A stretch of 64,000 bases of DNA from Calditrichota bacterium (GTDB lineage: Bacteria > Calditrichota > Calditrichia > RBG-13-44-9 > J042): assembly GCA_013150955.1 (NCBI GenBank), contig JAADJD010000015.1, forward strand, positions 31,315 to 95,314, written 5' to 3'. The position numbers and the translations under genes are program-made. The notes under the pieces are model-generated. The model ran no database searches. It was not told the DNA's origin and saw only the letters and a program-made list of their open reading frames with translations. This document shows, piece by piece, positions 1 through 64,000 of this stretch; the stretch's first letter is position 1, and each line of letters begins with the position of its first letter.

Positions 1-161
1 GGAAACAGTCGGCGGGTGATTTTTGTCCCCTCGAGAGAAAGTGCGTTCACTCTACCGACTCACTTGCTTTCTCTCGGTTATCCCGTTTAATTAAGGATAG
101 GGACACTCCTGTTAAAATTCTTGAATTCCCAGAACTTGCCCAACAACGGGAGACCCACCTG

Positions 162-190
162 TGGTGGAAAAGCCCGGTGTTTTTCCACCA
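162..190. other. Perfect 10-bp inverted repeat upstream of the transporter
   Basis: TGGTGGAAAA (162-171) is followed after 9 bases by its exact reverse complement (181-190). It lies about 95 bp upstream of the NSS transporter start and is followed by an A-rich rather than T-rich run, so it is either an operator/attenuator or the end of a gene lying to the left. Bases 1-161 show nothing else I can support. Confidence 0.45.
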
Positions 191-284
191 ATAAAAAATA
201 ATCCACCATTTGTTAGACCGTAAAATTTTTTTATAATTCCATTTGGCAAATGACCGGGTAGCTGATTGAACACAGGGAGCCAGA

Positions 285-1739
285 ATGGAGAGACGGGAAT
301 TTTTTAGTTCACGGTGGACGTTGCTGTTGTCAACCCTGGGAATGGCCATTGGCGCGGGGAACATCTGGCGTTTTCCGCGACTGGCGGGGGAATATGGAGC
401 GGCCTTTCTTATTCCCTGGGCCATTTTTTTGCTGCTCTGGTCGATCCCGTTAATCATGGTCGAATTTTCCCTGGGGAAGCAGACGCGCAAAGGCCCCATC
501 GGCACTTTTTCCCTGTTTCTGGGCAGGTCGTACACCTGGATGGGCGGCTTTGTGGCCTTTTGTACCATGGGGATCATGTTTTATTATTCGGTGGTCACCG
601 GCTGGGCCCTGAAGTATTTCATCGCTTCCGTTACGGGATCGTTGCTGAAGGTGGATCAAAGTGTGTACTGGGAGCGGTTTTCGACTTCGGGGCTGGAGCC
701 GCTGGCTTTTCATCTAATTGCGCTGGGCCTGGCCTCTCTGGTCATTTACCAGGGTGTGGTCAGGGGCATTGAGCGTGCCAATCGGATTTTATTGCCCTCG
801 CTGCTGGTACTGTTGATTGTGGGGGTCGTTCGGGCACTGACCCTTCCCAACGCCGTTCAGGGGTTGCAATATTTGTTCGGTCTCCGCTGGGAAGACCTGG
901 CCAACTATCAGGTGTGGCTGGAGGGGTTATCTCAATCCGCCTGGTCGACCGGTGCGGGATGGGGATTAATCCTCACGTACGCCGTCTATATGCGTCAAAA
1001 AGAGGACGTGACCCTGAATGCTTTCATCACCGGTTTTGGGAATAATTCCGCATCGTTGCTGGCAGGATTGGCCATCATACCCAGCGTTTTTGCACTCAGT
1101 GCCACCCCCGAGGCCGCACTAAAGGCCCTGCAATCGGGGAACCAGGGATTGACCTTCATTGCCATTCCCCAGCTATTTTCCACCATGGTGGGGGCTCCAG
1201 TGTACATGTCGATTTTTTTTCTGGCGTTGTTTTTTGCCGCCTTGAGCTCGTTAATTTCCATGTTCGAATTGTCTACCCGTGTGTTCATGGATTTTGGGTT
1301 ACCCCGGCGTCAGGCACTGGCACTGGTGGCGGTTTTAACCGCCGTGTTTGGCGCACCTTCGGCGCTTTCGATGGATTTCTTTAACAATCAGGACTGGGTG
1401 TGGGGACTGGGGCTGATCATCAGTGGGGGCTTTTTTGCATTTGCCGTCTTGAAGAAAGGGGTGCAGCAATTTCGGGAACGCTGGCTGAACATTGGCGAAA
1501 GCGACCTGTACATCGGCCCCTGGTTTAACTGGGTAATGCGATACGTGATTCCGCTGGAAGCACTGGTGCTCCTGGGGTGGTGGTTTTATCAGGCTATTCA
1601 ATGGGAGGCTGCCCTGTGGTGGAACCCACTCCGGCCATTTAGTCTGGGTACCTGCCTGATGCAGTGGGGATTGTTGATGACAGCGTTATGGTTATTTAAT
1701 CGGAAACTGGCGAAGATGATTTACCGATCGGAGGATTAA
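285..1739 (+). CDS. Sodium-dependent amino-acid symporter, NSS/SNF family
   Basis: This 484-residue polytopic protein belongs to the neurotransmitter:sodium symporter family (LeuT/MhsT/MetP type), which couples amino-acid uptake to sodium in the inner membrane. The sequence shows the family signature of unwound helix 1, GAGNIWRFP, near residue 24, and about eleven or twelve hydrophobic segments, the normal prokaryotic size. The ATG at 285 follows a GGGAG ribosome site. The stop codon is one base from the start of a 34-residue membrane peptide of the MetS type, which argues for a two-subunit transporter and, by analogy with MetPS, for hydrophobic amino acids such as methionine or alanine. The substrate itself cannot be read from the sequence. 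Confidence 0.95.
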   Translation: MERREFFSSRWTLLLSTLGMAIGAGNIWRFPRLAGEYGAAFLIPWAIFLLLWSIPLIMVEFSLGKQTRKGPIGTFSLFLGRSYTWMGGFVAFCTMGIMFYYSVVTGWALKYFIASVTGSLLKVDQSVYWERFSTSGLEPLAFHLIALGLASLVIYQGVVRGIERANRILLPSLLVLLIVGVVRALTLPNAVQGLQYLFGLRWEDLANYQVWLEGLSQSAWSTGAGWGLILTYAVYMRQKEDVTLNAFITGFGNNSASLLAGLAIIPSVFALSATPEAALKALQSGNQGLTFIAIPQLFSTMVGAPVYMSIFFLALFFAALSSLISMFELSTRVFMDFGLPRRQALALVAVLTAVFGAPSALSMDFFNNQDWVWGLGLIISGGFFAFAVLKKGVQQFRERWLNIGESDLYIGPWFNWVMRYVIPLEALVLLGWWFYQAIQWEAALWWNPLRPFSLGTCLMQWGLLMTALWLFNRKLAKMIYRSED

Positions 1740-1740
1740 C

Positions 1741-1845
1741 ATGGACGGATCAACTATCCTGATGATGCTGTTTATTCTGGGATATGTGTGGGGTGGATTC
1801 TTATATTTCTTAAATAAAGCTTACAAGAAAGAAAAATCAAAATGA
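1741..1845 (+). CDS. MetS-like small subunit of the NSS transporter (34 aa)
   Basis: A 34-codon gene too short for usual gene calling. It begins one base after the transporter stop, behind a strong CGGAGGA site (1729-1735) in the transporter's last codons, and its TGA overlaps the next start in an ATGA quartet (1842-1845). The product has a short acidic N-terminus, one hydrophobic helix containing LGYVWGGFLYF, and a Lys-rich tail. This matches the small single-pass subunits (putative methionine/alanine importer small subunit family) encoded directly after NSS transporters in many bacteria. Position, coupling and the WGG motif make it convincing; the role in the complex is by analogy. Confidence 0.85.
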   Translation: MDGSTILMMLFILGYVWGGFLYFLNKAYKKEKSK

Positions 1846-2855
1846 AAACCGCCCGGAAAACCAGCCATTCGTACAAAGAAACACTGGCGGAAATTCAGCA
1901 GGGAAATGTCCGTCCCGGTTATTTTGTGTTTGGAGAAGAGCCCTACTTGATGGATCATTTGCTGGAGCAGCTGGCTTTGAAATTTCTGGGGGAGCCACAA
2001 CGGGAAATCAACTATTTTCTCCGTTATGCCCCGGATACGCCCATGGAAGAAGTGGTGGCCCTGTTGACCGGTGGCGGTTTATTTTCCAGCAAAAAGTTGG
2101 TGGTCTATAAAGACGTCCAGCAACTCCGAACGCAGAAATTTCAGCACTTCCTTCATTATATGGATCATCCTCCGGCCGATTTATGCCTGGTGCTGGTGGC
2201 TCGCACGGGGGCTCCATCCCGGAAGTTTCAACCCTTAATGGAAAAGTTTTTTACAGTGGAAATTCAAACGCCCGGCACCGACGAGCTGATGGCGTTTATT
2301 CAGGGAGAGTTCCGTCGACTGGGAAAACGGGTGGACACACCGGCCGTTCAAACTTTGCTTTATCATGTAGGTGAACGGTTACACGATCTTCAAATGGAAA
2401 TTGTGCAAATTGCCAATTACTTTCAGGAGAAGGACGTGATTACTGCGGAAGATGTGGAACAAATTGTCGGGATACACATCAATCAAACCGTGTTTGATCT
2501 GACCCGGCTGATTGCGCAGCGGGATCAGGAAAAAGCGCTGTTCACCATGCGGAATTTGCTGGCAAAGGGAGAAAGCCCGCAGTCGATCCTCTATTTTTTA
2601 ATCCGCCACTTCATGATGTTGTGGAAAATTCACGGCTATTACAAAAGCGGTATTCGTGATGATCGTGAGATTCAGGAGCGGTTAAAGCTGTACCGCAGTC
2701 ATTATCAGGCATACAAGCAGCAGGTAAGTCACTGGACGTTTGGGAAAATTATACGGGCGTTTCAGAAAATCAAATGGGCCGATCAGCAATTAAAATCCAG
2801 TCAAATGCCCCCGGATTTAATCCTTGACATTCTTGTATTGCAATTGATAAATTGA
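1842..2855 (+). CDS. holA: DNA polymerase III subunit delta
   Basis: This 337-residue protein is the delta subunit of the clamp-loader complex, which opens the sliding clamp. The N-terminal AAA-like domain begins with YFVFGEEPYLMDHLLEQL (about residues 25-45), the typical HolA entry. A central lid region and a C-terminal helical collar with the characteristic ESPQSILYFLIRHF and KSSQMPPDLILDILVLQ stretches follow. Length is normal for the family. Its start overlaps the stop of the small transporter subunit by four bases, so it is probably translated from the same message, an odd pairing of a housekeeping replication gene with a transporter. Confidence 0.93.
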   Translation: MKTARKTSHSYKETLAEIQQGNVRPGYFVFGEEPYLMDHLLEQLALKFLGEPQREINYFLRYAPDTPMEEVVALLTGGGLFSSKKLVVYKDVQQLRTQKFQHFLHYMDHPPADLCLVLVARTGAPSRKFQPLMEKFFTVEIQTPGTDELMAFIQGEFRRLGKRVDTPAVQTLLYHVGERLHDLQMEIVQIANYFQEKDVITAEDVEQIVGIHINQTVFDLTRLIAQRDQEKALFTMRNLLAKGESPQSILYFLIRHFMMLWKIHGYYKSGIRDDREIQERLKLYRSHYQAYKQQVSHWTFGKIIRAFQKIKWADQQLKSSQMPPDLILDILVLQLIN

Positions 2856-3110
2856 GATTCAAAATTCAAGAAATCCGATGATTTCATCCGGGTTCAATCG
2901 CTTTTTGTAAAATAAAAATTTTTTGTGAGTGTAAAGTAACAATTCAGGAGGAGACGAGTAATTATTTTAGAGATGTTGGGAGTGGCCGGAAAGAAGGAGG
3001 ATTCGCCCGGCAGACGGTGCGATCTGTAAGTGCTAATAAAAAAGGAAATAAGCTCCCGATTTAACGGGAACTTTGCCAGACAACCACAGTTAAAAAACAC
3101 TAAACTTATT
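2856..3110. other. Leader region before the ECF sigma gene
   Basis: This 255-bp gap contains an AT-rich stretch and two strong ribosome-site-like sequences, GGAGGAG at 2947-2953 and AAGGAGG around 2994-3000. An open frame of 18 codons (2973-3029, beginning MLGVAGKKED) ends immediately before a GTG at 3030 that is in frame with the sigma factor. It could be a short leader peptide or chance. No terminator for holA was recognised. Confidence 0.3.
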
Positions 3111-3725
3111 ATGGCAAGGAAAAAGAGTCATAAAGTAACTGATGAAGAACTCATTGCGCGGTTTCAGCAGGGGGATGTTCAGGCGTTCGACACCCTGGTG
3201 CGGCGCTACAAGGATCAATTGTTAAATTACGTTTACCGTTTTGTGGGAAATCGATCCGATGCCGAAGATATCGTTCAGGAAACCTTCTTGCGCGTTTTCA
3301 AAAACAAACATTATTACAAAGAAATCGCCAAATTTTCCACCTGGGTATACACCATTGCAGGCAACCTGGCCAAAACTGAACTTCGCCGCAGGAAACGGCG
3401 TAAGATTTTTAGTGTCAGTAATTTTGTAAATGAAGAACGGGATTATGATATCCCCGATGTTGAGAAAAACCCTGAACGTGAAGTGGATGGCACGATTAAG
3501 GATGATATCATACAGAAGGCGATCGAGAAGTTGCCACCGAAATTTAAGGAAGTGATTCTGTTGCGCGATGTGCAGGGATTCTCCTACGAAGAGATCAGCC
3601 AGATTCTTAATATACCGCTGGGGACGGTAAAATCCAGAGTGAATCGCGGACGCTTGAAACTGCAGGAAGATTTGAAATTTCTGTTTGAAAATGAGCCGAA
3701 GAGCAGTGAGGAAACAAAACTATGA
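3111..3725 (+). CDS. ECF-type RNA polymerase sigma factor
   Basis: This 204-residue protein is an extracytoplasmic-function sigma-70 family member. Region 2 (about residues 12-80) shows QGDVQAFDTLVRRY and the -10-recognition stretch DAEDIVQETFLRVF; region 4 (about 140-195) shows LPPKFKEVILLRDVQGFSYEEIS and the HTH segment IPLGTVKSRVNRGR. I chose the ATG at 3111 because homology begins just after it; a GTG at 3030 would add 27 residues of unlikely character. It is followed after nine bases by an anti-sigma factor gene, the standard arrangement in which the membrane anti-sigma holds the sigma factor until a signal arrives. It may drive its own operon. Confidence 0.93.
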   Translation: MARKKSHKVTDEELIARFQQGDVQAFDTLVRRYKDQLLNYVYRFVGNRSDAEDIVQETFLRVFKNKHYYKEIAKFSTWVYTIAGNLAKTELRRRKRRKIFSVSNFVNEERDYDIPDVEKNPEREVDGTIKDDIIQKAIEKLPPKFKEVILLRDVQGFSYEEISQILNIPLGTVKSRVNRGRLKLQEDLKFLFENEPKSSEETKL

Positions 3726-3734
3726 GGGTTGCCT

Positions 3735-4289
3735 ATGCACCAATGTGACAAATTCAGGGTTTATTTCTCAAGCTACATCGAAGGGGAACTTCACTCGGAA
3801 CAACGCAAGTATTTAGAGGCCCACTTGGCGGTCTGTCCGGAATGCAGCGAGGCGGTGTATCAGATTAAAATTATTCGGGAAAGCCTGCGGCGATTGCCCA
3901 CGATTCAGACCTCCGACGGATTTGAAACCCGGCTCCACTATCGCATTAACCAGCTTAATCAACAAAGCACCTCACCCTTTTTTCTAATCAAAGAACACTG
4001 GAAAATCCCTGCCCTTGGATCGGCCATTCTTTTGTTGGTGGTCACCACATTCATCTTCTTTAATCCCGGTGATCAGCAGGCGTCGCGGGCGGTACAACAA
4101 AACTTACCGGCAGTGGGTCTTCCCGCCCGTTCGGCAAGCGTCCCCGGCTCCAGCATTGGGCAGGCAACCGAAACCGAAGATTTCCAGACCATCTCCCAGG
4201 GGGTGCAGTCTCAGGGCTTTAACGATTCCCTGAAAAGTCATCCACCCAAACGGGTGCGCAAGGGAGTTCAGCTGGTCGGCGATCAATAA
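3735..4289 (+). CDS. Membrane anti-sigma factor with zf-HC2 domain
   Basis: This 184-residue protein begins with a zinc-binding anti-sigma domain containing the motif H-x3-C-x2-C (HLAVCPEC, about residues 31-38), which in the ZAS family grips the cognate sigma factor. One transmembrane helix (IPALGSAILLLVVTTFIFF, about 92-110) separates it from a short extracytoplasmic tail rich in Ser, Gln and Thr. The ATG at 3735 lies about six bases after a GAGGG site; a TTG at 3729 is an alternative. It follows the sigma gene directly, so the two form a regulatory pair. The signal sensed is unknown. Confidence 0.88.
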   Translation: MHQCDKFRVYFSSYIEGELHSEQRKYLEAHLAVCPECSEAVYQIKIIRESLRRLPTIQTSDGFETRLHYRINQLNQQSTSPFFLIKEHWKIPALGSAILLLVVTTFIFFNPGDQQASRAVQQNLPAVGLPARSASVPGSSIGQATETEDFQTISQGVQSQGFNDSLKSHPPKRVRKGVQLVGDQ

Positions 4290-4330
4290 GTTCCGTTTTC
4301 CAAATCAACGATAGGTGACAATACGCACCC

Positions 4331-6046
4331 ATGCTGAAAATTCATCCGTACCTTATCGTTCTGGGAATCATTACGTTCCTTTTCTTTCTCCTCAGCCTGT
4401 TACCCAATTCCCCAATTTATCTCCTTCTTAAAATCCTGATGGTTGGGGGTGCCTCTTTTGGCATGTACCGGTTTTTTAAGAGGCATTTCCCGACCGATGA
4501 GGAAACGGAGGATGCGCATCCGGAAGTGTCCGAAGAAACCCCGGACATTCTGCGCCTGGAAACCGACCGCGATGTGGAAAAAATTTTTGGTCAGTTTCTG
4601 GATACCGTTTTCCCTCTGATCAAGCAGACGCTGGTGGCCGACACGGTCTGTTTTTTACTGCTGAATCTGGAAAAAAAGAAATTTTACTTGCGTTACGTTT
4701 TGACCGATCATCCGGATCGGATGCAGAAGGATCGGTTTCTGGATTGGCGTACCGGGTTACCCCCGCTAATCTTAAAAAATCGTACGGCACTCATCGAAAA
4801 CCACCTGCCAGAAAACGGCAGCGATTTGTTACCCTACTATCTTCCGGGAAAGTCCCCGGCCCGATCTTTTGCCGGCGTCCCCATTCAGTTTGAGGGGAAG
4901 GCGCTGGGAGTTTTATGTGTGGACGCTCACGCTCAAGAAGCATTCGGTCAGAACGATCTGCAATTGCTGGAACAATTTGCCCATTTGATTGAACTGCAGT
5001 TGATTGAAAGCAATCAACTTTATGAGTATGAGACAGAAAACTGGATTGCCCGGGTTCTGAACGAATTCAGTAACCGGGTGGTGGAATTGCAGAATGCCGA
5101 ACAGCTGTGGGATTTTGTGGGGCGGTTCATGAAACAGAACTTTCATGCGGATCGCCTGTTTGTTGCTCGGGAGGCCGAAGATGGGCATGGGCGCATCATC
5201 TTCAGTATGGGTAATGTTCGCGGATTGAAGGCCGGCCTGCAGTTTTCTACCACAGAAGGGCTGGTGGGCTGGGTGTTGCGCAAGCAGCAGCCGTTAATCG
5301 TAGATGATCTGGCAGTGAAAAAGAATTACATCCCCCGCTTTGCCCTGAACGAGGAACCCGCCAGAGAATTCCGCTCCCTGATTGCGGTGCCATTTACGGG
5401 AGAAGATCAACAACGCATGGCGCTGGTGCTGGAATCTTTCCAGCCCTCTCGGTTTAAACCCCAGTACAAGAAAATTCTGGAAACCATCACCAATCAGATC
5501 ACCATTTTCCTGGCTCACAATCGGCTATTCGAAATCCTTCAGCAGCGGAATTTGTTTGATCTGGATACCGACATTGGCAACTTTCTGGCTTTTAAACTGG
5601 AACTTCAGAAGGAAATTGAACGCGCATCTGCTTTTCAGCGATCGTTTGCGGTGACCTATCTACAGGTCGATTTTGTCGAAAAGGAAAATCGGATGACCAT
5701 TCAACGACAATTTGTCCGAGAATTTTTGTCTTTCCTGTTGCCTTTTCTTGGGACAACAGATTATATTTTTCGGCTGCATGATAATTTGTTTGCCATTTTA
5801 TGGGTCGAGAAGCCGCTAAAAACGGTTCGGCCGGTGATGGAACAAATTTGTCAGGCAGTGGCCGAAAAACGGGTCTGGTGCGAAGGCAATGTCCTGGGGG
5901 TGGGCGTAGCCTGTGGCGGAGTTGAGTTCCCGGCAATGGGGAACGAGACGTTGGATTTAATGATTAAAGCCGAGAAGGCGGTTCGCCAGGCGGCAGCAGC
6001 AGGTAAAAATACGTTTCAAATCTTTCAGGAAAATGAAGTAAACTGA
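4331..6046 (+). CDS. Membrane-anchored double GAF protein with degenerate GGDEF-like C-terminus
   Basis: The 571-residue product starts with two hydrophobic helices (about residues 8-26 and 29-47). Two GAF domains follow (about 75-215 and 235-395); the first carries the typical SFAGVPIQFEGKALGVLCVD strand pattern and the second TEGLVGWVLRKQQPLIVDD. The last 150 residues have the length and closing pattern of a diguanylate cyclase domain (AEKAVRQAAAAGKNTFQIF) but no GGDEF active-site sequence, so it is unlikely to make cyclic-di-GMP. The gene follows the sigma/anti-sigma pair after 41 bp. A role as a small-molecule or redox sensor tied to that pair is an inference from context. Confidence 0.75.
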   Translation: MLKIHPYLIVLGIITFLFFLLSLLPNSPIYLLLKILMVGGASFGMYRFFKRHFPTDEETEDAHPEVSEETPDILRLETDRDVEKIFGQFLDTVFPLIKQTLVADTVCFLLLNLEKKKFYLRYVLTDHPDRMQKDRFLDWRTGLPPLILKNRTALIENHLPENGSDLLPYYLPGKSPARSFAGVPIQFEGKALGVLCVDAHAQEAFGQNDLQLLEQFAHLIELQLIESNQLYEYETENWIARVLNEFSNRVVELQNAEQLWDFVGRFMKQNFHADRLFVAREAEDGHGRIIFSMGNVRGLKAGLQFSTTEGLVGWVLRKQQPLIVDDLAVKKNYIPRFALNEEPAREFRSLIAVPFTGEDQQRMALVLESFQPSRFKPQYKKILETITNQITIFLAHNRLFEILQQRNLFDLDTDIGNFLAFKLELQKEIERASAFQRSFAVTYLQVDFVEKENRMTIQRQFVREFLSFLLPFLGTTDYIFRLHDNLFAILWVEKPLKTVRPVMEQICQAVAEKRVWCEGNVLGVGVACGGVEFPAMGNETLDLMIKAEKAVRQAAAAGKNTFQIFQENEVN

Positions 6047-6074
6047 GAAAAAAATATTAAGAGGAGAAAATACC

Positions 6075-6266
6075 ATGGCCAAGCGGCAGGATTTCGCTTC
6101 AAAAATCTTTAGTAAACCGGATGTGCCGACATGTCCGGTGTGCGGGGAAGCCTATACTTTCCTGAAGAAAGTGGTGTCCTACCAATCCGAAAAAACGGGC
6201 ACCTGGAAGTTTGCCACTCAGAATTTAAAAGTTTGTAAGTGCAATGAAAAAACAGTTTATGCCTGA
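6075..6266 (+). CDS. Small zinc-ribbon-like protein (63 aa)
   Basis: A short basic protein with a CPVC knuckle near residue 20 and a CKC motif near residue 54, spacing that suggests one zinc site of ribbon type. It has a strong AGGAG site seven to eight bases before the ATG and lies 28 bp behind the GAF gene, so it probably belongs to the same transcript. I do not recognise a named family. Nucleic-acid or protein binding are both possible. Confidence 0.7.
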   Translation: MAKRQDFASKIFSKPDVPTCPVCGEAYTFLKKVVSYQSEKTGTWKFATQNLKVCKCNEKTVYA

Positions 6267-6269
6267 TTA

Positions 6270-6752
6270 TCATTCAGGCAACTCAATGCGTTGCAGATCA
6301 ATCTGGTTCTGGGATTGGATTTTTAATATCCCTACCGTTGGATGCCGATGATCCCGGGGCGACGTGGCGCTTCCGGGATTTGCAAAATAAATCCCCTGGT
6401 GCCTGCCAAAGTAAAATTCATGGGTGTGCCCAAACACCACGACATCTGGTTTAGATGAACCGGTAAAGTGGGTTACCTTATGCACAAAGTATTCTGGGGA
6501 TATAATGTCATGCACCACCAGAATTTTGATTTTTTCCACCTCAATGATTAATTTATCGGACAGCTGTGGAAATCGCCTGGGCGAATCCATATTCCCAAGG
6601 ACGGCATAAACAGTGGCGATCTTTTCCAGTTCGTTTAAAAGAGCCGGCGAGCCAATGTCCCCGGCGTGAATGATCGCATCCACTCCTGCGAATGCCTGTG
6701 GAATACCGCCGTGAAATTTATTGTGGGTATCGGAAATCAATCCAATTCGCAT
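6270..6752 (-). CDS. Metallophosphoesterase of the YfcE/MJ0936 type
   Basis: This 160-residue protein has the complete calcineurin-like motif series in order: GLISDTHNK near the N-terminus (D-x-H), HAGDIG, LGNMD, a VVHD strand and the closing FGHTHEF. These residues bind two divalent metal ions. Members of this small family hydrolyse phosphodiesters in vitro; the natural substrate is usually unknown. Its stop lies four bases from that of the zinc-ribbon gene on the other strand, so the two are convergent with no room for a separate terminator. Confidence 0.9.
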   Translation of the reverse strand: MRIGLISDTHNKFHGGIPQAFAGVDAIIHAGDIGSPALLNELEKIATVYAVLGNMDSPRRFPQLSDKLIIEVEKIKILVVHDIISPEYFVHKVTHFTGSSKPDVVVFGHTHEFYFGRHQGIYFANPGSATSPRDHRHPTVGILKIQSQNQIDLQRIELPE

Positions 6753-6865
6753 TGCCCGATCCTTTGTCTGATCTTTTGAACATCAACAAGCCGAAATATA
6801 GTACGACAAACCGTAATTGACACGAAAAAAATCAGAATAGCAGGGGGCTACATTTGAAAATTTAA

Positions 6866-7038
6866 CCCAGATTATGCATTAGACCACGAATTGCACGAAT
6901 TAACACAAATAAAAATAATCAAATACATTAGATCAGATCTGGATGAAAATTCGAAAATTCGTTTCGAAGTTTATTCACGATATTATTGATATTTTTGGGT
7001 TTCATTCGCGTGATTCGCGGTTTAAGGCATTATTTGGG
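6866..7038. mobile_element. MITE-like element, copy A
   Basis: An AT-rich element that begins CCCAGATTATGCATTAG and ends with the related inverted sequence GCATTATTTGGG. It is flanked on both sides by the 5-bp sequence TTTAA (6861-6865 and 7039-7043), a target-site duplication. Its right end is 28 bp upstream of the YhaM-like start, so it may carry or displace that gene's promoter. Confidence 0.8.
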
Positions 7039-7065
7039 TTTAATTTAAAATCCAGGAGCCCGATC

Positions 7066-8088
7066 ATGGCGAAAACGGCACAGCGACAGGGGATAAAAAC
7101 CGCTCCGCTTGGGGAGCCTTATGTGGGGTTTTGTGTGGTTCGGCGTAAGGAAATCCGCTATAAACAGGATGGGCGTCCGTATCTGGTATTGGAATTTGGG
7201 GATTGGAGCGGCCGGCTGAAAGCGCGCATCTGGGAAAACGTTCAACAATGGGATCGGCACATACCCGAAGGAGCCATCGTAAAAATTAAAGCCATTCCCC
7301 AGATGTTTAATGACTTAAAGGAATTGAAGGTGCAGAAGATACGCTTGAAGCGGGAACAGGAGCAAATCGACATTCACCAGCTTTTGCCTTCGGTGAACAA
7401 AAATGTTTCGGAATTGAAAAGCCGATTTCACGATCATTTGTTCAGCGTCCGGCACGGCCATTTACGGCAGCTGCTGGATCGGATTTTTGCGGATGATGGA
7501 TTCAAAGAACAATATTTCTTAACCCCTGGGGGAAAGCTATGGCACCACGTGTACCTGTACGGGATGCTGGATCATGTGGTGGGGATGCTGGAGGTGGCCA
7601 CGGCACTTTCCAAAGATGATCCCTGGCTTCATATGGATCTGTTAAAAACGGGCATTATCTTACACGACATTGGGAAAGTGTGGGAGCTGGATATTTCCCG
7701 TGGATTTATTGAGCTTTCCGATCAGGGGCGTTTATTCGGGCATGTTGTTCGTGGATTTAGTTTTGTCGAACGGCATGTGCGGGAGATGGGTGATTTTCCA
7801 TCCGAACTCTGGCTCCAGCTGGGGCATATGATTTTGAGCCATCCGGGGGAGCCCGAAAAAGGCGCCCCCGTCGTTCCCATGACGCGTGAGGCGATGGCTT
7901 TATCGTTGATCAATCAACTGGACGGAAATTTAAATGCGTTACAGCGAATCCTGCGTGCCGACGTGCCTCCGGGCTCGAAATGGAGTAAGTTCGTGCCCTT
8001 ACTTGGTCGTTTTATTCACGTAAGTCATCCAGCGGAACAAAATCACCAGACCGAAGATCAGGAACAAATGCATCTGGGCGATCCATAA
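7066..8088 (+). CDS. OB-fold plus HD-domain nuclease, YhaM-like
   Basis: This 340-residue protein combines an N-terminal OB-fold nucleic-acid-binding domain (about residues 10-100, PYLVLEFGDWSGRLKARIWE) with an HD metal-binding domain (about 150-310) that contains the HD pair in GIILHDIGKVWEL. This is the architecture of YhaM, a 3'-to-5' exoribonuclease that also acts on DNA. The ATG at 7066 lies nine bases behind an AGGAG site; an upstream in-frame ATG at 6943 falls inside the MITE and is rejected. The protein is slightly longer than the Gram-positive members. Function is assigned by architecture, not tested specificity. Confidence 0.87.
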   Translation: MAKTAQRQGIKTAPLGEPYVGFCVVRRKEIRYKQDGRPYLVLEFGDWSGRLKARIWENVQQWDRHIPEGAIVKIKAIPQMFNDLKELKVQKIRLKREQEQIDIHQLLPSVNKNVSELKSRFHDHLFSVRHGHLRQLLDRIFADDGFKEQYFLTPGGKLWHHVYLYGMLDHVVGMLEVATALSKDDPWLHMDLLKTGIILHDIGKVWELDISRGFIELSDQGRLFGHVVRGFSFVERHVREMGDFPSELWLQLGHMILSHPGEPEKGAPVVPMTREAMALSLINQLDGNLNALQRILRADVPPGSKWSKFVPLLGRFIHVSHPAEQNHQTEDQEQMHLGDP

Positions 8089-8108
8089 AATATTCATCCA
8101 ACCCTCCC

Positions 8109-8489
8109 TCAGTTTACATACAAACTACGGAAATTTATCCAGCGCTCCACCATGTGGCGGAAGTTCTTAATCTTGAACGGTTCTTCCAGATAATCCACAT
8201 TGGGGAACTGTTTTACCTTTCGAGCCAGCTCCTGAGAATTAAAATTGGAAATTAAAATCACCGGAATCTTCCGGAAACGAGGATCTTTCTTCAATTTTTC
8301 CAGAATGGTGATTCCAGAAGTGGGTTTTAGATTGGCATTCAAGATGATCAACGATGGCCGATCTTCCTTGATCTGGGACAGTATATGATCCCCCCCATAA
8401 TTAATGCAAATCTTGTAGCGATAATCGGCCAACAGATCGCGAATCAGTTTTGCCCGATCTTTGCTGGTTTCAAATACGAGTACCTTCAT
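8109..8489 (-). CDS. Stand-alone degenerate receiver domain protein
   Basis: The 126 residues form one CheY-like receiver fold, with alternating strands and helices and the end PFKIKNFRHMVERWI. Key residues are changed: the phospho-acceptor aspartate in the third strand is asparagine (LIILNANLKP instead of LIILDxxxP), the N-terminal acidic pair is FET, and the Lys before Pro-Phe is Glu (EEPFK). It is therefore an atypical receiver unlikely to be phosphorylated by the usual route. It starts inside the end of the preceding gene (8470-8718), a 20-bp overlap that indicates co-translation. A GGAG sequence lies about 11 bases upstream of the ATG. Confidence 0.8.
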   Translation of the reverse strand: MKVLVFETSKDRAKLIRDLLADYRYKICINYGGDHILSQIKEDRPSLIILNANLKPTSGITILEKLKKDPRFRKIPVILISNFNSQELARKVKQFPNVDYLEEPFKIKNFRHMVERWINFRSLYVN

Positions 8490-8718
8490 GGTGACGGTTT
8501 CTCCTCTTTTTTGGGGTTTCAATCAGCACCTGTGATTGAATAACAGTGGAAAGAATACTGGGTAAATCGGAAAGCAAGGCATGAAAATCTGGATCCGTGA
8601 TAATAATGGATGTTTCCGGATCGGTGCCAATAATGAGTTTGTAGTACCACTCTTTATCGTCTCGTTTCACCCGAAGCATTTCGATCTTTGTCTGCAGTAA
8701 AGACTCTTCCCGAATCAT
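8470..8718 (-). CDS. Small protein of unknown function paired with the pseudo-receiver (82 aa)
   Basis: An 82-residue protein with alternating hydrophobic and charged segments, including YKLIIGTDPETSIIITD, and a basic tail. I recognise no family. It overlaps the receiver gene downstream by 20 bp. It has a GGGAAGG-type ribosome site upstream of the ATG and a candidate sigma-54 promoter 32-47 bp before the start. The coding assignment rests on overlap and spacing as well as an uninterrupted frame. Confidence 0.6.
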   Translation of the reverse strand: MIREESLLQTKIEMLRVKRDDKEWYYKLIIGTDPETSIIITDPDFHALLSDLPSILSTVIQSQVLIETPKKRRNRHHEGTRI

Positions 8719-8749
8719 TGTTCAACCTTCCCTTTTTTCCTGGTGTATG

Positions 8750-8765
8750 TTCAAGTATTGTGCCA
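8750..8765 (-). promoter_or_regulatory. Candidate sigma-54 promoter
   Basis: On the minus strand the sequence reads TGGCACAATACTTGAA. This fits the -24/-12 consensus TGGCAC-R-N4-TTGCW except that the -12 GC is GA. The distance to the ATG at 8718 suits a leader of about 20 bases. A 15-bp palindrome lies 133 bp further upstream (8898-8912), at enhancer distance, and an NtrC-type activator is encoded next door. Confidence 0.35.
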
Positions 8766-8897
8766 TTAACAGATTGATGTAAAGTGTTGATTTTGCGTGG
8801 GTTGTCGATTGTTTATTGTATCCTGTTGAAAATAATTAACTTAAACTCTGTTGCTGGTGGGGGAGGTGTTGAAAATACAATCAGGGTGTGGAAACGA

Positions 8898-8912
8898 TTG
8901 TAAAAAGTGCAA
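8898..8912. promoter_or_regulatory. Palindromic site TTGTA-N5-TGCAA (possible activator binding site)
   Basis: TTGTAAAAAGTGCAA fits the dyad TTGYA-N5-TRCAA. The same 15-mer recurs three times upstream of mazG (13454-13581), so it appears in front of two minus-strand signalling operons in the window. Confidence 0.45.
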
Positions 8913-8917
8913 TTAAA

Positions 8918-9218
8918 CCCGAATCATGCATTAAGCCGTAAATCCCGCGAACGAATAAACCCAGATTATTCTTTAGACCACGAATTGCACGAATTAACAC
9001 AAATAAAAACAATAAAATCCATTGGATTAGATCTGGATGAATATTCGTTTCGAGGTCTTTTCATGATTTCATTGATATTTATTTGTTTCATTCGCGTGAT
9101 TCGCGGTTTATTGCATTATTTGGGATAAAAACAAATCCACGAAATCGGGAATAACCCTCGAAAACCCATTTTCATCCAGTTATTTTCGTGTAATTCGTAG
9201 GCTATTGAAAAATCTGGG
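8918..9218. mobile_element. Nested MITE-like elements, copy B inside an older copy
   Basis: An intact element (8960-9124, 165 bp, starting CCCAGATTATTCTTTAG and ending GCATTATTTGGG) is bracketed by the direct repeat ATAAA (8955-8959 and 9125-9129). The flanks, 8918-8959 and 9130-9218, are the two halves of a more diverged copy with the same termini, so the younger element jumped into the older one. Confidence 0.82.
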
Positions 9219-9233
9219 AAAACGATTGTGAAA

Positions 9234-10580
9234 TTAACCATTCAATTTGCGCATGAGGGTTCGGTAGTTGATTTTTAATAATTTACAGGCTTCTTTTTTA
9301 TTCCCCTTCTTCAAATCCAATACCATTTTTACATAAATGCGAGAAACTTCCTCCAGGGAGAGCTCATTCGCCAGCGCCTTGTCCAGAAAGTTGTTAGATT
9401 CTTCGATAATATCGGGTGGAAGATCCTGAATGTCAATTTGCTGCCGATTCAACAAAATCAACCGCTTAATGGTGTTTTCCAGCTCACGGGCATTGCCTTC
9501 CCACTGCAAATGGGACAAAAATGCAATCACCCGATTGGTAAATTTGGGTTTGGGCAGATTGTTCTCCCGGCAGAATTTCTCGGAAAAATATTCCACCATC
9601 GCAGGAATGTCGTCCGGGCGTTCCCGGAGGGGCGGAATGTGAATGGGAATGACGTTAATCCGATAATACAGATCCTCCCGGAATTTCCCTTCTTTGACCA
9701 TTTCACTGAGGGAATGATTGGTGGCGGAGATCAGCCGGAAATCGACTTCGATTTCTTTTTCACCCCCCAGTCGATAAAATCGTTTCTCCTCCAGTACCCG
9801 AAGCAATTTTCCCTGCAACTCCAGTGGAAGGTCTCCAATTTCATCCAGAAAGAGGGTGCCTTCGTGAGCCAGTTCGATTTTCCCGCGGGTGGTTTTGGTC
9901 GCACCGGTGAATGCCCCCTTTTCGTAGCCAAACAGTTCACTCTCCAGCAGATGAGCCGGTAGGGCGGCACAGTTGATGGCCACAAAATTCTTATTGTAAC
10001 GACTGTTTTGCTTAAAGATGTGGCGCGCCACCACCTCTTTACCGACACCGGACTCGCCGGTAATCAAGACCGGTTCTTTGCTGTCCTTGATCTGTTCGAT
10101 AAGCGAAAGAATTTCCTGCATCTGCCGGCTGACGGCCACAATGTCGTCGTATCGAATATTCTGCCGCAGTTTGGAGCGCAGTTCTTTGTTCTCCCGTTCC
10201 AGGCGTTGCATGCGCAGCGCCTGTTTGACCAGGTAGGGCAGTTCTTCCTCAATGTTTTCCCCTTTGGAAAAATACGAATAGGCTCCCCGCTTCTGTGCCT
10301 CCAGCGCGTATTGATGATCCTTAAACGAGGTAACCACAATGATTTGCCAATCTTTACCCATTTTGATGATTTCGTCCAGCAGATCAAACCCGTCTTTGAT
10401 GTTGGGGAGCCCCAGATCCAGGATGATCAAATCCGGCTCGAACGAGCGGCACAGCTCCAGGGCTTCGGTTTTATTGAAGGCCAGTTTAATTTCGTACTCA
10501 TCACCAATCCATTTTTTGTAGCTTTCGCACCAGATGACATTGTCTTCCACAATAAGAATTTTGTTGTTTTCCACCGCCAT
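9234..10580 (-). CDS. NtrC-family sigma-54-dependent response regulator
   Basis: This 448-residue protein has three domains. The receiver (about residues 5-125) has acidic residues ED at 12-13 and the phosphorylation site Asp55 in LIILDLGLP. The AAA+ sigma-54 activation domain (about 145-380) has the Walker A GESGVGKE and the GAFTGA loop that contacts sigma-54. The C-terminal Fis-type helix-turn-helix (about 410-448) contains KKEACKLLKINYRTLMRKL. It lies three bases after its sensor kinase gene and is surely its partner. The sigma-54 promoter at 33518 and the candidate at 8750 show that such regulation is used here; which promoters this regulator controls is not known. Confidence 0.95.
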   Translation of the reverse strand: MAVENNKILIVEDNVIWCESYKKWIGDEYEIKLAFNKTEALELCRSFEPDLIILDLGLPNIKDGFDLLDEIIKMGKDWQIIVVTSFKDHQYALEAQKRGAYSYFSKGENIEEELPYLVKQALRMQRLERENKELRSKLRQNIRYDDIVAVSRQMQEILSLIEQIKDSKEPVLITGESGVGKEVVARHIFKQNSRYNKNFVAINCAALPAHLLESELFGYEKGAFTGATKTTRGKIELAHEGTLFLDEIGDLPLELQGKLLRVLEEKRFYRLGGEKEIEVDFRLISATNHSLSEMVKEGKFREDLYYRINVIPIHIPPLRERPDDIPAMVEYFSEKFCRENNLPKPKFTNRVIAFLSHLQWEGNARELENTIKRLILLNRQQIDIQDLPPDIIEESNNFLDKALANELSLEEVSRIYVKMVLDLKKGNKKEACKLLKINYRTLMRKLNG

Positions 10581-10583
10581 GTC

Positions 10584-12617
10584 CTACGAACCCCCTTTTA
10601 TTAAATAAGGTAACCGGATGTTGAAAATCGTTCCCTTTCCCGGTTTGCTGGTGACATCGATAAAACCGTTGTGCCGGGTGATGATCTGTTTGACGATTGC
10701 CAGCCCCATTCCGGTGCCCCCGTCCTGTTTGTGAGTGGTGAAAAATGGTTCGAATATCTTGTCCAGATATTCTTCGGGAATGCCTTCCCCTTCGTCCAGA
10801 ATTTCGATATAAATCCAGGGACTGCGTTTCAGCTTGGTCAAAGGACGCAGCGGTCGGGTGGTGATTTTTAGTCGCTTTTCGCGGGAATTGCGCATGGCAT
10901 GGATGCTATTCTCGAAGAGATTGGTGAAAACCCGCCGCATCTGCCCCACATCCACCTGGATCTCCGGCAAATCTTCCGAATAATGTTTTTCGATGAGAAT
11001 GTCCGGGGGAATTTCCACAAGATCCAGGCTCATGTCGATCAGGTGATTGATTTTGACTGGCGTCAGTTTTAATTCCTGCGGACGAGCGTAGTTGAGCAGA
11101 TCCTGCACCAGCTTTTCCATGTACTGAGCATGCTGTTTTAGCCGATCGTTGTTAGAATTTTCCAGCTTTACGATAGTGATGAAGGATTGAAAATCGTGCG
11201 CCAGCTGGGAAGCCAGCATGCCAATCTCGGCCATTTTCTGGGACTGAATGGTCTGATGCAGGGTTCGGATGTTTTCCAGGGCAATGCCTACCTGGGTGCT
11301 GATTATTTTCAGAAACTGAATCTGACGTTCCGATATCTTGGTCTGTTTTCGACTGCCACCCAGAAAAACAATGCCCATCAATTCTTTTTTGCCCATGATC
11401 GGGAGCACCAGGTAAACGTCCAGCCGATCCAGCAACTGGTAAATAACGCTTTCGGGAGCAAAGGAGAATTTGTTGATGACCGTTTTCTGATCTTCCAGCA
11501 GTTCCAGAATGGGAGAATGCCCACTTTCCAGCATCTGTTGGAATTGCGCACGGTCGAAATTGGTGAAGTAGGAAATCTGGTACGGAGGGACATCGTATTG
11601 CAGGGTGAGAATCGCGCATTTGTTGAATTGCAGCGTTTCCTGGCAAAAATCACCCACAAATTTCAACAGGCTTTCCTGATCGATAAACTTGACAATTTCT
11701 GAGGAAAACTCCTCAATCTTTTTGTCCAGCCCGGCATCCACATCAACTTGAAATTTACGAATCCAGCGAAAGAGCTGCTGGGTGACCAGATGGGAAAGGA
11801 TGACCGTACCAATAAAAAAGGGAATACTCATCAACAACAGTGGCAGGCGCTGCGATACGTTCAGATAGTGAAACACCGCCAGGGCAACCAGCAGGAAAAA
11901 CAGCATTAGCGGCACCAGATATTGGATGCGGCTGTCCGTTTCAATTATATAGAAACGCAAAGCACAATAGAATAAAATGAACGGTGGGATTAAATAGGCC
12001 AGAAAAATCAGAGGATGCGCCACCGTCCAGTAAGGAAGAATGTAGAGAATCAGGGTGGAGAGAAAGGTTAGTGGAAATATGGCAACCAGGATTTCGCGAA
12101 CGTCCTGAATTTCCTGTTTGCGCCGCGACCGCCGATATTTGCTGACAATATCCACAAAGATCAGGTAAAATATGAGGAAGTAAAACAGAATGGTCACCCA
12201 GTAATAAGAGCTGAACACCGGAAAATAGTACTGTCCGGTAAAGGTAATGTCCTCGATCATCAGATTGAGCAGTCCCAGAACCGCGATCAGTGCTGCACCC
12301 GAAAAGACCAGTGTATTTTTTAATGACGGACGCGGGATGTTAGTAAACAGATCAACGGTCTTGGTCAGGTAAAAAAGGATGGCGATGATGAAACTTTCGG
12401 TAATCAGGCGAATTTTTGCAGAAAGATGAGCGGTTTCGGGATTGCGCGTGTTTAACAGAATGAGGGTAGCCAGCGCGTCGATGCTGACCAAAATGGCAAG
12501 GTAAATGTAAATGGAAAAGTAGATTTCCTTTTTCTTCTGGCTGATCAGGAGCCAGAGCAACAGGATGGGCAGGGCAACGGAGGTTGTCAGTGCAAAATTA
12601 ATTAACGAAATCAACAT
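10584..12617 (-). CDS. Membrane sensor histidine kinase with GAF domain
   Basis: The 677-residue protein begins with about nine hydrophobic helices (residues 1-290), a multi-pass membrane sensor module rather than a periplasmic loop. A GAF domain follows (about 310-450). The dimerisation helix carries the phospho-accepting histidine in LASQLAHDFQSF, an HDF-type H-box. The ATPase domain has the N-box NLFENSIHAM and glycine-rich DEGEGIPEEY and GGTGMGLAI motifs. The partner NtrC-type regulator is three bases downstream and mazG 48 bp upstream. The signal may be membrane-related or a small ligand bound by GAF; this is inference. Confidence 0.93.
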   Translation of the reverse strand: MLISLINFALTTSVALPILLLWLLISQKKKEIYFSIYIYLAILVSIDALATLILLNTRNPETAHLSAKIRLITESFIIAILFYLTKTVDLFTNIPRPSLKNTLVFSGAALIAVLGLLNLMIEDITFTGQYYFPVFSSYYWVTILFYFLIFYLIFVDIVSKYRRSRRKQEIQDVREILVAIFPLTFLSTLILYILPYWTVAHPLIFLAYLIPPFILFYCALRFYIIETDSRIQYLVPLMLFFLLVALAVFHYLNVSQRLPLLLMSIPFFIGTVILSHLVTQQLFRWIRKFQVDVDAGLDKKIEEFSSEIVKFIDQESLLKFVGDFCQETLQFNKCAILTLQYDVPPYQISYFTNFDRAQFQQMLESGHSPILELLEDQKTVINKFSFAPESVIYQLLDRLDVYLVLPIMGKKELMGIVFLGGSRKQTKISERQIQFLKIISTQVGIALENIRTLHQTIQSQKMAEIGMLASQLAHDFQSFITIVKLENSNNDRLKQHAQYMEKLVQDLLNYARPQELKLTPVKINHLIDMSLDLVEIPPDILIEKHYSEDLPEIQVDVGQMRRVFTNLFENSIHAMRNSREKRLKITTRPLRPLTKLKRSPWIYIEILDEGEGIPEEYLDKIFEPFFTTHKQDGGTGMGLAIVKQIITRHNGFIDVTSKPGKGTIFNIRLPYLIKGGS

Positions 12618-12665
12618 ATTGCATCAAAAGCTTCAGATCGCACTGACCTTCCCTGGATGAATTGG

Positions 12666-13430
12666 TTATTCCTGATTTTTGGCTTCGTCCCACAGAGCAT
12701 CCATTTCGTTTAACGATACGTCCTGTAACGTTTTGTTTTGTTCTGCCAGTTTGCGTTCGATGTATTGAAACCGAGAAACAAACTTGTTAATGGTGTTTCT
12801 CAGCGCATCTTCCGCGGTGATCTGATAAAAGCGGCTGAGATTGACCAGGGAAAACAACAAATCGCCTATTTCTTCTTCCACCTTTTCCCGTGTTTGGGAA
12901 GCAATGGCCTGTTCCAGTTCGGCGATTTCTTCACGAATTTTTTCCAGCACCCCACGGGGATCTTCCCAGTCAAAGCCAACCTGAGCCGCTTTATCCTGTA
13001 GCCGCTGAGCCCGGAGTAACGCACAAAGATTGCGTGGAACCCCATCCAGTACCGACTGTCGATTCTCCTGCCGATATTTGATCTGTTCCCAGTTTTCCTT
13101 GACCTGTTCGGCACTCTCCACGGTTACATCCCCGAAAACGTGAGGATGCCGCTGGATCAGTTTTTCGTTGATATGCCGGATGACCTCTTCCAGAGTAAAC
13201 CGCTGGGCTTCCTCGGCAATTTCCGCCTGGAAAACAATTTGTAGTAACAGATCCCCCAGTTCCTTTTTAAGCTCTTCCCAATTCTGGTCATCTATGGCTT
13301 CTACAGTTTCGTAGGCTTCTTCCAGAATATACTGGCGTAAACTTTCGGGCGTCTGCTGTCGATCCCAGGGACATTCCTTGCGCAGACGCTTCATAATATC
13401 TACCAGTTCGGCAAAGCGTTGGAGATACAT
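12666..13430 (-). CDS. mazG: Nucleoside triphosphate pyrophosphohydrolase
   Basis: A 254-residue, two-domain MazG. The N-terminal copy shows CPWDRQQTPESLRQYILEE and the metal-binding EExxE-type helices with ELGDLLLQIVFQAE; the second domain repeats the pattern with REEIAELEQA and EEIGDLLFSLVNLSR. It hydrolyses (d)NTPs to monophosphates, cleaning the nucleotide pool and, in some bacteria, lowering ppGpp. It is the first gene of the mazG / kinase / regulator group. Its upstream region holds three copies of a 15-bp palindrome, so its expression may be tied to the two-component system. Confidence 0.95.
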   Translation of the reverse strand: MYLQRFAELVDIMKRLRKECPWDRQQTPESLRQYILEEAYETVEAIDDQNWEELKKELGDLLLQIVFQAEIAEEAQRFTLEEVIRHINEKLIQRHPHVFGDVTVESAEQVKENWEQIKYRQENRQSVLDGVPRNLCALLRAQRLQDKAAQVGFDWEDPRGVLEKIREEIAELEQAIASQTREKVEEEIGDLLFSLVNLSRFYQITAEDALRNTINKFVSRFQYIERKLAEQNKTLQDVSLNEMDALWDEAKNQE

Positions 13431-13453
13431 GTTTCAAAGACCCCTTTGTTGAA

Positions 13454-13581
13454 TTGTAAAAAATGCAACCGAATTTTTATTAATTTAGCCAAGTTATTCC
13501 CCGAAACCAATGAATATTTCGAAAATCCAGTTGCACTTTTTACAAAAATCGGAATTTGATGAAAGATTGCATTTTTTACAA
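13454..13581. promoter_or_regulatory. Three palindromic sites upstream of mazG
   Basis: TTGTAAAAAATGCAA at 13454-13468, its reverse-complement form TTGCACTTTTTACAA at 13531-13545, and TTGCATTTTTTACAA at 13567-13581 all fit TTGYA-N5-TRCAA. The cluster lies 24-151 bp upstream of the mazG start, and the same site occurs at 8898-8912. It has the look of a multi-site operator or enhancer for a dimeric regulator. Confidence 0.5.
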
Positions 13582-13591
13582 TTGCCATCAG

Positions 13592-13822
13592 CCCGGATAC
13601 TGCATTAAACCCAAATAATGTGTTAAACCGCGAATCACGCGAATGAAGCCAGAAAATATCTGCAAAATCGCGAATTAACCCTGGAACCCATTTTCATCCA
13701 GATATCATCCAATGGATTTTATTGTTTTTATTCGTTTTCATTCGTGTCATTCGTAGGCTAATGCATAATCTGGGGGGATTTGTGTTCATTCGAGTCATTC
13801 GTAGTATCATGCACAAACTGGG
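13592..13822. mobile_element. Nested MITE-like elements, copy C
   Basis: A 165-bp element (13610-13774), starting CCCAAATAATG and ending GCATAATCTGGG, sits inside a more diverged relative whose ends are CCCGGATACTGCATTAAA at 13592 and CATGCACAAACTGGG at 13822. It fills the gap between mazG and the methyltransferase gene. Confidence 0.75.
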
Positions 13823-13883
13823 ATAAAGCCAATCGGGGAAGTATTGGAACGGTGATGGTATCGAAGAAAGGGGATTGGTTGCG

Positions 13884-14642
13884 CTATTGCTTTTGCCGTT
13901 GGCGGAGGCATTCGGCAAGGGCGATGCCAGCGGCCACCGAGGCATTCAGGGAGTTGGTTTTGCCAATGCGGGGAATGAAGAAGAGCTGATCACAATTTTT
14001 TTCTACCAGTGGACGCATTCCGTGTTCTTCATTGCCGATGACGATCACACATTTTCGGGTAAAATCGACTGTCCATAGAGGAGTCGTGCTATTCACGTGG
14101 CTGCCATAGATCCAGTAGTCTTCTTCCTTTAAGCGTTGAATGGCCTGTACCAGGTTGGACACTTTGCATATGAGAAGATGAAACAGCGCCCCGGCAGAGG
14201 TTTTAATCACCGTTTCATTCAATGGGACATTTTCGCGGGGGGAGTAAATGACTCCATCGGCACCCAGAAATTCGCTGCTGCGCAGGATGGCTCCCATATT
14301 GTGGGGATCCTGAATGCGATCCAGCATGACCACGCAGGGCGGATGATCGACATCTCTTAATTGATCCAGAAAGGTGTCCAGGTCAAGGGTGGTTACGGGC
14401 GAAATAATGGCCGCTACGCCCTGGTGATTTACCGCTCCGGTGAGGGACTCCAGCTTCCTGCGGTCGACGCGGGTAACGGGAATACCCCGACGCCTGGCTT
14501 CCCGGGAGATGAAATCGATTTTTCCCCCTTTGAGGTGATGGAGCAGATAAATCTTCTCAATGGGTTGATGTTCTCGCAATGCCTCGATGAGGGGATTCCG
14601 TCCATAAATCAGCAGCGATGTGGATTCGTCGCGGTGATTCAT
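13884..14642 (-). CDS. rlmB: SpoU/TrmH-family RNA 2'-O-methyltransferase (RlmB-like)
   Basis: This 252-residue protein has the two-domain build of TrmH/RlmB enzymes. An N-terminal L30e-like substrate-binding domain (about 8-80) starts LLIYGRNPLIEALRE. The knotted SPOUT domain (about 95-252) shows motif 1 LDRIQDPHNMGAILRSSEFLGAD, motif 2 IVIGNEEHGMRPLVEKNCD and motif 3 IPRIGKTNSLNASVAAGIALAE. Such enzymes methylate ribose in 23S rRNA or tRNA with S-adenosylmethionine. The start overlaps the stop of larC in ATGA, showing translational coupling. RlmB is the best guess; TrmH-type tRNA specificity is not excluded. Confidence 0.88.
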   Translation of the reverse strand: MNHRDESTSLLIYGRNPLIEALREHQPIEKIYLLHHLKGGKIDFISREARRRGIPVTRVDRRKLESLTGAVNHQGVAAIISPVTTLDLDTFLDQLRDVDHPPCVVMLDRIQDPHNMGAILRSSEFLGADGVIYSPRENVPLNETVIKTSAGALFHLLICKVSNLVQAIQRLKEEDYWIYGSHVNSTTPLWTVDFTRKCVIVIGNEEHGMRPLVEKNCDQLFFIPRIGKTNSLNASVAAGIALAECLRQRQKQ

Positions 14643-15814
14643 TTGTGCGATAGCAGAAATTGGGTCAGTTCCTGGTAGACTTCCCACAGGGGACGTTTAC
14701 TGATCCGGGCAATCCGCTTGCACTCTTCGAATTCCGGCACCAATCGTTCCCTGCCGTTAATGATGACTTTTTTCACCTGAATGTTTCCCCAGGGAGAGTG
14801 CAAAGTTAACACTTCGCGGGGCAGTTTTTCCCGGTATACCGGAAAATAGCGAAAACCGATCGTGCTGGTTTCAGTAAACAGGATATCCCTCACCTCCGGC
14901 AGCAAAGCCGTATCGCAAATGATGGACACCAGCACTCCGGGACGTCCCTTTTTCATGATGTTGGGGTAAAACGATACGTCCTGCACCCCACACTCAAAGA
15001 GTCGTTCCATCAGGTAAGGATAAACTTCGGGATTCAGGTCGTCGATGTTGGTTTCGATCTGAAGGGCGGTTTCGGTCTGGCTGGCCATTTGAAACTCTCC
15101 CAGCCAGACGCGCAAAAAATTGGGTAACTCGAGAAGGTCGCGGGAACCCAGGCCATATCCGATTTGCTGAATCTGGAAAGATCGGCCGGTGGGAAGAGGC
15201 CCCTGCGAAATGTGTGCGATTAACGCGGCACCCGTCGGGGTGACCAGCTCGGCTTCCACATCCAGGTAATGGAGCGTTTGGTTTTTTAACAGGGCAAGGG
15301 TTGCCGGTGCCGGTACCGGTAGTTTCCCATGGGCCGCATCCACATATCCCCGGCTCATGGGAATGGGTGAGTGGTAAACCGATTGGGGCTGTAAATATTC
15401 CAGACAAATGAAGGTGCTGACAATGTCCACGATCGAATCCACTGCACCGACCTCATGGAAATGCACCCGATCGGGGGTCGTTGCATGGATTTGTGCCTCG
15501 GCCTGAGCCAGACGCTCAAATACCTGGATGGCGTTGGTCGTCACGTATTCGCTTAATGAGCTATTTACCAGCAGTTGGCGAATGTCATCCAGGTGCCGAT
15601 GGGGTTCTTCTTTCCGGGTGTCCGTGTGGACAATGAATCGTTTTCCCGAAATGTGATGCCGGGTCTCCTCTCTTAATTCCAGCCGGTAGCCGTCCAGCGG
15701 AAGTTTATTTAACGCCTTTTCCAATTCGGAAAAGGGAACCAGACCATCCAGCAAGCTACCGACCAGCATGTCCCCACTAATTCCGCCAATGCATTCGATA
15801 TATAAAAATTTCAT
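14639..15814 (-). CDS. larC: Nickel-pincer cofactor biosynthesis protein LarC
   Basis: The 391-residue product matches LarC (formerly DUF111), the CTP-dependent cyclometallase that inserts nickel into the pyridinium bis-thiocarboxylate nucleotide used by lactate racemase and related enzymes. Diagnostic stretches are YIECIGGISGDMLVGSLLDG at the N-terminus, HFHEVGAVDSIVDIV near residue 120 and the C-terminal ferredoxin-like part ETNIDDLNPEVYPYLMERL. The ATG at 15814 overlaps the nucleotidase stop. No larA, larB or larE is in the window, so the rest of the pathway must lie elsewhere or be absent. Confidence 0.92.
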   Translation of the reverse strand: MKFLYIECIGGISGDMLVGSLLDGLVPFSELEKALNKLPLDGYRLELREETRHHISGKRFIVHTDTRKEEPHRHLDDIRQLLVNSSLSEYVTTNAIQVFERLAQAEAQIHATTPDRVHFHEVGAVDSIVDIVSTFICLEYLQPQSVYHSPIPMSRGYVDAAHGKLPVPAPATLALLKNQTLHYLDVEAELVTPTGAALIAHISQGPLPTGRSFQIQQIGYGLGSRDLLELPNFLRVWLGEFQMASQTETALQIETNIDDLNPEVYPYLMERLFECGVQDVSFYPNIMKKGRPGVLVSIICDTALLPEVRDILFTETSTIGFRYFPVYREKLPREVLTLHSPWGNIQVKKVIINGRERLVPEFEECKRIARISKRPLWEVYQELTQFLLSHK

Positions 15815-17583
15815 GGATTCCAATCCGCTTGTTGGTTCATGATTTTTTGGATGATCGATAATCCAGAACCGGTTGCCCCGGATTCCGAATGATCTCCGGA
15901 AAGGAAGCGCATTTTCCACATCCAGGCTTTCGGCTGCTCGAACTGACGAATCCAGTCTTGATCGGGCTGATAATGATTGTCTCGTTTCCAGCGTCCATCC
16001 GTCTGGATGTGCAGCGGGGAGTGTTTGCGAATGTATTCGATCACCGCTTCCCTTAGCAGTATCCCCGTGTATGCCACCTCTTCCGGCGGGACGGTCTTGA
16101 GCAATGTCAATCCGGAATTCCCTTCCATTAAATAATCAGTGGTGGCCACCCGGTACGTCCGTTTGGGTTCCAGCGGCTTTCCGCCAATTTCCATGTAAAC
16201 CACCCGTTGACCGTCAGGACGCTGGCGATTGAAAATGACTTTTCCACCGGAAATGGCCAGTCCTCTCCCCCCGCCTTTAAGTTTCTGCTCCAGAATATCC
16301 TTGATGAATTTCCCGGTTGCATGGAAGGTAACAATTTGATTGCCAAACGGCAGAACACGGAAGACATCCGCACGGGTGATGGGGCCTTTTTTCAGGTCGG
16401 CTCGAATGCCTCCAAAATTGGTGAACGCGAAATCGGCGTTGACCTGCAACCGCATGGCATCGGTGATCAGATTGTTCAATGGCGATTCCCCAATGCTGGA
16501 TCGGGTCAGGGTGGTGCGTGCTTCGCCAATGACTTCTTCAAAACCCTTTTCGTAAATGGCCTGCTGCTGTTTGATGAAACGATAGATTACACTATCGGGC
16601 CAGAATTCGTCTTCCTGCAACAGCAACAGGGTGCTGGCATCTGCGGGATAGTCAAAGGTGTAAATCGTGCGGGTGGTCATTTCCACATACAGATTGATCC
16701 ATCCCAGATTGCTCATGTTCCCGTAATTCTGGATGCAGATGGTGTGATTTACCGGATCAACCCAGGGTTCGGCATACCCACGGTGCAGATGTCCGCCCAA
16801 CAGTAAATCAATACCCTTTACAAAATGAGCCACTTCCATGGCATTGACGTAGTGCTTTTTCAACACACTTTCCAGAGTGGTTTGTTTTAATTGAAGATAC
16901 CCCTGGCGGGGGTCGTATGGCAATCCCAGATGAACCAGCGCAATAACCAGATCGGCCCCATTTTCCCGGAGTTGATCCACGGCCTTTTGCAGGGAGGGAA
17001 TCTCGGGGCGGAATTCCAATCCCTTGATGTTTTCCGGGAAACTCATGTAACGGGTTCCCACGGTGGTTGCACCGGTAATGCCGATTTTTAACCCATTGCG
17101 TTCGATGATGATCCAGGGTTTAACCCATTTCCAGGGGGTGCCCGTTTCCGTATCGAAGATGTTACAGGATACCCATGCGAATTGCGAGGCTTTGATCAGT
17201 TCAATTAAATTGTCTTTTCCCAGGTCAAAATCGTGGTTGCCGGGGACACAGGCATCGTAACCCACGCGATTCATATACTCCACAACGGCTTTCCCTTTGG
17301 AAAGCGTGCCCACCAGGGTACCCTGGAAAATGTCGCCCGCATCGATGGTGATGACCGAAAACCCCTGCTCCCTGGCCTGGGCTTTCACCTTTTTGATGAT
17401 CGCTGCTGCAGAGGCTCCACCTCCCAGCACCGGTGGAAATTCCGGGTTGAGAAATTCCGCCTTTTTTTCAACGATGCCACCGTGAATGTCGTTGGTAAAA
17501 AACACCGTGATGCGATGGAGTTGCGGTGACCGGGCCAGAAGCAGCGGCCCAAAAAGTAGAATGAACAGGAAGGTGCGTGTCAT
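15811..17583 (-). CDS. Secreted 5'-nucleotidase/UshA-like phosphohydrolase
   Basis: A 590-residue protein with a signal peptide (MTRTFLFILLFGPLLLARS) and the two domains of the 5'-nucleotidase family. The N-terminal metallophosphatase (about 25-330) shows FTNDIHGG, DAGDIFQG, GNHDFDLG and GGHLHRG. The C-terminal substrate domain (about 370-540) shows NNLITDAMR and FGGIRADLKKGPITRADVF. It is expected in the periplasm, releasing nucleosides and phosphate. The ATG at 17583 is placed by its GGGAG site and the signal peptide. It leads an overlapping three-gene operon with larC and rlmB. Confidence 0.9.
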   Translation of the reverse strand: MTRTFLFILLFGPLLLARSPQLHRITVFFTNDIHGGIVEKKAEFLNPEFPPVLGGGASAAAIIKKVKAQAREQGFSVITIDAGDIFQGTLVGTLSKGKAVVEYMNRVGYDACVPGNHDFDLGKDNLIELIKASQFAWVSCNIFDTETGTPWKWVKPWIIIERNGLKIGITGATTVGTRYMSFPENIKGLEFRPEIPSLQKAVDQLRENGADLVIALVHLGLPYDPRQGYLQLKQTTLESVLKKHYVNAMEVAHFVKGIDLLLGGHLHRGYAEPWVDPVNHTICIQNYGNMSNLGWINLYVEMTTRTIYTFDYPADASTLLLLQEDEFWPDSVIYRFIKQQQAIYEKGFEEVIGEARTTLTRSSIGESPLNNLITDAMRLQVNADFAFTNFGGIRADLKKGPITRADVFRVLPFGNQIVTFHATGKFIKDILEQKLKGGGRGLAISGGKVIFNRQRPDGQRVVYMEIGGKPLEPKRTYRVATTDYLMEGNSGLTLLKTVPPEEVAYTGILLREAVIEYIRKHSPLHIQTDGRWKRDNHYQPDQDWIRQFEQPKAWMWKMRFLSGDHSESGATGSGLSIIQKIMNQQADWNP

Positions 17584-17676
17584 GAATCGCTCCCAAATCT
17601 TTCGGAAAAATATACCTGTTGGGAGTGAGTGAATCAAGATTTTTACAGATTGGATTAGTGCCCGAATCTCTGACAC

Positions 17677-17799
17677 CGATATCCCCTGCACTGCGGTGGG
17701 CTGGATTTTATCGAGCATCCGGGATCTACCCTTACCTTTAATAGATTGGATTGCTTCACCACCACTCATACCAGCTGTTTACTGCCCACTGCCAACTGC
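17677..17799. repeat. Left copy of a 123-bp direct repeat
   Basis: This segment, starting CGATATCCCCT and ending GCCAACTGC, recurs at 19438-19560 with only a handful of differences. The pair frames the DUF4143 ATPase gene and MITE copy D. Confidence 0.85.
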
Positions 17800-17861
17800 T
17801 TACTGCTTACTGTCAACTGCTTACTGCTTACTGCCAACTGCTCACTGCACACTGTTTTTTA
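17781..17861. repeat. Degenerate heptamer tandem repeat
   Basis: About eleven units of a 7-bp motif of the form ACTGCYN (for example ACTGCTT, ACTGCCA, ACTGCTC) run head to tail. The right copy of the 123-bp repeat ends in a shorter run (19541-19581). In one frame this reads as repeated TAYCLLP-like peptides, which I regard as an artefact. The 17584-17947 gap otherwise holds only the left direct repeat. Confidence 0.75.
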
Positions 17862-17947
17862 AGAGTGCAATTGTGAATTCAGGAAGAAAAAAATCTTCCC
17901 AGAAAATATTCCTTGCAAATTTAAATCCTTTCTTTAAATTTGCAAGC

Positions 17948-19132
17948 ATGATTAGGCGCACGTTGGAAAATCGGGTTGTTGAATCTCTGCAACGATTTCC
18001 GATTGTGGGGATCATCGGGGCGCGACAGGTAGGGAAGACCACACTGGCTAAAAAGCTGCAGACCAGAGTGCCCAGAAGCATTTATCTGGATCTGGAACTC
18101 CCATCGGATTTGATCAAATTACAGGAACCTGAACTTTATCTGAGACAACACGCTGATAAATTGGTTATCCTGGATGAAATTCAAAGAATGCCTGAGCTTT
18201 TTTCTTTATTACGTTCATTGGTAGATCAGGATAGACGTCCAGGCCGTTTTTTGCTCCTGGGTTCTTCGTCTCCGAAAGTGATAAAGGACGCCGCTGAAAG
18301 CCTGGCCGGACGCATTGTTTATCACGAACTATCCCCTTTTCTACTGGAGGAGATTGCCAGTGGCGAACCTCAAAAAGACTTTCAAAAATTGTGGCTGCGG
18401 GGCGGTTTTCCGGAAAGTTTTTTATCCCCCGATGAAACTACCAGTTTTCAATGGCGAGAGGCATTTATCCGTTCCTTCTTGGAGCGGGATTTACCTCTAA
18501 TGGGAATCCGGATTCCGCCTTTGCGCATTCATCGTTTCTGGACTATGTTAGCCCACTATCACGGGCAACTTTTTAATGCATCTCAACTTTCGAATGCCCT
18601 GGATCTGTCATCCGTAACCGTAAAGAATTATCTGGAAATTTTGCATCAAGCGTTCATCGTTCGGGTGTTGTTGCCATTTCATGCTAATGTAAAAAAGCGG
18701 TTGGTAAAAACACCGAAAATGTATTTTCGGGATACGGGTTTACTCCATTCATTATTAAATATCCGATCTTTTGAAGAATTACAATCCCACCCAATTGTAG
18801 GACACTCGTTTGAGGGTTTTGTTTTGGAACAGGTGATTCACAGCATACCAGATTTTTTTGATGCTTTTTTTTACAGAACCGCGGCAGGAGCCGAGCTGGA
18901 TTTGCTCCTGATTATGGGGAATCGGTGTCGGGTCGGGATAGAAGTAAAATATTCGCTGGCGCCCAGGATGAGCAAAAGTTTTCGGAATGCATTTGAGGAC
19001 GTCCAGGTAAAATTGGGCCTTGTGGTTTACCCGGGGGAAGAAATATTCCCACTCGACAATGCGGTTTTTGCGTATCCAGTAACCCGATTGCCCCATCTCG
19101 TTGATTTTTTTCATGAACAAGGGGTGTTGTAA
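17948..19132 (+). CDS. AAA-type ATPase with DUF4143 C-terminal domain
   Basis: A 394-residue protein of the widespread AAA_14/DUF4143 family. The P-loop [10 protein letters not shown] (residues 24-33) is near the N-terminus, with the Walker B-like [12 protein letters not shown] and the sensor [12 protein letters not shown]. The C-terminal DUF4143 part ends in a nuclease-like fold with [25 protein letters not shown] (E-x-D...E-x-K type motif). Function is unproven; context in other genomes suggests mobile, toxin-like or defence roles. It sits between 123-bp direct repeats, and the ATG at 17948 has no clear ribosome site. Confidence 0.88.
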
Positions 19133-19221
19133 CCGGACGCTTCAGAGTCGATCAACCCGCAAAGTGGGGCCTGTTTTCATCATCGGGGTTTTATTCAGTG
19201 CCAGAAAGGCGCAGGCATAAA

Positions 19222-19386
19222 CCTAAATAATGCACTAAACCGCGAATCACGCAAATGAAACCGAAAAATATCTACAAAATCGCAAATAAACCCTGGAACA
19301 CATTTTCACACAGACACAATCCAGTGTATTTTATTAGCTTTATTTGTGTGAATTCGTGTAATTCGTAGGCTATTGCATAATCTGGG
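19222..19386. mobile_element. MITE-like element, copy D
   Basis: A 165-bp element with ends CCTAAATAATGCACTAAACC and GCATAATCTGGG, flanked by the exact 5-bp duplication ATAAA (19217-19221 and 19387-19391). Confidence 0.85.
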
Positions 19387-19437
19387 ATAAAAGATATACT
19401 TCCCCATCAACTGGATTTTTACCAAACTCCCCGACTT

Positions 19438-19560
19438 CGATATCCCCTACACCGCGGTGGGCTGGATTTTATCGAGCATCCGGGATCTATCCTTACCTTT
19501 AATAGATTGGATTGCTTCACCACCACTCATACCAGCTGTTTACTGCCCACTGCCAACTGC
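19438..19560. repeat. Right copy of the 123-bp direct repeat
   Basis: Nearly identical to 17677-17799, followed by a few ACTGC heptamers up to about 19581. Together they bound a 1.6-kb segment carrying the ATPase gene. Confidence 0.85.
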
Positions 19561-19698
19561 CAACTGCATACTGCCCACTGCAAAACCACCAGGTTGTTTA
19601 ATAAATAGTTTATGATTAATTTTTCAAGAAACATGTCTGCCAGATTTCCGTGATATGAAGAAATGCGCTCTGTAAATAAAAAGGCGTGGAGGGCTTTT

Positions 19699-20247
19699 AT
19701 GGACAATCGAGCCAAATCTTTTATCTGGGGTGTGCTATTCCTTTTAGCAGGCATTTTATTTTTATTGCGGAACCTTGACATCATTTACTTTGACATGGAG
19801 GATACCTGGCCGGTGTTTTTACTGATTCCCGGGATCCTGTTCTGGTATTTCTGGTACATCGATCGCTCGAATTATCGCTTGCTGATGCCGGGCACCATCC
19901 TGATCGTTTACGCCCTTTATTTCTTCTTTGAACAACAGATTATGTACCGCATGGTGGATCGGTTGTGGCCTGTCTTTATTCTGGGACCCGGCCTGGGTTT
20001 CTGGGCCATGTATTTTCTGGGTTCCCGTCAAACGCGTTATTTTCGTAGCGGCGCCATTCTGGTGGGTTTCAGCGTATTGTTTTTCATTTTGTCTCTGGAT
20101 GAGCGATTTTTCCTCCCGCTGTTATTGATTGGCATAGGGGTTTATTTAATGATGCGCGAAAAGTCAGGAAAGTCAACCGCGTCGGAAGGGCCGGTTACAC
20201 CAACCGGGAATCCACCGGCATCGACGCATCCGAAAGGAGACGAGTAA
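19699..20247 (+). CDS. Small polytopic membrane protein, LiaI/LiaF-like N-terminal region
   Basis: The 182 residues form about six to seven transmembrane helices with short loops and end in a Pro/Thr/Ser-rich cytoplasmic tail. The opening, FIWGVLFLLAGILFLLRNLDII, and the tryptophan-containing WPVFLLIPGILF and WPVFILGPGLGFW repeats resemble the LiaI-LiaF-like transmembrane region found in envelope-stress proteins. The ATG at 19699 follows a GGAGGG site by six bases; an upstream ATG at 19663 lacks one. No partner is adjacent. Function is unknown. Confidence 0.7.
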   Translation: MDNRAKSFIWGVLFLLAGILFLLRNLDIIYFDMEDTWPVFLLIPGILFWYFWYIDRSNYRLLMPGTILIVYALYFFFEQQIMYRMVDRLWPVFILGPGLGFWAMYFLGSRQTRYFRSGAILVGFSVLFFILSLDERFFLPLLLIGIGVYLMMREKSGKSTASEGPVTPTGNPPASTHPKGDE

Positions 20248-20369
20248 TTTGTCGGTGCCGATGGCAACGACGGGTTCCGGTGGAAATTGGCGATGGGGTT
20301 CATTCCACCGGGAACCTGCCTCTTGCCCTGAAACGCCGTCGGCAAAACTGGCATGGAAAAATGATTTAT

Positions 20370-20720
20370 CCCAAATAATGCGTTACACCACGAATCGCGC
20401 GAATGAATTCGAAAAAAATCAACCCAAATAAAGCGTTAAACCACGAATCACACGAATGAAACCAAAAAATATCTACAAAATCGCGAATAAACCCTTGAAC
20501 ACATTTTCATCCAGACACAATTCAATGTATTTTATTGGTTTTATTTGTGTTAATTCGTGTCATTCGTAGGCTATTGCTTAATCTGGGCGTAGGCTATTGC
20601 TTAATCTGGGATCAACAAAATAGTGAATATATCCAGGAAAACATTTTCATTCAGATATCATCCAGTGTATTTTTATTGGTGATTATTCGTGTCATTCGTA
20701 GGCGAATGCATAATCTGGTA
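20370..20720. mobile_element. Nested MITE-like elements, copy E
   Basis: An intact 165-bp copy (20423-20587) plus a 23-bp duplication of its own right end (20588-20610) is flanked by the exact duplication ATCAA (20418-20422 and 20611-20615). It interrupts an older copy whose halves are 20370-20422 and 20611-20720. This is direct evidence of one element transposing into another. Confidence 0.87.
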
Positions 20721-20758
20721 TTAATGAAAAACAGGGAAAAGGCCAACAGAGGAACCAT

Positions 20759-21394
20759 ATGCGGATGATCTATTTACATGGTTTTGCTTCCGGTCCCGGC
20801 TCCACGAAAGGCCAGTATTTCCTGGAGCGGTTGGCAGCCGCTGGCATTCAGCTGGAGATCCCCGATCTCACCGGCGGCGATTTTGAGCACACCACCATCA
20901 CCCGCCAGCTGGATGCTGTCCAGCAGCTGCTGCAGTCGTGTGAAGAAGACGTCTGTTTAATCGGTTCCAGTCTGGGAGGCTGGTTAGCCACCCTGATTGC
21001 CGAAGAATTCTCCTGTGTGACGCGCATGGTTTTAATAGCCCCGGCATTTCGTTTCGTCAGCCGACAGTCCCGCATTTTTGGAGAGGCCGCATTGGCAGAA
21101 TGGAAGCGTCGCGGGTATTTGCCCGTGTATCACTATGGGACCCGCTCCACCCGACAATTACATTACCATTTTCTGGAAGATGCCCGGAAATATGAATCGA
21201 TCGTTCCTCGCCGCAACATCCCCACCCTGGTTTTTCACGGCATTTATGATGAATCGGTACCCTATTCGCTTAGCGTTGATTATCTGAAAACCAATCCACA
21301 GGCCCGGATCGTGCTGCTGGCATCCGACCACGGGATGACCGATCAGCTGGAGGTGATGTGGGAGATGATGGTCGCTTTTCTGAACCTTCGATAA
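20759..21394 (+). CDS. YqiA/YcfP-like alpha/beta-fold esterase
   Basis: This 211-residue hydrolase opens with IYLHGFASGPGSTKGQ, typical of the UPF0227/YqiA esterase group. The nucleophile elbow is GSSLGGW (near residue 76), the acid is in HGIYDESVP and the histidine in SDHGM, giving a complete Ser-Asp-His triad in order. It should be cytosolic and act on small acyl esters. The ATG at 20759 follows a GAGG site. It stands alone between MITE copies E and F, so any promoter must lie within or between repeats. Confidence 0.88.
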   Translation: MRMIYLHGFASGPGSTKGQYFLERLAAAGIQLEIPDLTGGDFEHTTITRQLDAVQQLLQSCEEDVCLIGSSLGGWLATLIAEEFSCVTRMVLIAPAFRFVSRQSRIFGEAALAEWKRRGYLPVYHYGTRSTRQLHYHFLEDARKYESIVPRRNIPTLVFHGIYDESVPYSLSVDYLKTNPQARIVLLASDHGMTDQLEVMWEMMVAFLNLR

Positions 21395-21395
21395 T

Positions 21396-21465
21396 CCCAG
21401 AAAATGCATTTAACCGCGAATCCCGCGAATGAACCCCGAAACGAATTTTCATCCATTATAATCCC
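21396..21465. mobile_element. Partial MITE-like element, copy F
   Basis: Only the left half of the element remains: CCCAGAAAATGCATTTAACC, the CGCGAATCCCGCGAATGAA block and the central TTTTCATCCA block, joined to unique sequence. Confidence 0.7.
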
Positions 21466-21498
21466 TGTGAGCGTCCAGGCCTTTGTTTCAAACCCACT

Positions 21499-23475
21499 TC
21501 ATCGCGCATTGCGAATGGCATCCACCGAAGACGGATCTTCCAGGCTGCTTAAATCGCCGGGATCCTTCCCCAGGTACGCCGCCCGAATTACCCGATGCAT
21601 GACCTTGGCATTCCGGGTTTTGGGCAATGCGGCGGCAAATTTAATCTCCTTTGGTTTTAACGGCTTTCCCAGCTCTTTGACGATGCGTTCCATCAGTTCC
21701 GTTCGCAGCGTTTCCGAAGGGGATTGTCCCGGTTTAAGGACGCAAAAGACCACCACTTCTTCACCCTTCACCTCGTGGGGGACGCCGATGGCAGCCGATT
21801 CTGCCACCGCTGGATGCGCGTTGACGATGGATTCAATTTCTGCCGGACCCAACCGTTTGCCGGCAACCTTGATCGTATCATCGCTGCGGCCCAGAATGTA
21901 CCACAGGCCATCTTCATCAATGGCTGCAAAGTCCCCATGGACCCAGACATTCTCAAACCGGCTCCAGTAAGTATCCAGATAGCGTTGCCGGTCCTTCCAG
22001 AATCCACGGGTCATGCCAATCCAGGGTTGCCGAATTACCAGTTCTCCAACGGCTTCGCGGATTGGCCGACCGGTTTCATCCAACACATCAGCATCCATAC
22101 CCACTACCGGACCAGAAAATGCACAGGGTTTTAGCGGCTTGAAAAAGTTGCCGCACAAAATGCCACCACTGATTTCGGTGCCACCGGAATAGTTAATGAT
22201 GGGCTTTTCCCGATTCAGCACGTGCTCGAATGTCCACATCCAGGACTCTGGATCCCAGGGGCTCCCGGTGGAACCGATCATGCGCAGGCAGGACAAATTG
22301 TGTTTGCGGATGGGTTCCGTGCCGTGAGGCTTCAGGGCGCGGATCAGGGTTGGGGTAATGCCCAGGTGAGTGACCCGGTGCCGTTCCACCAGATCCCACA
22401 GTCGATCCACCCCGGGATAATCCGGTGCGCCATCGAAAAACAGCATGGAAGCACCGATGAGCAGACTCCCAAACACTTCCCAGGGCCCCATCATCCAGCC
22501 CATGTCGGTAAACCAGAACATGGTTTCGCCCGGCTTCAGGTCCATGGGATGATACATGTCCTGCGCCGATTTAATTGGAAATCCACAATGGGTGTGAACC
22601 GCTCCTTTGGGTTTACCGGTAGTCCCGCTGGTGTAGATGATCATTAAAATGTCTTCAGCGTCCGTGATTTCGGTTTCTGCTTCCGGCGATTGATCGGCAA
22701 TAAAATCATCCCACCAGATATCGCGCTCCGGTTGCCAGGGAACGTCTGGAAGGCCCACCCGATTGACCACAATCACCTTTTGTACGGAGGGGACCTGTGC
22801 TAAGGCGTCATCGGCGTTGGGCTTCATGGGAACTTTCTTCCCCCGGCGGAACATTCCATCTGCCGTGAAAAGTGCCTTTGTGTTCCCATCGGCCAGTCGC
22901 GTGGCAATGGCAGTTGGACCGTAGCCACTGAATAACGGCAGGATGATGCCGCCCACTTTGATGATGGCCAGAAACGCGATGGCCAGCTCAGGAATCATGG
23001 GCATGTAAAGGCCCACGGCATCGCCCTTACCAATGCCGGCTGCCCGAAGCGCATTGGCCACCCGATTGACTGCCGCGTGCAGCTCTCCGTACGTCAAGTT
23101 GCGAATGATCCCTTCTTCCCCTTCCCATTTCAGCGCAATGCGGTCGCGCACAGCGGTCTGCTGCCACTTGTCCAGGCAGTTGTGAATGATGTTCATTTTC
23201 CCGCCAACACACCAGCGCGGGAATGGAATCCCCTGGCTCAAATCCACAATCTTTTCATACGGCTGGTAAAATTGAATATCCAGGTCTTTCAGCACCGCAT
23301 CCCAGAACCAGGCTATGTCCTGAATCGAACGCCGGTACAACGTGTCGTAGTCCGGGATCTGGTGCCGTTCCATGAACCGCTGCAAATTGCTTTCTTTTAT
23401 CCACTGGGGATTGGGTTGCCAGACAATGGATTGCCCGAAAGGAAAATTTTCCGAATTGGATTGGGAAGAACGCAT
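21499..23475 (-). CDS. Acetyl-CoA-synthetase-like AMP-forming acyl-CoA ligase
   Basis: A 658-residue member of the adenylate-forming enzymes, similar in length and layout to acetyl-CoA synthetase. It shows the N-terminal ACAS segment, the P-loop IIYTSGTTGKPKGAVHTHCG, the adenine-binding YSGGTEISGG, the hinge region GDFAAIDEDGLWYILGRSDD and the C-terminal catalytic lysine in NAKVMHRVIR. It activates a short carboxylate with ATP and CoA. Acetate is likely, but acetoacetate or propionate cannot be excluded. It is monocistronic, in a region rich in repeats. Confidence 0.87.
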   Translation of the reverse strand: MRSSQSNSENFPFGQSIVWQPNPQWIKESNLQRFMERHQIPDYDTLYRRSIQDIAWFWDAVLKDLDIQFYQPYEKIVDLSQGIPFPRWCVGGKMNIIHNCLDKWQQTAVRDRIALKWEGEEGIIRNLTYGELHAAVNRVANALRAAGIGKGDAVGLYMPMIPELAIAFLAIIKVGGIILPLFSGYGPTAIATRLADGNTKALFTADGMFRRGKKVPMKPNADDALAQVPSVQKVIVVNRVGLPDVPWQPERDIWWDDFIADQSPEAETEITDAEDILMIIYTSGTTGKPKGAVHTHCGFPIKSAQDMYHPMDLKPGETMFWFTDMGWMMGPWEVFGSLLIGASMLFFDGAPDYPGVDRLWDLVERHRVTHLGITPTLIRALKPHGTEPIRKHNLSCLRMIGSTGSPWDPESWMWTFEHVLNREKPIINYSGGTEISGGILCGNFFKPLKPCAFSGPVVGMDADVLDETGRPIREAVGELVIRQPWIGMTRGFWKDRQRYLDTYWSRFENVWVHGDFAAIDEDGLWYILGRSDDTIKVAGKRLGPAEIESIVNAHPAVAESAAIGVPHEVKGEEVVVFCVLKPGQSPSETLRTELMERIVKELGKPLKPKEIKFAAALPKTRNAKVMHRVIRAAYLGKDPGDLSSLEDPSSVDAIRNAR

Positions 23476-23644
23476 GATTGTACCCCGCTTTTGATTCGGT
23501 TGTTACCTTCCTGTTGTTTTTTCATCAAATAAATTTTAAATAAAAGCAGTGGAAATTTCCACTTTAATCTGGATTTCTGTATCAGGGGTGCAGTGGCGGG
23601 GGGACAGAAATGTTTTATTTTTGCCCGGAACGGATCCCGTTAAA

Positions 23645-23947
23645 CCCGGATTTCGCAATCGCTGTGTATTACACGAGTTCACACGAGAAATAATGGGATG
23701 AAAATGGGGTCCGGTGTTTACTCACTTTTTTGTTGATATTTTTGGAATAAGTGCTTGTGATTTACGGTTTTTCATGCTTAAATCCAAATAATGCATTAAA
23801 CCGCGAATCACACGAATGAAATCACAAAATATCTATAAAATCGCGGATAAACCATAAAACACATTTTCATTCAGATATCACCCAATGGATTTTATTATTT
23901 TTATTCGTCTTAATTCGTGTAATTCGTAGGCGATTGCATAATATGGG
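23645..23947. mobile_element. MITE-like element, copy G, inside a degenerate older copy
   Basis: The intact element is 23783-23947, bracketed by TTAAA on both sides (23778-23782 and 23948-23952). The upstream 23645-23777 resembles an old copy in the opposite orientation, with recognisable ACACGAGTTCACACGAG and GATATTTTTGGAA blocks. The remaining gap 23476-23644 shows nothing clear. Confidence 0.8.
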
Positions 23948-23993
23948 TTAAAATTGAAAACCATAAATTGAAAACCATAAGGAGGGATGATAC

Positions 23994-24347
23994 ATGGAAA
24001 AGGTGATCATCTGGCATAACCCGAGATGTCGGAAGAGTCGCGAGGGATTGAATTATTTGAAGGAAAAGGGCATTGAGCCCGTGATTTTCGATTACCTGAA
24101 GGAAGGGATTCCGGCAGATGAACTGGCCGATCTGATCAAAAAGTCCGGTCTACCGGTGGAAGCGTTCATCCGGAGCAATGAAAAGGAGTACCGTGAATTG
24201 GGTTTAAAGGGAAAATCGCTAACGGCCGAAGAATTTGCGCGCATCGCAGCCAATCATCCCAGATTGCTTCAGCGCCCCATTGTTGTTTACGGGGATCGGG
24301 TGGTGCTGGCCAGACCCGCCAGTGAAATCGATAAGCTGTTCACCTGA
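23994..24347 (+). CDS. ArsC/Spx-family thioredoxin-fold protein
   Basis: The 117 residues match the ArsC family of glutaredoxin-linked arsenate reductases and Spx-like regulators. The motif HNPRCRKSREGLNYL places one Cys near residue 12 with the CRKS phosphate-loop pattern of ArsC, and LLQRPIVVYGDRVVLARP carries the conserved cis-proline RPIV segment. A single active cysteine fits the ArsC/YffB branch rather than CxxC Spx. No ars operon partner is nearby, so arsenate reduction is only one possibility. A strong AAGGAGGG site precedes the ATG. Confidence 0.85.
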   Translation: MEKVIIWHNPRCRKSREGLNYLKEKGIEPVIFDYLKEGIPADELADLIKKSGLPVEAFIRSNEKEYRELGLKGKSLTAEEFARIAANHPRLLQRPIVVYGDRVVLARPASEIDKLFT

Positions 24348-24506
24348 TCCCAATCATGGGGTATCATTTAATCGGTGAGAAATTCGTGCGGTCAATCTGA
24401 CAAAAGCTTTTGAACATCAAGAAAACGGGTACGTTCAGCCAGCATGGTTTTTCAGAACTTTTGCAAAATGAACGCTCCTGTTTGCGCATCTATTGACCCT
24501 GCTTAA

Positions 24507-24544
24507 AAATAGCGATGGGTCTGCCCATCAGAGCAGACCCATCG
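24507..24544 (-). terminator. Rho-independent terminator
   Basis: CGATGGGTCTGC (24513-24524) pairs perfectly with GCAGACCCATCG (24533-24544) around an 8-base loop. On the minus strand the stem is followed by a T-run (plus-strand AAAAA at 24506-24510), so it ends the sorting-tag gene that stops at 24572. Confidence 0.85.
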
Positions 24545-24571
24545 TTTACAATCGGCAATTTCTGAATGGAT

Positions 24572-26101
24572 TTACTTGATCAGGATCATTTTCCGGGTGG
24601 CAACATACTTACCCGCACGCAGCTGGTAAAAATATACGCCACTGGGGAGATCGGTTGCGTTGAACGTCACCCGGTGCGTTCCGGCCCGTAAGCGCCCATC
24701 GATCAGAGTAACCACTTCCCGGCCGGTGACGTCGTACACCTTCAGGGTTACCCGTTCGCTTCGGGGAATGCTAAACCGGATGGTCGTTGCCGGATTAAAG
24801 GGGTTGGGGTAATTCTGATCCAGGCGATACTGTTGAACCAGGCTGCTGGTGGGCTGGTCATCAATGCTTGTAACCTGGGTGGATAACACGGTTCCATCGG
24901 AGGCATCCACCAGCGCGGAGAAAGTGGCATCCGTACTGTCTGCCTCCGAAAAGCCTTTGTACTCCAGGTACCATAAAATCTTGGTTGGGTCATCTGGATA
25001 AGCCCAGTAGAAATTCCCCAGTTGCATCCCCAGTTCGTACACGTCGTACTGTTGCCGAAACAGGGCCCCACCGGCCTGTTCCACAATCTGAAATACGCTG
25101 TCGCTATCAATAAATTGGGTTGGGATCTCCAGGGCATCCGATGGGATAAAACTGGTGTCGCTGGTATCAATTTGCACACCGAAAGTGCCCACAGTGACCT
25201 CGGTATAATATCCTAAAGTTGGGGAGTAAAAGATGAAATACCAGTAAAACGAACGGCCATTCATCACCGAATCGACCCAGCTGCCGATGAAGAGCAGTTT
25301 TTGATCCTGGGCAATCTGCCGGGCCAGTGCGCGGGCACTATCCATCAGCTGGCGTGCCGTGTAGGGGGAGAATGATACCAGGGTAATGTCGATGCCAGTC
25401 AGGTTGCCATCCTGAACCACCACGCTGTCTTCCATGCCATCGCCATCGGCGTCGTAAAAACCGATGTAGTCGCCACTTTCGGGCTCAATGAACCCGTCAC
25501 GATTGGCATCGTAGACCGCGGTAACCCAGTAGGTTCCATTCCGGACATAATTCACCGTATAATTGCCCGTTGCATTGAGAACCACGCTGGAGCTTAAGAT
25601 GGTTGGTGCTCCGCTATCGGTAGTGTCCTCTTCAAAAACTGAGGTTGGGGTAATGATGACAATCGTGTTCGTTGCATCCCCATCGGGATGGATGATTGTT
25701 CCACTGATGGTATAATCCCCGTGAGTGGCGGCCGTGGTGTAATTCAGGGCAAATGGGTGGGCTAAGGTGTCACCATTCGCACTGATGGCCCAGGAAAGGA
25801 TGAACACCACGTCGGTGTTGGGTGTTTGGGTGACGTCCAGATACAGGGTTTTAAAATCGGCGCTGTAGTACACACTATCGATCTGGATGGAGTCTTTTGG
25901 AGAAATGGCAGCAAATCGCACCGGCAGCATGGGAGGCGGAAACGTGGCATCCAGAGCATCGGAAAAGGTGAAACTGATCGTGGTGCTGGTGGGTACATTC
26001 ACAGCGCCATCGGCCGGGGAGGAGGAGACCACCTGAAATTGTGCCTGAACAGTGGTGGCTAAAAGTAGAAACACAGAAATGGTAGCAAAAACACGTTTCA
26101 T
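24572..26101 (-). CDS. Secreted protein with Ig-like domain and type IX-type C-terminal sorting tag
   Basis: A 509-residue exported protein with a signal peptide (residues 1-20, ending VQAQ). A Big_5/Ig-like domain follows (about 22-120, SSSPADGAVNVPTSTTISFTFS), then a carboxypeptidase-regulatory-like beta segment with YDANRDGFIEPESGDYIGFYD, a mixed middle domain, and the linker LDQNYPNPFNPATTIRFSIP. The last 75 residues are the type A sorting domain with KVYDVTGREVVTL, SGVYFYQLRAG and TRKMILIK. The tag directs outer-membrane passage and surface attachment by the type IX system. The cargo's function is unknown. Confidence 0.85.
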   Translation of the reverse strand: MKRVFATISVFLLLATTVQAQFQVVSSSPADGAVNVPTSTTISFTFSDALDATFPPPMLPVRFAAISPKDSIQIDSVYYSADFKTLYLDVTQTPNTDVVFILSWAISANGDTLAHPFALNYTTAATHGDYTISGTIIHPDGDATNTIVIITPTSVFEEDTTDSGAPTILSSSVVLNATGNYTVNYVRNGTYWVTAVYDANRDGFIEPESGDYIGFYDADGDGMEDSVVVQDGNLTGIDITLVSFSPYTARQLMDSARALARQIAQDQKLLFIGSWVDSVMNGRSFYWYFIFYSPTLGYYTEVTVGTFGVQIDTSDTSFIPSDALEIPTQFIDSDSVFQIVEQAGGALFRQQYDVYELGMQLGNFYWAYPDDPTKILWYLEYKGFSEADSTDATFSALVDASDGTVLSTQVTSIDDQPTSSLVQQYRLDQNYPNPFNPATTIRFSIPRSERVTLKVYDVTGREVVTLIDGRLRAGTHRVTFNATDLPSGVYFYQLRAGKYVATRKMILIK

Positions 26102-26310
26102 GGGACAACCCCTTCTTTTTTTGATCGGTTTTTGTTTAATTTATACTAATCTTCGGATGGTTCTGTTTTAAAATTAGGGAACAAATCAGATGGTACCCGA
26201 TTTTAAATGTTCTCAAAATCCAATTGCTGGATTTCCAGAACGTTCAATCCTTTCTCGACATCACTGCAGGAAAACCTTATCTGGGTACCAAAACACAGGA
26301 GGAAGCAACC

Positions 26311-26745
26311 ATGCCGTTTATCATAGAAGGGATCGTTGCGGGATTGGTGGGGACGTTCGTGATGACCCTGTGCCTGCTTTTGATTCACAAGTCGGGTTGG
26401 GCCAATGCCGATATGGTTCGTGCCATCGGCAGTGCCATTACGCGGTCGTATCAGAATGCGTTTCCGGTGGGATTGGTGGTCCATTTTCTGGTAGGGATCC
26501 CGATCGCTCTGGCCTACCTGACCCTGTTGAATATTTTTCAGGTGCAGGGATACTGGTCCACCATCATGGCGGCGGGGTTTCTGGGATTTGGCCATGGTCT
26601 GGTATTCAGCTTTTTGCTGCTGGCACTGGCAGAAATGCATCCCATGGAACGGTTCCAGCAGGTGGATTTACAGGTGGCATTTGCCCATCTGCTGGCGCAT
26701 GTGATTTATGGATTGGGGGTAGGAGTGGTGGCGGTGAATGTGTGA
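26311..26745 (+). CDS. Four-helix membrane protein of unknown function
   Basis: The 144-residue product is almost entirely hydrophobic, with four predicted helices, small residues such as GIVAGLVGTFVMT in the first, and a short charged loop (EMHPMERFQQVD) before the last. I do not recognise a named family. The ATG at 26311 sits eight bases behind AGGAGG, much better than the upstream in-frame ATG at 26224. It converges on the SDR gene, 11 bp away. Confidence 0.65.
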   Translation: MPFIIEGIVAGLVGTFVMTLCLLLIHKSGWANADMVRAIGSAITRSYQNAFPVGLVVHFLVGIPIALAYLTLLNIFQVQGYWSTIMAAGFLGFGHGLVFSFLLLALAEMHPMERFQQVDLQVAFAHLLAHVIYGLGVGVVAVNV

Positions 26746-26756
26746 CCGTTCTGGCC

Positions 26757-27551
26757 TCACCGCCTGCTCTGGATCCATTTAATGATAAGGCTGGATAATC
26801 GCCGGGGCATGAGTCGACTACTTAACACCGACAGTCGATTCATCAGGCCGGGAATAACCATGCGCTGTCCCCGTTTTAAGCTGCGGTAAGCCACCCGGGC
26901 CACCGCCCCGGCACTCATCATGGGTAAAATGGGGAACGGTTTCTGAGGATCCTGTCCCGCCCGGATCTGAAATTCGGTTCGGGTGGGACCGGGGCAGAGG
27001 GTGGTGACGGTCACTCCGGTGCCGCGGAGTTCATCGGCCAGTGCTTCCGAAAATGACACCACGAACGCCTTGCTGGCATAATAAACGGCCATGTAAGGAC
27101 CCGGTGAAAATGCCGCCGTAGACGCCACGTTCAGAATGCTGCCCTTCCCCTGTTGAAGCATGTATGGCAAAATGGCCCGGGTCAGGGCCACCAGCGCCGT
27201 CACGTTAACCTGAATCATATCCACCACCGTTTCCGGGTCCGTTTCCCAGAATGCCCCCAGTTTGCCAAAACCCGCGTTGTTGATCAATATTTCAATATCG
27301 GATAGCCGATCCTTTAACCGGTCTGTCAGGACTTTCACCGCATCCGGCCGGGCCAGATCCAGGGCAATGGGCTGAACGGAAATGCCATAATCTGCCTCCA
27401 GCTCCTTCTGGCGCTGCTGCAATAGGTTCGAATTCCGGGCCACCAGGATCAGCGAGTATCCATCGGCGGCCAGCAATTTGCTCAATTCGTAGCCAATACC
27501 GGTGGTGGCTCCTGTAACCAGGGCAACGGGATTATGCGTTGGATTCCCCAT
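26757..27551 (-). CDS. Short-chain dehydrogenase/reductase
   Basis: A 264-residue classical SDR. The Rossmann glycine motif TGATTGIG lies at about residues 12-19, NNAG near 90, the catalytic Ser in NVASTAAFSP, and Tyr-x3-Lys in YYASKAF. It should be an NAD(P)H-dependent oxidoreductase of the DltE/YqjQ-like group; the substrate cannot be read. The ATG at 27551 follows AGGAGG and lies inside the end of the DUF72 gene, so the two are translationally coupled in the peptidase / DUF72 / SDR operon. Confidence 0.88.
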   Translation of the reverse strand: MGNPTHNPVALVTGATTGIGYELSKLLAADGYSLILVARNSNLLQQRQKELEADYGISVQPIALDLARPDAVKVLTDRLKDRLSDIEILINNAGFGKLGAFWETDPETVVDMIQVNVTALVALTRAILPYMLQQGKGSILNVASTAAFSPGPYMAVYYASKAFVVSFSEALADELRGTGVTVTTLCPGPTRTEFQIRAGQDPQKPFPILPMMSAGAVARVAYRSLKRGQRMVIPGLMNRLSVLSSRLMPRRLSSLIIKWIQSRR

Positions 27552-28422
27552 TAGTACTTCCTCCTTCATTCAGAATTTTTTGCAAGCGTTTGATGGTCAA
27601 CGGCGCGGATCCCTCGTAATGATTGTTCACGTTTATGTAAACGGTGCTCCCCCGGGAAAGCAGGTCCTTCACCATCCAGGCGATGGCCTGAAGATCGTCA
27701 TCCCTGGGAATCACTACCCGATCCCAGCGGTTGCCGGATAATGCCTCGATGCCTGAGCGATCGGGACCGTGCAACCGGATTACCACGGTGTCGCGGATTA
27801 ATGTACGAAACTTCTGGTAAACTTCCACCACGTTTGGCATATAATATCCCTGAAGCAAAACAGGAACAATGTGGTGCCTCTGCAAAAACTGAAAAAACGC
27901 TCGATTGAGGTAATGGGGATTCCGAATCTCAATGGCATAGGTGAATGTTTGCGGAAGTCTGGGAAGGAAAGCCTCCAGGTGCTGTAGAAAAGCCCCCAGC
28001 GAGGGCATTTTCTGCCTGTTCAAATATTCAAACTGGAACATGACAGGCCCCAATAGCGGTTGCATGGGCGCCAGGCGATCCAGAAACTCCCGCGTCAGGG
28101 TGGGCGAAAGGAAGTGCGGATTGCGGATTAGAGGATCTTCCCTGCGCTGGCGATAAAAGTGGGTCAGGGTAATGCTGTTGGCGGCCTTTACCGTGAATCG
28201 AAAATCCGGGGGGACGGCGGCGGCATAGTTTTCCACCGTCTGCCTGTCTGGCAATCGAACTGTGTTTTCGGCAAATAAAGACCAGAACCACTGATCGATT
28301 TCCACCGTGTTGAAATGGCGGGCGTATTCGCTTAAAAAATGGTCTGGATTGGAGCTCTGGTAAATAATGCCCCGCCATTCTTTATATTTCCAGCTGCAGG
28401 TACCGATGCGCAATTCGGCCAT
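27532..28422 (-). CDS. DUF72 (YecE-like) protein
   Basis: This 296-residue protein has the hallmarks of DUF72, a TIM-barrel family of unknown reaction: the N-terminal IGTCSWKYKEWRGIIYQ, NTVEIDQWFW, PPDFRFTVKAANSITL, and a C-terminal VVIRLHGPDRSG with VYINVNNHYEGSAPLT. The ATG at 28422 is one base after the TAA of the M3 peptidase gene, and its end overlaps the SDR start. The longer open frame upstream runs antiparallel to coding sequence of the peptidase and is not used. Confidence 0.88.
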   Translation of the reverse strand: MAELRIGTCSWKYKEWRGIIYQSSNPDHFLSEYARHFNTVEIDQWFWSLFAENTVRLPDRQTVENYAAAVPPDFRFTVKAANSITLTHFYRQRREDPLIRNPHFLSPTLTREFLDRLAPMQPLLGPVMFQFEYLNRQKMPSLGAFLQHLEAFLPRLPQTFTYAIEIRNPHYLNRAFFQFLQRHHIVPVLLQGYYMPNVVEVYQKFRTLIRDTVVIRLHGPDRSGIEALSGNRWDRVVIPRDDDLQAIAWMVKDLLSRGSTVYINVNNHYEGSAPLTIKRLQKILNEGGSTNGESNA

Positions 28423-28423
28423 G

Positions 28424-30400
28424 TTACTCCAGAGATGGTTGAAGGATTCGAACGGCTTCCGTGGCGGACTGGATGAGACGATCCGCCGAAATCGGTTCAC
28501 CAATGGCCTGGTGCATCCAGACCTGAGGGGTGAGTCGCCCCAGTTTGCACATACGTTCCATCTCCGCTGCCAGATCTTTGTCCTGCATGTAATGGAAAAT
28601 CTGATACGCAATGAGATGGCCCAGCAGGTAATCCGGAATGTACATTCCTGTATCGATGATGTGGGAGTAGATGGCCAGAATTTCCTGATCGGCAACCCCC
28701 AGCACTGGTGCGAAATACTGGTTCCAGACCTCGCGGGCAATTTCCAGAACCGCCAGTTTCAGGTCGTCTGGAGAAGCGGAGGGATGAGCATACATCCAGC
28801 GCCAGATGCGCATGTCAACCAGGGCAACGCCTGCAATCTCAAAAGCCGACCACATTTCGTGAATGGCCAGCCATTCCATCCAGTGGGTGGTTTCCGGGGA
28901 GATCCCCAGCACCTCAAAGTCTCGTGATTGGAAGAGGAAGGCAAATGCCTCGGTAAAGCCGGTGTTGGGGACACCGTGCAGGGTGTAATAATCCATTTCT
29001 TCCAGGGTGAGCACCTGTTCTACGGTGTGTCCCAGTTCGTGCATGGCGGTGTTAAATCCTTTGTAGTTCATTCCCTCTCCGGGTACCCGGGTACGCAAGT
29101 AGGCGCGATCGCCTCGCATTTCCGCACCCAGGGCATGTCCCGCCCCTCGGGCTGGTTCCACACAGATCCGGGCGGCCAGATATTCCGCCCGATCGCGGGA
29201 AAATCCCAGCCGTCGTAAAATATCCACCAATTTGTCCTGAAAGGCCCCTACCGTTGGAAATTGCTGGCGCACCTGCCGGTCCAGATCCTCTTCGGGAATC
29301 TGGGGTTCCGGTTTTAAGCCCACATACCAGATGTCGAACGGTTCCAGCGGACGCCCCAGCCGTTGCTGAATGATGCGGGCAATGGAGGGAAGCACCGGTG
29401 CAGAAAGCACATCGGTGATGAGCCGTTCAACCTCAGCTTCTGGAATTTCCCGATCCAGCAGGAACCGTCGCTCAATGAGGGAAGGGGTGTCCGGGGTATG
29501 GGCATCGATCCCGCGCTCGGCATCGAAAACGGATTTCAGATACTGATAACGGCGATTGCCCTCGGGCGGGATCGGCGGGGGAAGCGGCTTCCCATCCCGG
29601 TATACCCGATTGGCCAGGGGATCCCACTCCACTTCCGGATTGTCGATCACGATTTCCGGAATGTCCTGCTGCAGGATGCGGTTCATGATCTGATAAATGA
29701 GGCGTTGTCTGGGAAGTCCATCCGGTTGTGCGTAGAGGGCTTTGATTTCATCCCGCAATCCCCAGTGGCTGATCAGCTTCTGCCCTTCAGGAAAACCCGC
29801 TGGCTGGCCCTGGACACGCAATCGATCCATGTGGATATTGTATTTGCTGATGTATTCGTCCGCGCGGGTATAGGTCGCCGTGCGGTGTTGCAAAACCGAA
29901 GCCGGGATGCGTTGACGGAAATAATCCGCCAGCCGGGCCTCTGCCCATTGCCGGCGGCTCCAGTTTATCCCATCCTGGTTTTTCGTATTCAGGTCATAAA
30001 TGGGAAAGTTTAATAAGGCCACAAATGCCAGCCGGGTTTGAAACAGATCCTCCTGCACATGAGCAAAGGGATCGTAACCGGCAAACAGACTGTCAATGGG
30101 TAGCATGGGGCCAGTATCCACGTGCAATTCCCGATGCAACTCTCGATAAATGCGATGCAGATTACCAAACAGAGATTCCAGCTTGCTTAAAAAGCGCTGA
30201 AACACCAGTTCCCGCTGTTCTTCCCGAGGGTAAAAATGCGCCCGGCAGAAGGCGTGAAAATCGTCTGCGCTGCCATCGGACGCATGCCAGCGAGCAGCAA
30301 CCTGCCGCACCCCGATTTCAATGCGATGGCGATGCACCTCTCCGTTACGCTGAATTAATGCCTGAATGACTTCTTCCTGAATGGCCTTGGAAATCACCAT
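28424..30400 (-). CDS. M3-like zinc metallopeptidase
   Basis: A 658-residue mostly helical protein with the gluzincin motif HELGH near residue 450 (NTAMHELGHTVEQV), followed about 25 residues later by GFTEAFAF, which supplies the third zinc ligand Glu. The pattern and length fit the M3 (thimet oligopeptidase/PepF-like) clan, although the N-terminal half is divergent. No signal peptide is visible, so it is probably a cytosolic oligopeptidase. It is the first gene of a three-gene operon with DUF72 and SDR proteins. Confidence 0.8.
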   Translation of the reverse strand: MVISKAIQEEVIQALIQRNGEVHRHRIEIGVRQVAARWHASDGSADDFHAFCRAHFYPREEQRELVFQRFLSKLESLFGNLHRIYRELHRELHVDTGPMLPIDSLFAGYDPFAHVQEDLFQTRLAFVALLNFPIYDLNTKNQDGINWSRRQWAEARLADYFRQRIPASVLQHRTATYTRADEYISKYNIHMDRLRVQGQPAGFPEGQKLISHWGLRDEIKALYAQPDGLPRQRLIYQIMNRILQQDIPEIVIDNPEVEWDPLANRVYRDGKPLPPPIPPEGNRRYQYLKSVFDAERGIDAHTPDTPSLIERRFLLDREIPEAEVERLITDVLSAPVLPSIARIIQQRLGRPLEPFDIWYVGLKPEPQIPEEDLDRQVRQQFPTVGAFQDKLVDILRRLGFSRDRAEYLAARICVEPARGAGHALGAEMRGDRAYLRTRVPGEGMNYKGFNTAMHELGHTVEQVLTLEEMDYYTLHGVPNTGFTEAFAFLFQSRDFEVLGISPETTHWMEWLAIHEMWSAFEIAGVALVDMRIWRWMYAHPSASPDDLKLAVLEIAREVWNQYFAPVLGVADQEILAIYSHIIDTGMYIPDYLLGHLIAYQIFHYMQDKDLAAEMERMCKLGRLTPQVWMHQAIGEPISADRLIQSATEAVRILQPSLE

Positions 30401-30596
30401 ACACGTCTCCCTATTTACACCGATCGTTAATCTAATATGTTTTTTGGGCGTTCAAAACAAAACCAATTTTTTGCTGGATGGTTGATCGTTACCGGAAAAA
30501 CTGATGCAAATGGCGCTTCTGAACAGCAAAATCCGCCAAAATCATTGAAATATCGATAATTTATCGCATTTTTTCCTTTTTTTCTTTGATTTTTTC

Positions 30597-30626
30597 TTGA
30601 CATTTTCATCTCCAGTTAGGATATTT
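30597..30626 (+). promoter_or_regulatory. Sigma-70-type promoter of the HU gene
   Basis: TTGACA at 30597-30602 is a perfect -35 box; GATATT at 30620-30625 (17-bp spacing) is a fair -10 box. Transcription would start near 30633, giving a leader of about 40 bases before the ATG at 30672. Confidence 0.55.
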
Positions 30627-30671
30627 TTGCGTTTCGTATCCAGTCAAATACATAAAGAAAGGAGTAGTGGT

Positions 30672-30944
30672 ATGAACCGTAAAGAACTGATTGACGCACT
30701 CGCTGGTAAAACCGGTTTTACCAAAAAGGATGCTGATAAGTTTTTAAGTGCTTTCCAGGAAGTGGTGGTGGAAGCCTTAAAGAAAGGGGAATCCGTAAAT
30801 CTGGTTGGTTTTGGGGTTTTTAAGGTTGTTGAGCGTCCGGCACGGGAAGCCCGTAATCCCCGCACGGGTGAAAGGATTAACATTCCTGCACGAAGAGTCC
30901 CCCAGTTTAAACCTGGCAAAGGTTTGAAAGAAAGCTTGGCCTAA
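30672..30944 (+). CDS. hup: HU/IHF-family DNA-binding protein
   Basis: The 90-residue protein is a normal-length HU: N-terminal MNRKELIDALAGKTGFTKKD, the helix segment AFQEVVVEALKKGESVNLVGFGVF, and the DNA-binding arm with RNPRTGERINIPARRVPQFKPGKGLKE. It bends and compacts DNA as a dimer. The ATG at 30672 follows an AGGAG site by eight bases. It has its own promoter and terminator, so it is a single-gene transcript, as expected for an abundant nucleoid protein. Confidence 0.96.
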   Translation: MNRKELIDALAGKTGFTKKDADKFLSAFQEVVVEALKKGESVNLVGFGVFKVVERPAREARNPRTGERINIPARRVPQFKPGKGLKESLA

Positions 30945-30956
30945 AATGTGTGGAGG

Positions 30957-30994
30957 AAGCTGACCTTCTGGAGGAAGGTCAGCTTTATATTTTT
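30957..30994 (+). terminator. Rho-independent terminator of the HU gene
   Basis: AAGCTGACCTTC (30957-30968) pairs with GAAGGTCAGCTT (30974-30985) around a 5-base loop, followed by TATATTTTTTC. Confidence 0.9.
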
Positions 30995-31123
30995 TCTAAA
31001 AAAACATCCCTGCCTTTACCACCATTCCAGGGGGAAATTCCGTGAACCTCCCCTAATAAGCCTTCTTGTCGAAAAACATTAAAATCGAGGTTTTTAAGCG
31101 AATCCCGTTGAAAGTGAATTAGA

Positions 31124-31288
31124 CCCAGATTATGCATTAGCCTACGAATTACACGAATGAACACAAATAAAACCAATAAAATGCATTGGATTGTGTATGG
31201 ATGAAAATGTGGTCCAGAGTTTATTGACGATTTTGTAGATATTTTTTGGTTTCATTCGCGTGATTCGTGGTTTAACGCATTATTTGAG
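31124..31288. mobile_element. MITE-like element, copy H
   Basis: A 165-bp copy beginning CCCAGATTATGCATTAGCC and ending CGCATTATTTGAG. Its flanks are TTAGA and TTAAA, a near-match to a target duplication. The right flank TTA is also the stop codon (minus strand TAA) of the next gene, so the element landed exactly at that gene's end. Confidence 0.8.
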
Positions 31289-33139
31289 TTAAAATTTTTC
31301 ATCAGAAAATGTCGGAGACGGGGACTCTTCCAGTTGATCAATGAGTTCGCTAAGCAGAAATTCAATTTCTACCAGAAAACGTTCCGAGGCACAAATCCGT
31401 TTCTTGCACTGCTTGCAGGCGATGGTTAAATGGCAGTTTACCCGCTGTTTGTAATCCTGCTCCAGCTCCTGAATGGCCAGATTCATCTCTTCCTGAAAAT
31501 CCAGCCGGGAGATGTGCGTGGGCAGCGAGGCCAGCCATTTGTGATGTAAAATTTCCACAAATTGTTTTAATCGTCCCAGATATTGCCCGACGGTGGAACG
31601 CCAGACCAACCGGGCCTTTCTCACCTGGGTGATGTAATCCGACGAATCCGTCAGAAAGGTGTAACCGGCCTTTTCCACAACCTCGTCGGGTATTTTCATC
31701 AAAATGGTGATCATCTCGTAAATTTCTCGCAATTCTGCGGGATCACCGGCGGAGAGCTCCCGATACAAATCCTTTAATTTTCTTACATAAAACGATTCGA
31801 TCCGCTGGAACAGCTTGCGCAGTTTCACCGATTCCTGCGGATTTTCCATGGTATGGGCGTTAGTCTTCAGGAAATGTTCCGAAAGGAGGCGCGCTTCGTG
31901 AATGGTTTTTAAAGTGCTGCGCAGTTGTTGAATCTGGGGATACCCCAGAGAGTTGAAGATGATGTCCAGATAGGCATTGATGGAGGCTTCCATTTCCTGA
32001 AGTTGTTTGCGGGCATGTTCACTCAGAGTCATCAGCACGTTACCCAGCTGTTTTTGAAGTTGCTGGGAAGGATGATGTTTTAAAATCTGCACCGCCTTTT
32101 TCCCGATGGCCTGAGGAAAAGTGGCATCCGAGATTAGCGAAAGCACTTCTTCCAGGGTCAGGATTTGGTTCACCCGCTCCTGAATATCCGGATCGGGATC
32201 CAGATGCCCCTGCACCACCGCCAGAAAACGTCCCGGTTCACTGAGGTCGCCACTGCAATATTCCAGCAATTGCAGCTTCCGCTCGCGAATAAATCCCCGG
32301 AATTCCGCGTTTAATGCCTGTCCCTGAAAATCCAGGGATTGATCCAGAGAAGACAACACCGGTTGGGGCATTCGGAAATGGATGGCCAGTTGATCCAACA
32401 CCTGCCACAGGCGATGGGCATTTCCCGACTGCACAATGGCTTCGGGGTCTGGCTGCATCAGATGGGCCTGGAAGATGTCGTAATCTATGCGATAAATGGC
32501 ATTCAGGGCGCTCTGTTTGACCAGGTGATCCTCGTCCAGTAAATAATTTAGAAGAATGGGGAGCTGTTTGTCGGGCGGGGTACTGGTGCTTAGCTGCAGA
32601 ACCTGGGAAATCTTAAAAATGCGTTCCCGTTTGATTTGAATGTGCTGTTCCAGCATCTCCAGAATCAGATCATCACGGGGGCCAAAACCCCGTTTCAGCA
32701 GGTACTGGCGCAGGGTGTTCAGCATGGCGATCGAGATAGACGGATTGCGAAAGACGGCATCCAGCACGTCCAGATCGGATTCGAAAAAAATAAAGATTAA
32801 CAGATTGGGCAACTGTTCTTTTTCGATGAATCGAATCTTATCGGCACGGGACATATCCAGCAGGGATTTGTACTGTCCCAGGTATTTCCAGTATTCATGA
32901 TTCTGGGCGGCTTCACGCACCCAGGGATCGATGTCGTCGGCCAGGGCTTCGATGATTTCGGGCGTGGTTTCTGTTTCCGCCACTTTAATGCGTTCATAAA
33001 ACGGCAATTTTTCGATTCGCTGGAGATATTCATCCAGCGGTTCCGCTGCTCGCACCCGGAAATATTTATCCACCAGATATTCAAAAAAGCGATTGGGAGG
33101 AAGTTGGTGGAGGGGATCCCTGTGTGCCGTATGCCTCAT
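31289..33139 (-). CDS. Large HEAT-repeat-like helical protein of unknown function
   Basis: A 616-residue, almost wholly alpha-helical cytosolic protein without membrane segments. Stretches such as TETTPEIIEALADDIDPWVREAAQNHEYW and LNYLLDEDHLVKQSALNAIYRIDYD look like HEAT-type repeats that monitor arrays of small helical pairs. Near the C-terminus a CKQCKKRIC cluster could bind metal. I chose the ATG at 33139; the frame stays open 18 codons further upstream. No family name can be given. It stands alone, with a MITE abutting its stop codon. Confidence 0.65.
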   Translation of the reverse strand: MRHTAHRDPLHQLPPNRFFEYLVDKYFRVRAAEPLDEYLQRIEKLPFYERIKVAETETTPEIIEALADDIDPWVREAAQNHEYWKYLGQYKSLLDMSRADKIRFIEKEQLPNLLIFIFFESDLDVLDAVFRNPSISIAMLNTLRQYLLKRGFGPRDDLILEMLEQHIQIKRERIFKISQVLQLSTSTPPDKQLPILLNYLLDEDHLVKQSALNAIYRIDYDIFQAHLMQPDPEAIVQSGNAHRLWQVLDQLAIHFRMPQPVLSSLDQSLDFQGQALNAEFRGFIRERKLQLLEYCSGDLSEPGRFLAVVQGHLDPDPDIQERVNQILTLEEVLSLISDATFPQAIGKKAVQILKHHPSQQLQKQLGNVLMTLSEHARKQLQEMEASINAYLDIIFNSLGYPQIQQLRSTLKTIHEARLLSEHFLKTNAHTMENPQESVKLRKLFQRIESFYVRKLKDLYRELSAGDPAELREIYEMITILMKIPDEVVEKAGYTFLTDSSDYITQVRKARLVWRSTVGQYLGRLKQFVEILHHKWLASLPTHISRLDFQEEMNLAIQELEQDYKQRVNCHLTIACKQCKKRICASERFLVEIEFLLSELIDQLEESPSPTFSDEKF

Positions 33140-33430
33140 CCTGAGTTTATCCTTTTCACTACATCCCTGTAAAATTATGCCTGTTCGACCCATTCGGGTC
33201 GTATCCCTATCATCGGAAGATCCTGTAGATTCTTTTGTTTTTTCGAAATTTGAGGGTGGAACGAAAGGGTTCCGGGGGAAGAAATAGATTGGGAAGGGTT
33301 TTAGGTGAGAATTGTCAGCCTGGAGTACAAAGTGCTATTTGGGGAAATTTGTAAAGAAAATTACAAGCTTACGTTAAAGATAGATGAATCTTCCTACCTT
33401 TTAAATGATGCGTACCATAAAATCAAATTG

Positions 33431-33444
33431 TTGCACAATTGCAA
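33431..33444. promoter_or_regulatory. Palindrome upstream of the sigma-54 promoter (possible activator site)
   Basis: TTGCACAATTGCAA has 5-bp arms TTGCA/TGCAA around 4 bases and overlaps a second dyad (ATTGT-TGC-ACAAT). It lies about 75 bp upstream of the -24 element, where enhancer-binding proteins usually bind. The rest of the 33140-33517 gap shows no clear gene. Confidence 0.4.
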
Positions 33445-33517
33445 TGCTCAAAAAACCAATTTTGCAAATATGAAACAACAAGATTGCTTAAAGTAAGAAA
33501 AATAAATAAAAACAAAC

Positions 33518-33533
33518 TGGCATAAAAATTGCG
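33518..33533 (+). promoter_or_regulatory. Sigma-54 (RpoN) promoter
   Basis: TGGCATAAAAATTGCG matches the consensus TGGCAYRNNNNTTGCW at every position but the last. The GG and GC doublets have the required spacing. The start codon of the following lipoprotein is 30 bp downstream, so the transcript leader would be about 20 bases. Confidence 0.75.
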
Positions 33534-33563
33534 CAATAATCAATTAAAAATGGAGGACAGCTT

Positions 33564-34157
33564 ATGAAAAAAAATGTCCCATTTTTATTAATCATTCTTC
33601 TAATCATTATTATCTTCGGATGTTCACCTCCACCTACCCTTGTGAAAGGGAACATTTTCCGTGTATCTGAAAAAATGAATTTTGATGGAGCAGTATTTGC
33701 GGTTCTACCTTTTAAAAGTGCGAGTCAAGGAAAGACATTCACCAACAGGGTTTCTACAGACGGCAATGCCATTTCGGATATTCTGACTTTGCAATTACTT
33801 TCAGCAGGATATAAAGTAATAGAAAGGGAAAAGTTAAATCGTATTCTTCAGGAATCAGCTTTATCGCTTTCGGGATTAGTTACTGAAGGTAATAAACTCA
33901 CGGATGTCGGTCAAAAAATCGGAGCGAACTATATTATTTACGGCTCAGTGATACAATACGACCATCAACTCTCCAAAAATAGGTGGATAGTGGCAATTGG
34001 CGTAACAGCACGTTTCATCGAAGTTAAAACTGGAAATCTTGTGCTTGTCTGCACAGCGTCCAGTCAAGGCCAAACATTAGCAGAAGCCCTTGCTGGCATA
34101 AGCATGGCCATTGTTAGTGCAATGAAGGAGGAAAAGATCTATGTATGGCAACAATAA
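33564..34157 (+). CDS. Lipoprotein with CsgG/FlgO-like domain
   Basis: A 197-residue lipoprotein. The hydrophobic signal ends in the lipobox IIFGC (Cys about residue 20). The mature part has the CsgG-like core: FAVLPFKS, a long helix with NAISDILTLQLLSAGYKVIEREKLNRIL, and IGANYIIYGSVIQYD followed by an edge strand VTARFIEVKTGNLV. Such proteins sit on the inner face of the outer membrane, in curli-type export, flagellar or assembly complexes. The gene is strikingly AT-rich relative to its neighbours. It overlaps the next gene by 17 bp and is driven by the sigma-54 promoter. Confidence 0.83.
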   Translation: MKKNVPFLLIILLIIIIFGCSPPPTLVKGNIFRVSEKMNFDGAVFAVLPFKSASQGKTFTNRVSTDGNAISDILTLQLLSAGYKVIEREKLNRILQESALSLSGLVTEGNKLTDVGQKIGANYIIYGSVIQYDHQLSKNRWIVAIGVTARFIEVKTGNLVLVCTASSQGQTLAEALAGISMAIVSAMKEEKIYVWQQ

Positions 34158-34755
34158 AAAGCTTATAATTAAAATTATCATTTGCATATTTGTCATCGCA
34201 TCAAATATTAATGCAGGGAATCGCATACCCGGAAAAGACTTTCGAATTGGGGTAAATATGGAATCGGGACTAAAAATCATAGGCCCAAGCAATTTTCATG
34301 GTAAAATTGGTATACAATTTAAAATTAAAGAAAAAACGACATTAATACCCTACATAGGAATTTATCCTGATCAAATCACCCGTGAACATCAATACGAGGA
34401 ATACAATCCCAGAACAGGTAGATATGTTCCTACTACAGTTGAACACACATATAATGAAACGATTTTAGATGCAGGTTTAACAATCCGTTTCGAAAAACTG
34501 CGTGAAATTGTTCTAAAGTCGACAGCCTTTGAATATGATTATATTGAGCAAAAATTTCTTAAGCGTTATTATTACAAACCATTCCGTCGTTTCTTTCAGT
34601 TTCATTTTGGAACATTTTTTGGTATTGGAACAGGATTTTTATATTACTTTAGTGGCAATTTTGCGCTTGGAGTGAATACGGATGTTGGCTACAATTTACT
34701 TGGCGAAAAGGGTTTCGGAGTATCTTTCAAGTTGATCATATCAACAGGAATATAA
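34141..34755 (+). CDS. Predicted outer-membrane beta-barrel protein
   Basis: The 204-residue product has an N-terminal signal sequence (LIIKIIICIFVIASNINA) and then amphipathic beta strands rich in Gly, Tyr and Phe, for example GKIGIQFKIKEKTTLIPYIGIYP and FGIGTGFLYYFSGNFALGVNTDVGYNL, like small barrels. Its start lies inside the CsgG-like gene (17-bp overlap), so the two proteins are made together and probably work together at the outer membrane. Like its partner, it is AT-rich compared with the genes around it, suggesting acquisition. I do not recognise a family. Confidence 0.65.
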   Translation: MYGNNKKLIIKIIICIFVIASNINAGNRIPGKDFRIGVNMESGLKIIGPSNFHGKIGIQFKIKEKTTLIPYIGIYPDQITREHQYEEYNPRTGRYVPTTVEHTYNETILDAGLTIRFEKLREIVLKSTAFEYDYIEQKFLKRYYYKPFRRFFQFHFGTFFGIGTGFLYYFSGNFALGVNTDVGYNLLGEKGFGVSFKLIISTGI

Positions 34756-34837
34756 AACTTAATCAGGGTGATATTTTAATCAGCCTAACCAGTCGCACAT
34801 CTATCGCATGAAACCCGAAAAGAAGTATTTTGCGGTA

Positions 34838-35120
34838 CTAAAACCACAAATCACACGAATTAACACAAATAAAATTAGTAAACCCAAATAAAGCGTTAAA
34901 CCACGAATCACGCGAATGAATTCGAAAAGAATCAACAAAATAGCGAATATATCTGGGAAAACATTTTCATCCAGATAGAATCCAGTGCATTTTATTATTT
35001 ATATTAGCGTTGATTCGTGTAATTCGTAGGCGAATGCATAATCTGGGTTTAATGCAATATTTGGGTTTAATACTTATTTACATTCATCCCCGTAATTCGT
35101 GGTCTTAAGCATAATCTGGG
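34838..35120. mobile_element. Clustered MITE-like elements, copy I
   Basis: An intact 165-bp copy (34883-35047, CCCAAATAAAGCG to GCATAATCTGGG) is inserted among pieces of at least one older copy (34838-34882 and 35048-35120). The cluster separates the AT-rich gene pair from coaD. Confidence 0.78.
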
Positions 35121-35128
35121 CTGAAAAC

Positions 35129-35623
35129 TCACTTCAGCTGAAATTTCTCTTTCAACCGTTGTTGAACGATGGGAGGGACAAAGGTGGATATGTCGCCACC
35201 AAAGGAGGCAACTTCCTTCACAATGGTGGAATTTAAATAGGTATAGTTTTCGTGGGGCATCAAAAAAACCGTGGTAACGCCTTCATTCAATCGCCGATTC
35301 ATTAACGCCATCTGCAATTCATATTCAAAATCCGAAATGGCGCGCAATCCCCGAATGATCACACTGGCACCACATTGGCGCGCACATTCGACCACCAGGC
35401 CATCAAAGGCCAGAATGTCCAGCTCCGCTCCATTTTGAATATGGGCAATGGACTCACGGATCATTTCAATGCGTTCTTCAATGGTAAAGAGGGGTACCTT
35501 GGCCGGATTCCGCGCCACGGTAACATAAATTTTGTCAAAAATTCGCGACGCGCGCTCAATAATATCAATGTGCCCGTTGGTGATGGGATCAAATGTTCCG
35601 GGATAAATGGCAACCTTTGGCAT
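35129..35623 (-). CDS. coaD: Phosphopantetheine adenylyltransferase
   Basis: This 164-residue enzyme makes dephospho-CoA from ATP and 4'-phosphopantetheine, the penultimate step of CoA synthesis. It shows the nucleotidyltransferase signature YPGTFDPITNGH (T-x-G-H), the RGLRAISDFEYELQMALMNR block and the STIVKEVASFGGDIS end. Length is normal. It shares a base with the end of rsmD, the common rsmD-coaD pairing. Confidence 0.96.
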   Translation of the reverse strand: MPKVAIYPGTFDPITNGHIDIIERASRIFDKIYVTVARNPAKVPLFTIEERIEMIRESIAHIQNGAELDILAFDGLVVECARQCGASVIIRGLRAISDFEYELQMALMNRRLNEGVTTVFLMPHENYTYLNSTIVKEVASFGGDISTFVPPIVQQRLKEKFQLK

Positions 35624-36174
35624 TAAACCACACCCTTTCGTCCAAAAAAGGTGATCAGACTTCTATCGAACTGTTTTTGTTGAATCACCTCGTAAACATT
35701 GGTTTCCCACTCAATGTCGTGAGTCCGTTCGCTTTCCAGCACAAAGATGCCAAATTCGGTCAAATTTTCGGGTAAGAAGACCAGAGGGAGTAGCTCGATG
35801 TAACGGTTCCATTTGAATGGGGGATCGGCAAAAATGAGATCAAACGGTTGTTTGTTTTGGCGCAGAAAGGTCAGCACATCCTTTCGAACCACGGTGTATG
35901 GCTCGATCATTTTCAATCGATGAATGTTACGCCGCAATACCCGGAGGGAATTCTGGGATTTGTCCACAAAGGTCACCGATTTCGCTCCCCGGCTGATGGC
36001 CTCCAGCCCCAGATTTCCCGATCCACAAAACAAATCCAGCACCAGGGCATCCAGTACAAAATCCCCCAGCACGTTGAATATGTATTCCTTAATCCGATCC
36101 GTAGTGGGCCGAATGGACTGATCCTTGGCGGAATAAATTTGTTGTCCTTTGTATTTACCGGAAATTATTCTCAT
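35623..36174 (-). CDS. rsmD: 16S rRNA guanine-N2 methyltransferase RsmD
   Basis: The 183-residue protein starts MRIISGKYKG and RPTTDRIKEYIFNVL, typical of RsmD, with the SAM-binding LDLFCGSGNLGLEAISRGA and the catalytic FADPPF (NPPY-type motif). It methylates G966 of 16S rRNA during small-subunit assembly. It lies six bases downstream of the PilO-like gene and overlaps coaD, so this housekeeping pair is transcribed with the pilus-like genes. Confidence 0.95.
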   Translation of the reverse strand: MRIISGKYKGQQIYSAKDQSIRPTTDRIKEYIFNVLGDFVLDALVLDLFCGSGNLGLEAISRGAKSVTFVDKSQNSLRVLRRNIHRLKMIEPYTVVRKDVLTFLRQNKQPFDLIFADPPFKWNRYIELLPLVFLPENLTEFGIFVLESERTHDIEWETNVYEVIQQKQFDRSLITFFGRKGVV

Positions 36175-36179
36175 AAACG

Positions 36180-37271
36180 TTACGATGCTGGAATGAACAG
36201 ACTACAGGTAATCCGCGCGGTTACCTTTCCATTTTGAATCACCTGCAAGTTTTCCGATCCAATGGCCACCTTTAAGAATTTCACCGATGGATACTGCCGC
36301 GCCATTCGATTTAGAAATGCCAGAATCTGGTTCCGCGTTCCACTGATACTGGCGTAATGATAAATGGTGCGGAACACACCGCTTTGTTCCTGAGTTCCCT
36401 GGCGGAAATAGCTCACCCGCACGCCGCTCTGGCGGGCTACCTGATTAAATGCCGAACGAAACTCGCCCACCGTGATCAGCTGCCCACCGCTGCTTTGAGA
36501 TGCTGCCACGCGGGTCACCAGAGGAATCGAGAAGTCCACCAGCAATTTGTTTTCCCCATCTACAATCTTGGGTTCAATGCTCTCCAATTCCAGTTGCATG
36601 CCGGGAAGCGTTTCCTTAAAGCGAATCCGGAAATTGGCAATCGCATCCCGATTGTCCGCTGTTAAACTGAGGAGGATGCGCCCCGGTGTGGCCACGGCCA
36701 GTGTGGGGCCGGCACCTTCTACCCGCACATTCAACAGGTTTTGCAGTACATCCAGAATAAACAGGTTTTCCGCTTTATTGGCTGCCAGGCGAGACTGCAG
36801 CACCACATTTTCCTGACTGGGCGGTTCCGGCGCTGCGGGTTGTTCCGCAGCGGGAGGCTCCTGCTCTGCCACGGGTGGCAGGGCTTCCTCTTCGCCGGGG
36901 CGGATTAACAGGTAAACAATAAACGCCCCAAAGATAATCGCCAGAAAAATTCCCAGAATCACCAGCAGGCGTTTCTTGGGAAAGGTGCTGTCAAAGGAGG
37001 GTGTTTCCCCTGTATCCACAGATTCCATGTCGGTAAAAGAGGTGTCTTCGCTGACTTCTTCTGGCACCTCCAGATCCGCCGGAGGTTCCTCCACGGCCAC
37101 TTCCGTTTCGCCAGGTTTGGGTTCATCCTGGTTCTGGATTAAATTTTCCATATCATCCAGCGAAAAAAACTCATCCCCCTCGGGAGCACCGCCCTGCTCC
37201 GGTCGGGAAGGCTCTTCCTTACGGGATGCCGAACCTTCCTCCGGTACTTCCATCATGTTAAATCGAACCAT
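36180..37271 (-). CDS. Single-pass membrane protein, PilN/PilO-like position in a type IV pilus-like operon
   Basis: This 363-residue protein has an acidic, Pro/Glu-rich cytoplasmic region (residues 1-110) and one transmembrane helix (LLVILGIFLAIIFGAFIVYLLI, about 112-133). An Ala/Pro/Glu linker and a C-terminal periplasmic domain of about 190 residues with alternating helices and strands follow. Bitopic proteins with this layout encoded next to PilM are usually PilN, PilO or GspM equivalents that form the inner-membrane alignment complex. No diagnostic motif is visible, so the assignment rests on topology and neighbours. Confidence 0.55.
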   Translation of the reverse strand: MVRFNMMEVPEEGSASRKEEPSRPEQGGAPEGDEFFSLDDMENLIQNQDEPKPGETEVAVEEPPADLEVPEEVSEDTSFTDMESVDTGETPSFDSTFPKKRLLVILGIFLAIIFGAFIVYLLIRPGEEEALPPVAEQEPPAAEQPAAPEPPSQENVVLQSRLAANKAENLFILDVLQNLLNVRVEGAGPTLAVATPGRILLSLTADNRDAIANFRIRFKETLPGMQLELESIEPKIVDGENKLLVDFSIPLVTRVAASQSSGGQLITVGEFRSAFNQVARQSGVRVSYFRQGTQEQSGVFRTIYHYASISGTRNQILAFLNRMARQYPSVKFLKVAIGSENLQVIQNGKVTARITCSLFIPAS

Positions 37272-37289
37272 AACGAGCCTTTTCGATTT

Positions 37290-38231
37290 TTATGGTAATA
37301 AATTTGCAAATGGTTCGATAAATCGATGTGCATTGTATACATCCAACTCCTGGGTTTGCACATCAATTTCCCAGCGAGACGATTCCAGCGGATTTAGAAT
37401 TTTTACCGGGACACCCGCCCGAGCTTCCAGCTGATCCAACCAGTTGTTTTGAAAGAAATACCCAAAAACCAGAATCTGGGAGGCAGCATACCACGTATCC
37501 TCTTCCCCACCCAGATTCTTAAAATCGCCCAACATGGATTCAAAAGCAGCCAGAATTTCCTCCTCGTTAACCTCCTGAATACTCTGTAACTGGGAGGAAA
37601 ACGGGAAAAATCCGGCATGGATGAAATCTTTTTCATCGGAAAGAACATATTCAAATCCATATTCGGTGAAATTCACCAGCAGCACCTGGCCAATCTGATC
37701 CCCGAAAAGCTCGCGATACATATGATCAATTGGAAACGCATTCAAGGTGAGAACATCGATTTTAAAATGGGCCTCATCGGCAATTTTTTTAAAAAACTGG
37801 AAGAGATTTTTCCGCACGGCTACACTGAGAATTTCTTTTAACGGATCCGCCGGCCTTTCGTACGGGGGCAGATAAATGTAATAATCTTCTGCCGGCGAGG
37901 TCAGCACGTACGACAGTTCCCCACGGGCAATCTGCGCGTAGCTGCCCTGGGGAATGGCCTCGTCCACCATTACCTTTCGAATTAAACCAAATTTTGTGGG
38001 AATGGTTAAGCGGGCAACGTCCAGAGTCAATTCATTGGCCTTGGCCAGATAGTTCAGATGATTGGCAATTTGCAGAGGGGCCGCTTTCTTGTCCAGCTGA
38101 TCATATTGGATGGGAACAGGCAATGCGCTTTCCAGCACCTTTTCGATGATTAGCTGGTTTCCCTCTGCCCTTCCCTGTATCCAGGTTAAGTTGTTGTCCT
38201 GGATACAAATGCTCTGGATCGATTCAGCCAT
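37290..38231 (-). CDS. PilM-like actin-fold protein
   Basis: A 313-residue soluble protein whose strand and helix order resembles the N- and C-lobes of PilM/GspL cytoplasmic domains: SICIQDNNLTWIQGRAEG at the start, NELTLDVARLTIPTKFGLIRKVMVDE (PilM-like), and VLLVNFTEYGFEYVLSDEKDFIHAGFFPF for the second lobe. Phosphate loops are degenerate. It lies between a bitopic membrane protein and a prepilin-like protein, with spacers of 18 and 6 bp. It probably anchors the alignment complex in the cytoplasm. Confidence 0.55.
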   Translation of the reverse strand: MAESIQSICIQDNNLTWIQGRAEGNQLIIEKVLESALPVPIQYDQLDKKAAPLQIANHLNYLAKANELTLDVARLTIPTKFGLIRKVMVDEAIPQGSYAQIARGELSYVLTSPAEDYYIYLPPYERPADPLKEILSVAVRKNLFQFFKKIADEAHFKIDVLTLNAFPIDHMYRELFGDQIGQVLLVNFTEYGFEYVLSDEKDFIHAGFFPFSSQLQSIQEVNEEEILAAFESMLGDFKNLGGEEDTWYAASQILVFGYFFQNNWLDQLEARAGVPVKILNPLESSRWEIDVQTQELDVYNAHRFIEPFANLLP

Positions 38232-38237
38232 CCGCGA

Positions 38238-39929
38238 TTACTCTTGCTCCCAGCTTTTCAGTCGGTCTTTAATGTAGCCGTGATTAATGTGCTTTTTGTA
38301 AAAAATCACGTACATGCGTTCCCGATATCCATTCAACACTTCGACCAGCGATTTTTCGATCGCCTGTGCGGCTACACGCAATTGCTGCGCTTCCTGCGAA
38401 TCCCCTGCCGACTTCAATTGATTCAATATATCAAAGACTGGCTCGAAAGACGGATAAAATTTCACCACCTTTGCCCGAACTCTACGGGGTAATTTAGTAT
38501 TTTCGATCAAAGAATCCAATTTCTGAATTTTTGAACCCAAATAATCCATCTTTTCTTCCAGATCGGAAAAATTATGGGTCTCCAACCGGGTTGCCAATGT
38601 GTCCATTGGATTCAGAATATCTTCAATCATCGGCTTCAGCACGGAAAGACGCTTCTCCACTTTAACCGTATCCACAAAATCTTTCACCTCGCGCGCGTAC
38701 TGGTAGGAGCTCACATTGAAACCCTGCAACTCGGCCATCAATTCTTTCATGTCCAGCAAGATGTCCGTATAGCGCCGAATGAAGGGTCGCACCTGATCCA
38801 TGGTTTGATAGGTGGAATCCAAAACGGTATCGATTTCGCTCATATAATGGAAAACACTGAGATTGGTAACCGGCTCCACGGCCTGCTGTAATTGCTGTTG
38901 AAACTCATCCAGCAGATTGGGACATTCGATGGTCAGATGCCCACCCCTGACCACGACAATGTACGGCTTGTGATTATCCGGGCACATGAAGTTGCTTTCG
39001 TTAAAGGTCAGCAAAATGGAATCCACCTCGCTCAATTTCAACAATCCCCGCCGCTGGCTGATGGAGAACATTCCCGGAGACACATAAGTATCGTACACGC
39101 TCTGGATGTTGCCAGCGATATCGTTCAAATGGTTCACGCTTTGCTGCAGTTCCGTGGCCATCAAACGTTTAATGGCATTGTCGCCACGTGCCAGAAATTT
39201 CTTGAGTCGGTCGCTCACACTGGATACCCTAACGATATCCGTCTTTTCCACCGCCTTAACAAAGGCGTCGATGCGCGAATACAACTGGCTCCAGTATTCG
39301 TACACCGCCGCCCGTTCAATCAGCGGCAGGTAAACGCTTATGGAATCCACATATTTCTTGGCGTACAGGGCAGCATTCTGCAAGGTGTAGTTAGATATGT
39401 TGCTCTTCAAATTGGTCAACGAATCCACATAATTCTTCAAGTAACTAAAATTGGCAAACAGGGCACTGTTGTCCACCCGGGAAATATCCGTGCTGATGGC
39501 ATCCTTTTCGTTGAGAATCTCCTCGTATTTCCGGAAGTAGCGTTCATTGGCGCGTAAATCTCCCTGAATCTCCGCCAGTGCCGAGGACAGGGTAGCAACT
39601 TCCCTGATGGTGGGATTGCCCAGAACATTTTGAATCACGCTGTACAACGAACGGGTCAGTTGAACAATTTTGTTTCGGGTTTGTAAGCTGGAATCACCCT
39701 GGATAAAGGTCACCAATTTTTGCAGGCTGTCGGTGTACGCTTCGTTCATCCGAAAATAATAACGCTCCGCTTCATAAATGGCGTTGATATTATATCGGCA
39801 AGTTTTGGTAAGGAATTCTTCCTCTTTCCAAATTTTATCTGGAATTAAAATTACCGCGACCAACAATAGCGCGAGTAATACAATCAACAATTCCAGTATG
39901 ATGGATCCCTGATAACCCTTCTTAGCCAT
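38238..39929 (-). CDS. Very large prepilin-like coiled-coil protein
   Basis: The N-terminus is MAKKGYQG followed by SIILELLIVLLALLLVAVIL. This fits a type IV prepilin: a short basic leader ending in Gly, a cleavage point, Glu at position +5 and a 20-residue hydrophobic helix. The remaining 530 residues are helical with heptad-like stretches about spindle-type segments and one CPDNHK patch, far longer than normal pilins (about 150). The ATG at 39929 is preceded by GGAGGAG. It heads the operon with the PilM-like gene and may form or cap an unusual pseudopilus. Confidence 0.6.
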   Translation of the reverse strand: MAKKGYQGSIILELLIVLLALLLVAVILIPDKIWKEEEFLTKTCRYNINAIYEAERYYFRMNEAYTDSLQKLVTFIQGDSSLQTRNKIVQLTRSLYSVIQNVLGNPTIREVATLSSALAEIQGDLRANERYFRKYEEILNEKDAISTDISRVDNSALFANFSYLKNYVDSLTNLKSNISNYTLQNAALYAKKYVDSISVYLPLIERAAVYEYWSQLYSRIDAFVKAVEKTDIVRVSSVSDRLKKFLARGDNAIKRLMATELQQSVNHLNDIAGNIQSVYDTYVSPGMFSISQRRGLLKLSEVDSILLTFNESNFMCPDNHKPYIVVVRGGHLTIECPNLLDEFQQQLQQAVEPVTNLSVFHYMSEIDTVLDSTYQTMDQVRPFIRRYTDILLDMKELMAELQGFNVSSYQYAREVKDFVDTVKVEKRLSVLKPMIEDILNPMDTLATRLETHNFSDLEEKMDYLGSKIQKLDSLIENTKLPRRVRAKVVKFYPSFEPVFDILNQLKSAGDSQEAQQLRVAAQAIEKSLVEVLNGYRERMYVIFYKKHINHGYIKDRLKSWEQE

Positions 39930-40108
39930 TGCTCCTCCAAACAAATTGTGATTATGTCGACGCCCTAATTTTTGTTATTAAACGGAGAAGTTTAATAAAA
40001 TAACCTAAAAATGTCAACGGCTTTTTGAAAAGGCGATCGGCGCCAATACCTTATAAATTCTTGCTTTTTCAATATTTCCGCTTCACGGGAGAAGAACGGG
40101 GGATAAAA

Positions 40109-40152
40109 GGAAGGCTACCGGAGCAACGCCATCGTTGCGTTACCCCTTCCCT
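40109..40152. terminator. Possible terminator or structured element
   Basis: GCAACG (40123-40128) pairs with CGTTGC (40133-40138), and outer GGAAGG/CCTTCC blocks extend the stem. It lies 20-60 bp beyond the stop of the esterase gene on the minus strand. There is no clean T-run. Confidence 0.35.
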
Positions 40153-40169
40153 CGCTTTATGATCCTCTC

Positions 40170-40961
40170 TTAAACCAGCGGTTTGATGAACTTTTCGATC
40201 GCCTGAAAAACCATTTCCTTATCATAATCCACACTGATAATGTGGTACGAATTCTCGACGGTGAGGGTTTGCTTGATTTTGGAGGAAACGTGATTAAAAA
40301 TGTAATTCATATTCTCGTAAGGCACCACATGATCCTGCCGGGAATGAATCAGAAACAGCGGTACATGAACATCCATCAAATCATCCCGCACGTGATCAAT
40401 CAATTGCATTAATTGGGCCACGCTCTGCACCGGATATTTCAAATAACTGGCACTTTTTCGTTTGGCCTGCTGGGAACGAATATCGGGGCCTTTGGATTTA
40501 TACTGGTAGCGAATGAAATTCCTTGCCATGGGCAACAGCTTAATGCGCCAATCCTTCAAAAACACAAATCCGGCCATGGTCACCAGGGCATCGATCTGGT
40601 TGTGCGCTGCCAGATGCAGCGCCAGCGCTCCGCCCATGGACTGACCAACCACCACCACTTTCCTGCACTGCCGCTGTAAACGTGCCAGTTGTTCCCGTGC
40701 CTTCAGATACCAGTCCTGCCAGGTCACTTTTAGCAAATCTCTGGGATGGGTTCCATGCCCCGGCAACAACGGCACCCATACGGTGTACCCCCGCTGCCCA
40801 AAATAATCCGCAAAATCCCGTCCTTCGTATGGCGAACCGGTAAAGCCGTGCAAAAACAGGAACCCCTTTTCGCCCTGGTTTATAAAAATCGGCTCTGCAC
40901 CGGGCATGATTTTCTCGGGAGTGTGAGGAATCGTTCGGCCTTTCTTCTTTGGCGCCCTCAT
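40170..40961 (-). CDS. Alpha/beta-hydrolase, carboxylesterase/monoacylglycerol-lipase type
   Basis: A 263-residue hydrolase with the oxyanion strand FLFLHGFTGSPYEG (about 34-47), nucleophile elbow VGQSMGGAL (Ser about 113), acid in IHSRQDHVVP and a C-terminal His in NSYHIISVDYD. The pattern matches the Est30-like carboxylesterases that cleave short- to medium-chain esters. No signal peptide is present. The gene stands alone; upstream lies MITE copy J, downstream a possible hairpin. Confidence 0.88.
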   Translation of the reverse strand: MRAPKKKGRTIPHTPEKIMPGAEPIFINQGEKGFLFLHGFTGSPYEGRDFADYFGQRGYTVWVPLLPGHGTHPRDLLKVTWQDWYLKAREQLARLQRQCRKVVVVGQSMGGALALHLAAHNQIDALVTMAGFVFLKDWRIKLLPMARNFIRYQYKSKGPDIRSQQAKRKSASYLKYPVQSVAQLMQLIDHVRDDLMDVHVPLFLIHSRQDHVVPYENMNYIFNHVSSKIKQTLTVENSYHIISVDYDKEMVFQAIEKFIKPLV

Positions 40962-41148
40962 GCTATTCCATCTTTCCTGGTAACACCTTCTGGCTAACTA
41001 ATTGCTTAATCTAATACCGGCACCCGAAATGTGAAAGAATTTTTTCAATCCGGGTTGTCCATTCGACGGAAAAATCCACGAATTAAGACATGAAATATCA
41101 ACAAAATAGAAAAAATCCCGATTCCAATCGCATTCCATCATTAATCAT

Positions 41149-41313
41149 CCCAAATAAAGGGTTAAACCCCGAATCACGCGAATGAATTCGATAAAAATCA
41201 ATAAAATAGCGAACATATCCGGGAAAACATTTTCATCCAGATAGAATCAAGTGCAATTTATTATTTTTATTGGTGTGAATTCGTGTCATTCGTAGGCTAA
41301 TGCATAATCCGGG
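41149..41313. mobile_element. MITE-like element, copy J
   Basis: An intact 165-bp copy (CCCAAATAAAGGGTTAAACC to GCATAATCCGGG) with the exact 5-bp target duplication ATCAT at 41144-41148 and 41314-41318. Confidence 0.88.
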
Positions 41314-41469
41314 ATCATTCGATTTGATTTTTTGCCGACCTGAGCAATGAACGGCGAACGCAAAGGCCAGAAATACCTCCAGCCGGAACTTTTACCGCAC
41401 TCCTGATTTCCTTATGGTAGCAGGCAATTTTTTATTTATATTTGAACCGTCATTAAAACTGCGTAAACC

Positions 41470-42402
41470 ATGAAGGAGCCTGGCTACATTCGTCTGTACG
41501 AGACTGGCGAACTGAAAGAGCGAGTGGATCGCGCCCTGGAAAGTCTGGCCTCCTGCCATGTGTGTCCCTGGAATTGTGCGGTGAATCGGTTAAACGACGA
41601 ACGAAAGGTCTGCCGCACGGGGCGTTACGCGCGGGTGTCCAGCTATTTTCCCCATTTTGGGGAAGAGGATTGCTTGCGGGGCTGGCGTGGTAGTGGTACC
41701 ATCTTCTTTAGCTGGTGCAATTTACGCTGCGTTTTCTGCCAGAATTTTGACATCAGCCAGCAGGAGGCTGGGGTAGAAGTCACCCCTCAACGTCTGGCGC
41801 GAATGATGCTGGAATTGCAGGAACTGGGTTGCCACAATATTAACTGGGTTACGCCAGAACATGTGGTGCCGCAGATAATGGAATCGCTCCCCTACGCCAT
41901 CGAGGGGGGATTGCGCATTCCCATTGTTTACAATACCAGCGCGTTCGATTCCCTGGAAAGTTTGCAGTTGATGGAGGGCATTGTGGATATTTACATGCCC
42001 GATTTTAAATACTGGTACCCGGAAAAAGCCAAGCGTTACCTGAAAACGGATCGCTATCCCGAAGCGGCACGCCAGGCAATTAAAGAAATGCATCGGCAGG
42101 TTGGCGATCTACAAATCAACGAACAGGGACTGGCCACCCGGGGACTGCTGGTACGCCACCTGGTGATGCCCGGTGGTCTGGACGATACCCGCGAGATCAT
42201 GCGTTTCCTGGCCAGGGAAATTTCACCGCACACATACGTCAATATTATGGATCAATACCGCCCCGAAGGAAAGGTCAACGACCGACGCTACCCGGAAATC
42301 AATCGCCGCATTACCATGGAGGAGCTGGAACAGGCTTACCAACTGGCGCGGGAAGCCGGGCTGTACCGTTTTGACGAACGCCGGATGTTCTTCTTCCGCT
42401 AA
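41470..42402 (+). CDS. Radical SAM protein related to pyruvate formate-lyase activating enzymes
   Basis: This 310-residue protein belongs to the PflA-like group COG1313. The iron-sulfur binding motif C-x3-C-x2-C is in SWCNLRCVFCQ (about residues 79-88). A second Cys cluster near the N-terminus, CHVCPWNC...CRTG, is typical of this subgroup. It should generate a 5'-deoxyadenosyl radical; the partner is unknown, and no glycyl radical enzyme is adjacent. The last four bases overlap the end of the convergent gene on the other strand. Confidence 0.87.
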   Translation: MKEPGYIRLYETGELKERVDRALESLASCHVCPWNCAVNRLNDERKVCRTGRYARVSSYFPHFGEEDCLRGWRGSGTIFFSWCNLRCVFCQNFDISQQEAGVEVTPQRLARMMLELQELGCHNINWVTPEHVVPQIMESLPYAIEGGLRIPIVYNTSAFDSLESLQLMEGIVDIYMPDFKYWYPEKAKRYLKTDRYPEAARQAIKEMHRQVGDLQINEQGLATRGLLVRHLVMPGGLDDTREIMRFLAREISPHTYVNIMDQYRPEGKVNDRRYPEINRRITMEELEQAYQLAREAGLYRFDERRMFFFR

Positions 42403-42956
42403 AATCCCAGCGGCCACCGAATGCCGATAACCAGCGCGCGGTAATCGCTACCCATCTGGTAATATGCCTGCCAATTGCGGTAGCCCACCCCCACGCTGCC
42501 GATCGGTCGCCAGCGATCTTCCGGAAAACGGGCCAGTCCCAGTCCCACATTTAGAGAAAACGGCGACCAGCCAATCAATTTCTTCGCGTCCCGGTACAAT
42601 CCCTTATATCCCCGGTACAAACTATCGGCTGTCTGAAGGAGCTGCCGTTGCAGCTGAATATGTCGATCGGCCGCCGTCTGGTAAGTCTCATAGCGGTCAA
42701 GCAGAGAATCCAGCGCAGCAATTACCGCAGAATCCCGGGTAATCTTTGCCTTCAAAAGCTTAATTTTTTTGGTTAATGAATCCACTGTGGCTCTGGGAAT
42801 CAAAAAATACTCCTGTTCCTCCAGTTGAACATACCAGATGCCCGGTTCAATTTCCTGTGCTGGATAGCGACGCTGATCCACATGGATCACCACCGTTTGC
42901 GCCAGCGCCAGCCCGCTGATCCAGATGACCAGCCCCAGGATTTTGCACCATCTCAT
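42399..42956 (-). CDS. Exported protein with coiled coil and short beta-rich C-terminus
   Basis: The 185-residue product has a signal peptide (LGLVIWISGLALAQ), a small domain with strands (YVQLEEQEYFLIPR), a coiled coil of about 70 residues with heptads (VDSLTKKIKLLKAKITRDS onward), and a Gly/Tyr/Trp-rich end that looks like a few membrane strands (LNVGLGLARFPEDRW, GVGYRNWQAYYQ). It is the last gene of the amidase operon. I recognise no family; an envelope-spanning spacer is a possible role. Confidence 0.65.
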   Translation of the reverse strand: MRWCKILGLVIWISGLALAQTVVIHVDQRRYPAQEIEPGIWYVQLEEQEYFLIPRATVDSLTKKIKLLKAKITRDSAVIAALDSLLDRYETYQTAADRHIQLQRQLLQTADSLYRGYKGLYRDAKKLIGWSPFSLNVGLGLARFPEDRWRPIGSVGVGYRNWQAYYQMGSDYRALVIGIRWPLGF

Positions 42957-42968
42957 CGGTACCCCCTT

Positions 42969-43415
42969 TCAATTGGATTGCAACGCTTCGCGAATTTTTT
43001 TCAGAGATTCTTCCGGCCCCAGATTCTGATATTCACGTTCGATGGCCTTTACGGTTTCCCGGTAGCGTTCATCCGCGCGCAGAATGGCCAACCCCGCTTC
43101 CACCTTAGCCCGCTCCAATTCCGCTCTGGCTTCCCGGTAAGCCGCTTCGGTGAGCTTTCCTTCTGCTTTTAGCGATTCGTATTCTCGCTCCAGGTTCTCC
43201 AGTTCCTTTTCCCGCTGTTCCAGCAGTTGAAGCAATTTTTTCCGCCGCCAGCCCTGGAAACCCAGATAAGCCCCCAGCGCAAAAAATCCCAGCAATACAA
43301 TCCAGGACTGTTTGCTGGTCACTTTGAATTCCAGCAAAAACAGAATGAAAATCAGGGCAAATACGGCCAGAAATATCCAATCGATATACGAAATGAATGA
43401 CATCCAGGCGGTCAT
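42969..43415 (-). CDS. Two-helix membrane protein with cytoplasmic coiled coil
   Basis: The 148 residues start with two transmembrane helices (about 8-28 and 38-54), then WRRKKLLQ and about 90 residues of highly charged coiled coil (REKELENLEREYESLKAE onward). It overlaps the upstream membrane protein by four bases (ATGA type). Size and layout are like spanin or holin accessory proteins of phage lysis modules, but no homology can be claimed. Confidence 0.65.
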   Translation of the reverse strand: MTAWMSFISYIDWIFLAVFALIFILFLLEFKVTSKQSWIVLLGFFALGAYLGFQGWRRKKLLQLLEQREKELENLEREYESLKAEGKLTEAAYREARAELERAKVEAGLAILRADERYRETVKAIEREYQNLGPEESLKKIREALQSN

Positions 43416-44002
43416 GATTGGCCTCCCTCAATTTTTGCCCGTCGGCGTTTTTCCAGCTCCTCGATGCGCACCAGAAACTGATGCAGCGGTTCCGTTCCAA
43501 TGGAAATGGCCAGCGCCGTTAATCCATAATGCACGGCCTTAGATTCGATGATGGAAGAAATGATTTTAACCTGCGGATAGGCACCAGAAAGCAACTGGAT
43601 GATGTATTCGATGAGATCAATCTTCAATGCCAGCACCAGAATCAAACTCAATCCAAAAGCAACCAAGCGCGTGATGACCCGCAAATAATTCAAACGGATC
43701 AAACGGGCGGAAAGGATGCGTCTTCCTCCGGGGACGGGCGATTCCGACACCAGCCGCCAGAACAATCGATCCAGAAACCTCTGCCACGCCTGTCCCTGAC
43801 TGCCCTGCAATCCGTACAGCCTATCCAGCCGCCGGGCATATCGAACAGCCAGGCGATTCCAGACTTCTGCCCAACCCAGGCGGAACTCCAGATATTTGAA
43901 TCCCGCCATGGCAATCTCGAGCGCCCGTTCCACAAAGGTGGCCAGCACCAGCACCACAAAAAAGATGTAGGTGATCAGTGTGATCACTTCCACGGTATCC
44001 AT
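43412..44002 (-). CDS. Membrane protein with FVERxLE N-terminus, operon paralogue
   Basis: A 196-residue protein with an N-terminal helix containing LATFVERALEIAMAGF, a basic middle region, one or two further helices (VAFGLSLILVLALKIDL) and a C-terminal GTEPLHQFLVRIEE motif after a small-residue helix. The first protein of this operon has the same FVERxL opening, and the sequence just before the amidase reads TGVVIGAGSKPVHFLMKF, equivalent to LTALAISIGTEPLHQFLV here. The two membrane proteins therefore look related. Function is unknown. Confidence 0.65.
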   Translation of the reverse strand: MDTVEVITLITYIFFVVLVLATFVERALEIAMAGFKYLEFRLGWAEVWNRLAVRYARRLDRLYGLQGSQGQAWQRFLDRLFWRLVSESPVPGGRRILSARLIRLNYLRVITRLVAFGLSLILVLALKIDLIEYIIQLLSGAYPQVKIISSIIESKAVHYGLTALAISIGTEPLHQFLVRIEELEKRRRAKIEGGQS

Positions 44003-44011
44003 GAGCCCCTC

Positions 44012-44815
44012 CTATGCTTTCACCATGGGATAATTTGAAAATTCCTGAATCACGGCCTGCATATCGGGATCGGATTTCCAGAGATTCAGGTAGTGGTTGA
44101 TTTTTTCGTGAAAGGCCTGATGCGGGAAATTACTGCCGGGACAGGCCTTTGGCGCCAGCTTATTGTGCGGAACAATGGCCTGATCAAAATCCACGGCAAT
44201 ATTGTACAGCAAAATCCAGAGAGCCACCAGCCGGGCACCCCGATCCACCTGCAGGGGCGTGGGGAACAATATGCCGTAGCGGCCATCGGGATTGGAATAG
44301 GGAACCGAAGGATCGGGTTCAAAATTTCCATGGAAGGCCAGTCCCAGAGATCGCGCATTGTAACCCCGCGTATGGTTCCCAATGCGATCCCAGCGACAGA
44401 TAGTTCGCACCTGCCCATTGGCAAACACCACACTGTGGTAGCCGGTCAGCCATCCCCGCCGTTCAAATTCCTGGACGATGGCCTCGTAAGGCGCATTGGA
44501 ATGCATGGCGGTGTGATGGTAAATGATCATGTCAATGGGGCGTTTGCGCAGATGGGTATATTCCAGCCGATCCGGGCGGTATCCCCCATCATACTCAAAC
44601 CCGAACACCTCCAGGATGCGACTTTGCACGGGCACAATTGCTGGCGCGGGAGGTGCCGGCGTTGCGGGGACCACGGCCACCTGATCTTCCGGTTTTTGAT
44701 CTGCCGGTGCTTTTCCAACCGACTGCCGGACTTCTTCCCGACTGACCACGATTTTCCGATTCAGCACAAATTTCATCAGGAAATGAACCGGCTTACTGCC
44801 CGCCCCAATGACCAC
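44012..44815 (-). CDS. N-acetylmuramoyl-L-alanine amidase (amidase_2/PGRP fold)
   Basis: This 267-residue protein carries an amidase_2 domain (about 75-250). Zinc ligands are visible: the first His in IIYHHTAMHS, the second in VPHNKL and Cys in KACPGSNFP, with the substrate strand SLGLAFHGNFE between. It would cut the amide bond between muramic acid and the peptide stem. The first 60 residues form a membrane-like helix end and a Pro/Ala linker. The GTG at 44815 has no ribosome site, and the frame stays open back to the TAG of the preceding gene, so this may be the second half of a split protein. Confidence 0.85.
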   Translation of the reverse strand: MVIGAGSKPVHFLMKFVLNRKIVVSREEVRQSVGKAPADQKPEDQVAVVPATPAPPAPAIVPVQSRILEVFGFEYDGGYRPDRLEYTHLRKRPIDMIIYHHTAMHSNAPYEAIVQEFERRGWLTGYHSVVFANGQVRTICRWDRIGNHTRGYNARSLGLAFHGNFEPDPSVPYSNPDGRYGILFPTPLQVDRGARLVALWILLYNIAVDFDQAIVPHNKLAPKACPGSNFPHQAFHEKINHYLNLWKSDPDMQAVIQEFSNYPMVKA

Positions 44816-44866
44816 CCCGGTAAGCAGGTATTCCCAGAAGTGTGGACTTCCTGCGGTTACGGATGG

Positions 44867-45289
44867 CTACCAGTCAAACAGCTGCCACATGGAAAATTTC
44901 ATGTAGTAGCACCCGGCCACAGCCACCACAAAGCCCAGTTTTTGCAGCCAGAATTCCTTCATCACCCGGTCCGGATCATCCACCGCATAGGGCAAAATCT
45001 CAAAATCGACGTCCGGTTCGGTGGAATCGGGGTGGGGTTCAATTTCCCGGGCATCGGTGGACGTCGGCGTTTCCTCGGCCAGGATTTCTTCTTCGCGAAG
45101 GGCACGGCGGATCCGGGCCAGCTTTTGGCGTTGCCCCCCTACCACATCCTCCGCCATCAGGCTTTTCAACACAGATACGCGATCGATGATCCAGCTAAAC
45201 ACCATCAACACCCGTTCCACAAAAATGGACAGGGTTAACATGATGCCCAGGGCGGTTAACAATGGGCCAAGCGGGATGAATTCACCCAT
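44867..45289 (-). CDS. Membrane protein, probable N-terminal part of an amidase fusion
   Basis: The 140 residues begin with a hydrophobic helix and the motif IFVERVLMVFSW, then an acidic Glu/Asp-rich segment, and end in a second helix GFVVAVAGCYYMKFSMWQLFDW. The ATG at 45289 follows GGAGG by six bases. After its TAG (44867-44869) the same frame runs open for 17 codons into the amidase's GTG and encodes a plausible third helix (WEYLLTGVVIGAGSKP). An in-frame nonsense change in a once single gene is the simplest reading. Confidence 0.7.
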   Translation of the reverse strand: MGEFIPLGPLLTALGIMLTLSIFVERVLMVFSWIIDRVSVLKSLMAEDVVGGQRQKLARIRRALREEEILAEETPTSTDAREIEPHPDSTEPDVDFEILPYAVDDPDRVMKEFWLQKLGFVVAVAGCYYMKFSMWQLFDW

Positions 45290-45616
45290 GGGAACCTCCT
45301 CCATTCGCGTGTTTTGGATTCACGAGACCCAACAAGCCGTTCCTGGTTGGTAAATCGACTTCCTGTCCGGGAAAAATCAAAAATTGGTAAGCTCTTCCGT
45401 TCCAATGCCCAATTCAACCAAAATATAGGCATGAAAAACTTTATTTGCCACGGAAGATTCTGCGAAATGAAAAACTTGCCCCCAATTTCGGAGAGCATTG
45501 GCGCTATTTCTACAACAAGAGGCGTCTTATTTCAACCCGTGCCCACTCCACCTCACACACAGCTACCCGATAAAACCCCAAACAACGAAAATGCGATTTA
45601 TCAGAAGAATTTTTAA

Positions 45617-45781
45617 CCCAGATTATGCATGAGCCTACGAATTACACGAATTAAAACGAATAAAAATAATAAAATCCATTTGATGATAGTTGGATGAAAA
45701 TGGGCTCCAGGGTTTATTCGCGATTGTGCCGATATTTTTTGGCTTCATTCGCGTGATTCGCGGTTTAATGCATGATTTGGG
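45617..45781. mobile_element. MITE-like element, copy K
   Basis: A 165-bp copy from CCCAGATTATGCATGAGCC to GCATGATTTGGG, flanked by TTTAA and TTAAA (4-bp TTAA shared). The neighbouring gap 45305-45616 shows no gene or clear signal. Confidence 0.8.
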
Positions 45782-45851
45782 TTAAATGGGAATGAATCTT
45801 CCGTGGTGTGCTGGAAATGTTTAATATAAGCCCAATATCCCGGGATTAAAT

Positions 45852-45905
45852 AAAAAAGCCTGCGGACCGCAGCCCACAGGCGCCGCAGAGACTTGCTCTG
45901 CGGGA
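45852..45905 (-). terminator. Terminator of hutU with a preceding hairpin
   Basis: On the minus strand CCGCAGAG-N5-CTCTGCGG forms one stem, then GCCTG...CAGGC (45858-45881) forms a second that is followed by TTTTTTATT. The pair lies 80-130 bases after the hutU stop. Confidence 0.75.
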
Positions 45906-45985
45906 TGAATTATCTATAAATTTACATGTTTATAAGATATCTTTCAATGTTTTTTAAACAAATATCGACCGTTGTTCTGCACCAT

Positions 45986-47632
45986 TTACAACATAGGAAT
46001 CTTGATCCCGTGCTTTTTAGCAAACCGAATGGCTTCCTCATAACCGGCGTCGGCATGGCGGGCGACCCCAATGCCAGGATCATTGGTTAACACCCGGGCA
46101 ATGCGTTCGGCGGTTTCATCGGTACCATCGGCTACCATCACCATTCCCGAATGCTGTGCGTACCCAATCCCCACGCCGCCACCATGGTGCATGGACACCC
46201 AGGAGGCACCGGAGGCGACATTCAACATGCCATTCAGCAGAGGCCAATCGGCAATAGCATCGCTACCGTCCTTCATGCCTTCGGTTTCCCGATTGGGCGA
46301 AGCCACGGATCCGGTATCCAGATGATCCCGCCCGATAACAATGGGCGCTTTGATTTCGCCTTTTTTTACCAGTTCATTAATGGCCAGACCAAATTTAACC
46401 CGCTCGCCGTATCCCAGCCAGCAGATGCGGGCCGGCAGTCCCTGGAAACGCACCTTTTCATGAGCCATATCAATCCAGCGGATTAAAGCGCTATTGTCCG
46501 GGAAAAGCTCTTTCACCAGGGCATCGGTGCGGTAAATGTCTTCCGGATCGCCCGACAGGGCCACCCAGCGAAATGGGCCTTTCCCCTCGCAAAAGAGCGG
46601 CCGGATATACGCCGGGACAAATCCCGGATAAGCAAACGCATTTTTCACCCCGGCCTTTTGAGCCTGGGCACGCAAGTTGTTGCCGTAATCAAACACCTCG
46701 GCACCCCGCTGCTGCAACTGCAACATGGCCTCGCAGTGGCGAGCCATCGATTGGTAGGTCATCTGAATGTACTTCTCCGGATCCTTCTTCCGCAGCTCCA
46801 GCGCTTCCTGGTAGGGAATTCCTGCCGGAACGTAGCCGTTCAGCTCGTCATGGGCAGAAGTCTGGTCGGTAACGATGTCCGGTACGACGTTGCGTTTAAC
46901 AAACTCCGGGAACACATCGGCAGCATTGCCCAGTAATCCAATGGATAATGGTCGTCGCTCCTGGCGGGCCTTCATGGCCATTTCCAGCGCTTCGTCCAGT
47001 TCGGTAATCATGGTGTCCAGGTATCGGGTTTCCAGCCTTCGGCGAATCCGCTGTTCATCCACCTCTACAATAATGGCCACGCCTTCGTTCATGGTAACGG
47101 CCAGCGGCTGAGCGCCGCCCATTCCGCCCAGTCCAGCCGTCAGGGTCAGGGTACCCGCCAGCGTCCCCCCAAAGCGCTTCCGGGCGATGGCCGCAAACGT
47201 CTCGTAAGTTCCCTGTAAAATGCCCTGGGTACCAATATATATCCAGCTTCCGGCGGTCATCTGACCATACATGATCAGACCCTTCTTCTCCAGCTCCCGA
47301 AACACTTCCCAGGTTGCCCATTTCCCCACCAGATTCGAATTGGCGATCAACACCCGCGGTGCCCAGGGATGGGTTCGGAAAATACCGACCGGTTTCCCGG
47401 ACTGCACCAGAAGGGTTTCATCATTTTCCAGGGATTTCAGGGCATCTACTATGGCATCGAAGGCTTCCCAGTTTCGGGCGGCTTTGCCCGCCCCGCCGTA
47501 CACAACCAGCTCCTCGGGTTTTTCGGCCACTTCCGGATCCAGATTGTTCATCAGCATCCGCATGGCCGCCTCCTGATGCCAGCCCTTACAGGTCAGTTGA
47601 TTACCCCGGGGTGCTTGAATCTCACGCTTCAT
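45986..47632 (-). CDS. hutU: Urocanate hydratase
   Basis: This 548-residue enzyme converts urocanate to imidazolonepropionate, the second step of histidine degradation, using tightly bound NAD. The match is clear across its length: [57 protein letters not shown], the Gly-rich [30 protein letters not shown] and the C-terminal [23 protein letters not shown]. The ATG at 47632 follows a GGAGA site. No hutH, hutI or hutF is adjacent; the rest of the pathway must be elsewhere. Confidence 0.97.
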
Positions 47633-47778
47633 GGTGATTTCTCCAATTTTGCCATCCTTCTTGTTGAAAAGTAAACAGGTCGATTGGGAAAGGCAAGTTT
47701 TTATCCATCCCGTAGCCGGGCAGCGGTTGCCCTTCATGAATGCGCCCCCGGAAAGGGCCTCCGCAAATCTCTTGTTAT

Positions 47779-47942
47779 CCCAGATTATGCATTAAACCAC
47801 GAATTGCACGAATGAACACAAATAAAATTAATAAAATACATTGGATCATATCTGGATTAAAATTCGAGTCGCGGTTTTTTTGCGATTTCATTGACATTTT
47901 TTGGGTTCATTCGCCTGATTCGCGGTTTCAAGTATTAATCGG
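47779..47942. mobile_element. MITE-like element, copy L
   Basis: A slightly diverged copy from CCCAGATTATGCATTAAACC to AAGTATTAATCGG, between hutU and the GHL10 gene. Confidence 0.75.
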
Positions 47943-47963
47943 ATTTATCCGGGATTCTGAGGA

Positions 47964-49193
47964 TTAATCCTGATGATTCCGGGTTGGAGATGCGTGCATC
48001 TTTCCGGGAAGCATGAAGGTTCCGGTCGGTCGAAGGACTGAATCCCCGCGGGACAGGTACCGCTCCAGCATTCTTTCCAGAAGGGGATTTTCTTCGATTT
48101 GATCGAAGGAGAACAGGGTGTAGCCTTTTAATCCAATCTCTTCCACCAGCCGAATTTTCTGGATAACCTGTTCCGGGGACTGATTGTACAGGGAAATGCC
48201 CATGACCAGCTCTTCGGGATGCACTTCCCGCAGCATGATGCGAATGCGCTGAACAAACTCTGAATTCGCCGGTGTGTAATTCATGGGCAGCACAAAATCC
48301 AGCCACCCTTCATTCACCCAGCGATCCCAGTGCTGGTAAAACTCCCAGTGGGCACGGGCCAGATCGGGCTTCACTGCTGCGGTAAGCTGCCGCTGCGGGT
48401 ATCGATCGCGAATCCGCTGTGACAAACGCTTCACGAAATCGGAAAGGCCATCCCGAAGAAACTTTGCCCAGCTGAATAAATAGAATTCATAACCCGAGCG
48501 GGTGTATTTTTGCTGGAATCGATCCGGTGCCTGTTTAAATTCCAGGGGATCAATCACATAGCGCATCCGAAACAAGCGGCGCAAATCCGGGTGAAAATCG
48601 AAATCCGGGCCGGGATAACGAATGTAATCCAGATGAATCCCGTCCACGGCGTATCGGGACAATATATCTTCAATAACATTTTGCAGATGGCGTTGCACCT
48701 CTGGCAGACGGGGGGACACATAGAATCCTTCCCTGGCCCGAAACCGATCCGGTTGCGCAAAAGCCTCGGCATTGGCAAATTGATACGGCCGCGCCAGCCA
48801 GTCCCGCCGCTGATTGGCCAGATGATTCTCCGGCTCCGGCTGCTGCGGCTTGCTCCAGATGTAAAACGCATTCACCCAGGCATGAATCCGAAAATGTGCG
48901 CGCAATGGATGGCGCAACAGGTAATCCAGAGGATCAAAATCCGGCGCCAGAACGTCCGCCCGCGGTTCAAAACGGCTATCATAATAAGCATCTCCCCGAC
49001 CCCGAACCTGAACGAACAGATCGGTGAATCCCAGCCGATAAGCGGTTTCCAGAAAACGATCGATCCGTTCCGGGCGGGTCATCTGATGGCGAATAATCCA
49101 CAGCCCCCGTATCGCCACCCGGGACGAGTCCCCTCCCGATGCCCATTCAGGGAGCAACAACAAACAGGCAATGAACACGAGAATGCGTTTCAT
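47964..49193 (-). CDS. Secreted GHL10 (DUF187/YngK-like) glycoside hydrolase-like protein
   Basis: A 409-residue exported protein with a signal peptide (ILVFIACLLLLPEWASG). The TIM-barrel domain starts with IRGLWIIRHQMTRPERIDRFLETAYRLGFTDLFVQVRGRGDA, characteristic of the GHL10 family, and has IHAWVNAFYIW, the conserved DGIHLDYIRYPG and LDFVLPMNYT motifs. Family members cleave or bind peptidoglycan- or polysaccharide-derived glycans, but activity is proven for few. No sorting tag is present, so it is probably periplasmic. Confidence 0.85.
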   Translation of the reverse strand: MKRILVFIACLLLLPEWASGGDSSRVAIRGLWIIRHQMTRPERIDRFLETAYRLGFTDLFVQVRGRGDAYYDSRFEPRADVLAPDFDPLDYLLRHPLRAHFRIHAWVNAFYIWSKPQQPEPENHLANQRRDWLARPYQFANAEAFAQPDRFRAREGFYVSPRLPEVQRHLQNVIEDILSRYAVDGIHLDYIRYPGPDFDFHPDLRRLFRMRYVIDPLEFKQAPDRFQQKYTRSGYEFYLFSWAKFLRDGLSDFVKRLSQRIRDRYPQRQLTAAVKPDLARAHWEFYQHWDRWVNEGWLDFVLPMNYTPANSEFVQRIRIMLREVHPEELVMGISLYNQSPEQVIQKIRLVEEIGLKGYTLFSFDQIEENPLLERMLERYLSRGDSVLRPTGTFMLPGKMHASPTRNHQD

Positions 49194-49375
49194 ATCAGGC
49201 CAAATATAGAACCAGAAGTCCAGAAGTTACAACTCTTTTCCAAAACGAAATGGGTGCTCCTGATCCACCGAAGGGACAATTTTCAGCTTGACTATTCGAC
49301 CTGTTTAAGGATATAATTTAACGGTGCCAATAAAAAAACACCATTTCGGTCTCATCAAGAGGATAGGAGCTTAAT

Positions 49376-52300
49376 ATGAACATTCGTTTGTGGATTGTTC
49401 TGCTGGGAACCCTGATCAGCACGCTTGTGCCAGCTACCCAAACCATTCATCACGAATTGACCGTTCGCCTGGATCCGAAAGCCGGTACCCTGACGGTGAC
49501 CGATGCCATTTCGATTCCTGAAAATCAACGATCCTCCATCCGGTATTTTCTGCTCCACGAAAATTTAGAAATTCAGTCCGTTTCATCGGGGGTGGTCATT
49601 CGGGAAGAAAACCGGACACCCCGTGCCGCCGATTTTGGACTCCCTGAAAATCGATTCCGGCTGCCGGAAACCCCTGGCGTCAGGCTGTATCGGATCGAAT
49701 TCACCGAAGCACCGGAAGCGCCCATCCGCTTTACCATCACTTATCGCGGCACCATTCGGCATCCCCTGCAACAAATGGCGGAAGAATACGAACGGGCATT
49801 CAGCGAAACGCCCGGCATCATCTCCGAAGAAGGGGTGTATCTGGCCGGATCTTCCTACTGGATTCCCTGGTTCAATGCCACGCTGATTACCTTCAATCTG
49901 ACGACCGAACTGCCCAGAGGATGGGACGCCGTCAGCCAGGGAAAACGCACCCTGCATGAACAGCAGAACGATCGGCAGGTGACCCGCTGGGAATGTCCTC
50001 ACCCCATGGAAGAAGTGTACTTAATCGCCGCCCCCTTTCATGAATATCACAAACAGGTGGGAGCGGTAACCGTTTTTGCCTTTCTGCGCACTCCGGATGA
50101 AAGTCTGGCCAATAAATACCTGGAAACCACCGGCCAGTATCTGGAAATGTACCGGCAATTGATCGGGCCCTATCCCTACAGCAAGTTTGCCCTGGTGGAA
50201 AACTTCTGGGAAACGGGATACGGCATGCCTTCCTTTACATTGCTGGGGCCCCGGATCATCCGTTTCCCGTTTATTTTGCACTCCTCCTATCCACACGAGT
50301 TGCTGCATAACTGGTGGGGGAATGGTGTATTTGTGGACTACGATGAGGGCAACTGGTGCGAAGGACTGACCGCCTACATGGCCGACCACCAGATTAAAGA
50401 ACAAAGAGGGCAGGGCGAGGATTACCGACGATCGACCCTGCAAAAATTTACCGATTACGTCCATCCTGCCAACGATTTTCCCCTGGTAAAATTTCGTAAC
50501 CGTTACAGCGCCGCTTCGGAAGCCATTGGCTATGGCAAGACCCTGATGATGTTCCACATGTTGCGGCGCCAGGTGGGCGATGAAACCTTCATTCGGGCAT
50601 TTCAGCGGTTTTACCGGGAAAACAAATTCCGGCGCGCCAATTTCGAAGACATTCGCAGAGCCTTCGAAGCGGTGACCGGTCAATCGTTCGCTGACTTTTT
50701 CAACCAGTGGACGCGCCGCACGGGTGCCCCTCAACTGGCGATTTCGAACATTCGGCTACAGCAAAATCATCCAAAATTTGAGCTGGAACTGACCCTGAAA
50801 CAGACTCAGGAAGAGGCGCCGTTTGTGCTGGAGGTTCCCATCGCCGTGACCCTGGAGGGAGAATCCCGGGTCACCTGGAAGACGGTTCGCATGACCCAGC
50901 GGGAACAAACCTTCCGCCTGGCTTTTGATCGCCGTCCGCTTCGGGTGGATGTGGATCCGCAATTTGACGTTTTCCGACGATTGGATCGGAATGAAATTCC
51001 CCCGGCATTATCCAAAGCCTTTGGCGCCAGCCGGGTTCTGATTGTTTTACCATCGGATGTGCCCACCCCTCTAAAATCGGCGTACGAGAAACTGGCCGAA
51101 ACCTGGGCCGGCGAAAAAACCGACAAAATATCGGTAACCAGCGATGCCGATCTTCAGCAGTTGCCAGCAGACCGGGCGGTGTGGATTTTTGGATGGAAGA
51201 ATCAATTCCTGTCCCTGTTTCAAAAGGGTCTGGCGGATTACGACGTGGCCATTCAGGCGGATGGGGTTCGTTTCGGGAATACCCGCGTGCCATCGGAGAA
51301 CCACAGCGTGGTCATTGCCACCCGCCATCCGGGCAATCCCGCCAGCGTGGTGGTGTGGCTGGCTACTCGCAATCCCAATGCTTGGAACGGCCTGGCCCGA
51401 AAGCTGCCGCATTACGGTAAATACAGCTACCTGGCCTTTGAAGGGGATGAACCCACCAATGTGGTGAAAGGGCAGTGGCCGGTGGTCAATTCCCCCTTAA
51501 CCCGGAGTGTGCCCGGCACAGAGGGAGCGGAACAGATTGTTCCCGTATTCCCCAAACGGAGCGCACTGGCACAGCTCAAACCGCTGTTTTCCGCCAGGCG
51601 AATGGCACAGCACATTGCTTATTTAAGCAGTCCGGAACTGGAAGGTCGTGGTGTGGATACCCGCGGTATTGATCGCGCGGCTCAATACATTGCGGAACAA
51701 TTCCAGGCTGCGGGATTGCTGCCGGGGGGAGATAACAATACCTATTTTCAGAGCTGGGAAGATGTGGCGGGACGCGACAATCGAAAGGTAGAACTTAAGA
51801 ACGTCATTGGCATCTTGCCGGGTAGCCATCCCGATTGGAAAGATCAATCGGTCATCATCAGTGCCCACTATGATCATCTGGGATACGGCTGGCCGGATGT
51901 GTACCAGGGCAATGAAGGGAAACTCCATCCCGGTGCGGACGACAATGCCAGTGGCGTGGCCGTTTTACTGGAGCTGGCAAAAGTTCTCGGGAAATCGGAA
52001 AAACCCAAACGGACGATCATTTTTATTGCATTTACCGCCGAGGAAAGCGGGCTGCGGGGATCCCGTTATTACGTCCGCCATTCGGGGGACTATCCAGTAT
52101 CCAAACTCATGGGTGTGATTAATCTGGATACGGTTGGTCGGCTCAAGAACAATCCCCTTCTGGTATTGAATGCCAATACCGCCCGGGAGTGGCGCTTCAT
52201 TTTTATGGGGGCCAGCTACGTCACCGGGGTTGAATCGAAAGTGATCGACCAGCGGCTGGATGCCAGCGATCAGGTGCCATTCATCGAGGCGGGCGTACCG

Positions 52301-52765
52301 GCTGTACAGCTTTTCTCCGGGGCGCACCTGGATTACCACCGTCCCGGCGATACCGCTGATAAAATCGATCTCGACGGACTGGTCAAGGTGGCCACTTTTG
52401 TTCGGGAGGCTCTTTTATACCTGGCAGAACGAGAGGAACCGCTCACGGTCACCATTGCAGGGGCCGAATCTTCCCACCGGCCGGCTCCACCACGTGGTAC
52501 TCGAAGGGTGAGCACCGGCACCGTTCCCGATTTTGCCTACAGCGGCGAGGGGGTTAAAATCGGTTCCATCGTACCGGATTCGCCAGCGGCACAGGCGGGA
52601 CTTCAGGCCGGTGACATTATCATCCGCGTGGAAGACCAGCCCATAAAATCGCTGCGGGATTATTCCGACGTGCTTAAAAAATACAATCCCGGGGATACCA
52701 TTCAACTGACCGTTTTGCGGGATCATCAGGAGGTGGAAGTGCGCCTGACCTTAAAAGCCCGATAG
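49376..52765 (+). CDS. Secreted peptidase fusion: M1-like, M28 and PDZ domains
   Basis: A 1129-residue protein with an N-terminal signal peptide. Residues about 25-450 form an M1-like gluzincin with HELLH near 307 and the third ligand Glu in NWCEGL; the aminopeptidase GxMEN loop is replaced by GYGMPSF. After a linker of mixed folds, residues about 740-1010 form an M28 di-zinc peptidase: SAHYDHLG, GADDNASG, TAEESGLRGS, INLDTVGR and SGAHLDYH supply the ligands. A C-terminal PDZ domain (about 1045-1129, GIIVPDSPAAQAGLQ-like) follows. Two complete exopeptidase modules in one chain suggest processive peptide breakdown in the periplasm. Confidence 0.9.
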   Translation: MNIRLWIVLLGTLISTLVPATQTIHHELTVRLDPKAGTLTVTDAISIPENQRSSIRYFLLHENLEIQSVSSGVVIREENRTPRAADFGLPENRFRLPETPGVRLYRIEFTEAPEAPIRFTITYRGTIRHPLQQMAEEYERAFSETPGIISEEGVYLAGSSYWIPWFNATLITFNLTTELPRGWDAVSQGKRTLHEQQNDRQVTRWECPHPMEEVYLIAAPFHEYHKQVGAVTVFAFLRTPDESLANKYLETTGQYLEMYRQLIGPYPYSKFALVENFWETGYGMPSFTLLGPRIIRFPFILHSSYPHELLHNWWGNGVFVDYDEGNWCEGLTAYMADHQIKEQRGQGEDYRRSTLQKFTDYVHPANDFPLVKFRNRYSAASEAIGYGKTLMMFHMLRRQVGDETFIRAFQRFYRENKFRRANFEDIRRAFEAVTGQSFADFFNQWTRRTGAPQLAISNIRLQQNHPKFELELTLKQTQEEAPFVLEVPIAVTLEGESRVTWKTVRMTQREQTFRLAFDRRPLRVDVDPQFDVFRRLDRNEIPPALSKAFGASRVLIVLPSDVPTPLKSAYEKLAETWAGEKTDKISVTSDADLQQLPADRAVWIFGWKNQFLSLFQKGLADYDVAIQADGVRFGNTRVPSENHSVVIATRHPGNPASVVVWLATRNPNAWNGLARKLPHYGKYSYLAFEGDEPTNVVKGQWPVVNSPLTRSVPGTEGAEQIVPVFPKRSALAQLKPLFSARRMAQHIAYLSSPELEGRGVDTRGIDRAAQYIAEQFQAAGLLPGGDNNTYFQSWEDVAGRDNRKVELKNVIGILPGSHPDWKDQSVIISAHYDHLGYGWPDVYQGNEGKLHPGADDNASGVAVLLELAKVLGKSEKPKRTIIFIAFTAEESGLRGSRYYVRHSGDYPVSKLMGVINLDTVGRLKNNPLLVLNANTAREWRFIFMGASYVTGVESKVIDQRLDASDQVPFIEAGVPAVQLFSGAHLDYHRPGDTADKIDLDGLVKVATFVREALLYLAEREEPLTVTIAGAESSHRPAPPRGTRRVSTGTVPDFAYSGEGVKIGSIVPDSPAAQAGLQAGDIIIRVEDQPIKSLRDYSDVLKKYNPGDTIQLTVLRDHQEVEVRLTLKAR

Positions 52766-52814
52766 TATCGGCGGAAACGAAACAACAACACGCACTAAAA
52801 AATGCTGGAGTCCC

Positions 52815-53321
52815 ATGAACCGGAATATGTACAACCTTGCCTGTTTTCTGCTCGTTGCGGGACTGATAGGACTTTTGGGTTGCAACCAGGGTCTTTCGCC
52901 AGAAGCTGCCGGACCTTCCATTACCGGCATCAGTGGCACCATTTATTTTAAAAACTGGCCACCGGCAGACAGCCTGTTTGATTTGCGCCTGGTGGTGTTC
53001 AAGACCTTTCCTCCAGAAAACATCGTGGAAGCGGTTGTGAATCAGGAAGCCTTTGCCTATCCCCCCATTACGCAAAAAGAAGGTTTGCCTTTGAACGTTC
53101 AGCAGACGGATTACCTGATGGAACTTCCGCCAGGGAGATATGAATACATTGTGGTGGCCTGGCAATACGGGCCCAACGTGTTTTCGGACTGGCGGGCGGC
53201 GGGACAATACGATACGGATGAGGATCCCAATCCCACCGCCGTGGATATCCAGGAAGGAGAGTTGTTGACCAACATCGATATTGATGTGGACTTTGAGAAT
53301 CTTCCCCCATCACCTTTTTAA
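52815..53321 (+). CDS. Lipoprotein encoded before a TonB-dependent receptor
   Basis: The 168-residue product has a lipoprotein signal (VAGLIGLLGC, Cys about residue 22) and a beta-rich mature part with ISGTIYFKNWPPADSLFDLRLVVF and ELPPGRYEYIVVAWQYG, which look like one small Ig-like or transthyretin-like domain. It lies 21 bp before a TonB receptor gene in the same direction. A lipoprotein partner that captures substrate for the receptor, as HmuY or SusD-like proteins do, is an inference. Confidence 0.72.
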   Translation: MNRNMYNLACFLLVAGLIGLLGCNQGLSPEAAGPSITGISGTIYFKNWPPADSLFDLRLVVFKTFPPENIVEAVVNQEAFAYPPITQKEGLPLNVQQTDYLMELPPGRYEYIVVAWQYGPNVFSDWRAAGQYDTDEDPNPTAVDIQEGELLTNIDIDVDFENLPPSPF

Positions 53322-53342
53322 TCACAAAACAGGCGTGGAACC

Positions 53343-55547
53343 ATGGCCAAACAAACGAGACATCTGCTTTCCTGCCACTTCTGGCGAATCTTCGGGATTT
53401 TATTCATCCCATTGATGCTCCAGGGCGCCACCCAATCCGGTGCCCGCATTCAGGGTCGGGTGGTCGATGAGCATCAGCAACCCATGATCGGGGCCAACAT
53501 TTATCTGGAAGGAACCATTCTGGGGGCTTCCACCAACGAGAACGGGTTCTTCTTCATCGATAACGTGCCGCCGGGACAATTCACCCTGGTGGTGAGCATG
53601 ATGGGTTACCAGTTGTTCAAACGAACCATCCAGGTGACTGCCGGCCAATCGCTGGACGTGGGGACAATCCAGCTCCGGCCAGCCCCCATTCAGGCTGCCC
53701 CGATCGTGGTTACCGCCAGCCGTACAGAAGAGGTGCTCCAGGAAGCCACCACGTCCATCACCGTCATGCAGGAACGGGAATTCCGCCTGCGCAACAACAT
53801 TACCCTGAATCAGGCTTTGCAATACATTTCGGGAATCAATCTCAACGGTGGGCAGGTGAACATCCGGGGGGCAACCGGGTACACTCGCGGTGTGGGAAGC
53901 CGGGTGTTGCTTTTGTTAGACGGTCTTCCCCTGTTAACGGGGGATACCCGGGAAATTAATTTCGACGTGGTTCCTCTGTTCATGATCGAACGCGTGGAGG
54001 TGTTGAAAGGGGCGGGTTCCGCGCTGTACGGTTCCGGCGCGATGGGCGGGGTGATCAACATCATCACCCGTGGCATCCAGAACACGCCCACTTTTTTCAC
54101 CCGCTGGTATGCCGGCATGCACAGTGAACCCAGCTACCGTCAGTGGCAATGGTCTGACAAAAGCCGATTTTTAAACGGGCAATTGGTTGGATTTCAAAAA
54201 CGATGGGGAACACTGGGCCTATCGTTTATTGGCACGCGGGATCAGGATGACAGTTATCGCCAGAACGACTGGCGCCTGCGGCATACCGGCAGCGTGAAGC
54301 TCCAATGGGATATTTCTCCGTTTCAACAATTCATCCTGCATGGAAATTTGATGGAACAAAAACGGGGAAACTTTCTTTTCTGGAAAGATTTGCAACATGC
54401 GCTGCAGCCCCCAGAAGAGCAACGGGACGATTGGGTCCATTCCCGACGCGGTTACCTGGGAACCAGCTACCGACTCATTCCCGGGAAAGACCAGGTATTC
54501 CAGCTAAAGGCCCTCTGGTTTTCCAATTGGTTTGAAGATAACATCGGCGAACAAAACAACGGGAATCGGTCTCAATCCAACCAGGTCTACGGTGAACTTC
54601 AATACTCGGTAAAGAAAGGCATTCATTTTTTGACGGCTGGCATCAGCACGAACTACGGATGGGTCAATGCCAATCTGTTTGGCAGGCGCCAGGCTACCGA
54701 AGCTGCTTTTTATTTGCAAAATGAGATGCGCTGGAATCCGTCCTGGAAGGTTACCCTGGGCATCCGCGGGGACTATTTCGACGTGGATCAATTGAACGCA
54801 CAATTTCAAATCAGTCCCCGTCTGGGAATACATTATTCCCCCGGTGGAAGCACCCATCTTCGGGCATCACTGGGATGGGGATTCCGGGCGCCTTCCCTTG
54901 CCGAAGCCTTCACGACCACTTCCGTTTCCGGGTTTCAGGTCATCCCCAATTACCAGTTGAAACCCGAGACCAATTTCTCCGCCGAGGTTGGAATCAGACA
55001 GCAGTTTGGATTTGTCGATCTGGATCTGGCCGTTTTCAACAGCAACTATCGCCACCTCATTGAGCCCCGGTTTTTAACCAGCGGACAAATACAGTTTCAA
55101 AATGTTATCCGGGCGCGCATTACCGGAATCGAGGGCAATCTGAGTGGTAAGCTTTTTCAAAACCGTTTGATCTTCAATTATGGTTACACTTATGTCCATG
55201 CCCGGGATCTTACCCGAAATGATTATCTGAATTTCCGTCCCAGGCACCTGTTTTACGCCAGTCAGACTCTTCACCTGGGAACGATCCTCATAGGACTGGA
55301 CTATCGCTACATCGCGAAATATGACCGGATTGATCCCCGGCTGGAGCTTCTGGTGAAGGACGTGGATCAATACGTGCCGGCACACGTTCTGGACGGCCGC
55401 ATCAGCGCCATTCTGGTGACCGGAAAGTTTCCGATCCGCTTCACATTTCATGTCGACAACATATTGCAGTACTACTACACCGATCTGGTTGGGGCACTGG
55501 CTCCACTGCGGAAATATGTGTTTTCTCTGGAAATGGGCTTCCATTGA
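53343..55547 (+). CDS. TonB-dependent outer-membrane receptor with carboxypeptidase-regulatory N-domain
   Basis: A 734-residue receptor. After the signal peptide comes a CarboxypepD_reg-like domain (about 34-115, GRVVDEHQQPMIGANIYLEGT and FTLVVSMMGYQ). The plug (about 125-240) shows VNIRGATGY, VLLLLDGLPL and ERVEVLKGAGSALYGSGAMGGVINIIT. The 22-strand barrel (about 250-734) ends in an aromatic-rich FSLEMGFH. Plug and barrel resemble BtuB/FepA-like siderophore, cobalamin or haem receptors more than SusC. The ligand is unknown. A lipoprotein and the peptidase fusion lie immediately upstream. Confidence 0.93.
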   Translation: MAKQTRHLLSCHFWRIFGILFIPLMLQGATQSGARIQGRVVDEHQQPMIGANIYLEGTILGASTNENGFFFIDNVPPGQFTLVVSMMGYQLFKRTIQVTAGQSLDVGTIQLRPAPIQAAPIVVTASRTEEVLQEATTSITVMQEREFRLRNNITLNQALQYISGINLNGGQVNIRGATGYTRGVGSRVLLLLDGLPLLTGDTREINFDVVPLFMIERVEVLKGAGSALYGSGAMGGVINIITRGIQNTPTFFTRWYAGMHSEPSYRQWQWSDKSRFLNGQLVGFQKRWGTLGLSFIGTRDQDDSYRQNDWRLRHTGSVKLQWDISPFQQFILHGNLMEQKRGNFLFWKDLQHALQPPEEQRDDWVHSRRGYLGTSYRLIPGKDQVFQLKALWFSNWFEDNIGEQNNGNRSQSNQVYGELQYSVKKGIHFLTAGISTNYGWVNANLFGRRQATEAAFYLQNEMRWNPSWKVTLGIRGDYFDVDQLNAQFQISPRLGIHYSPGGSTHLRASLGWGFRAPSLAEAFTTTSVSGFQVIPNYQLKPETNFSAEVGIRQQFGFVDLDLAVFNSNYRHLIEPRFLTSGQIQFQNVIRARITGIEGNLSGKLFQNRLIFNYGYTYVHARDLTRNDYLNFRPRHLFYASQTLHLGTILIGLDYRYIAKYDRIDPRLELLVKDVDQYVPAHVLDGRISAILVTGKFPIRFTFHVDNILQYYYTDLVGALAPLRKYVFSLEMGFH

Positions 55548-55591
55548 TGCGTTAGGCATCGGGTTCCTGGAACGCTGCCGATCCCTTTCAA

Positions 55592-55711
55592 CCCAGATTA
55601 TGCATTAGCCTACGAATGACACGAATTCACACCAATAAACCCAGATTATGCATTAAAACGAATTACACGAATTAACACCAATAAAAATTCGGGTAATTCG
55701 TAGGATAATGG
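55592..55711. mobile_element. Rearranged MITE-like fragments, copy M
   Basis: Two left ends (CCCAGATTATGCATTAGCC at 55592 and CCCAGATTATGCATTAAAA at 55640) and one right arm (TTCGGGTAATTCGTAGGAT) are compressed into 120 bp, a deletion product of adjacent copies. Confidence 0.7.
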
Positions 55712-56080
55712 ATGAACGCACTTATCATTTCAAAAAAGAATGTTGGATAGAGCCAACACTTTCAAAAAACAAGGTGTTGGTTCTAAAAAACAAGTTCAAC
55801 GCAGTTCCTCCCGCCGATCGATACACCAACTGCCCATGAAATTTTTCGCAAATTTTGCAAACAATTAACGCCCCTTCCCTAACCGCTGCATTATCAATTA
55901 GATAGATCCCCCAAAATTCGCAGGCACCCAAACTTTCCGTTTATGGATTTCCCTCCATTTCCAAACATGGCATGACACTTGTCCTGATATTTCATGGATT
56001 GAATGAAGCCGTGGTTTTTCGGATTTCCATTCGGGAAAAACAATACCCCGGAATCCAGGCAAATAAACAAAAAACGCAAA
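55712..56080. other. Gene-poor stretch with one hairpin
   Basis: CCAACAC (55753-55759) pairs with GTGTTGG (55774-55780), which may be a weak terminator or remnant. The rest shows no supported gene. Confidence 0.35.
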
Positions 56081-56290
56081 ATGAGCATGAAGTTATCCAT
56101 TTTAATCATTCACCCGGAAGGAGAAACGGTCAAGAAACTGCGGAGAACATTAATCCAGGCCGGTTATCGAGTACACATGGCACATGACGTGGAAATGGCC
56201 AGGGAGATGATGGAACACAACAAAGTCAATTTGATCATGATTCCGCCCCATCAGGGTTTTCCCATCATTTCCCCGGAAGATTCACCATAA
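56081..56290 (+). CDS. Half-length receiver-domain-like protein
   Basis: The 69-residue frame encodes LSILIIHPEGETVKKLRRTLIQAGYRVHMAHDVEMAREMM and ends soon after VNLIMIPPHQGF. This is the beta1-alpha1-beta2-alpha2-beta3 half of a response-regulator receiver, with the acidic pair and the phospho-acceptor replaced (His-Pro, Pro-Pro). Half of the domain is missing, so it is either a remnant or a very small regulator. No strong ribosome site is visible. Confidence 0.45.
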   Translation: MSMKLSILIIHPEGETVKKLRRTLIQAGYRVHMAHDVEMAREMMEHNKVNLIMIPPHQGFPIISPEDSP

Positions 56291-56346
56291 CAAAAAATGT
56301 AAACATCCCAAAACTAAAAACTAAAACCAAACTAATGGAGGGTATC

Positions 56347-56829
56347 ATGAAACACAATATCAAAAAATGGTTGAAGGGATGGATGTTGGTTTTATTGGTA
56401 ATCGGGATTGTCTCCTGCGGGAAAGATAGCGGGACCAATCCCGAGGAAGAATCCCCTGGCATGAGTGCAAAGGTGGATGGGAAATCCTGGACGGCCGCTG
56501 CGACCAATGCGACCTATATTAGCAATGTGCTGGTCATTACCGGATCGGCCCAGGATGGTTCGAATATTACCCTTAGCTTAATGAATGTCAACGGCCCGGG
56601 GTCCTTCGACATCATCGGTCCCGACCCGGCGAATATGAACACGGCCACCTACACAGTCAATTTTACCCCATACACCGCAACCAAGGAAAAAGACGGTATC
56701 TGTAAAATTGAAAAATTGACCGATTCGGAAGTGAAAGGTACGTTCAGCTTCAAAGCCACCAGTGACAATAATGCTTCCGACGTTATTGAGATCACCGAGG
56801 GGAAATTCCTGATCCAGTTCAAGAAATAG
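56347..56829 (+). CDS. DUF6252-like lipoprotein
   Basis: A 160-residue lipoprotein whose signal ends at VIGIVSCGKD (Cys about residue 23). The mature part has the DUF6252-type beta sandwich: MSAKVDGKSWTA, LVITGSAQDGSNITLSLMNV, and a C-terminal pattern VKGTFSFKATSDNNASDVIEITEGKFLIQF. The ATG at 56347 follows GGAGGG by six bases. The stub of a paralogue with the same closing pattern lies 200 bp downstream, so this was a tandem pair. Confidence 0.78.
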   Translation: MKHNIKKWLKGWMLVLLVIGIVSCGKDSGTNPEEESPGMSAKVDGKSWTAAATNATYISNVLVITGSAQDGSNITLSLMNVNGPGSFDIIGPDPANMNTATYTVNFTPYTATKEKDGICKIEKLTDSEVKGTFSFKATSDNNASDVIEITEGKFLIQFKK

Positions 56830-56890
56830 GCATTAACAAATCGGGGATCGGCTACTGGGAAAAGGGTAGCCGCTTCCCCGGAATTTTTAA

Positions 56891-57033
56891 CCCAGATTAT
56901 GCATTAGCCTACGAATGACATGAATTCACACCAATAAAAATAATAAAATGCACTGGATTCTATCTGGATGAAAATGTTTCCCCGGATATATTCGCTATTT
57001 TGTTGATTTTTTTCGAATTCATTCGCATGATTC
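56891..57033. mobile_element. MITE-like element, copy N, right end deleted
   Basis: Begins with a full left end CCCAGATTATGCATTAGCC and runs to CGCATGATTCGTG, then stops about 20 bp short of the usual terminus and continues directly as lipoprotein coding sequence. Confidence 0.75.
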
Positions 57034-57159
57034 GTGAAAAAATATGAGAACAACACCGTCGAAGGCACCTTCAGCGCCACAGTGCAGAGCGACAAAGACC
57101 CCAACGACGTGAAAAAGATTACTGAAGGAACATTTTCGGTAACGCTTTCAGGGCAGTAA
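57034..57159 (+). pseudogene. C-terminal stub of a DUF6252-like lipoprotein paralogue
   Basis: The 41-residue frame reads ENNTVEGTFSATVQSD and KKITEGTFSVTLSGQ, aligning with the last 40 residues of the intact lipoprotein upstream (VKGTFSFKATSD and EITEGKFLIQF). Signal peptide and most of the domain are missing, replaced by MITE copy N. It cannot be functional as a lipoprotein. Confidence 0.82.
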
Positions 57160-57230
57160 TTCCATAACCCCTTCAATTGAACCACCAGGCAACATGCCGT
57201 AAATTTTATGAAAACACCCCCATGTTAATT

Positions 57231-57257
57231 GGCACCTCTCAATGAATGAGGGGTGCC
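57231..57257. terminator. Hairpin at the edge of the cassette array
   Basis: GGCACCTCTC (57231-57240) pairs with GAGGGGTGCC (57248-57257) with one G-U pair and a 7-base loop, followed by a T-rich stretch. It could end transcription from the lipoprotein side or from the cassettes. Confidence 0.5.
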
Positions 57258-57315
57258 TGTGGTTTTGGGGATTTTTTGAAAAGGTTTGTGTAGGGTTGAA
57301 GGGGAGTAAAAAACT

Positions 57316-57373
57316 TGATAACGACAGCGTTCAGCGGCGGCGTTTAGCCGTCCGCTGGAATGGGTTGTTATGC
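57316..57373 (-). other. attC site 1 (distal end of the integron array)
   Basis: The 58-bp site runs from TGATAAC (57316-57322) to GTTATGC (57367-57373). Inside, CAGCGGCGGC and GCCG-T-CCGCTG pair with one extrahelical T, the attC asymmetry. The last base overlaps the stop codon of the ParE gene. No further site is seen to its left, so this is the array end. Confidence 0.85.
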
Positions 57374-57666
57374 TATTTTATTCTTCTCTTCCAATAGCCT
57401 GGTTTCCTGTTCAATTGCATGATTGCTATGATATTAATCTCATCTTTACCAATCTGATATATCACTCCGTATGGAAACCGATTTACTAAACATCTCCTCG
57501 TATTCTTTGACATCTTTGCCCAGGCTTCAGGGAAATGAACTATCCTCTGTATAGTGGAATAAATCTCCTTCGCAAATTCCAAACCCAACCCCTGCTGACA
57601 TTCCTCATAATAATCTATTGCTTCAAAGAACTCTTCTCTCGCATCAGGATGAAATGATATCTTCAT
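57373..57666 (-). CDS. ParE/RelE-family toxin
   Basis: The 97-residue protein matches the ParE/RelE fold: the N-terminal ISFHPDAREEFFEAIDYYEECQ helix, a strand pair around RRCLVNRFPYGVIYQIGKDEINIIAIMQLNRKPGYWKRR. RelE members cleave mRNA at the ribosome and ParE members poison gyrase; this sequence with its YY and RFPYGVIY motifs is closer to the ParE branch. It starts at the last base of the antitoxin stop (TAATG), so it is translationally coupled. Toxin-antitoxin pairs are common stabilisers of large cassette arrays. Confidence 0.88.
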   Translation of the reverse strand: MKISFHPDAREEFFEAIDYYEECQQGLGLEFAKEIYSTIQRIVHFPEAWAKMSKNTRRCLVNRFPYGVIYQIGKDEINIIAIMQLNRKPGYWKRRIK

Positions 57667-57896
57667 TACTTATTATATCTTCTCTTAACCTCCTCAAATA
57701 CTTCTTCAGCAGGAATAGTCTTCACCTTTCCATTCCTTATCTCTTTTACCCTTCTCTCTGCCTCTTGAGCCCATAGTTTATCTATTTCTTTTTGTGTAGG
57801 ATGTAGAGTATTTAAAATCTTCTCTATTAACTTAGTCTTAATATCTACAGGTAAGGACTCTACCATTGCCATGAGTTCATCTGTCTTTATACTCAT
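57666..57896 (-). CDS. Addiction-module antitoxin (TIGR02574/PF09720 type)
   Basis: A 76-residue acidic helical protein with the family pattern: an N-terminal helix around LMAMVESLPVDIKTKLIEKIL, LHPTQKEIDKLWAQEAERRVKEIRNGKVKTIPAEEVFEEVKRRY. These 'addiction module component' antitoxins pair with RelE/ParE toxins and lie just upstream, as here. GCATAAC at 57929-57935 lies 33 bp before its start and could be the cassette's leading core. An insertion sequence sits about 140 bp upstream. Confidence 0.87.
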   Translation of the reverse strand: MSIKTDELMAMVESLPVDIKTKLIEKILNTLHPTQKEIDKLWAQEAERRVKEIRNGKVKTIPAEEVFEEVKRRYNK

Positions 57897-58034
57897 ATCT
57901 CACTCCTTTTTTGTCCTTTATTATCTTAGCATAACATTCCAATTAAATTTATTCTACAGAATTCCAATTTTGGTTAAATATAGCTAAAAATGATAGAATA
58001 TCAAAAATATTTATTTTGTATTTATTATATCGCA
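57897..58034. other. AT-rich leader between antitoxin and insertion sequence
   Basis: Contains GCATAAC (57929-57935), a possible cassette core; no attC-like stem accompanies it. Probably the promoter region of the toxin-antitoxin pair, now separated from attC 2 by the insertion sequence. Confidence 0.4.
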
Positions 58035-59389
58035 TTGCCTCATATTAAATGTAACCGAAACGATTTAGAAAAAGCTTCGTTGCCTCATAATTTATGTTAC
58101 CCAAAATTGAGGCCTTTAATAATGACCAACGAAGCCCGTAGAGAGTATTTGGAGGAGATTTTGCATTTTGCCACGTTATCGCACCGCCAGTCGCCAGGAG
58201 AAAAAACGCATCCCGGATGAATTCTGTATCAACTGTGGTTACCACCGTAAATATGCCATTCGTTTGCTTAACTCCTCTGTTAAAACGCGCCGTAAAACCC
58301 CACGCAAACGGGGCCCCAAAGCCCGATATGATGCCCCACAAATCCTACAGGTCATTATGGATTTCTGGAAACGTACCAACCTACCATGCTCGAAGCGGTT
58401 AAAAGTCATTCTGCAGCTCTGGCTACCTTTCTACCCCTATTATCTGCCCGCTCACATCGAAGAGAAACTCCACACCATCTCCCCGGCCACTATCGACCGC
58501 CTGATGAGCCCCATGCGGAAACGAGCCTCCAAAATCGGCTTGCCAACCACCAAACCCGGGAGCATCCTGAAAAAACATATCCCCATTAATGCCAATCAAT
58601 GGGACGAAACCCGGCCAGGATTCCTGGAAGCCGATACCCTGGCACACTGTGGTAGCTCCGTGGCCGGCTCTTTCATTTATACCCTTAATTGTGTCGATAT
58701 TGCTACCGGATGGCATATCCAGCGTGCCGTGTGGGGCAAAGGCCAACGCGGCATTATCTCCGCCATACAAAGCATGGAAGAAGCCCTGCCATTTCCAATT
58801 CGAGAATTCGACTGTGACAATGGATCCGAATTCCTCAACTGGCATCTGCTGCGACACTTCTCCAAGCGAAAACAACCCATTCAATTTACCCGTTCCAGAC
58901 CCTATCACAAAAACGACAACGCCCATATCGAAGAAAAAAACTGGTCCGTCATCCGACAATACCTGGGCTATCAACGATTCGACCAACCTCAATTGCTCCC
59001 CATGCTCAATGACCTCTATAGCACGGAATGGTATGACTACTTTAATTTCTTTATCCCTTCTATGAAACTGGTGAATAAATATCGAAAAGAAGCTCAAATA
59101 AAAAAATTATACGATACACCCAAAACTCCCTATCAACGCATCATGGAATCTCACCATATACCAGAAGCAACCCAAAAAGCGTTGACCGCTCATTTCCAAC
59201 AACTCAACCCTATCCATCTGCAAGAAAAAATGTTCAAAAAAATTAAACAAATCATTTTTATCGCCAATAAACATCCCGAAACCATTCACCCTTCTAACGA
59301 AAGGAATCCGTCCTATGAACAGCAATAATAAACTCACGATTTCACATTGGATTATTTCTCCTCTAAAGTTACCTTTTAATATGAGGCAA
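58035..59389. mobile_element. Insertion sequence inside the cassette array
   Basis: A 1.35-kb element bounded by the inverted repeat TTGCCTCATATTAAA (58035-58049) and its complement (59375-59389), extending as near-matches GTAAC/GTTAC. A second, diverged direct copy of the left end (TTGCCTCATAATTTA) begins at 58080. One transposase gene fills it. No clear target duplication was found in the flanks. Confidence 0.8.
58122..59328 (+). pseudogene. DDE transposase, frameshifted near the start by a 7-bp duplication
   Basis: The main frame (from TTG 58168) encodes a 386-residue DDE/integrase-core transposase: an N-terminal HTH with RILLN-like CGYHRKYAIRLLN, then catalytic Asp in FLEADTLAHCG, Asp in EFDCDNGSEFLNW and Glu in NDNAHIEEKNW. 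The likely original start is ATG 58122 (TNEARREYLEEI), but ATTTTGC is duplicated in tandem at 58158-58171; removing one copy joins EEIL directly to PRYRTASRQEKK. Because only 14 residues are lost and GGAGGAG precedes the TTG, some activity may remain. Confidence 0.78.
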
Positions 59390-59428
59390 CTGGAACTAAA
59401 ATGTTTATTTTTAGACAATTATCGACCT

Positions 59429-59547
59429 TCATAACCCGCCGCAAGAAAGTTATCAAAGAACACAATAAAATGCATGGAACCTTAATTTAGAACAGACTAT
59501 ATACAAATCATAGGGAACTTGCTGCCTGGTTGATACAATTGTTAGGT
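59429..59547 (-). other. attC site 2 (weaker)
   Basis: From TCATAAC (59429-59435) to GTTAGGT (59541-59547), 119 bp. GCCGCAAG and CTTGCTGCCTGG give a partial stem. The right core touches the stop codon of the next gene in the same way as the other sites. The left end is 40 bp from the insertion sequence. Confidence 0.5.
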
Positions 59548-60260
59548 TATTTTTTAGTAAATTTTACTATGTTCTTCGCCAATTCTCGAAAAAAATGAGT
59601 ATCTTCAGCTTTTTTTAATGGAATCAACACCTTCCCACTTTCATCTAAAATAAATTCAGTATAAACTACTTGGTTAGTATGACTCGAAACGAAATATATC
59701 CAAAAACAGCCACCCAAAATAAATCGATATACTCTGTGAGCATCAACTCTCATCATCTGAGGGGGATATATCAAACCATCCAATATTTTATTTCCTTCCA
59801 TTAAAATCATGACCATAAAACAAGGATAGTCAAGTTTATTTCCTGGATTTTCATTTAACAGCATATTGCGTATTTTTATCAAATGAGGTCCTAGGGCTAC
59901 ATTTTGAAAAAAATCCAGACTTGATACTGCTGCCCTATATAATAAAGATAATTGAAATAACTTAAATTTTTTATAGTCAATTCCTTCTATTTTTAGTGGG
60001 TTCCCGTTTGTTATGTATATTCCAGTTCCACCATAGAAAACACTTCTTACATATTTTTCATAGACACTTAATTGAACTTCACAATCTTCACAAAGCAACT
60101 TTTCACGAAGTCCTTTCTGTTTAAAATGCAATTTTTGACCCTCTGATAAGGGGATAACATTAAATCTATGTTTTTCATCATACATTGGTTTATAAAAAAA
60201 CTCTGGAATTATGTGGGAATTTCTTAATTTTTTTTCTTGGCCACATAATTTACACTTCAT
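59547..60260 (-). CDS. Cassette protein with HNH-like CxxC zinc domain
   Basis: The 237-residue protein opens MKCKLCGQEKKLRNSHIIPEFFY, and LLCEDCE follows near residue 65: two CxxC pairs and a S-H-I-I-P motif as in HNH-type zinc nuclease folds. The HNH active site is incomplete (no clear second catalytic His), so nuclease activity is uncertain. The remainder is mixed alpha/beta without a known motif. The ATG at 60260 is 16 bases inside the leading core of attC 3; a TTG at 60287 would start inside that site and is rejected. Confidence 0.65.
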   Translation of the reverse strand: MKCKLCGQEKKLRNSHIIPEFFYKPMYDEKHRFNVIPLSEGQKLHFKQKGLREKLLCEDCEVQLSVYEKYVRSVFYGGTGIYITNGNPLKIEGIDYKKFKLFQLSLLYRAAVSSLDFFQNVALGPHLIKIRNMLLNENPGNKLDYPCFMVMILMEGNKILDGLIYPPQMMRVDAHRVYRFILGGCFWIYFVSSHTNQVVYTEFILDESGKVLIPLKKAEDTHFFRELAKNIVKFTKK

Positions 60261-60275
60261 GGCAATGTAATTATT

Positions 60276-60346
60276 TATTAACGACAAAGCTCACTTGCCG
60301 CATGGAGCACTAGCGAAATGCGGTCAAGTGCACCCATTTGTTAAAC
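60276..60346 (-). other. attC site 3
   Basis: TATTAAC (60276-60282) to GTTAAAC (60340-60346), 71 bp. CACTTGCCGCAT pairs with ATGCGG-T-CAAGTG, perfect except for one extrahelical T. The stop codon of the upstream cassette gene lies within the right core. Confidence 0.92.
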
Positions 60347-61080
60347 GGCCCTTTGAGATGTCGCCTTTGTAATCCTCTTTTTAAGCAAATAATTTGCATA
60401 CGATGTTGCTATATGAAGACGAAATAGAGCTTCATCATAGTCACTAATTCCTGCATGTGCACCGCTGGTATGGAGAATCGCCCATATTGAACGTCCTAGA
60501 TTCCATTCTTTATTATTAAGTAAGTTGCCTCGCAAATCATCGAGTGCAGCGTTCGGATCAGATCGAATCTGTCCACTTTGGGACTTCGCAAGTTGAATTA
60601 AAAAATCCTCCATGAATGATCTCAGTTGTCCATTACATGCCTCCCACCGTCCATCTACAAATGATGTATAGCTTTGATTATAATGTCGCCTTGCCACATC
60701 AAAGCCAAGTTGATCCAGTTTGGTTTCTAAAATTGTAATTTCTGGGCCAAGAGTAGCCGGTGCGGGTGTAGTAGGAATCAATTTTGAGCTATCCCATTCG
60801 AAACCATTTATTTTTAGGGAATGCACCAGGGGACTTTCCGAGTCAATAGATGTATGCTTAAAGACATATTCGACGAGACGTACAATGACTTTTTCAGCTT
60901 TTTTACAGGTGTCAATTGCTCTACCAAACGTACAAGCCTACCTGCTAATTCCTTAAGTGTAGAACCACTGAGTTTATCTTCAAGCTTAAATTCGTATGCA
61001 AGAATCCGAATCTCTTCTTTTGCCTGGACATTTGCAAGTGCTCGAGCAAGCTCAGCAAGTGTTCGTCGTGAAAATCGCAT
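60341..61080 (-). CDS. Frameshifted two-part cassette protein, possible -1 frameshift product
   Basis: The first frame (ATG 61080, behind CGGAG) encodes a helical N-terminal region, RRTLAELARALANVQAK and LKELAGRLVRLVEQL, ending at 60814. The -1 frame then carries KVIVRLVEYVFKHTSIDSES, FEWDSSKL, and a C-terminal helical domain with RWEACNGQLRSFMEDFLIQLAK and SGAHAGISDYDEALFRLHIATSYANYLL, ending at 60341. At the join the zero frame reads GTA AAA AAG, a slippery A AAA AAG (60898-60904). It is either programmed -1 frameshifting or loss of one A. The C-terminal pattern resembles abortive-infection/effector families, without proof. Confidence 0.62.
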
Positions 61081-61093
61081 GTATATTTTCTCC

Positions 61094-61218
61094 GTTTAAC
61101 AATAGCGTCAGCGGCGTGGCGTCGCCGTCCAACACCCACAGTTGGCGCATAACCTTGGCCCGAAATTCCGCCACGTTCGCGCGCAGTTCAGCCGCGTCCG
61201 CTGCACATGGAGTTAGAG
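61094..61218 (-). other. attC site 4 (long)
   Basis: GTTTAAC (61094-61100), a perfect RYYYAAC core, to GTTAGAG (61212-61218), 125 bp. CAGCGGCG pairs with CG(CG)-T-CCGCTG with an extrahelical T; the loop is large, as in VCR-type sites. Between this site and the next gene, 61219-61354 shows no coding sequence. Confidence 0.72.
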
Positions 61219-61354
61219 CGCGTTCTATCCAAATAAATTTTCTCCATACGCTAGCTTGCCACAAGCATAGAAACTATATTTTCACCGCTACTACCAGACT
61301 AAAAAGGACACTGTAAAGATGTTGCCAAGATGATGCTTTTATTCACGCGCAGCC

Positions 61355-61834
61355 TTATTTTACCCAGGCTGTAATGACAGCAAATACACCACCTATTAGA
61401 GCAACCCAAATTGGAATTAGATATGTCCATCTTTCAGCCAGTCTAATTTGGCGGTCATACAATTCAACAGCAGATTGTAATAAACGACCCACAAGTTCTT
61501 CAGGCAACGGGGAACGCCGATCATTTTCGTCTCTTGGTAAGACATGGCGCGCAATCAGCGAAACAATATGTGTGCTTTCAGGAGCAACGCGGAAGAATTC
61601 CGGATGCTCTTTAGCCACTTGCGTCCAAGAAGAGGCCGATTGAGGTAACCCTTGCAATTCCTGTTGCAGGCCTTGCTCGCTTCGATGAGCAGCTTTATCC
61701 AAAGCCAACACTTGGATTAATGCCATAACATCAGCTAAACGCCCTGGTTTTGTATACTGTAGCATCTGTCTGCTGGGAAGAACTCGTAAACACATAACTC
61801 TAGCTCCGAAAGAGAAAACTCTATGGTCAATCAA
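61355..61834 (-). CDS. Cassette protein with C-terminal membrane helix
   Basis: About 159 residues: a soluble part with RQMLQYTKPGRLADVMALIQVLAL and SASSWTQVAKEHPEFFRV, then RDENDRRSPLPEELVGRLLQSAVELYDRQIRLAERW and one C-terminal transmembrane helix (YLIPIWVALIGGVFAVITAWV). The start is uncertain: TTG 61834 is the first codon outside attC 5, ATG 61795 is possible, and GTG 61861 would lie inside the attC. I recognise no family. A soluble domain held at the membrane by its tail is seen in several defence effectors, but nothing more can be claimed. Confidence 0.6.
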   Translation of the reverse strand: MIDHRVFSFGARVMCLRVLPSRQMLQYTKPGRLADVMALIQVLALDKAAHRSEQGLQQELQGLPQSASSWTQVAKEHPEFFRVAPESTHIVSLIARHVLPRDENDRRSPLPEELVGRLLQSAVELYDRQIRLAERWTYLIPIWVALIGGVFAVITAWVK

Positions 61835-61842
61835 TGTAACCG

Positions 61843-61927
61843 TTCTAACGACTAAAGTCACCAGACGACAAGACGCAAACCCGAAGGGCGCAGCGGATTA
61901 GCGGTCTGGTGCACTGGCTTGTTAGGG
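61843..61927 (-). other. attC site 5
   Basis: TTCTAAC (61843-61849) to GTTAGGG (61921-61927), 85 bp. GTCACCAGAC pairs with GTCTGGTG-C-AC with one extrahelical base. The stop codon of the next gene lies within the right core. Confidence 0.88.
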
Positions 61928-62749
61928 GCCTTTATATATCTTTCGAGCTTCTATTGCACTATCCAATCTTCGATGAATAAGAGAAATTAAAGATAAAATA
62001 TCAAGAGCATCTTGTTCTTCAATACGCCACGTTATTTTAGGAGCATGAGCTGTTGTGTTTCTAAACATGCCAAATAAACCTTTGAGAAGATTCATAAAGC
62101 CTTTTTGCTCACTTCTTTCGCTCTCCGTTTGAAGCGTATTTAAAGCCAAATGAGGAATGCTATTTTTGAAGGAAAACGCCTCATCTACCAATGTAGTTCC
62201 ATCAGATGTTAAACCTGTCTTTAACCGAATTTTCTCTGCCACACTTTTTGTTGCCTCAAAAACTGCATGGAAATAGTTATCCACTAACAACTCTGCTTTA
62301 CAATATTTTAATATATCTGAATGTACATTGCGAGATATTAAAACCTCTCGCAATTTACTTGCTCTTGCCTCGGCTTCATTTATAGTTACTGCTTTCGTTG
62401 TTCTTCGTAATTTTCCATCTTCTCCGAGAACCAATCCCTCAAAACTTAATATTTTATTTAATTTATATCGAGTATCAACAAACCACTGTTGATTATCCAA
62501 ATGACGGGCAGGATTCATAGCGTGCTGTATAAAAACACAAATATTATTAGCGCAATTATCCCGTTCTTGTTTCTGTTTTAAGGCTTCATACAATCTCTTC
62601 CATTTGGTAATATCTGGGAAAGGGTCTTCAATATTACATTCATGGAGCAATTTACCAATTTGTGATCCTGTAAAACCTTGAACTGTATCACCTAATATTT
62701 TGGCAATTGATTCGATAACACTTAAATCAAATTTTTCTATTTTTGCCAT
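61922..62749 (-). CDS. TIGR02391 (Ymh-type) protein with HEPN-like motif
   Basis: The 275-residue protein has the TIGR02391/Ymh C-terminal domain: KYCKAELLVDNYFHAVFEATKSVAEKIR, LVDEAFSF, and FMNLLKGLFGMFRNTTAHAPK. RNTTAH is an R-x4-H motif of the kind used by HEPN ribonucleases, with flanking helices in the right order. HEPN domains act in abortive infection and toxin systems by cutting RNA. The ATG is 18 bases inside the core of attC 6, and the stop is inside attC 5. RNase activity is inferred from the motif only. Confidence 0.75.
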   Translation of the reverse strand: MAKIEKFDLSVIESIAKILGDTVQGFTGSQIGKLLHECNIEDPFPDITKWKRLYEALKQKQERDNCANNICVFIQHAMNPARHLDNQQWFVDTRYKLNKILSFEGLVLGEDGKLRRTTKAVTINEAEARASKLREVLISRNVHSDILKYCKAELLVDNYFHAVFEATKSVAEKIRLKTGLTSDGTTLVDEAFSFKNSIPHLALNTLQTESERSEQKGFMNLLKGLFGMFRNTTAHAPKITWRIEEQDALDILSLISLIHRRLDSAIEARKIYKGP

Positions 62750-62766
62750 ACTATTTTTCTTTTGAG

Positions 62767-62868
62767 CACAAACGGCCTGCGCTTCACCGGAAATGCCACG
62801 CTCGAAAAAACTTTCAAAATTTCAAAAAACAGACGAGTGGAATTTTCCGGTGCAAGTGCTTGTTATAC
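62767..62868 (-). other. attC site 6
   Basis: CACAAAC (62767-62773) to GTTATAC (62862-62868), about 102 bp. CACCGGAAAT pairs with ATTTTCCGGTG, GCGCTT with AAGTGC, and CCACGCTCG with CGAGTGG with mismatches, a long VCR-like hairpin. The left core is imperfect. Confidence 0.75.
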
Positions 62869-62870
62869 GG

Positions 62871-63803
62871 CTACAGATCAGAAGAATATTCAGCATCTAT
62901 TTCTTTAGCCATATCGATAATTTCATTTACTTGTTTTTCAATAAAAAAGACAAAAATATTGATATCTTTATCATTTAATCTTGATTGAATGTCTTTTGAA
63001 AAATAATCAGTAACCATTTTAATTGGATAGTCAATTAAATCCAAGTGGTAGTTCAACAAATCATAGGAATCTTGAATACCTCTAATTGCTAATTCCTTCT
63101 TAAATTTATCAATGGATTCTGAAATAAACTTTATATGAATTAGACCAAACTCATTGGGCATGTTTCCATTAAGAGTTTCATATATTTTTTCAAAATAATA
63201 ATTTAGGGTAAGCGGAAAACAATCAATGAGTTTATTTTCTCTATGTTTTTTCCTATGATTCATTTCATTCTCTTTTAAGATATTGATAACCTGTGTAAGA
63301 ATTTCCTTAATTTTAGTTTTTTGAGTATTAATTAATTCAACTACATTAACATGTTTTGAAATATCTTTCTTTTTTTTAGGATATGTAGTCATTAATGTAA
63401 ATCCTTTTGAGCATATAGATGCTCTTACAATAAAATTAAATGCATCACCTTTGCCTCTACCTCTTTTTGTCGGATGTCCGATACTATTATTTCTAATTTT
63501 TCTTATTTCATCGAGAAGAGTATCGCTTTCATATTTTATATTTAATGCTTCTGCTAAATTTCGTGTAGCATCCTGTTGAACAAATAGAATTTGTAAAATA
63601 CCATATAAAAGAAGATACTTTTCACCAATACCAGAAGGTTCATCTTCAATGAGGTATTCATCTATTGCTAATTCAGTATCACCGAGAACATCTAATGAGC
63701 TACACAACTTATTCCAAGAAATTTTATCTTTTAATAGATTAGATTGAAGTCTCGGACTATTAATATAGTCACGAATTTCTGTTACAAGATTTCTTATTTC
63801 CAT
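62871..63803 (-). CDS. Cassette protein with HEPN-like RN-x5-H motif, unknown family
   Basis: A 310-residue, very AT-rich, helical protein. Around residue 105 the sequence IRKIRNNSIGHPTKRGRGKGDAFNF contains RNNSIGH after a helix, the pattern of HEPN-like domains. The N-terminal part (ELAIDEYLIEDEPSGIGEKYLLLYGILQILFVQQDATRNLAEAL) and the pattern 'hydrophobic helix - RN..GHP' recall a family of uncharacterised proteins of defence islands. The C-terminal half is charged helix without a known motif. The ATG at 63803 is 15 bases inside the core of attC 7. Function is unknown. Confidence 0.6.
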   Translation of the reverse strand: MEIRNLVTEIRDYINSPRLQSNLLKDKISWNKLCSSLDVLGDTELAIDEYLIEDEPSGIGEKYLLLYGILQILFVQQDATRNLAEALNIKYESDTLLDEIRKIRNNSIGHPTKRGRGKGDAFNFIVRASICSKGFTLMTTYPKKKKDISKHVNVVELINTQKTKIKEILTQVINILKENEMNHRKKHRENKLIDCFPLTLNYYFEKIYETLNGNMPNEFGLIHIKFISESIDKFKKELAIRGIQDSYDLLNYHLDLIDYPIKMVTDYFSKDIQSRLNDKDINIFVFFIEKQVNEIIDMAKEIDAEYSSDL

Positions 63804-63817
63804 TACAATTTCATGCC

Positions 63818-63949
63818 GTATAACCTAAGTATAAGCTGCACAAGGGCTTAGACGTACAAACTATTGAATATAGTCGAAAATTTGATAAAAGCACTACGCT
63901 TAATTATTTGCAAACACTGCCCTTGTGTCAGCTTGAAGCAGAGTTATAC
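63818..63949 (-). other. attC site 7
   Basis: GTATAAC (63818-63824) and GTTATAC (63943-63949) are perfect inverted cores, 132 bp apart end to end. AAGCTGCACAAGGGC pairs with GCCCTTGTG-T-CAGCTT, exact apart from one extrahelical T. The window ends 51 bp later, so the array continues to the right. Confidence 0.93.
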
Positions 63950-64000
63950 TAAAATTCTATTAAAAATAAAATTTAAATGTAAAAACTGGTAATTTATTTA

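Follow-up and report, generated by a model that had tools for sequence, protein, structure and literature searches.

The right end of the 64,000-nucleotide stretch of DNA analysed here, from a bacterium of the class Calditrichia (phylum Calditrichota) (the window, C1:31315-95314) is a genuine integron gene cassette array, and this array very probably represents the distal part of a decayed chromosomal integron. The first-pass annotation had proposed such an array with seven attC-like sites; the array is supported by the attC scores, their null distribution and the common strand of the sites, and six of the seven sites are real attC according to an externally trained score applied to the whole window. 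These six are also borne out by their pairing partners and extrahelical bases, whereas attC2 has neither a stem nor a left partner. The confirmed sites all lie on the plus strand, which is the bottom (recombinogenic) strand:

57316-57373, plus strand: attC1, 58 bp, score 34.3, outermost confirmed site and left edge of the array
60276-60346, plus strand: attC3, 71 bp, score 26.3
61094-61218, plus strand: attC4, 125 bp, score 17.2, weakest confirmed site
61843-61927, plus strand: attC5, 85 bp, score 28.1
62767-62868, plus strand: attC6, 102 bp, score 25.4
63818-63949, plus strand: attC7, 132 bp, score 26.4, final site before the contig end

The log-odds score combined core matrices and R-arm pairing with a stem template whose loop length was free; stem parameters, weights and priors were set by hand rather than fitted. 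It was trained on 27 attC sites, none from the host genome, taken from the plasmid-borne cassettes of class 1 integrons, from one cyanobacterial and one Gemmatimonadota plasmid, and from the arrays of Calditrichia relatives. The five top scores in the whole window belonged to attC1, attC5, attC7, attC3 and attC6, all on the plus (bottom) strand. When the region was dinucleotide-shuffled 400 times, no match reached 22 and a mean of 0.0375 matches per shuffle reached 17; control DNA amounting to 187 kb, summed over the strands, scored 17.2 at most. On score alone attC4 is therefore at background level, tied with a background match in the window; besides its score, it has the canonical extrahelical-base pattern and a unique left partner. 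For all six confirmed sites, the left end given above was the best partner of the R'' end in a search extending to 2.2 kb.

The six sites share a common order, consisting of the R' core, a spacer of 5-8 bases, 3 bp (imperfect in some), an extrahelical G or C, a 6-bp helix that is perfect in every site, an extrahelical T and further helix, an anatomy that is the same as that of class 1 integron attC sites. A single extrahelical base on the same arm had been noted previously in five sites; the shared arm (L'') was correct, but two bases are present, with T on the inner side and G or C on the outer side, in all six sites. Folding the plus strand as DNA, as the first-pass annotation had suggested, gave z-scores against shuffles of -3.99 for attC1, -3.25 for attC3 and -4.46 for attC7, with weaker folding over the whole length for attC4 (z -1.59) and attC5 (z -1.35), which many shuffles equalled.

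Other detection methods were less informative. The covariance-model scan, also suggested previously, was run with a self-built model (R1) that had its loops cut out and did not duplicate the IntegronFinder model because its training sites were chosen by eye and its spacers padded with N. R1 gave a single match in the window, attC1 (22.6 bits, E 0.018), and missed the long-loop sites, including those at its own training loci; it was replaced by the free-loop script score. A strict RYYYAAC...GTTRRRY search with folding recovered none of the seven proposed sites because the cores are degenerate. An Rfam scan of the region yielded no relevant match, and a genome-wide search for the core patterns TAACG N41-71 or N72-102 TTGTTA, which sites with other cores would escape, found no other site cluster. 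The window carries other intergenic inverted repeats; a first hand-made score was dropped as unspecific because it also matched intergenic repeats.

The presence of these other repeats, together with the whole-length folding of attC4 and attC5, which is no better than that of many shuffles, could be taken to mean that the sites are not attC but chance hairpins, terminators or another intergenic repeat family. Against this, the region holds five matches of at least 22 where the 400 shuffles hold none, and the same two-bulge layout recurs in six sites on one strand at gene ends, leaving this explanation very little room.

The remaining proposed site, attC2, lies beside an insertion sequence within the first cassette unit:

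58035-59389, plus strand: IS481-like insertion sequence, inside the unit between attC1 and attC2, with its transposase ORF at 58168-59328
59429-59547, plus strand: proposed attC2, at most a right half-site with R'' GTTAGGT at 59541-59547, not an intact attC

The insertion sequence is bounded by imperfect terminal inverted repeats (TTGCCTCATATTAAA; 16/18 matching), and its transposase matches NF033577 with E 1.7e-7, below the cut-off. No stem was found for attC2 (fold z +2.02, with 199/200 shuffles folding at least as well), and no left partner was found within 2.2 kb, even when the search extended across the insertion sequence to allow for displacement of the left half. The site keeps its core letters despite lacking a stem. 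With the right end of the insertion sequence only 40 bases to the left of attC2, it is plausible that the left half was removed through a deletion linked to the insertion sequence.

The cassettes are arranged head to tail with their genes on the minus strand, as previously described; the exception is the plus-strand transposase of the insertion sequence in the attC1-attC2 unit. Also confirmed was the unusual distance of 136 bp between one gene stop and attC4. The cassette genes are as follows:

57373-57666, minus strand: ParE-type toxin gene of a toxin-antitoxin cassette (Pfam PF05016, E 3.1e-7, above cut-off)
57666-57896, minus strand: antitoxin gene, addiction module component (Pfam PF09720, E 6.6e-15; TIGR02574 above cut-off)
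59547-60287, minus strand: ORF of 246 aa with no assigned function; weak HNH-like zinc-finger N terminus (PF14279, E 0.02, below cut-off)
60341-61080, minus strand: two overlapping ORFs in different frames (60814-61080 and 60341-60826), from the ORF list, with no family match
61355-61861, minus strand: ORF of 168 aa with a C-terminal hydrophobic stretch and its stop 136 bp from attC4; no family match
61922-62749, minus strand: Hypoth_Ymh-domain gene, 275 aa (Pfam PF09509, E 7.3e-46)
62871-63803, minus strand: ORF of 310 aa with no assigned function and no family above cut-off

The two overlapping ORFs apparently constitute a single frameshifted gene. The product of 61922-62749 also gave a full-length match to PD-Lambda-3_B (PADLOC PDLC03987, E 3.9e-93, residues 1-267) and is thus a putative PD-Lambda-3-like anti-phage protein; PD-lambda-3 is an abortive-infection system (PMC13190303), and no partner gene A was seen in the array. 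The 310-aa ORF contains an RNNSIGH motif that, read by eye, resembles HEPN Rx4-6H.

An integrase gene was expected to the right of the array because the cassettes run head to tail on the minus strand. The array had been described as lacking a visible integrase because the contig ends at base 64000 of the window (C1:95314), and the sequence that was to be examined beyond this position does not exist on the contig. The description holds for the contig and fails for the genome, since a remnant of an integron integrase gene was located at the right end of another contig (C33:87101-88255). A search with the TIGR02249 profile found no intact integron integrase in the genome; the remnant scored 160 bits over positions 29-207, with further pieces in other frames, and missed the curated cut-off of 265 because the gene is broken. 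It retains the additional domain, the IntI-specific insert by which IntI can be told from other tyrosine recombinases, as well as a further motif box. The damage comprises two in-frame stops and several frameshifts, and the remnant breaks off behind TDIPTI, so that the GH...Y block containing the catalytic tyrosine is missing; at this point the reading meets a PIN-like gene, itself truncated, on the opposite strand. To judge from these lesions, the gene is a pseudogene and the integrase of this host would be dead. An alternative genetic code for the TAG stops was rejected because the frameshifts and the lost end are also present, and two recombinases of XerC/D-like type, encoded on C20 and C47, were discarded, as they scored far below the integron model.

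Contig C33 ends at 88283, 28 bases past the start of the integrase ORF. The gene reads away from this contig end, so attI and cassettes are expected past it, and its orientation matches what the orientation of the window array requires. Further evidence came from the outer flanks of the two contigs. A TonB receptor gene (window 53343-55547) lies to the left of the array on C1, and an amylase-like gene (L007:3114-6596) lies beside the integrase pseudogene on C33. In the sister species G001 the orthologues of these genes, C93:7803-10010(+) for the TonB receptor (73% identity) and C93:10379-13906(-) for the amylase-like gene (55%), adjoin at a distance of 369 bp, and no attC-like sites were found on that contig (C93). 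Because their flanking genes are neighbours in the sister species, C1 and C33 most likely flank a single gap within the same decayed chromosomal integron. The simplest reading of this gene order is that the integron would sit between the TonB-receptor gene and the amylase-like gene and was split by the assembler; we infer the physical join and the position of attI within the gap, where a Pc promoter would also lie, with one sister species as the witness for synteny. The previous placement of intI and attI to the right thus agrees with both the pseudogene orientation and the synteny. Integrons split at contig borders in draft assemblies have been described by the IntegronFinder authors (PMC9024848).

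The assembly is a draft (4.07 Mb in 66 contigs), and contigs of metagenome-assembled genomes can be misbinned, so the contig end might be considered a contaminant from another organism. This is scarcely credible, as the array lies on the same 95-kb contig as genes syntenic with the sister species, the integrase fragment lies on the same 88-kb contig as a syntenic gene, and the genome has a completeness of 99.7% and a contamination of 0.37%. A somewhat less remote alternative, taking up the option of a CALIN (a cluster of attC sites lacking an integron integrase; the concept of Cury et al., PMC8618304, PMC9024848) raised by the first-pass annotation, is that the array never lay beside an integrase, that its cassettes were inserted off-target by an integrase elsewhere and that the C33 pseudogene is unrelated. 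Such clusters are common (PMC8618304, PMC9024848), no intact IntI was found anywhere in the genome, and the array stops at the contig end, C1 as assembled having two or more attC sites but lacking an integrase. An independent origin of this kind is nevertheless improbable, given a pseudogene located at a contig end in the matching orientation and outer flanks of C1 and C33 that adjoin in the sister species. The CALIN option therefore stands in a functional sense, as the array is CALIN-like in function because its integrase is dead, while an intI pseudogene most likely lies across the gap.

An integron integrase uses the extrahelical bases to bind the bottom strand of attC in its folded form and exchanges attC with attI; new cassettes enter beside intI, and those farthest from intI are the oldest. 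For the decayed chromosomal integron favoured here, the gene cassettes (each a gene followed by an attC) would once have been inserted serially at attI by the integrase, which would have read the bottom-strand hairpin of attC through its two extrahelical bases. The integrase gene would lie across the contig break on C33, where it is now a pseudogene, and the cassettes would no longer be mobilised by their own integrase. The outermost cassette unit would have received an insertion sequence, and the left half of one attC would have been lost. We infer both the past recombination and the present inactivity of the integron. With a dead integrase, the array would change only by deletion, by insertion of insertion sequences or by another integrase acting in trans. 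The insertion sequence and the half-destroyed attC2 are at the distal, oldest end of the array, which fits this picture of decay.

Among known systems, the element resembles sedentary chromosomal integrons in that its single-gene cassettes run head to tail and each close with an attC that has R'/R'' cores, L arms and two extrahelical bases, and also in its IntI gene with the additional domain and its toxin-antitoxin and defence-like cassettes. It differs from them in its integrase pseudogene, the assembly gap at the predicted attI, the few cassettes recovered and the one half-destroyed site with an insertion sequence beside it. Like a CALIN, the window holds attC sites without an integrase; CALINs have been proposed to arise via loss of a recognisable intI (PMC8618304, PMC9024848), whereas in this genome the remains of intI are still detectable. 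According to a paper on archaeal integrons, cassettes in CALINs can still be mobilised in trans (PMC9668308). The integrons of Calditrichia relatives (L044 in G004, JANQQU010000033.1; L046 in G017; L048 in G021), members of the host's class, likewise combine integron integrases with neighbouring attC sites of this build. The same layout is seen in L044, from the same order, with an intact intI and five attC sites, while the intI of G017 (L046) contains an in-frame TGA and, relative to its direction of reading, is placed on the opposite side of the array. The attC score also found sites outside the training set beside intI in relatives (eight in L046, nine in L048 and two in L047), an only partly independent test because other sites there served in training.

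Integrases were searched for across a set of 40 genomes of the phylum, comprising the host genome and others sharing at least its class. IntI was present in 18 of the 40 (E 1e-60), including 15 of the 23 good genomes; with the curated cut-off it was found in 19 of 39 same-class relatives and in none of the 20 genomes outside the class. Two of these integrases are in single-contig genomes (G005, G017) and one is on a 1.29-Mb contig (G021), so binning error or contamination is not their general cause. A tree of 97 integrases contained nine Calditrichota label changes, at least four of which are forced by well-supported branches although the bootstrap had not settled, and repeated entry of integrases into the phylum therefore seems to have occurred. 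The pseudogene grouped with two Calditrichota sequences and one sequence labelled Myxococcota (branch support 99/85). A wider proposal, considered rather doubtful as a whole, is that integrons are widespread and repeatedly acquired in Calditrichota, with IntI in about half of the genomes, and that one branch including the pseudogene may have two tandem SAM-like core-binding domains, possibly with different att recognition.

The previous view of integrons as mainly proteobacterial is accurate for complete integrons in RefSeq, 93% of which are in gamma-Proteobacteria (PMC9024848), and too narrow for integrons in general, which have been reported from at least 14 phyla, a list that does not include Calditrichota (PMC8618304). 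An incomplete search of the open-licence literature found no description of a Calditrichota integron integrase, and a text search of the same literature for 'Calditrich' with 'integron' found no relevant link. The only earlier mention found is of a CALIN in Caldithrix abyssi, in Table 1 of PMC10295459; this attC cluster from the same phylum is listed with no integrase and no analysis, and the word integron is absent from the C. abyssi genome paper. The element described here therefore belongs to a known kind, in a host phylum that has received little description and where integron parts are not wholly new.

Combined, these results add a phylum beyond the survey lists, with an IntI prevalence comparable to or higher than the 20% given for Gammaproteobacteria. 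The toxin-antitoxin pair and the PD-Lambda-3-like protein among the cassettes fit the view of cassettes as a defence store. Additionally, synteny could here identify an apparent CALIN at a contig end as an integron whose integrase is dying, and decay of this kind is among the routes by which CALINs have been proposed to form.

An N-terminal extension was common to one branch of integron integrases, and the members of this branch include the intI pseudogene on C33, another contig of the same genome:

L007 (C33 locus), 8004-8255: in the intI pseudogene
L029: intact related integrase
L116, 1914-3134: integrase

For L029 and L116, Pfam places the PF13495 SAM-like core-binding stretch twice, in tandem, N-terminal of the catalytic domain. 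On C33 (L007, 6848-7117), an antitoxin-like ORF is followed by a PIN-like toxin gene that is interrupted at the start of the intI remains; this boundary marks the junction where the end of intI was removed.

Within the array in the window, the cassette gene at 60341-61080 seems to be broken by a frameshift close to an A-rich run, either real decay or an assembly error. Adjoining the array, the reading of a short stretch (57040-57159) is similar to that of the C-terminal region in the lipoprotein-like ORF at 56335-56829, as if it were a partial duplicate.

Elsewhere in the window, related intergenic repeats of ~110-160 bp with inverted-repeat character (~6898, 20417, 34858, 45580 and 47791), whose sequences include …AATTAACACAAATAAAA… and …CACGAATCACGCGAATGAA…, came up as false positives in the attC scan; a similar stretch lies at ~56914. 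The strict search reported a single stem-forming match on the minus strand, an isolated hairpin at 138-218 with strict RYYYAAC and GTTRRRY ends, which is probably a terminator rather than an attC site.

The integron layout varied among the loci compared. In L046 (Calditrichia) and on the Gemmatimonadota replicon L069, the 3' side of intI faces the array, whereas this inversion is absent from L044, the integron locus of another Calditrichia relative, and from the window's genome. In the complete 4.98-Mb genome G017 (loci L022 and L046), the integron comprises seven or more attC-like sites and an IntI interrupted by a single in-frame TGA. This genome may belong to Caldithrix abyssi, an identity that would account for the listing of the species only as a CALIN (PMC10295459, Table 1).
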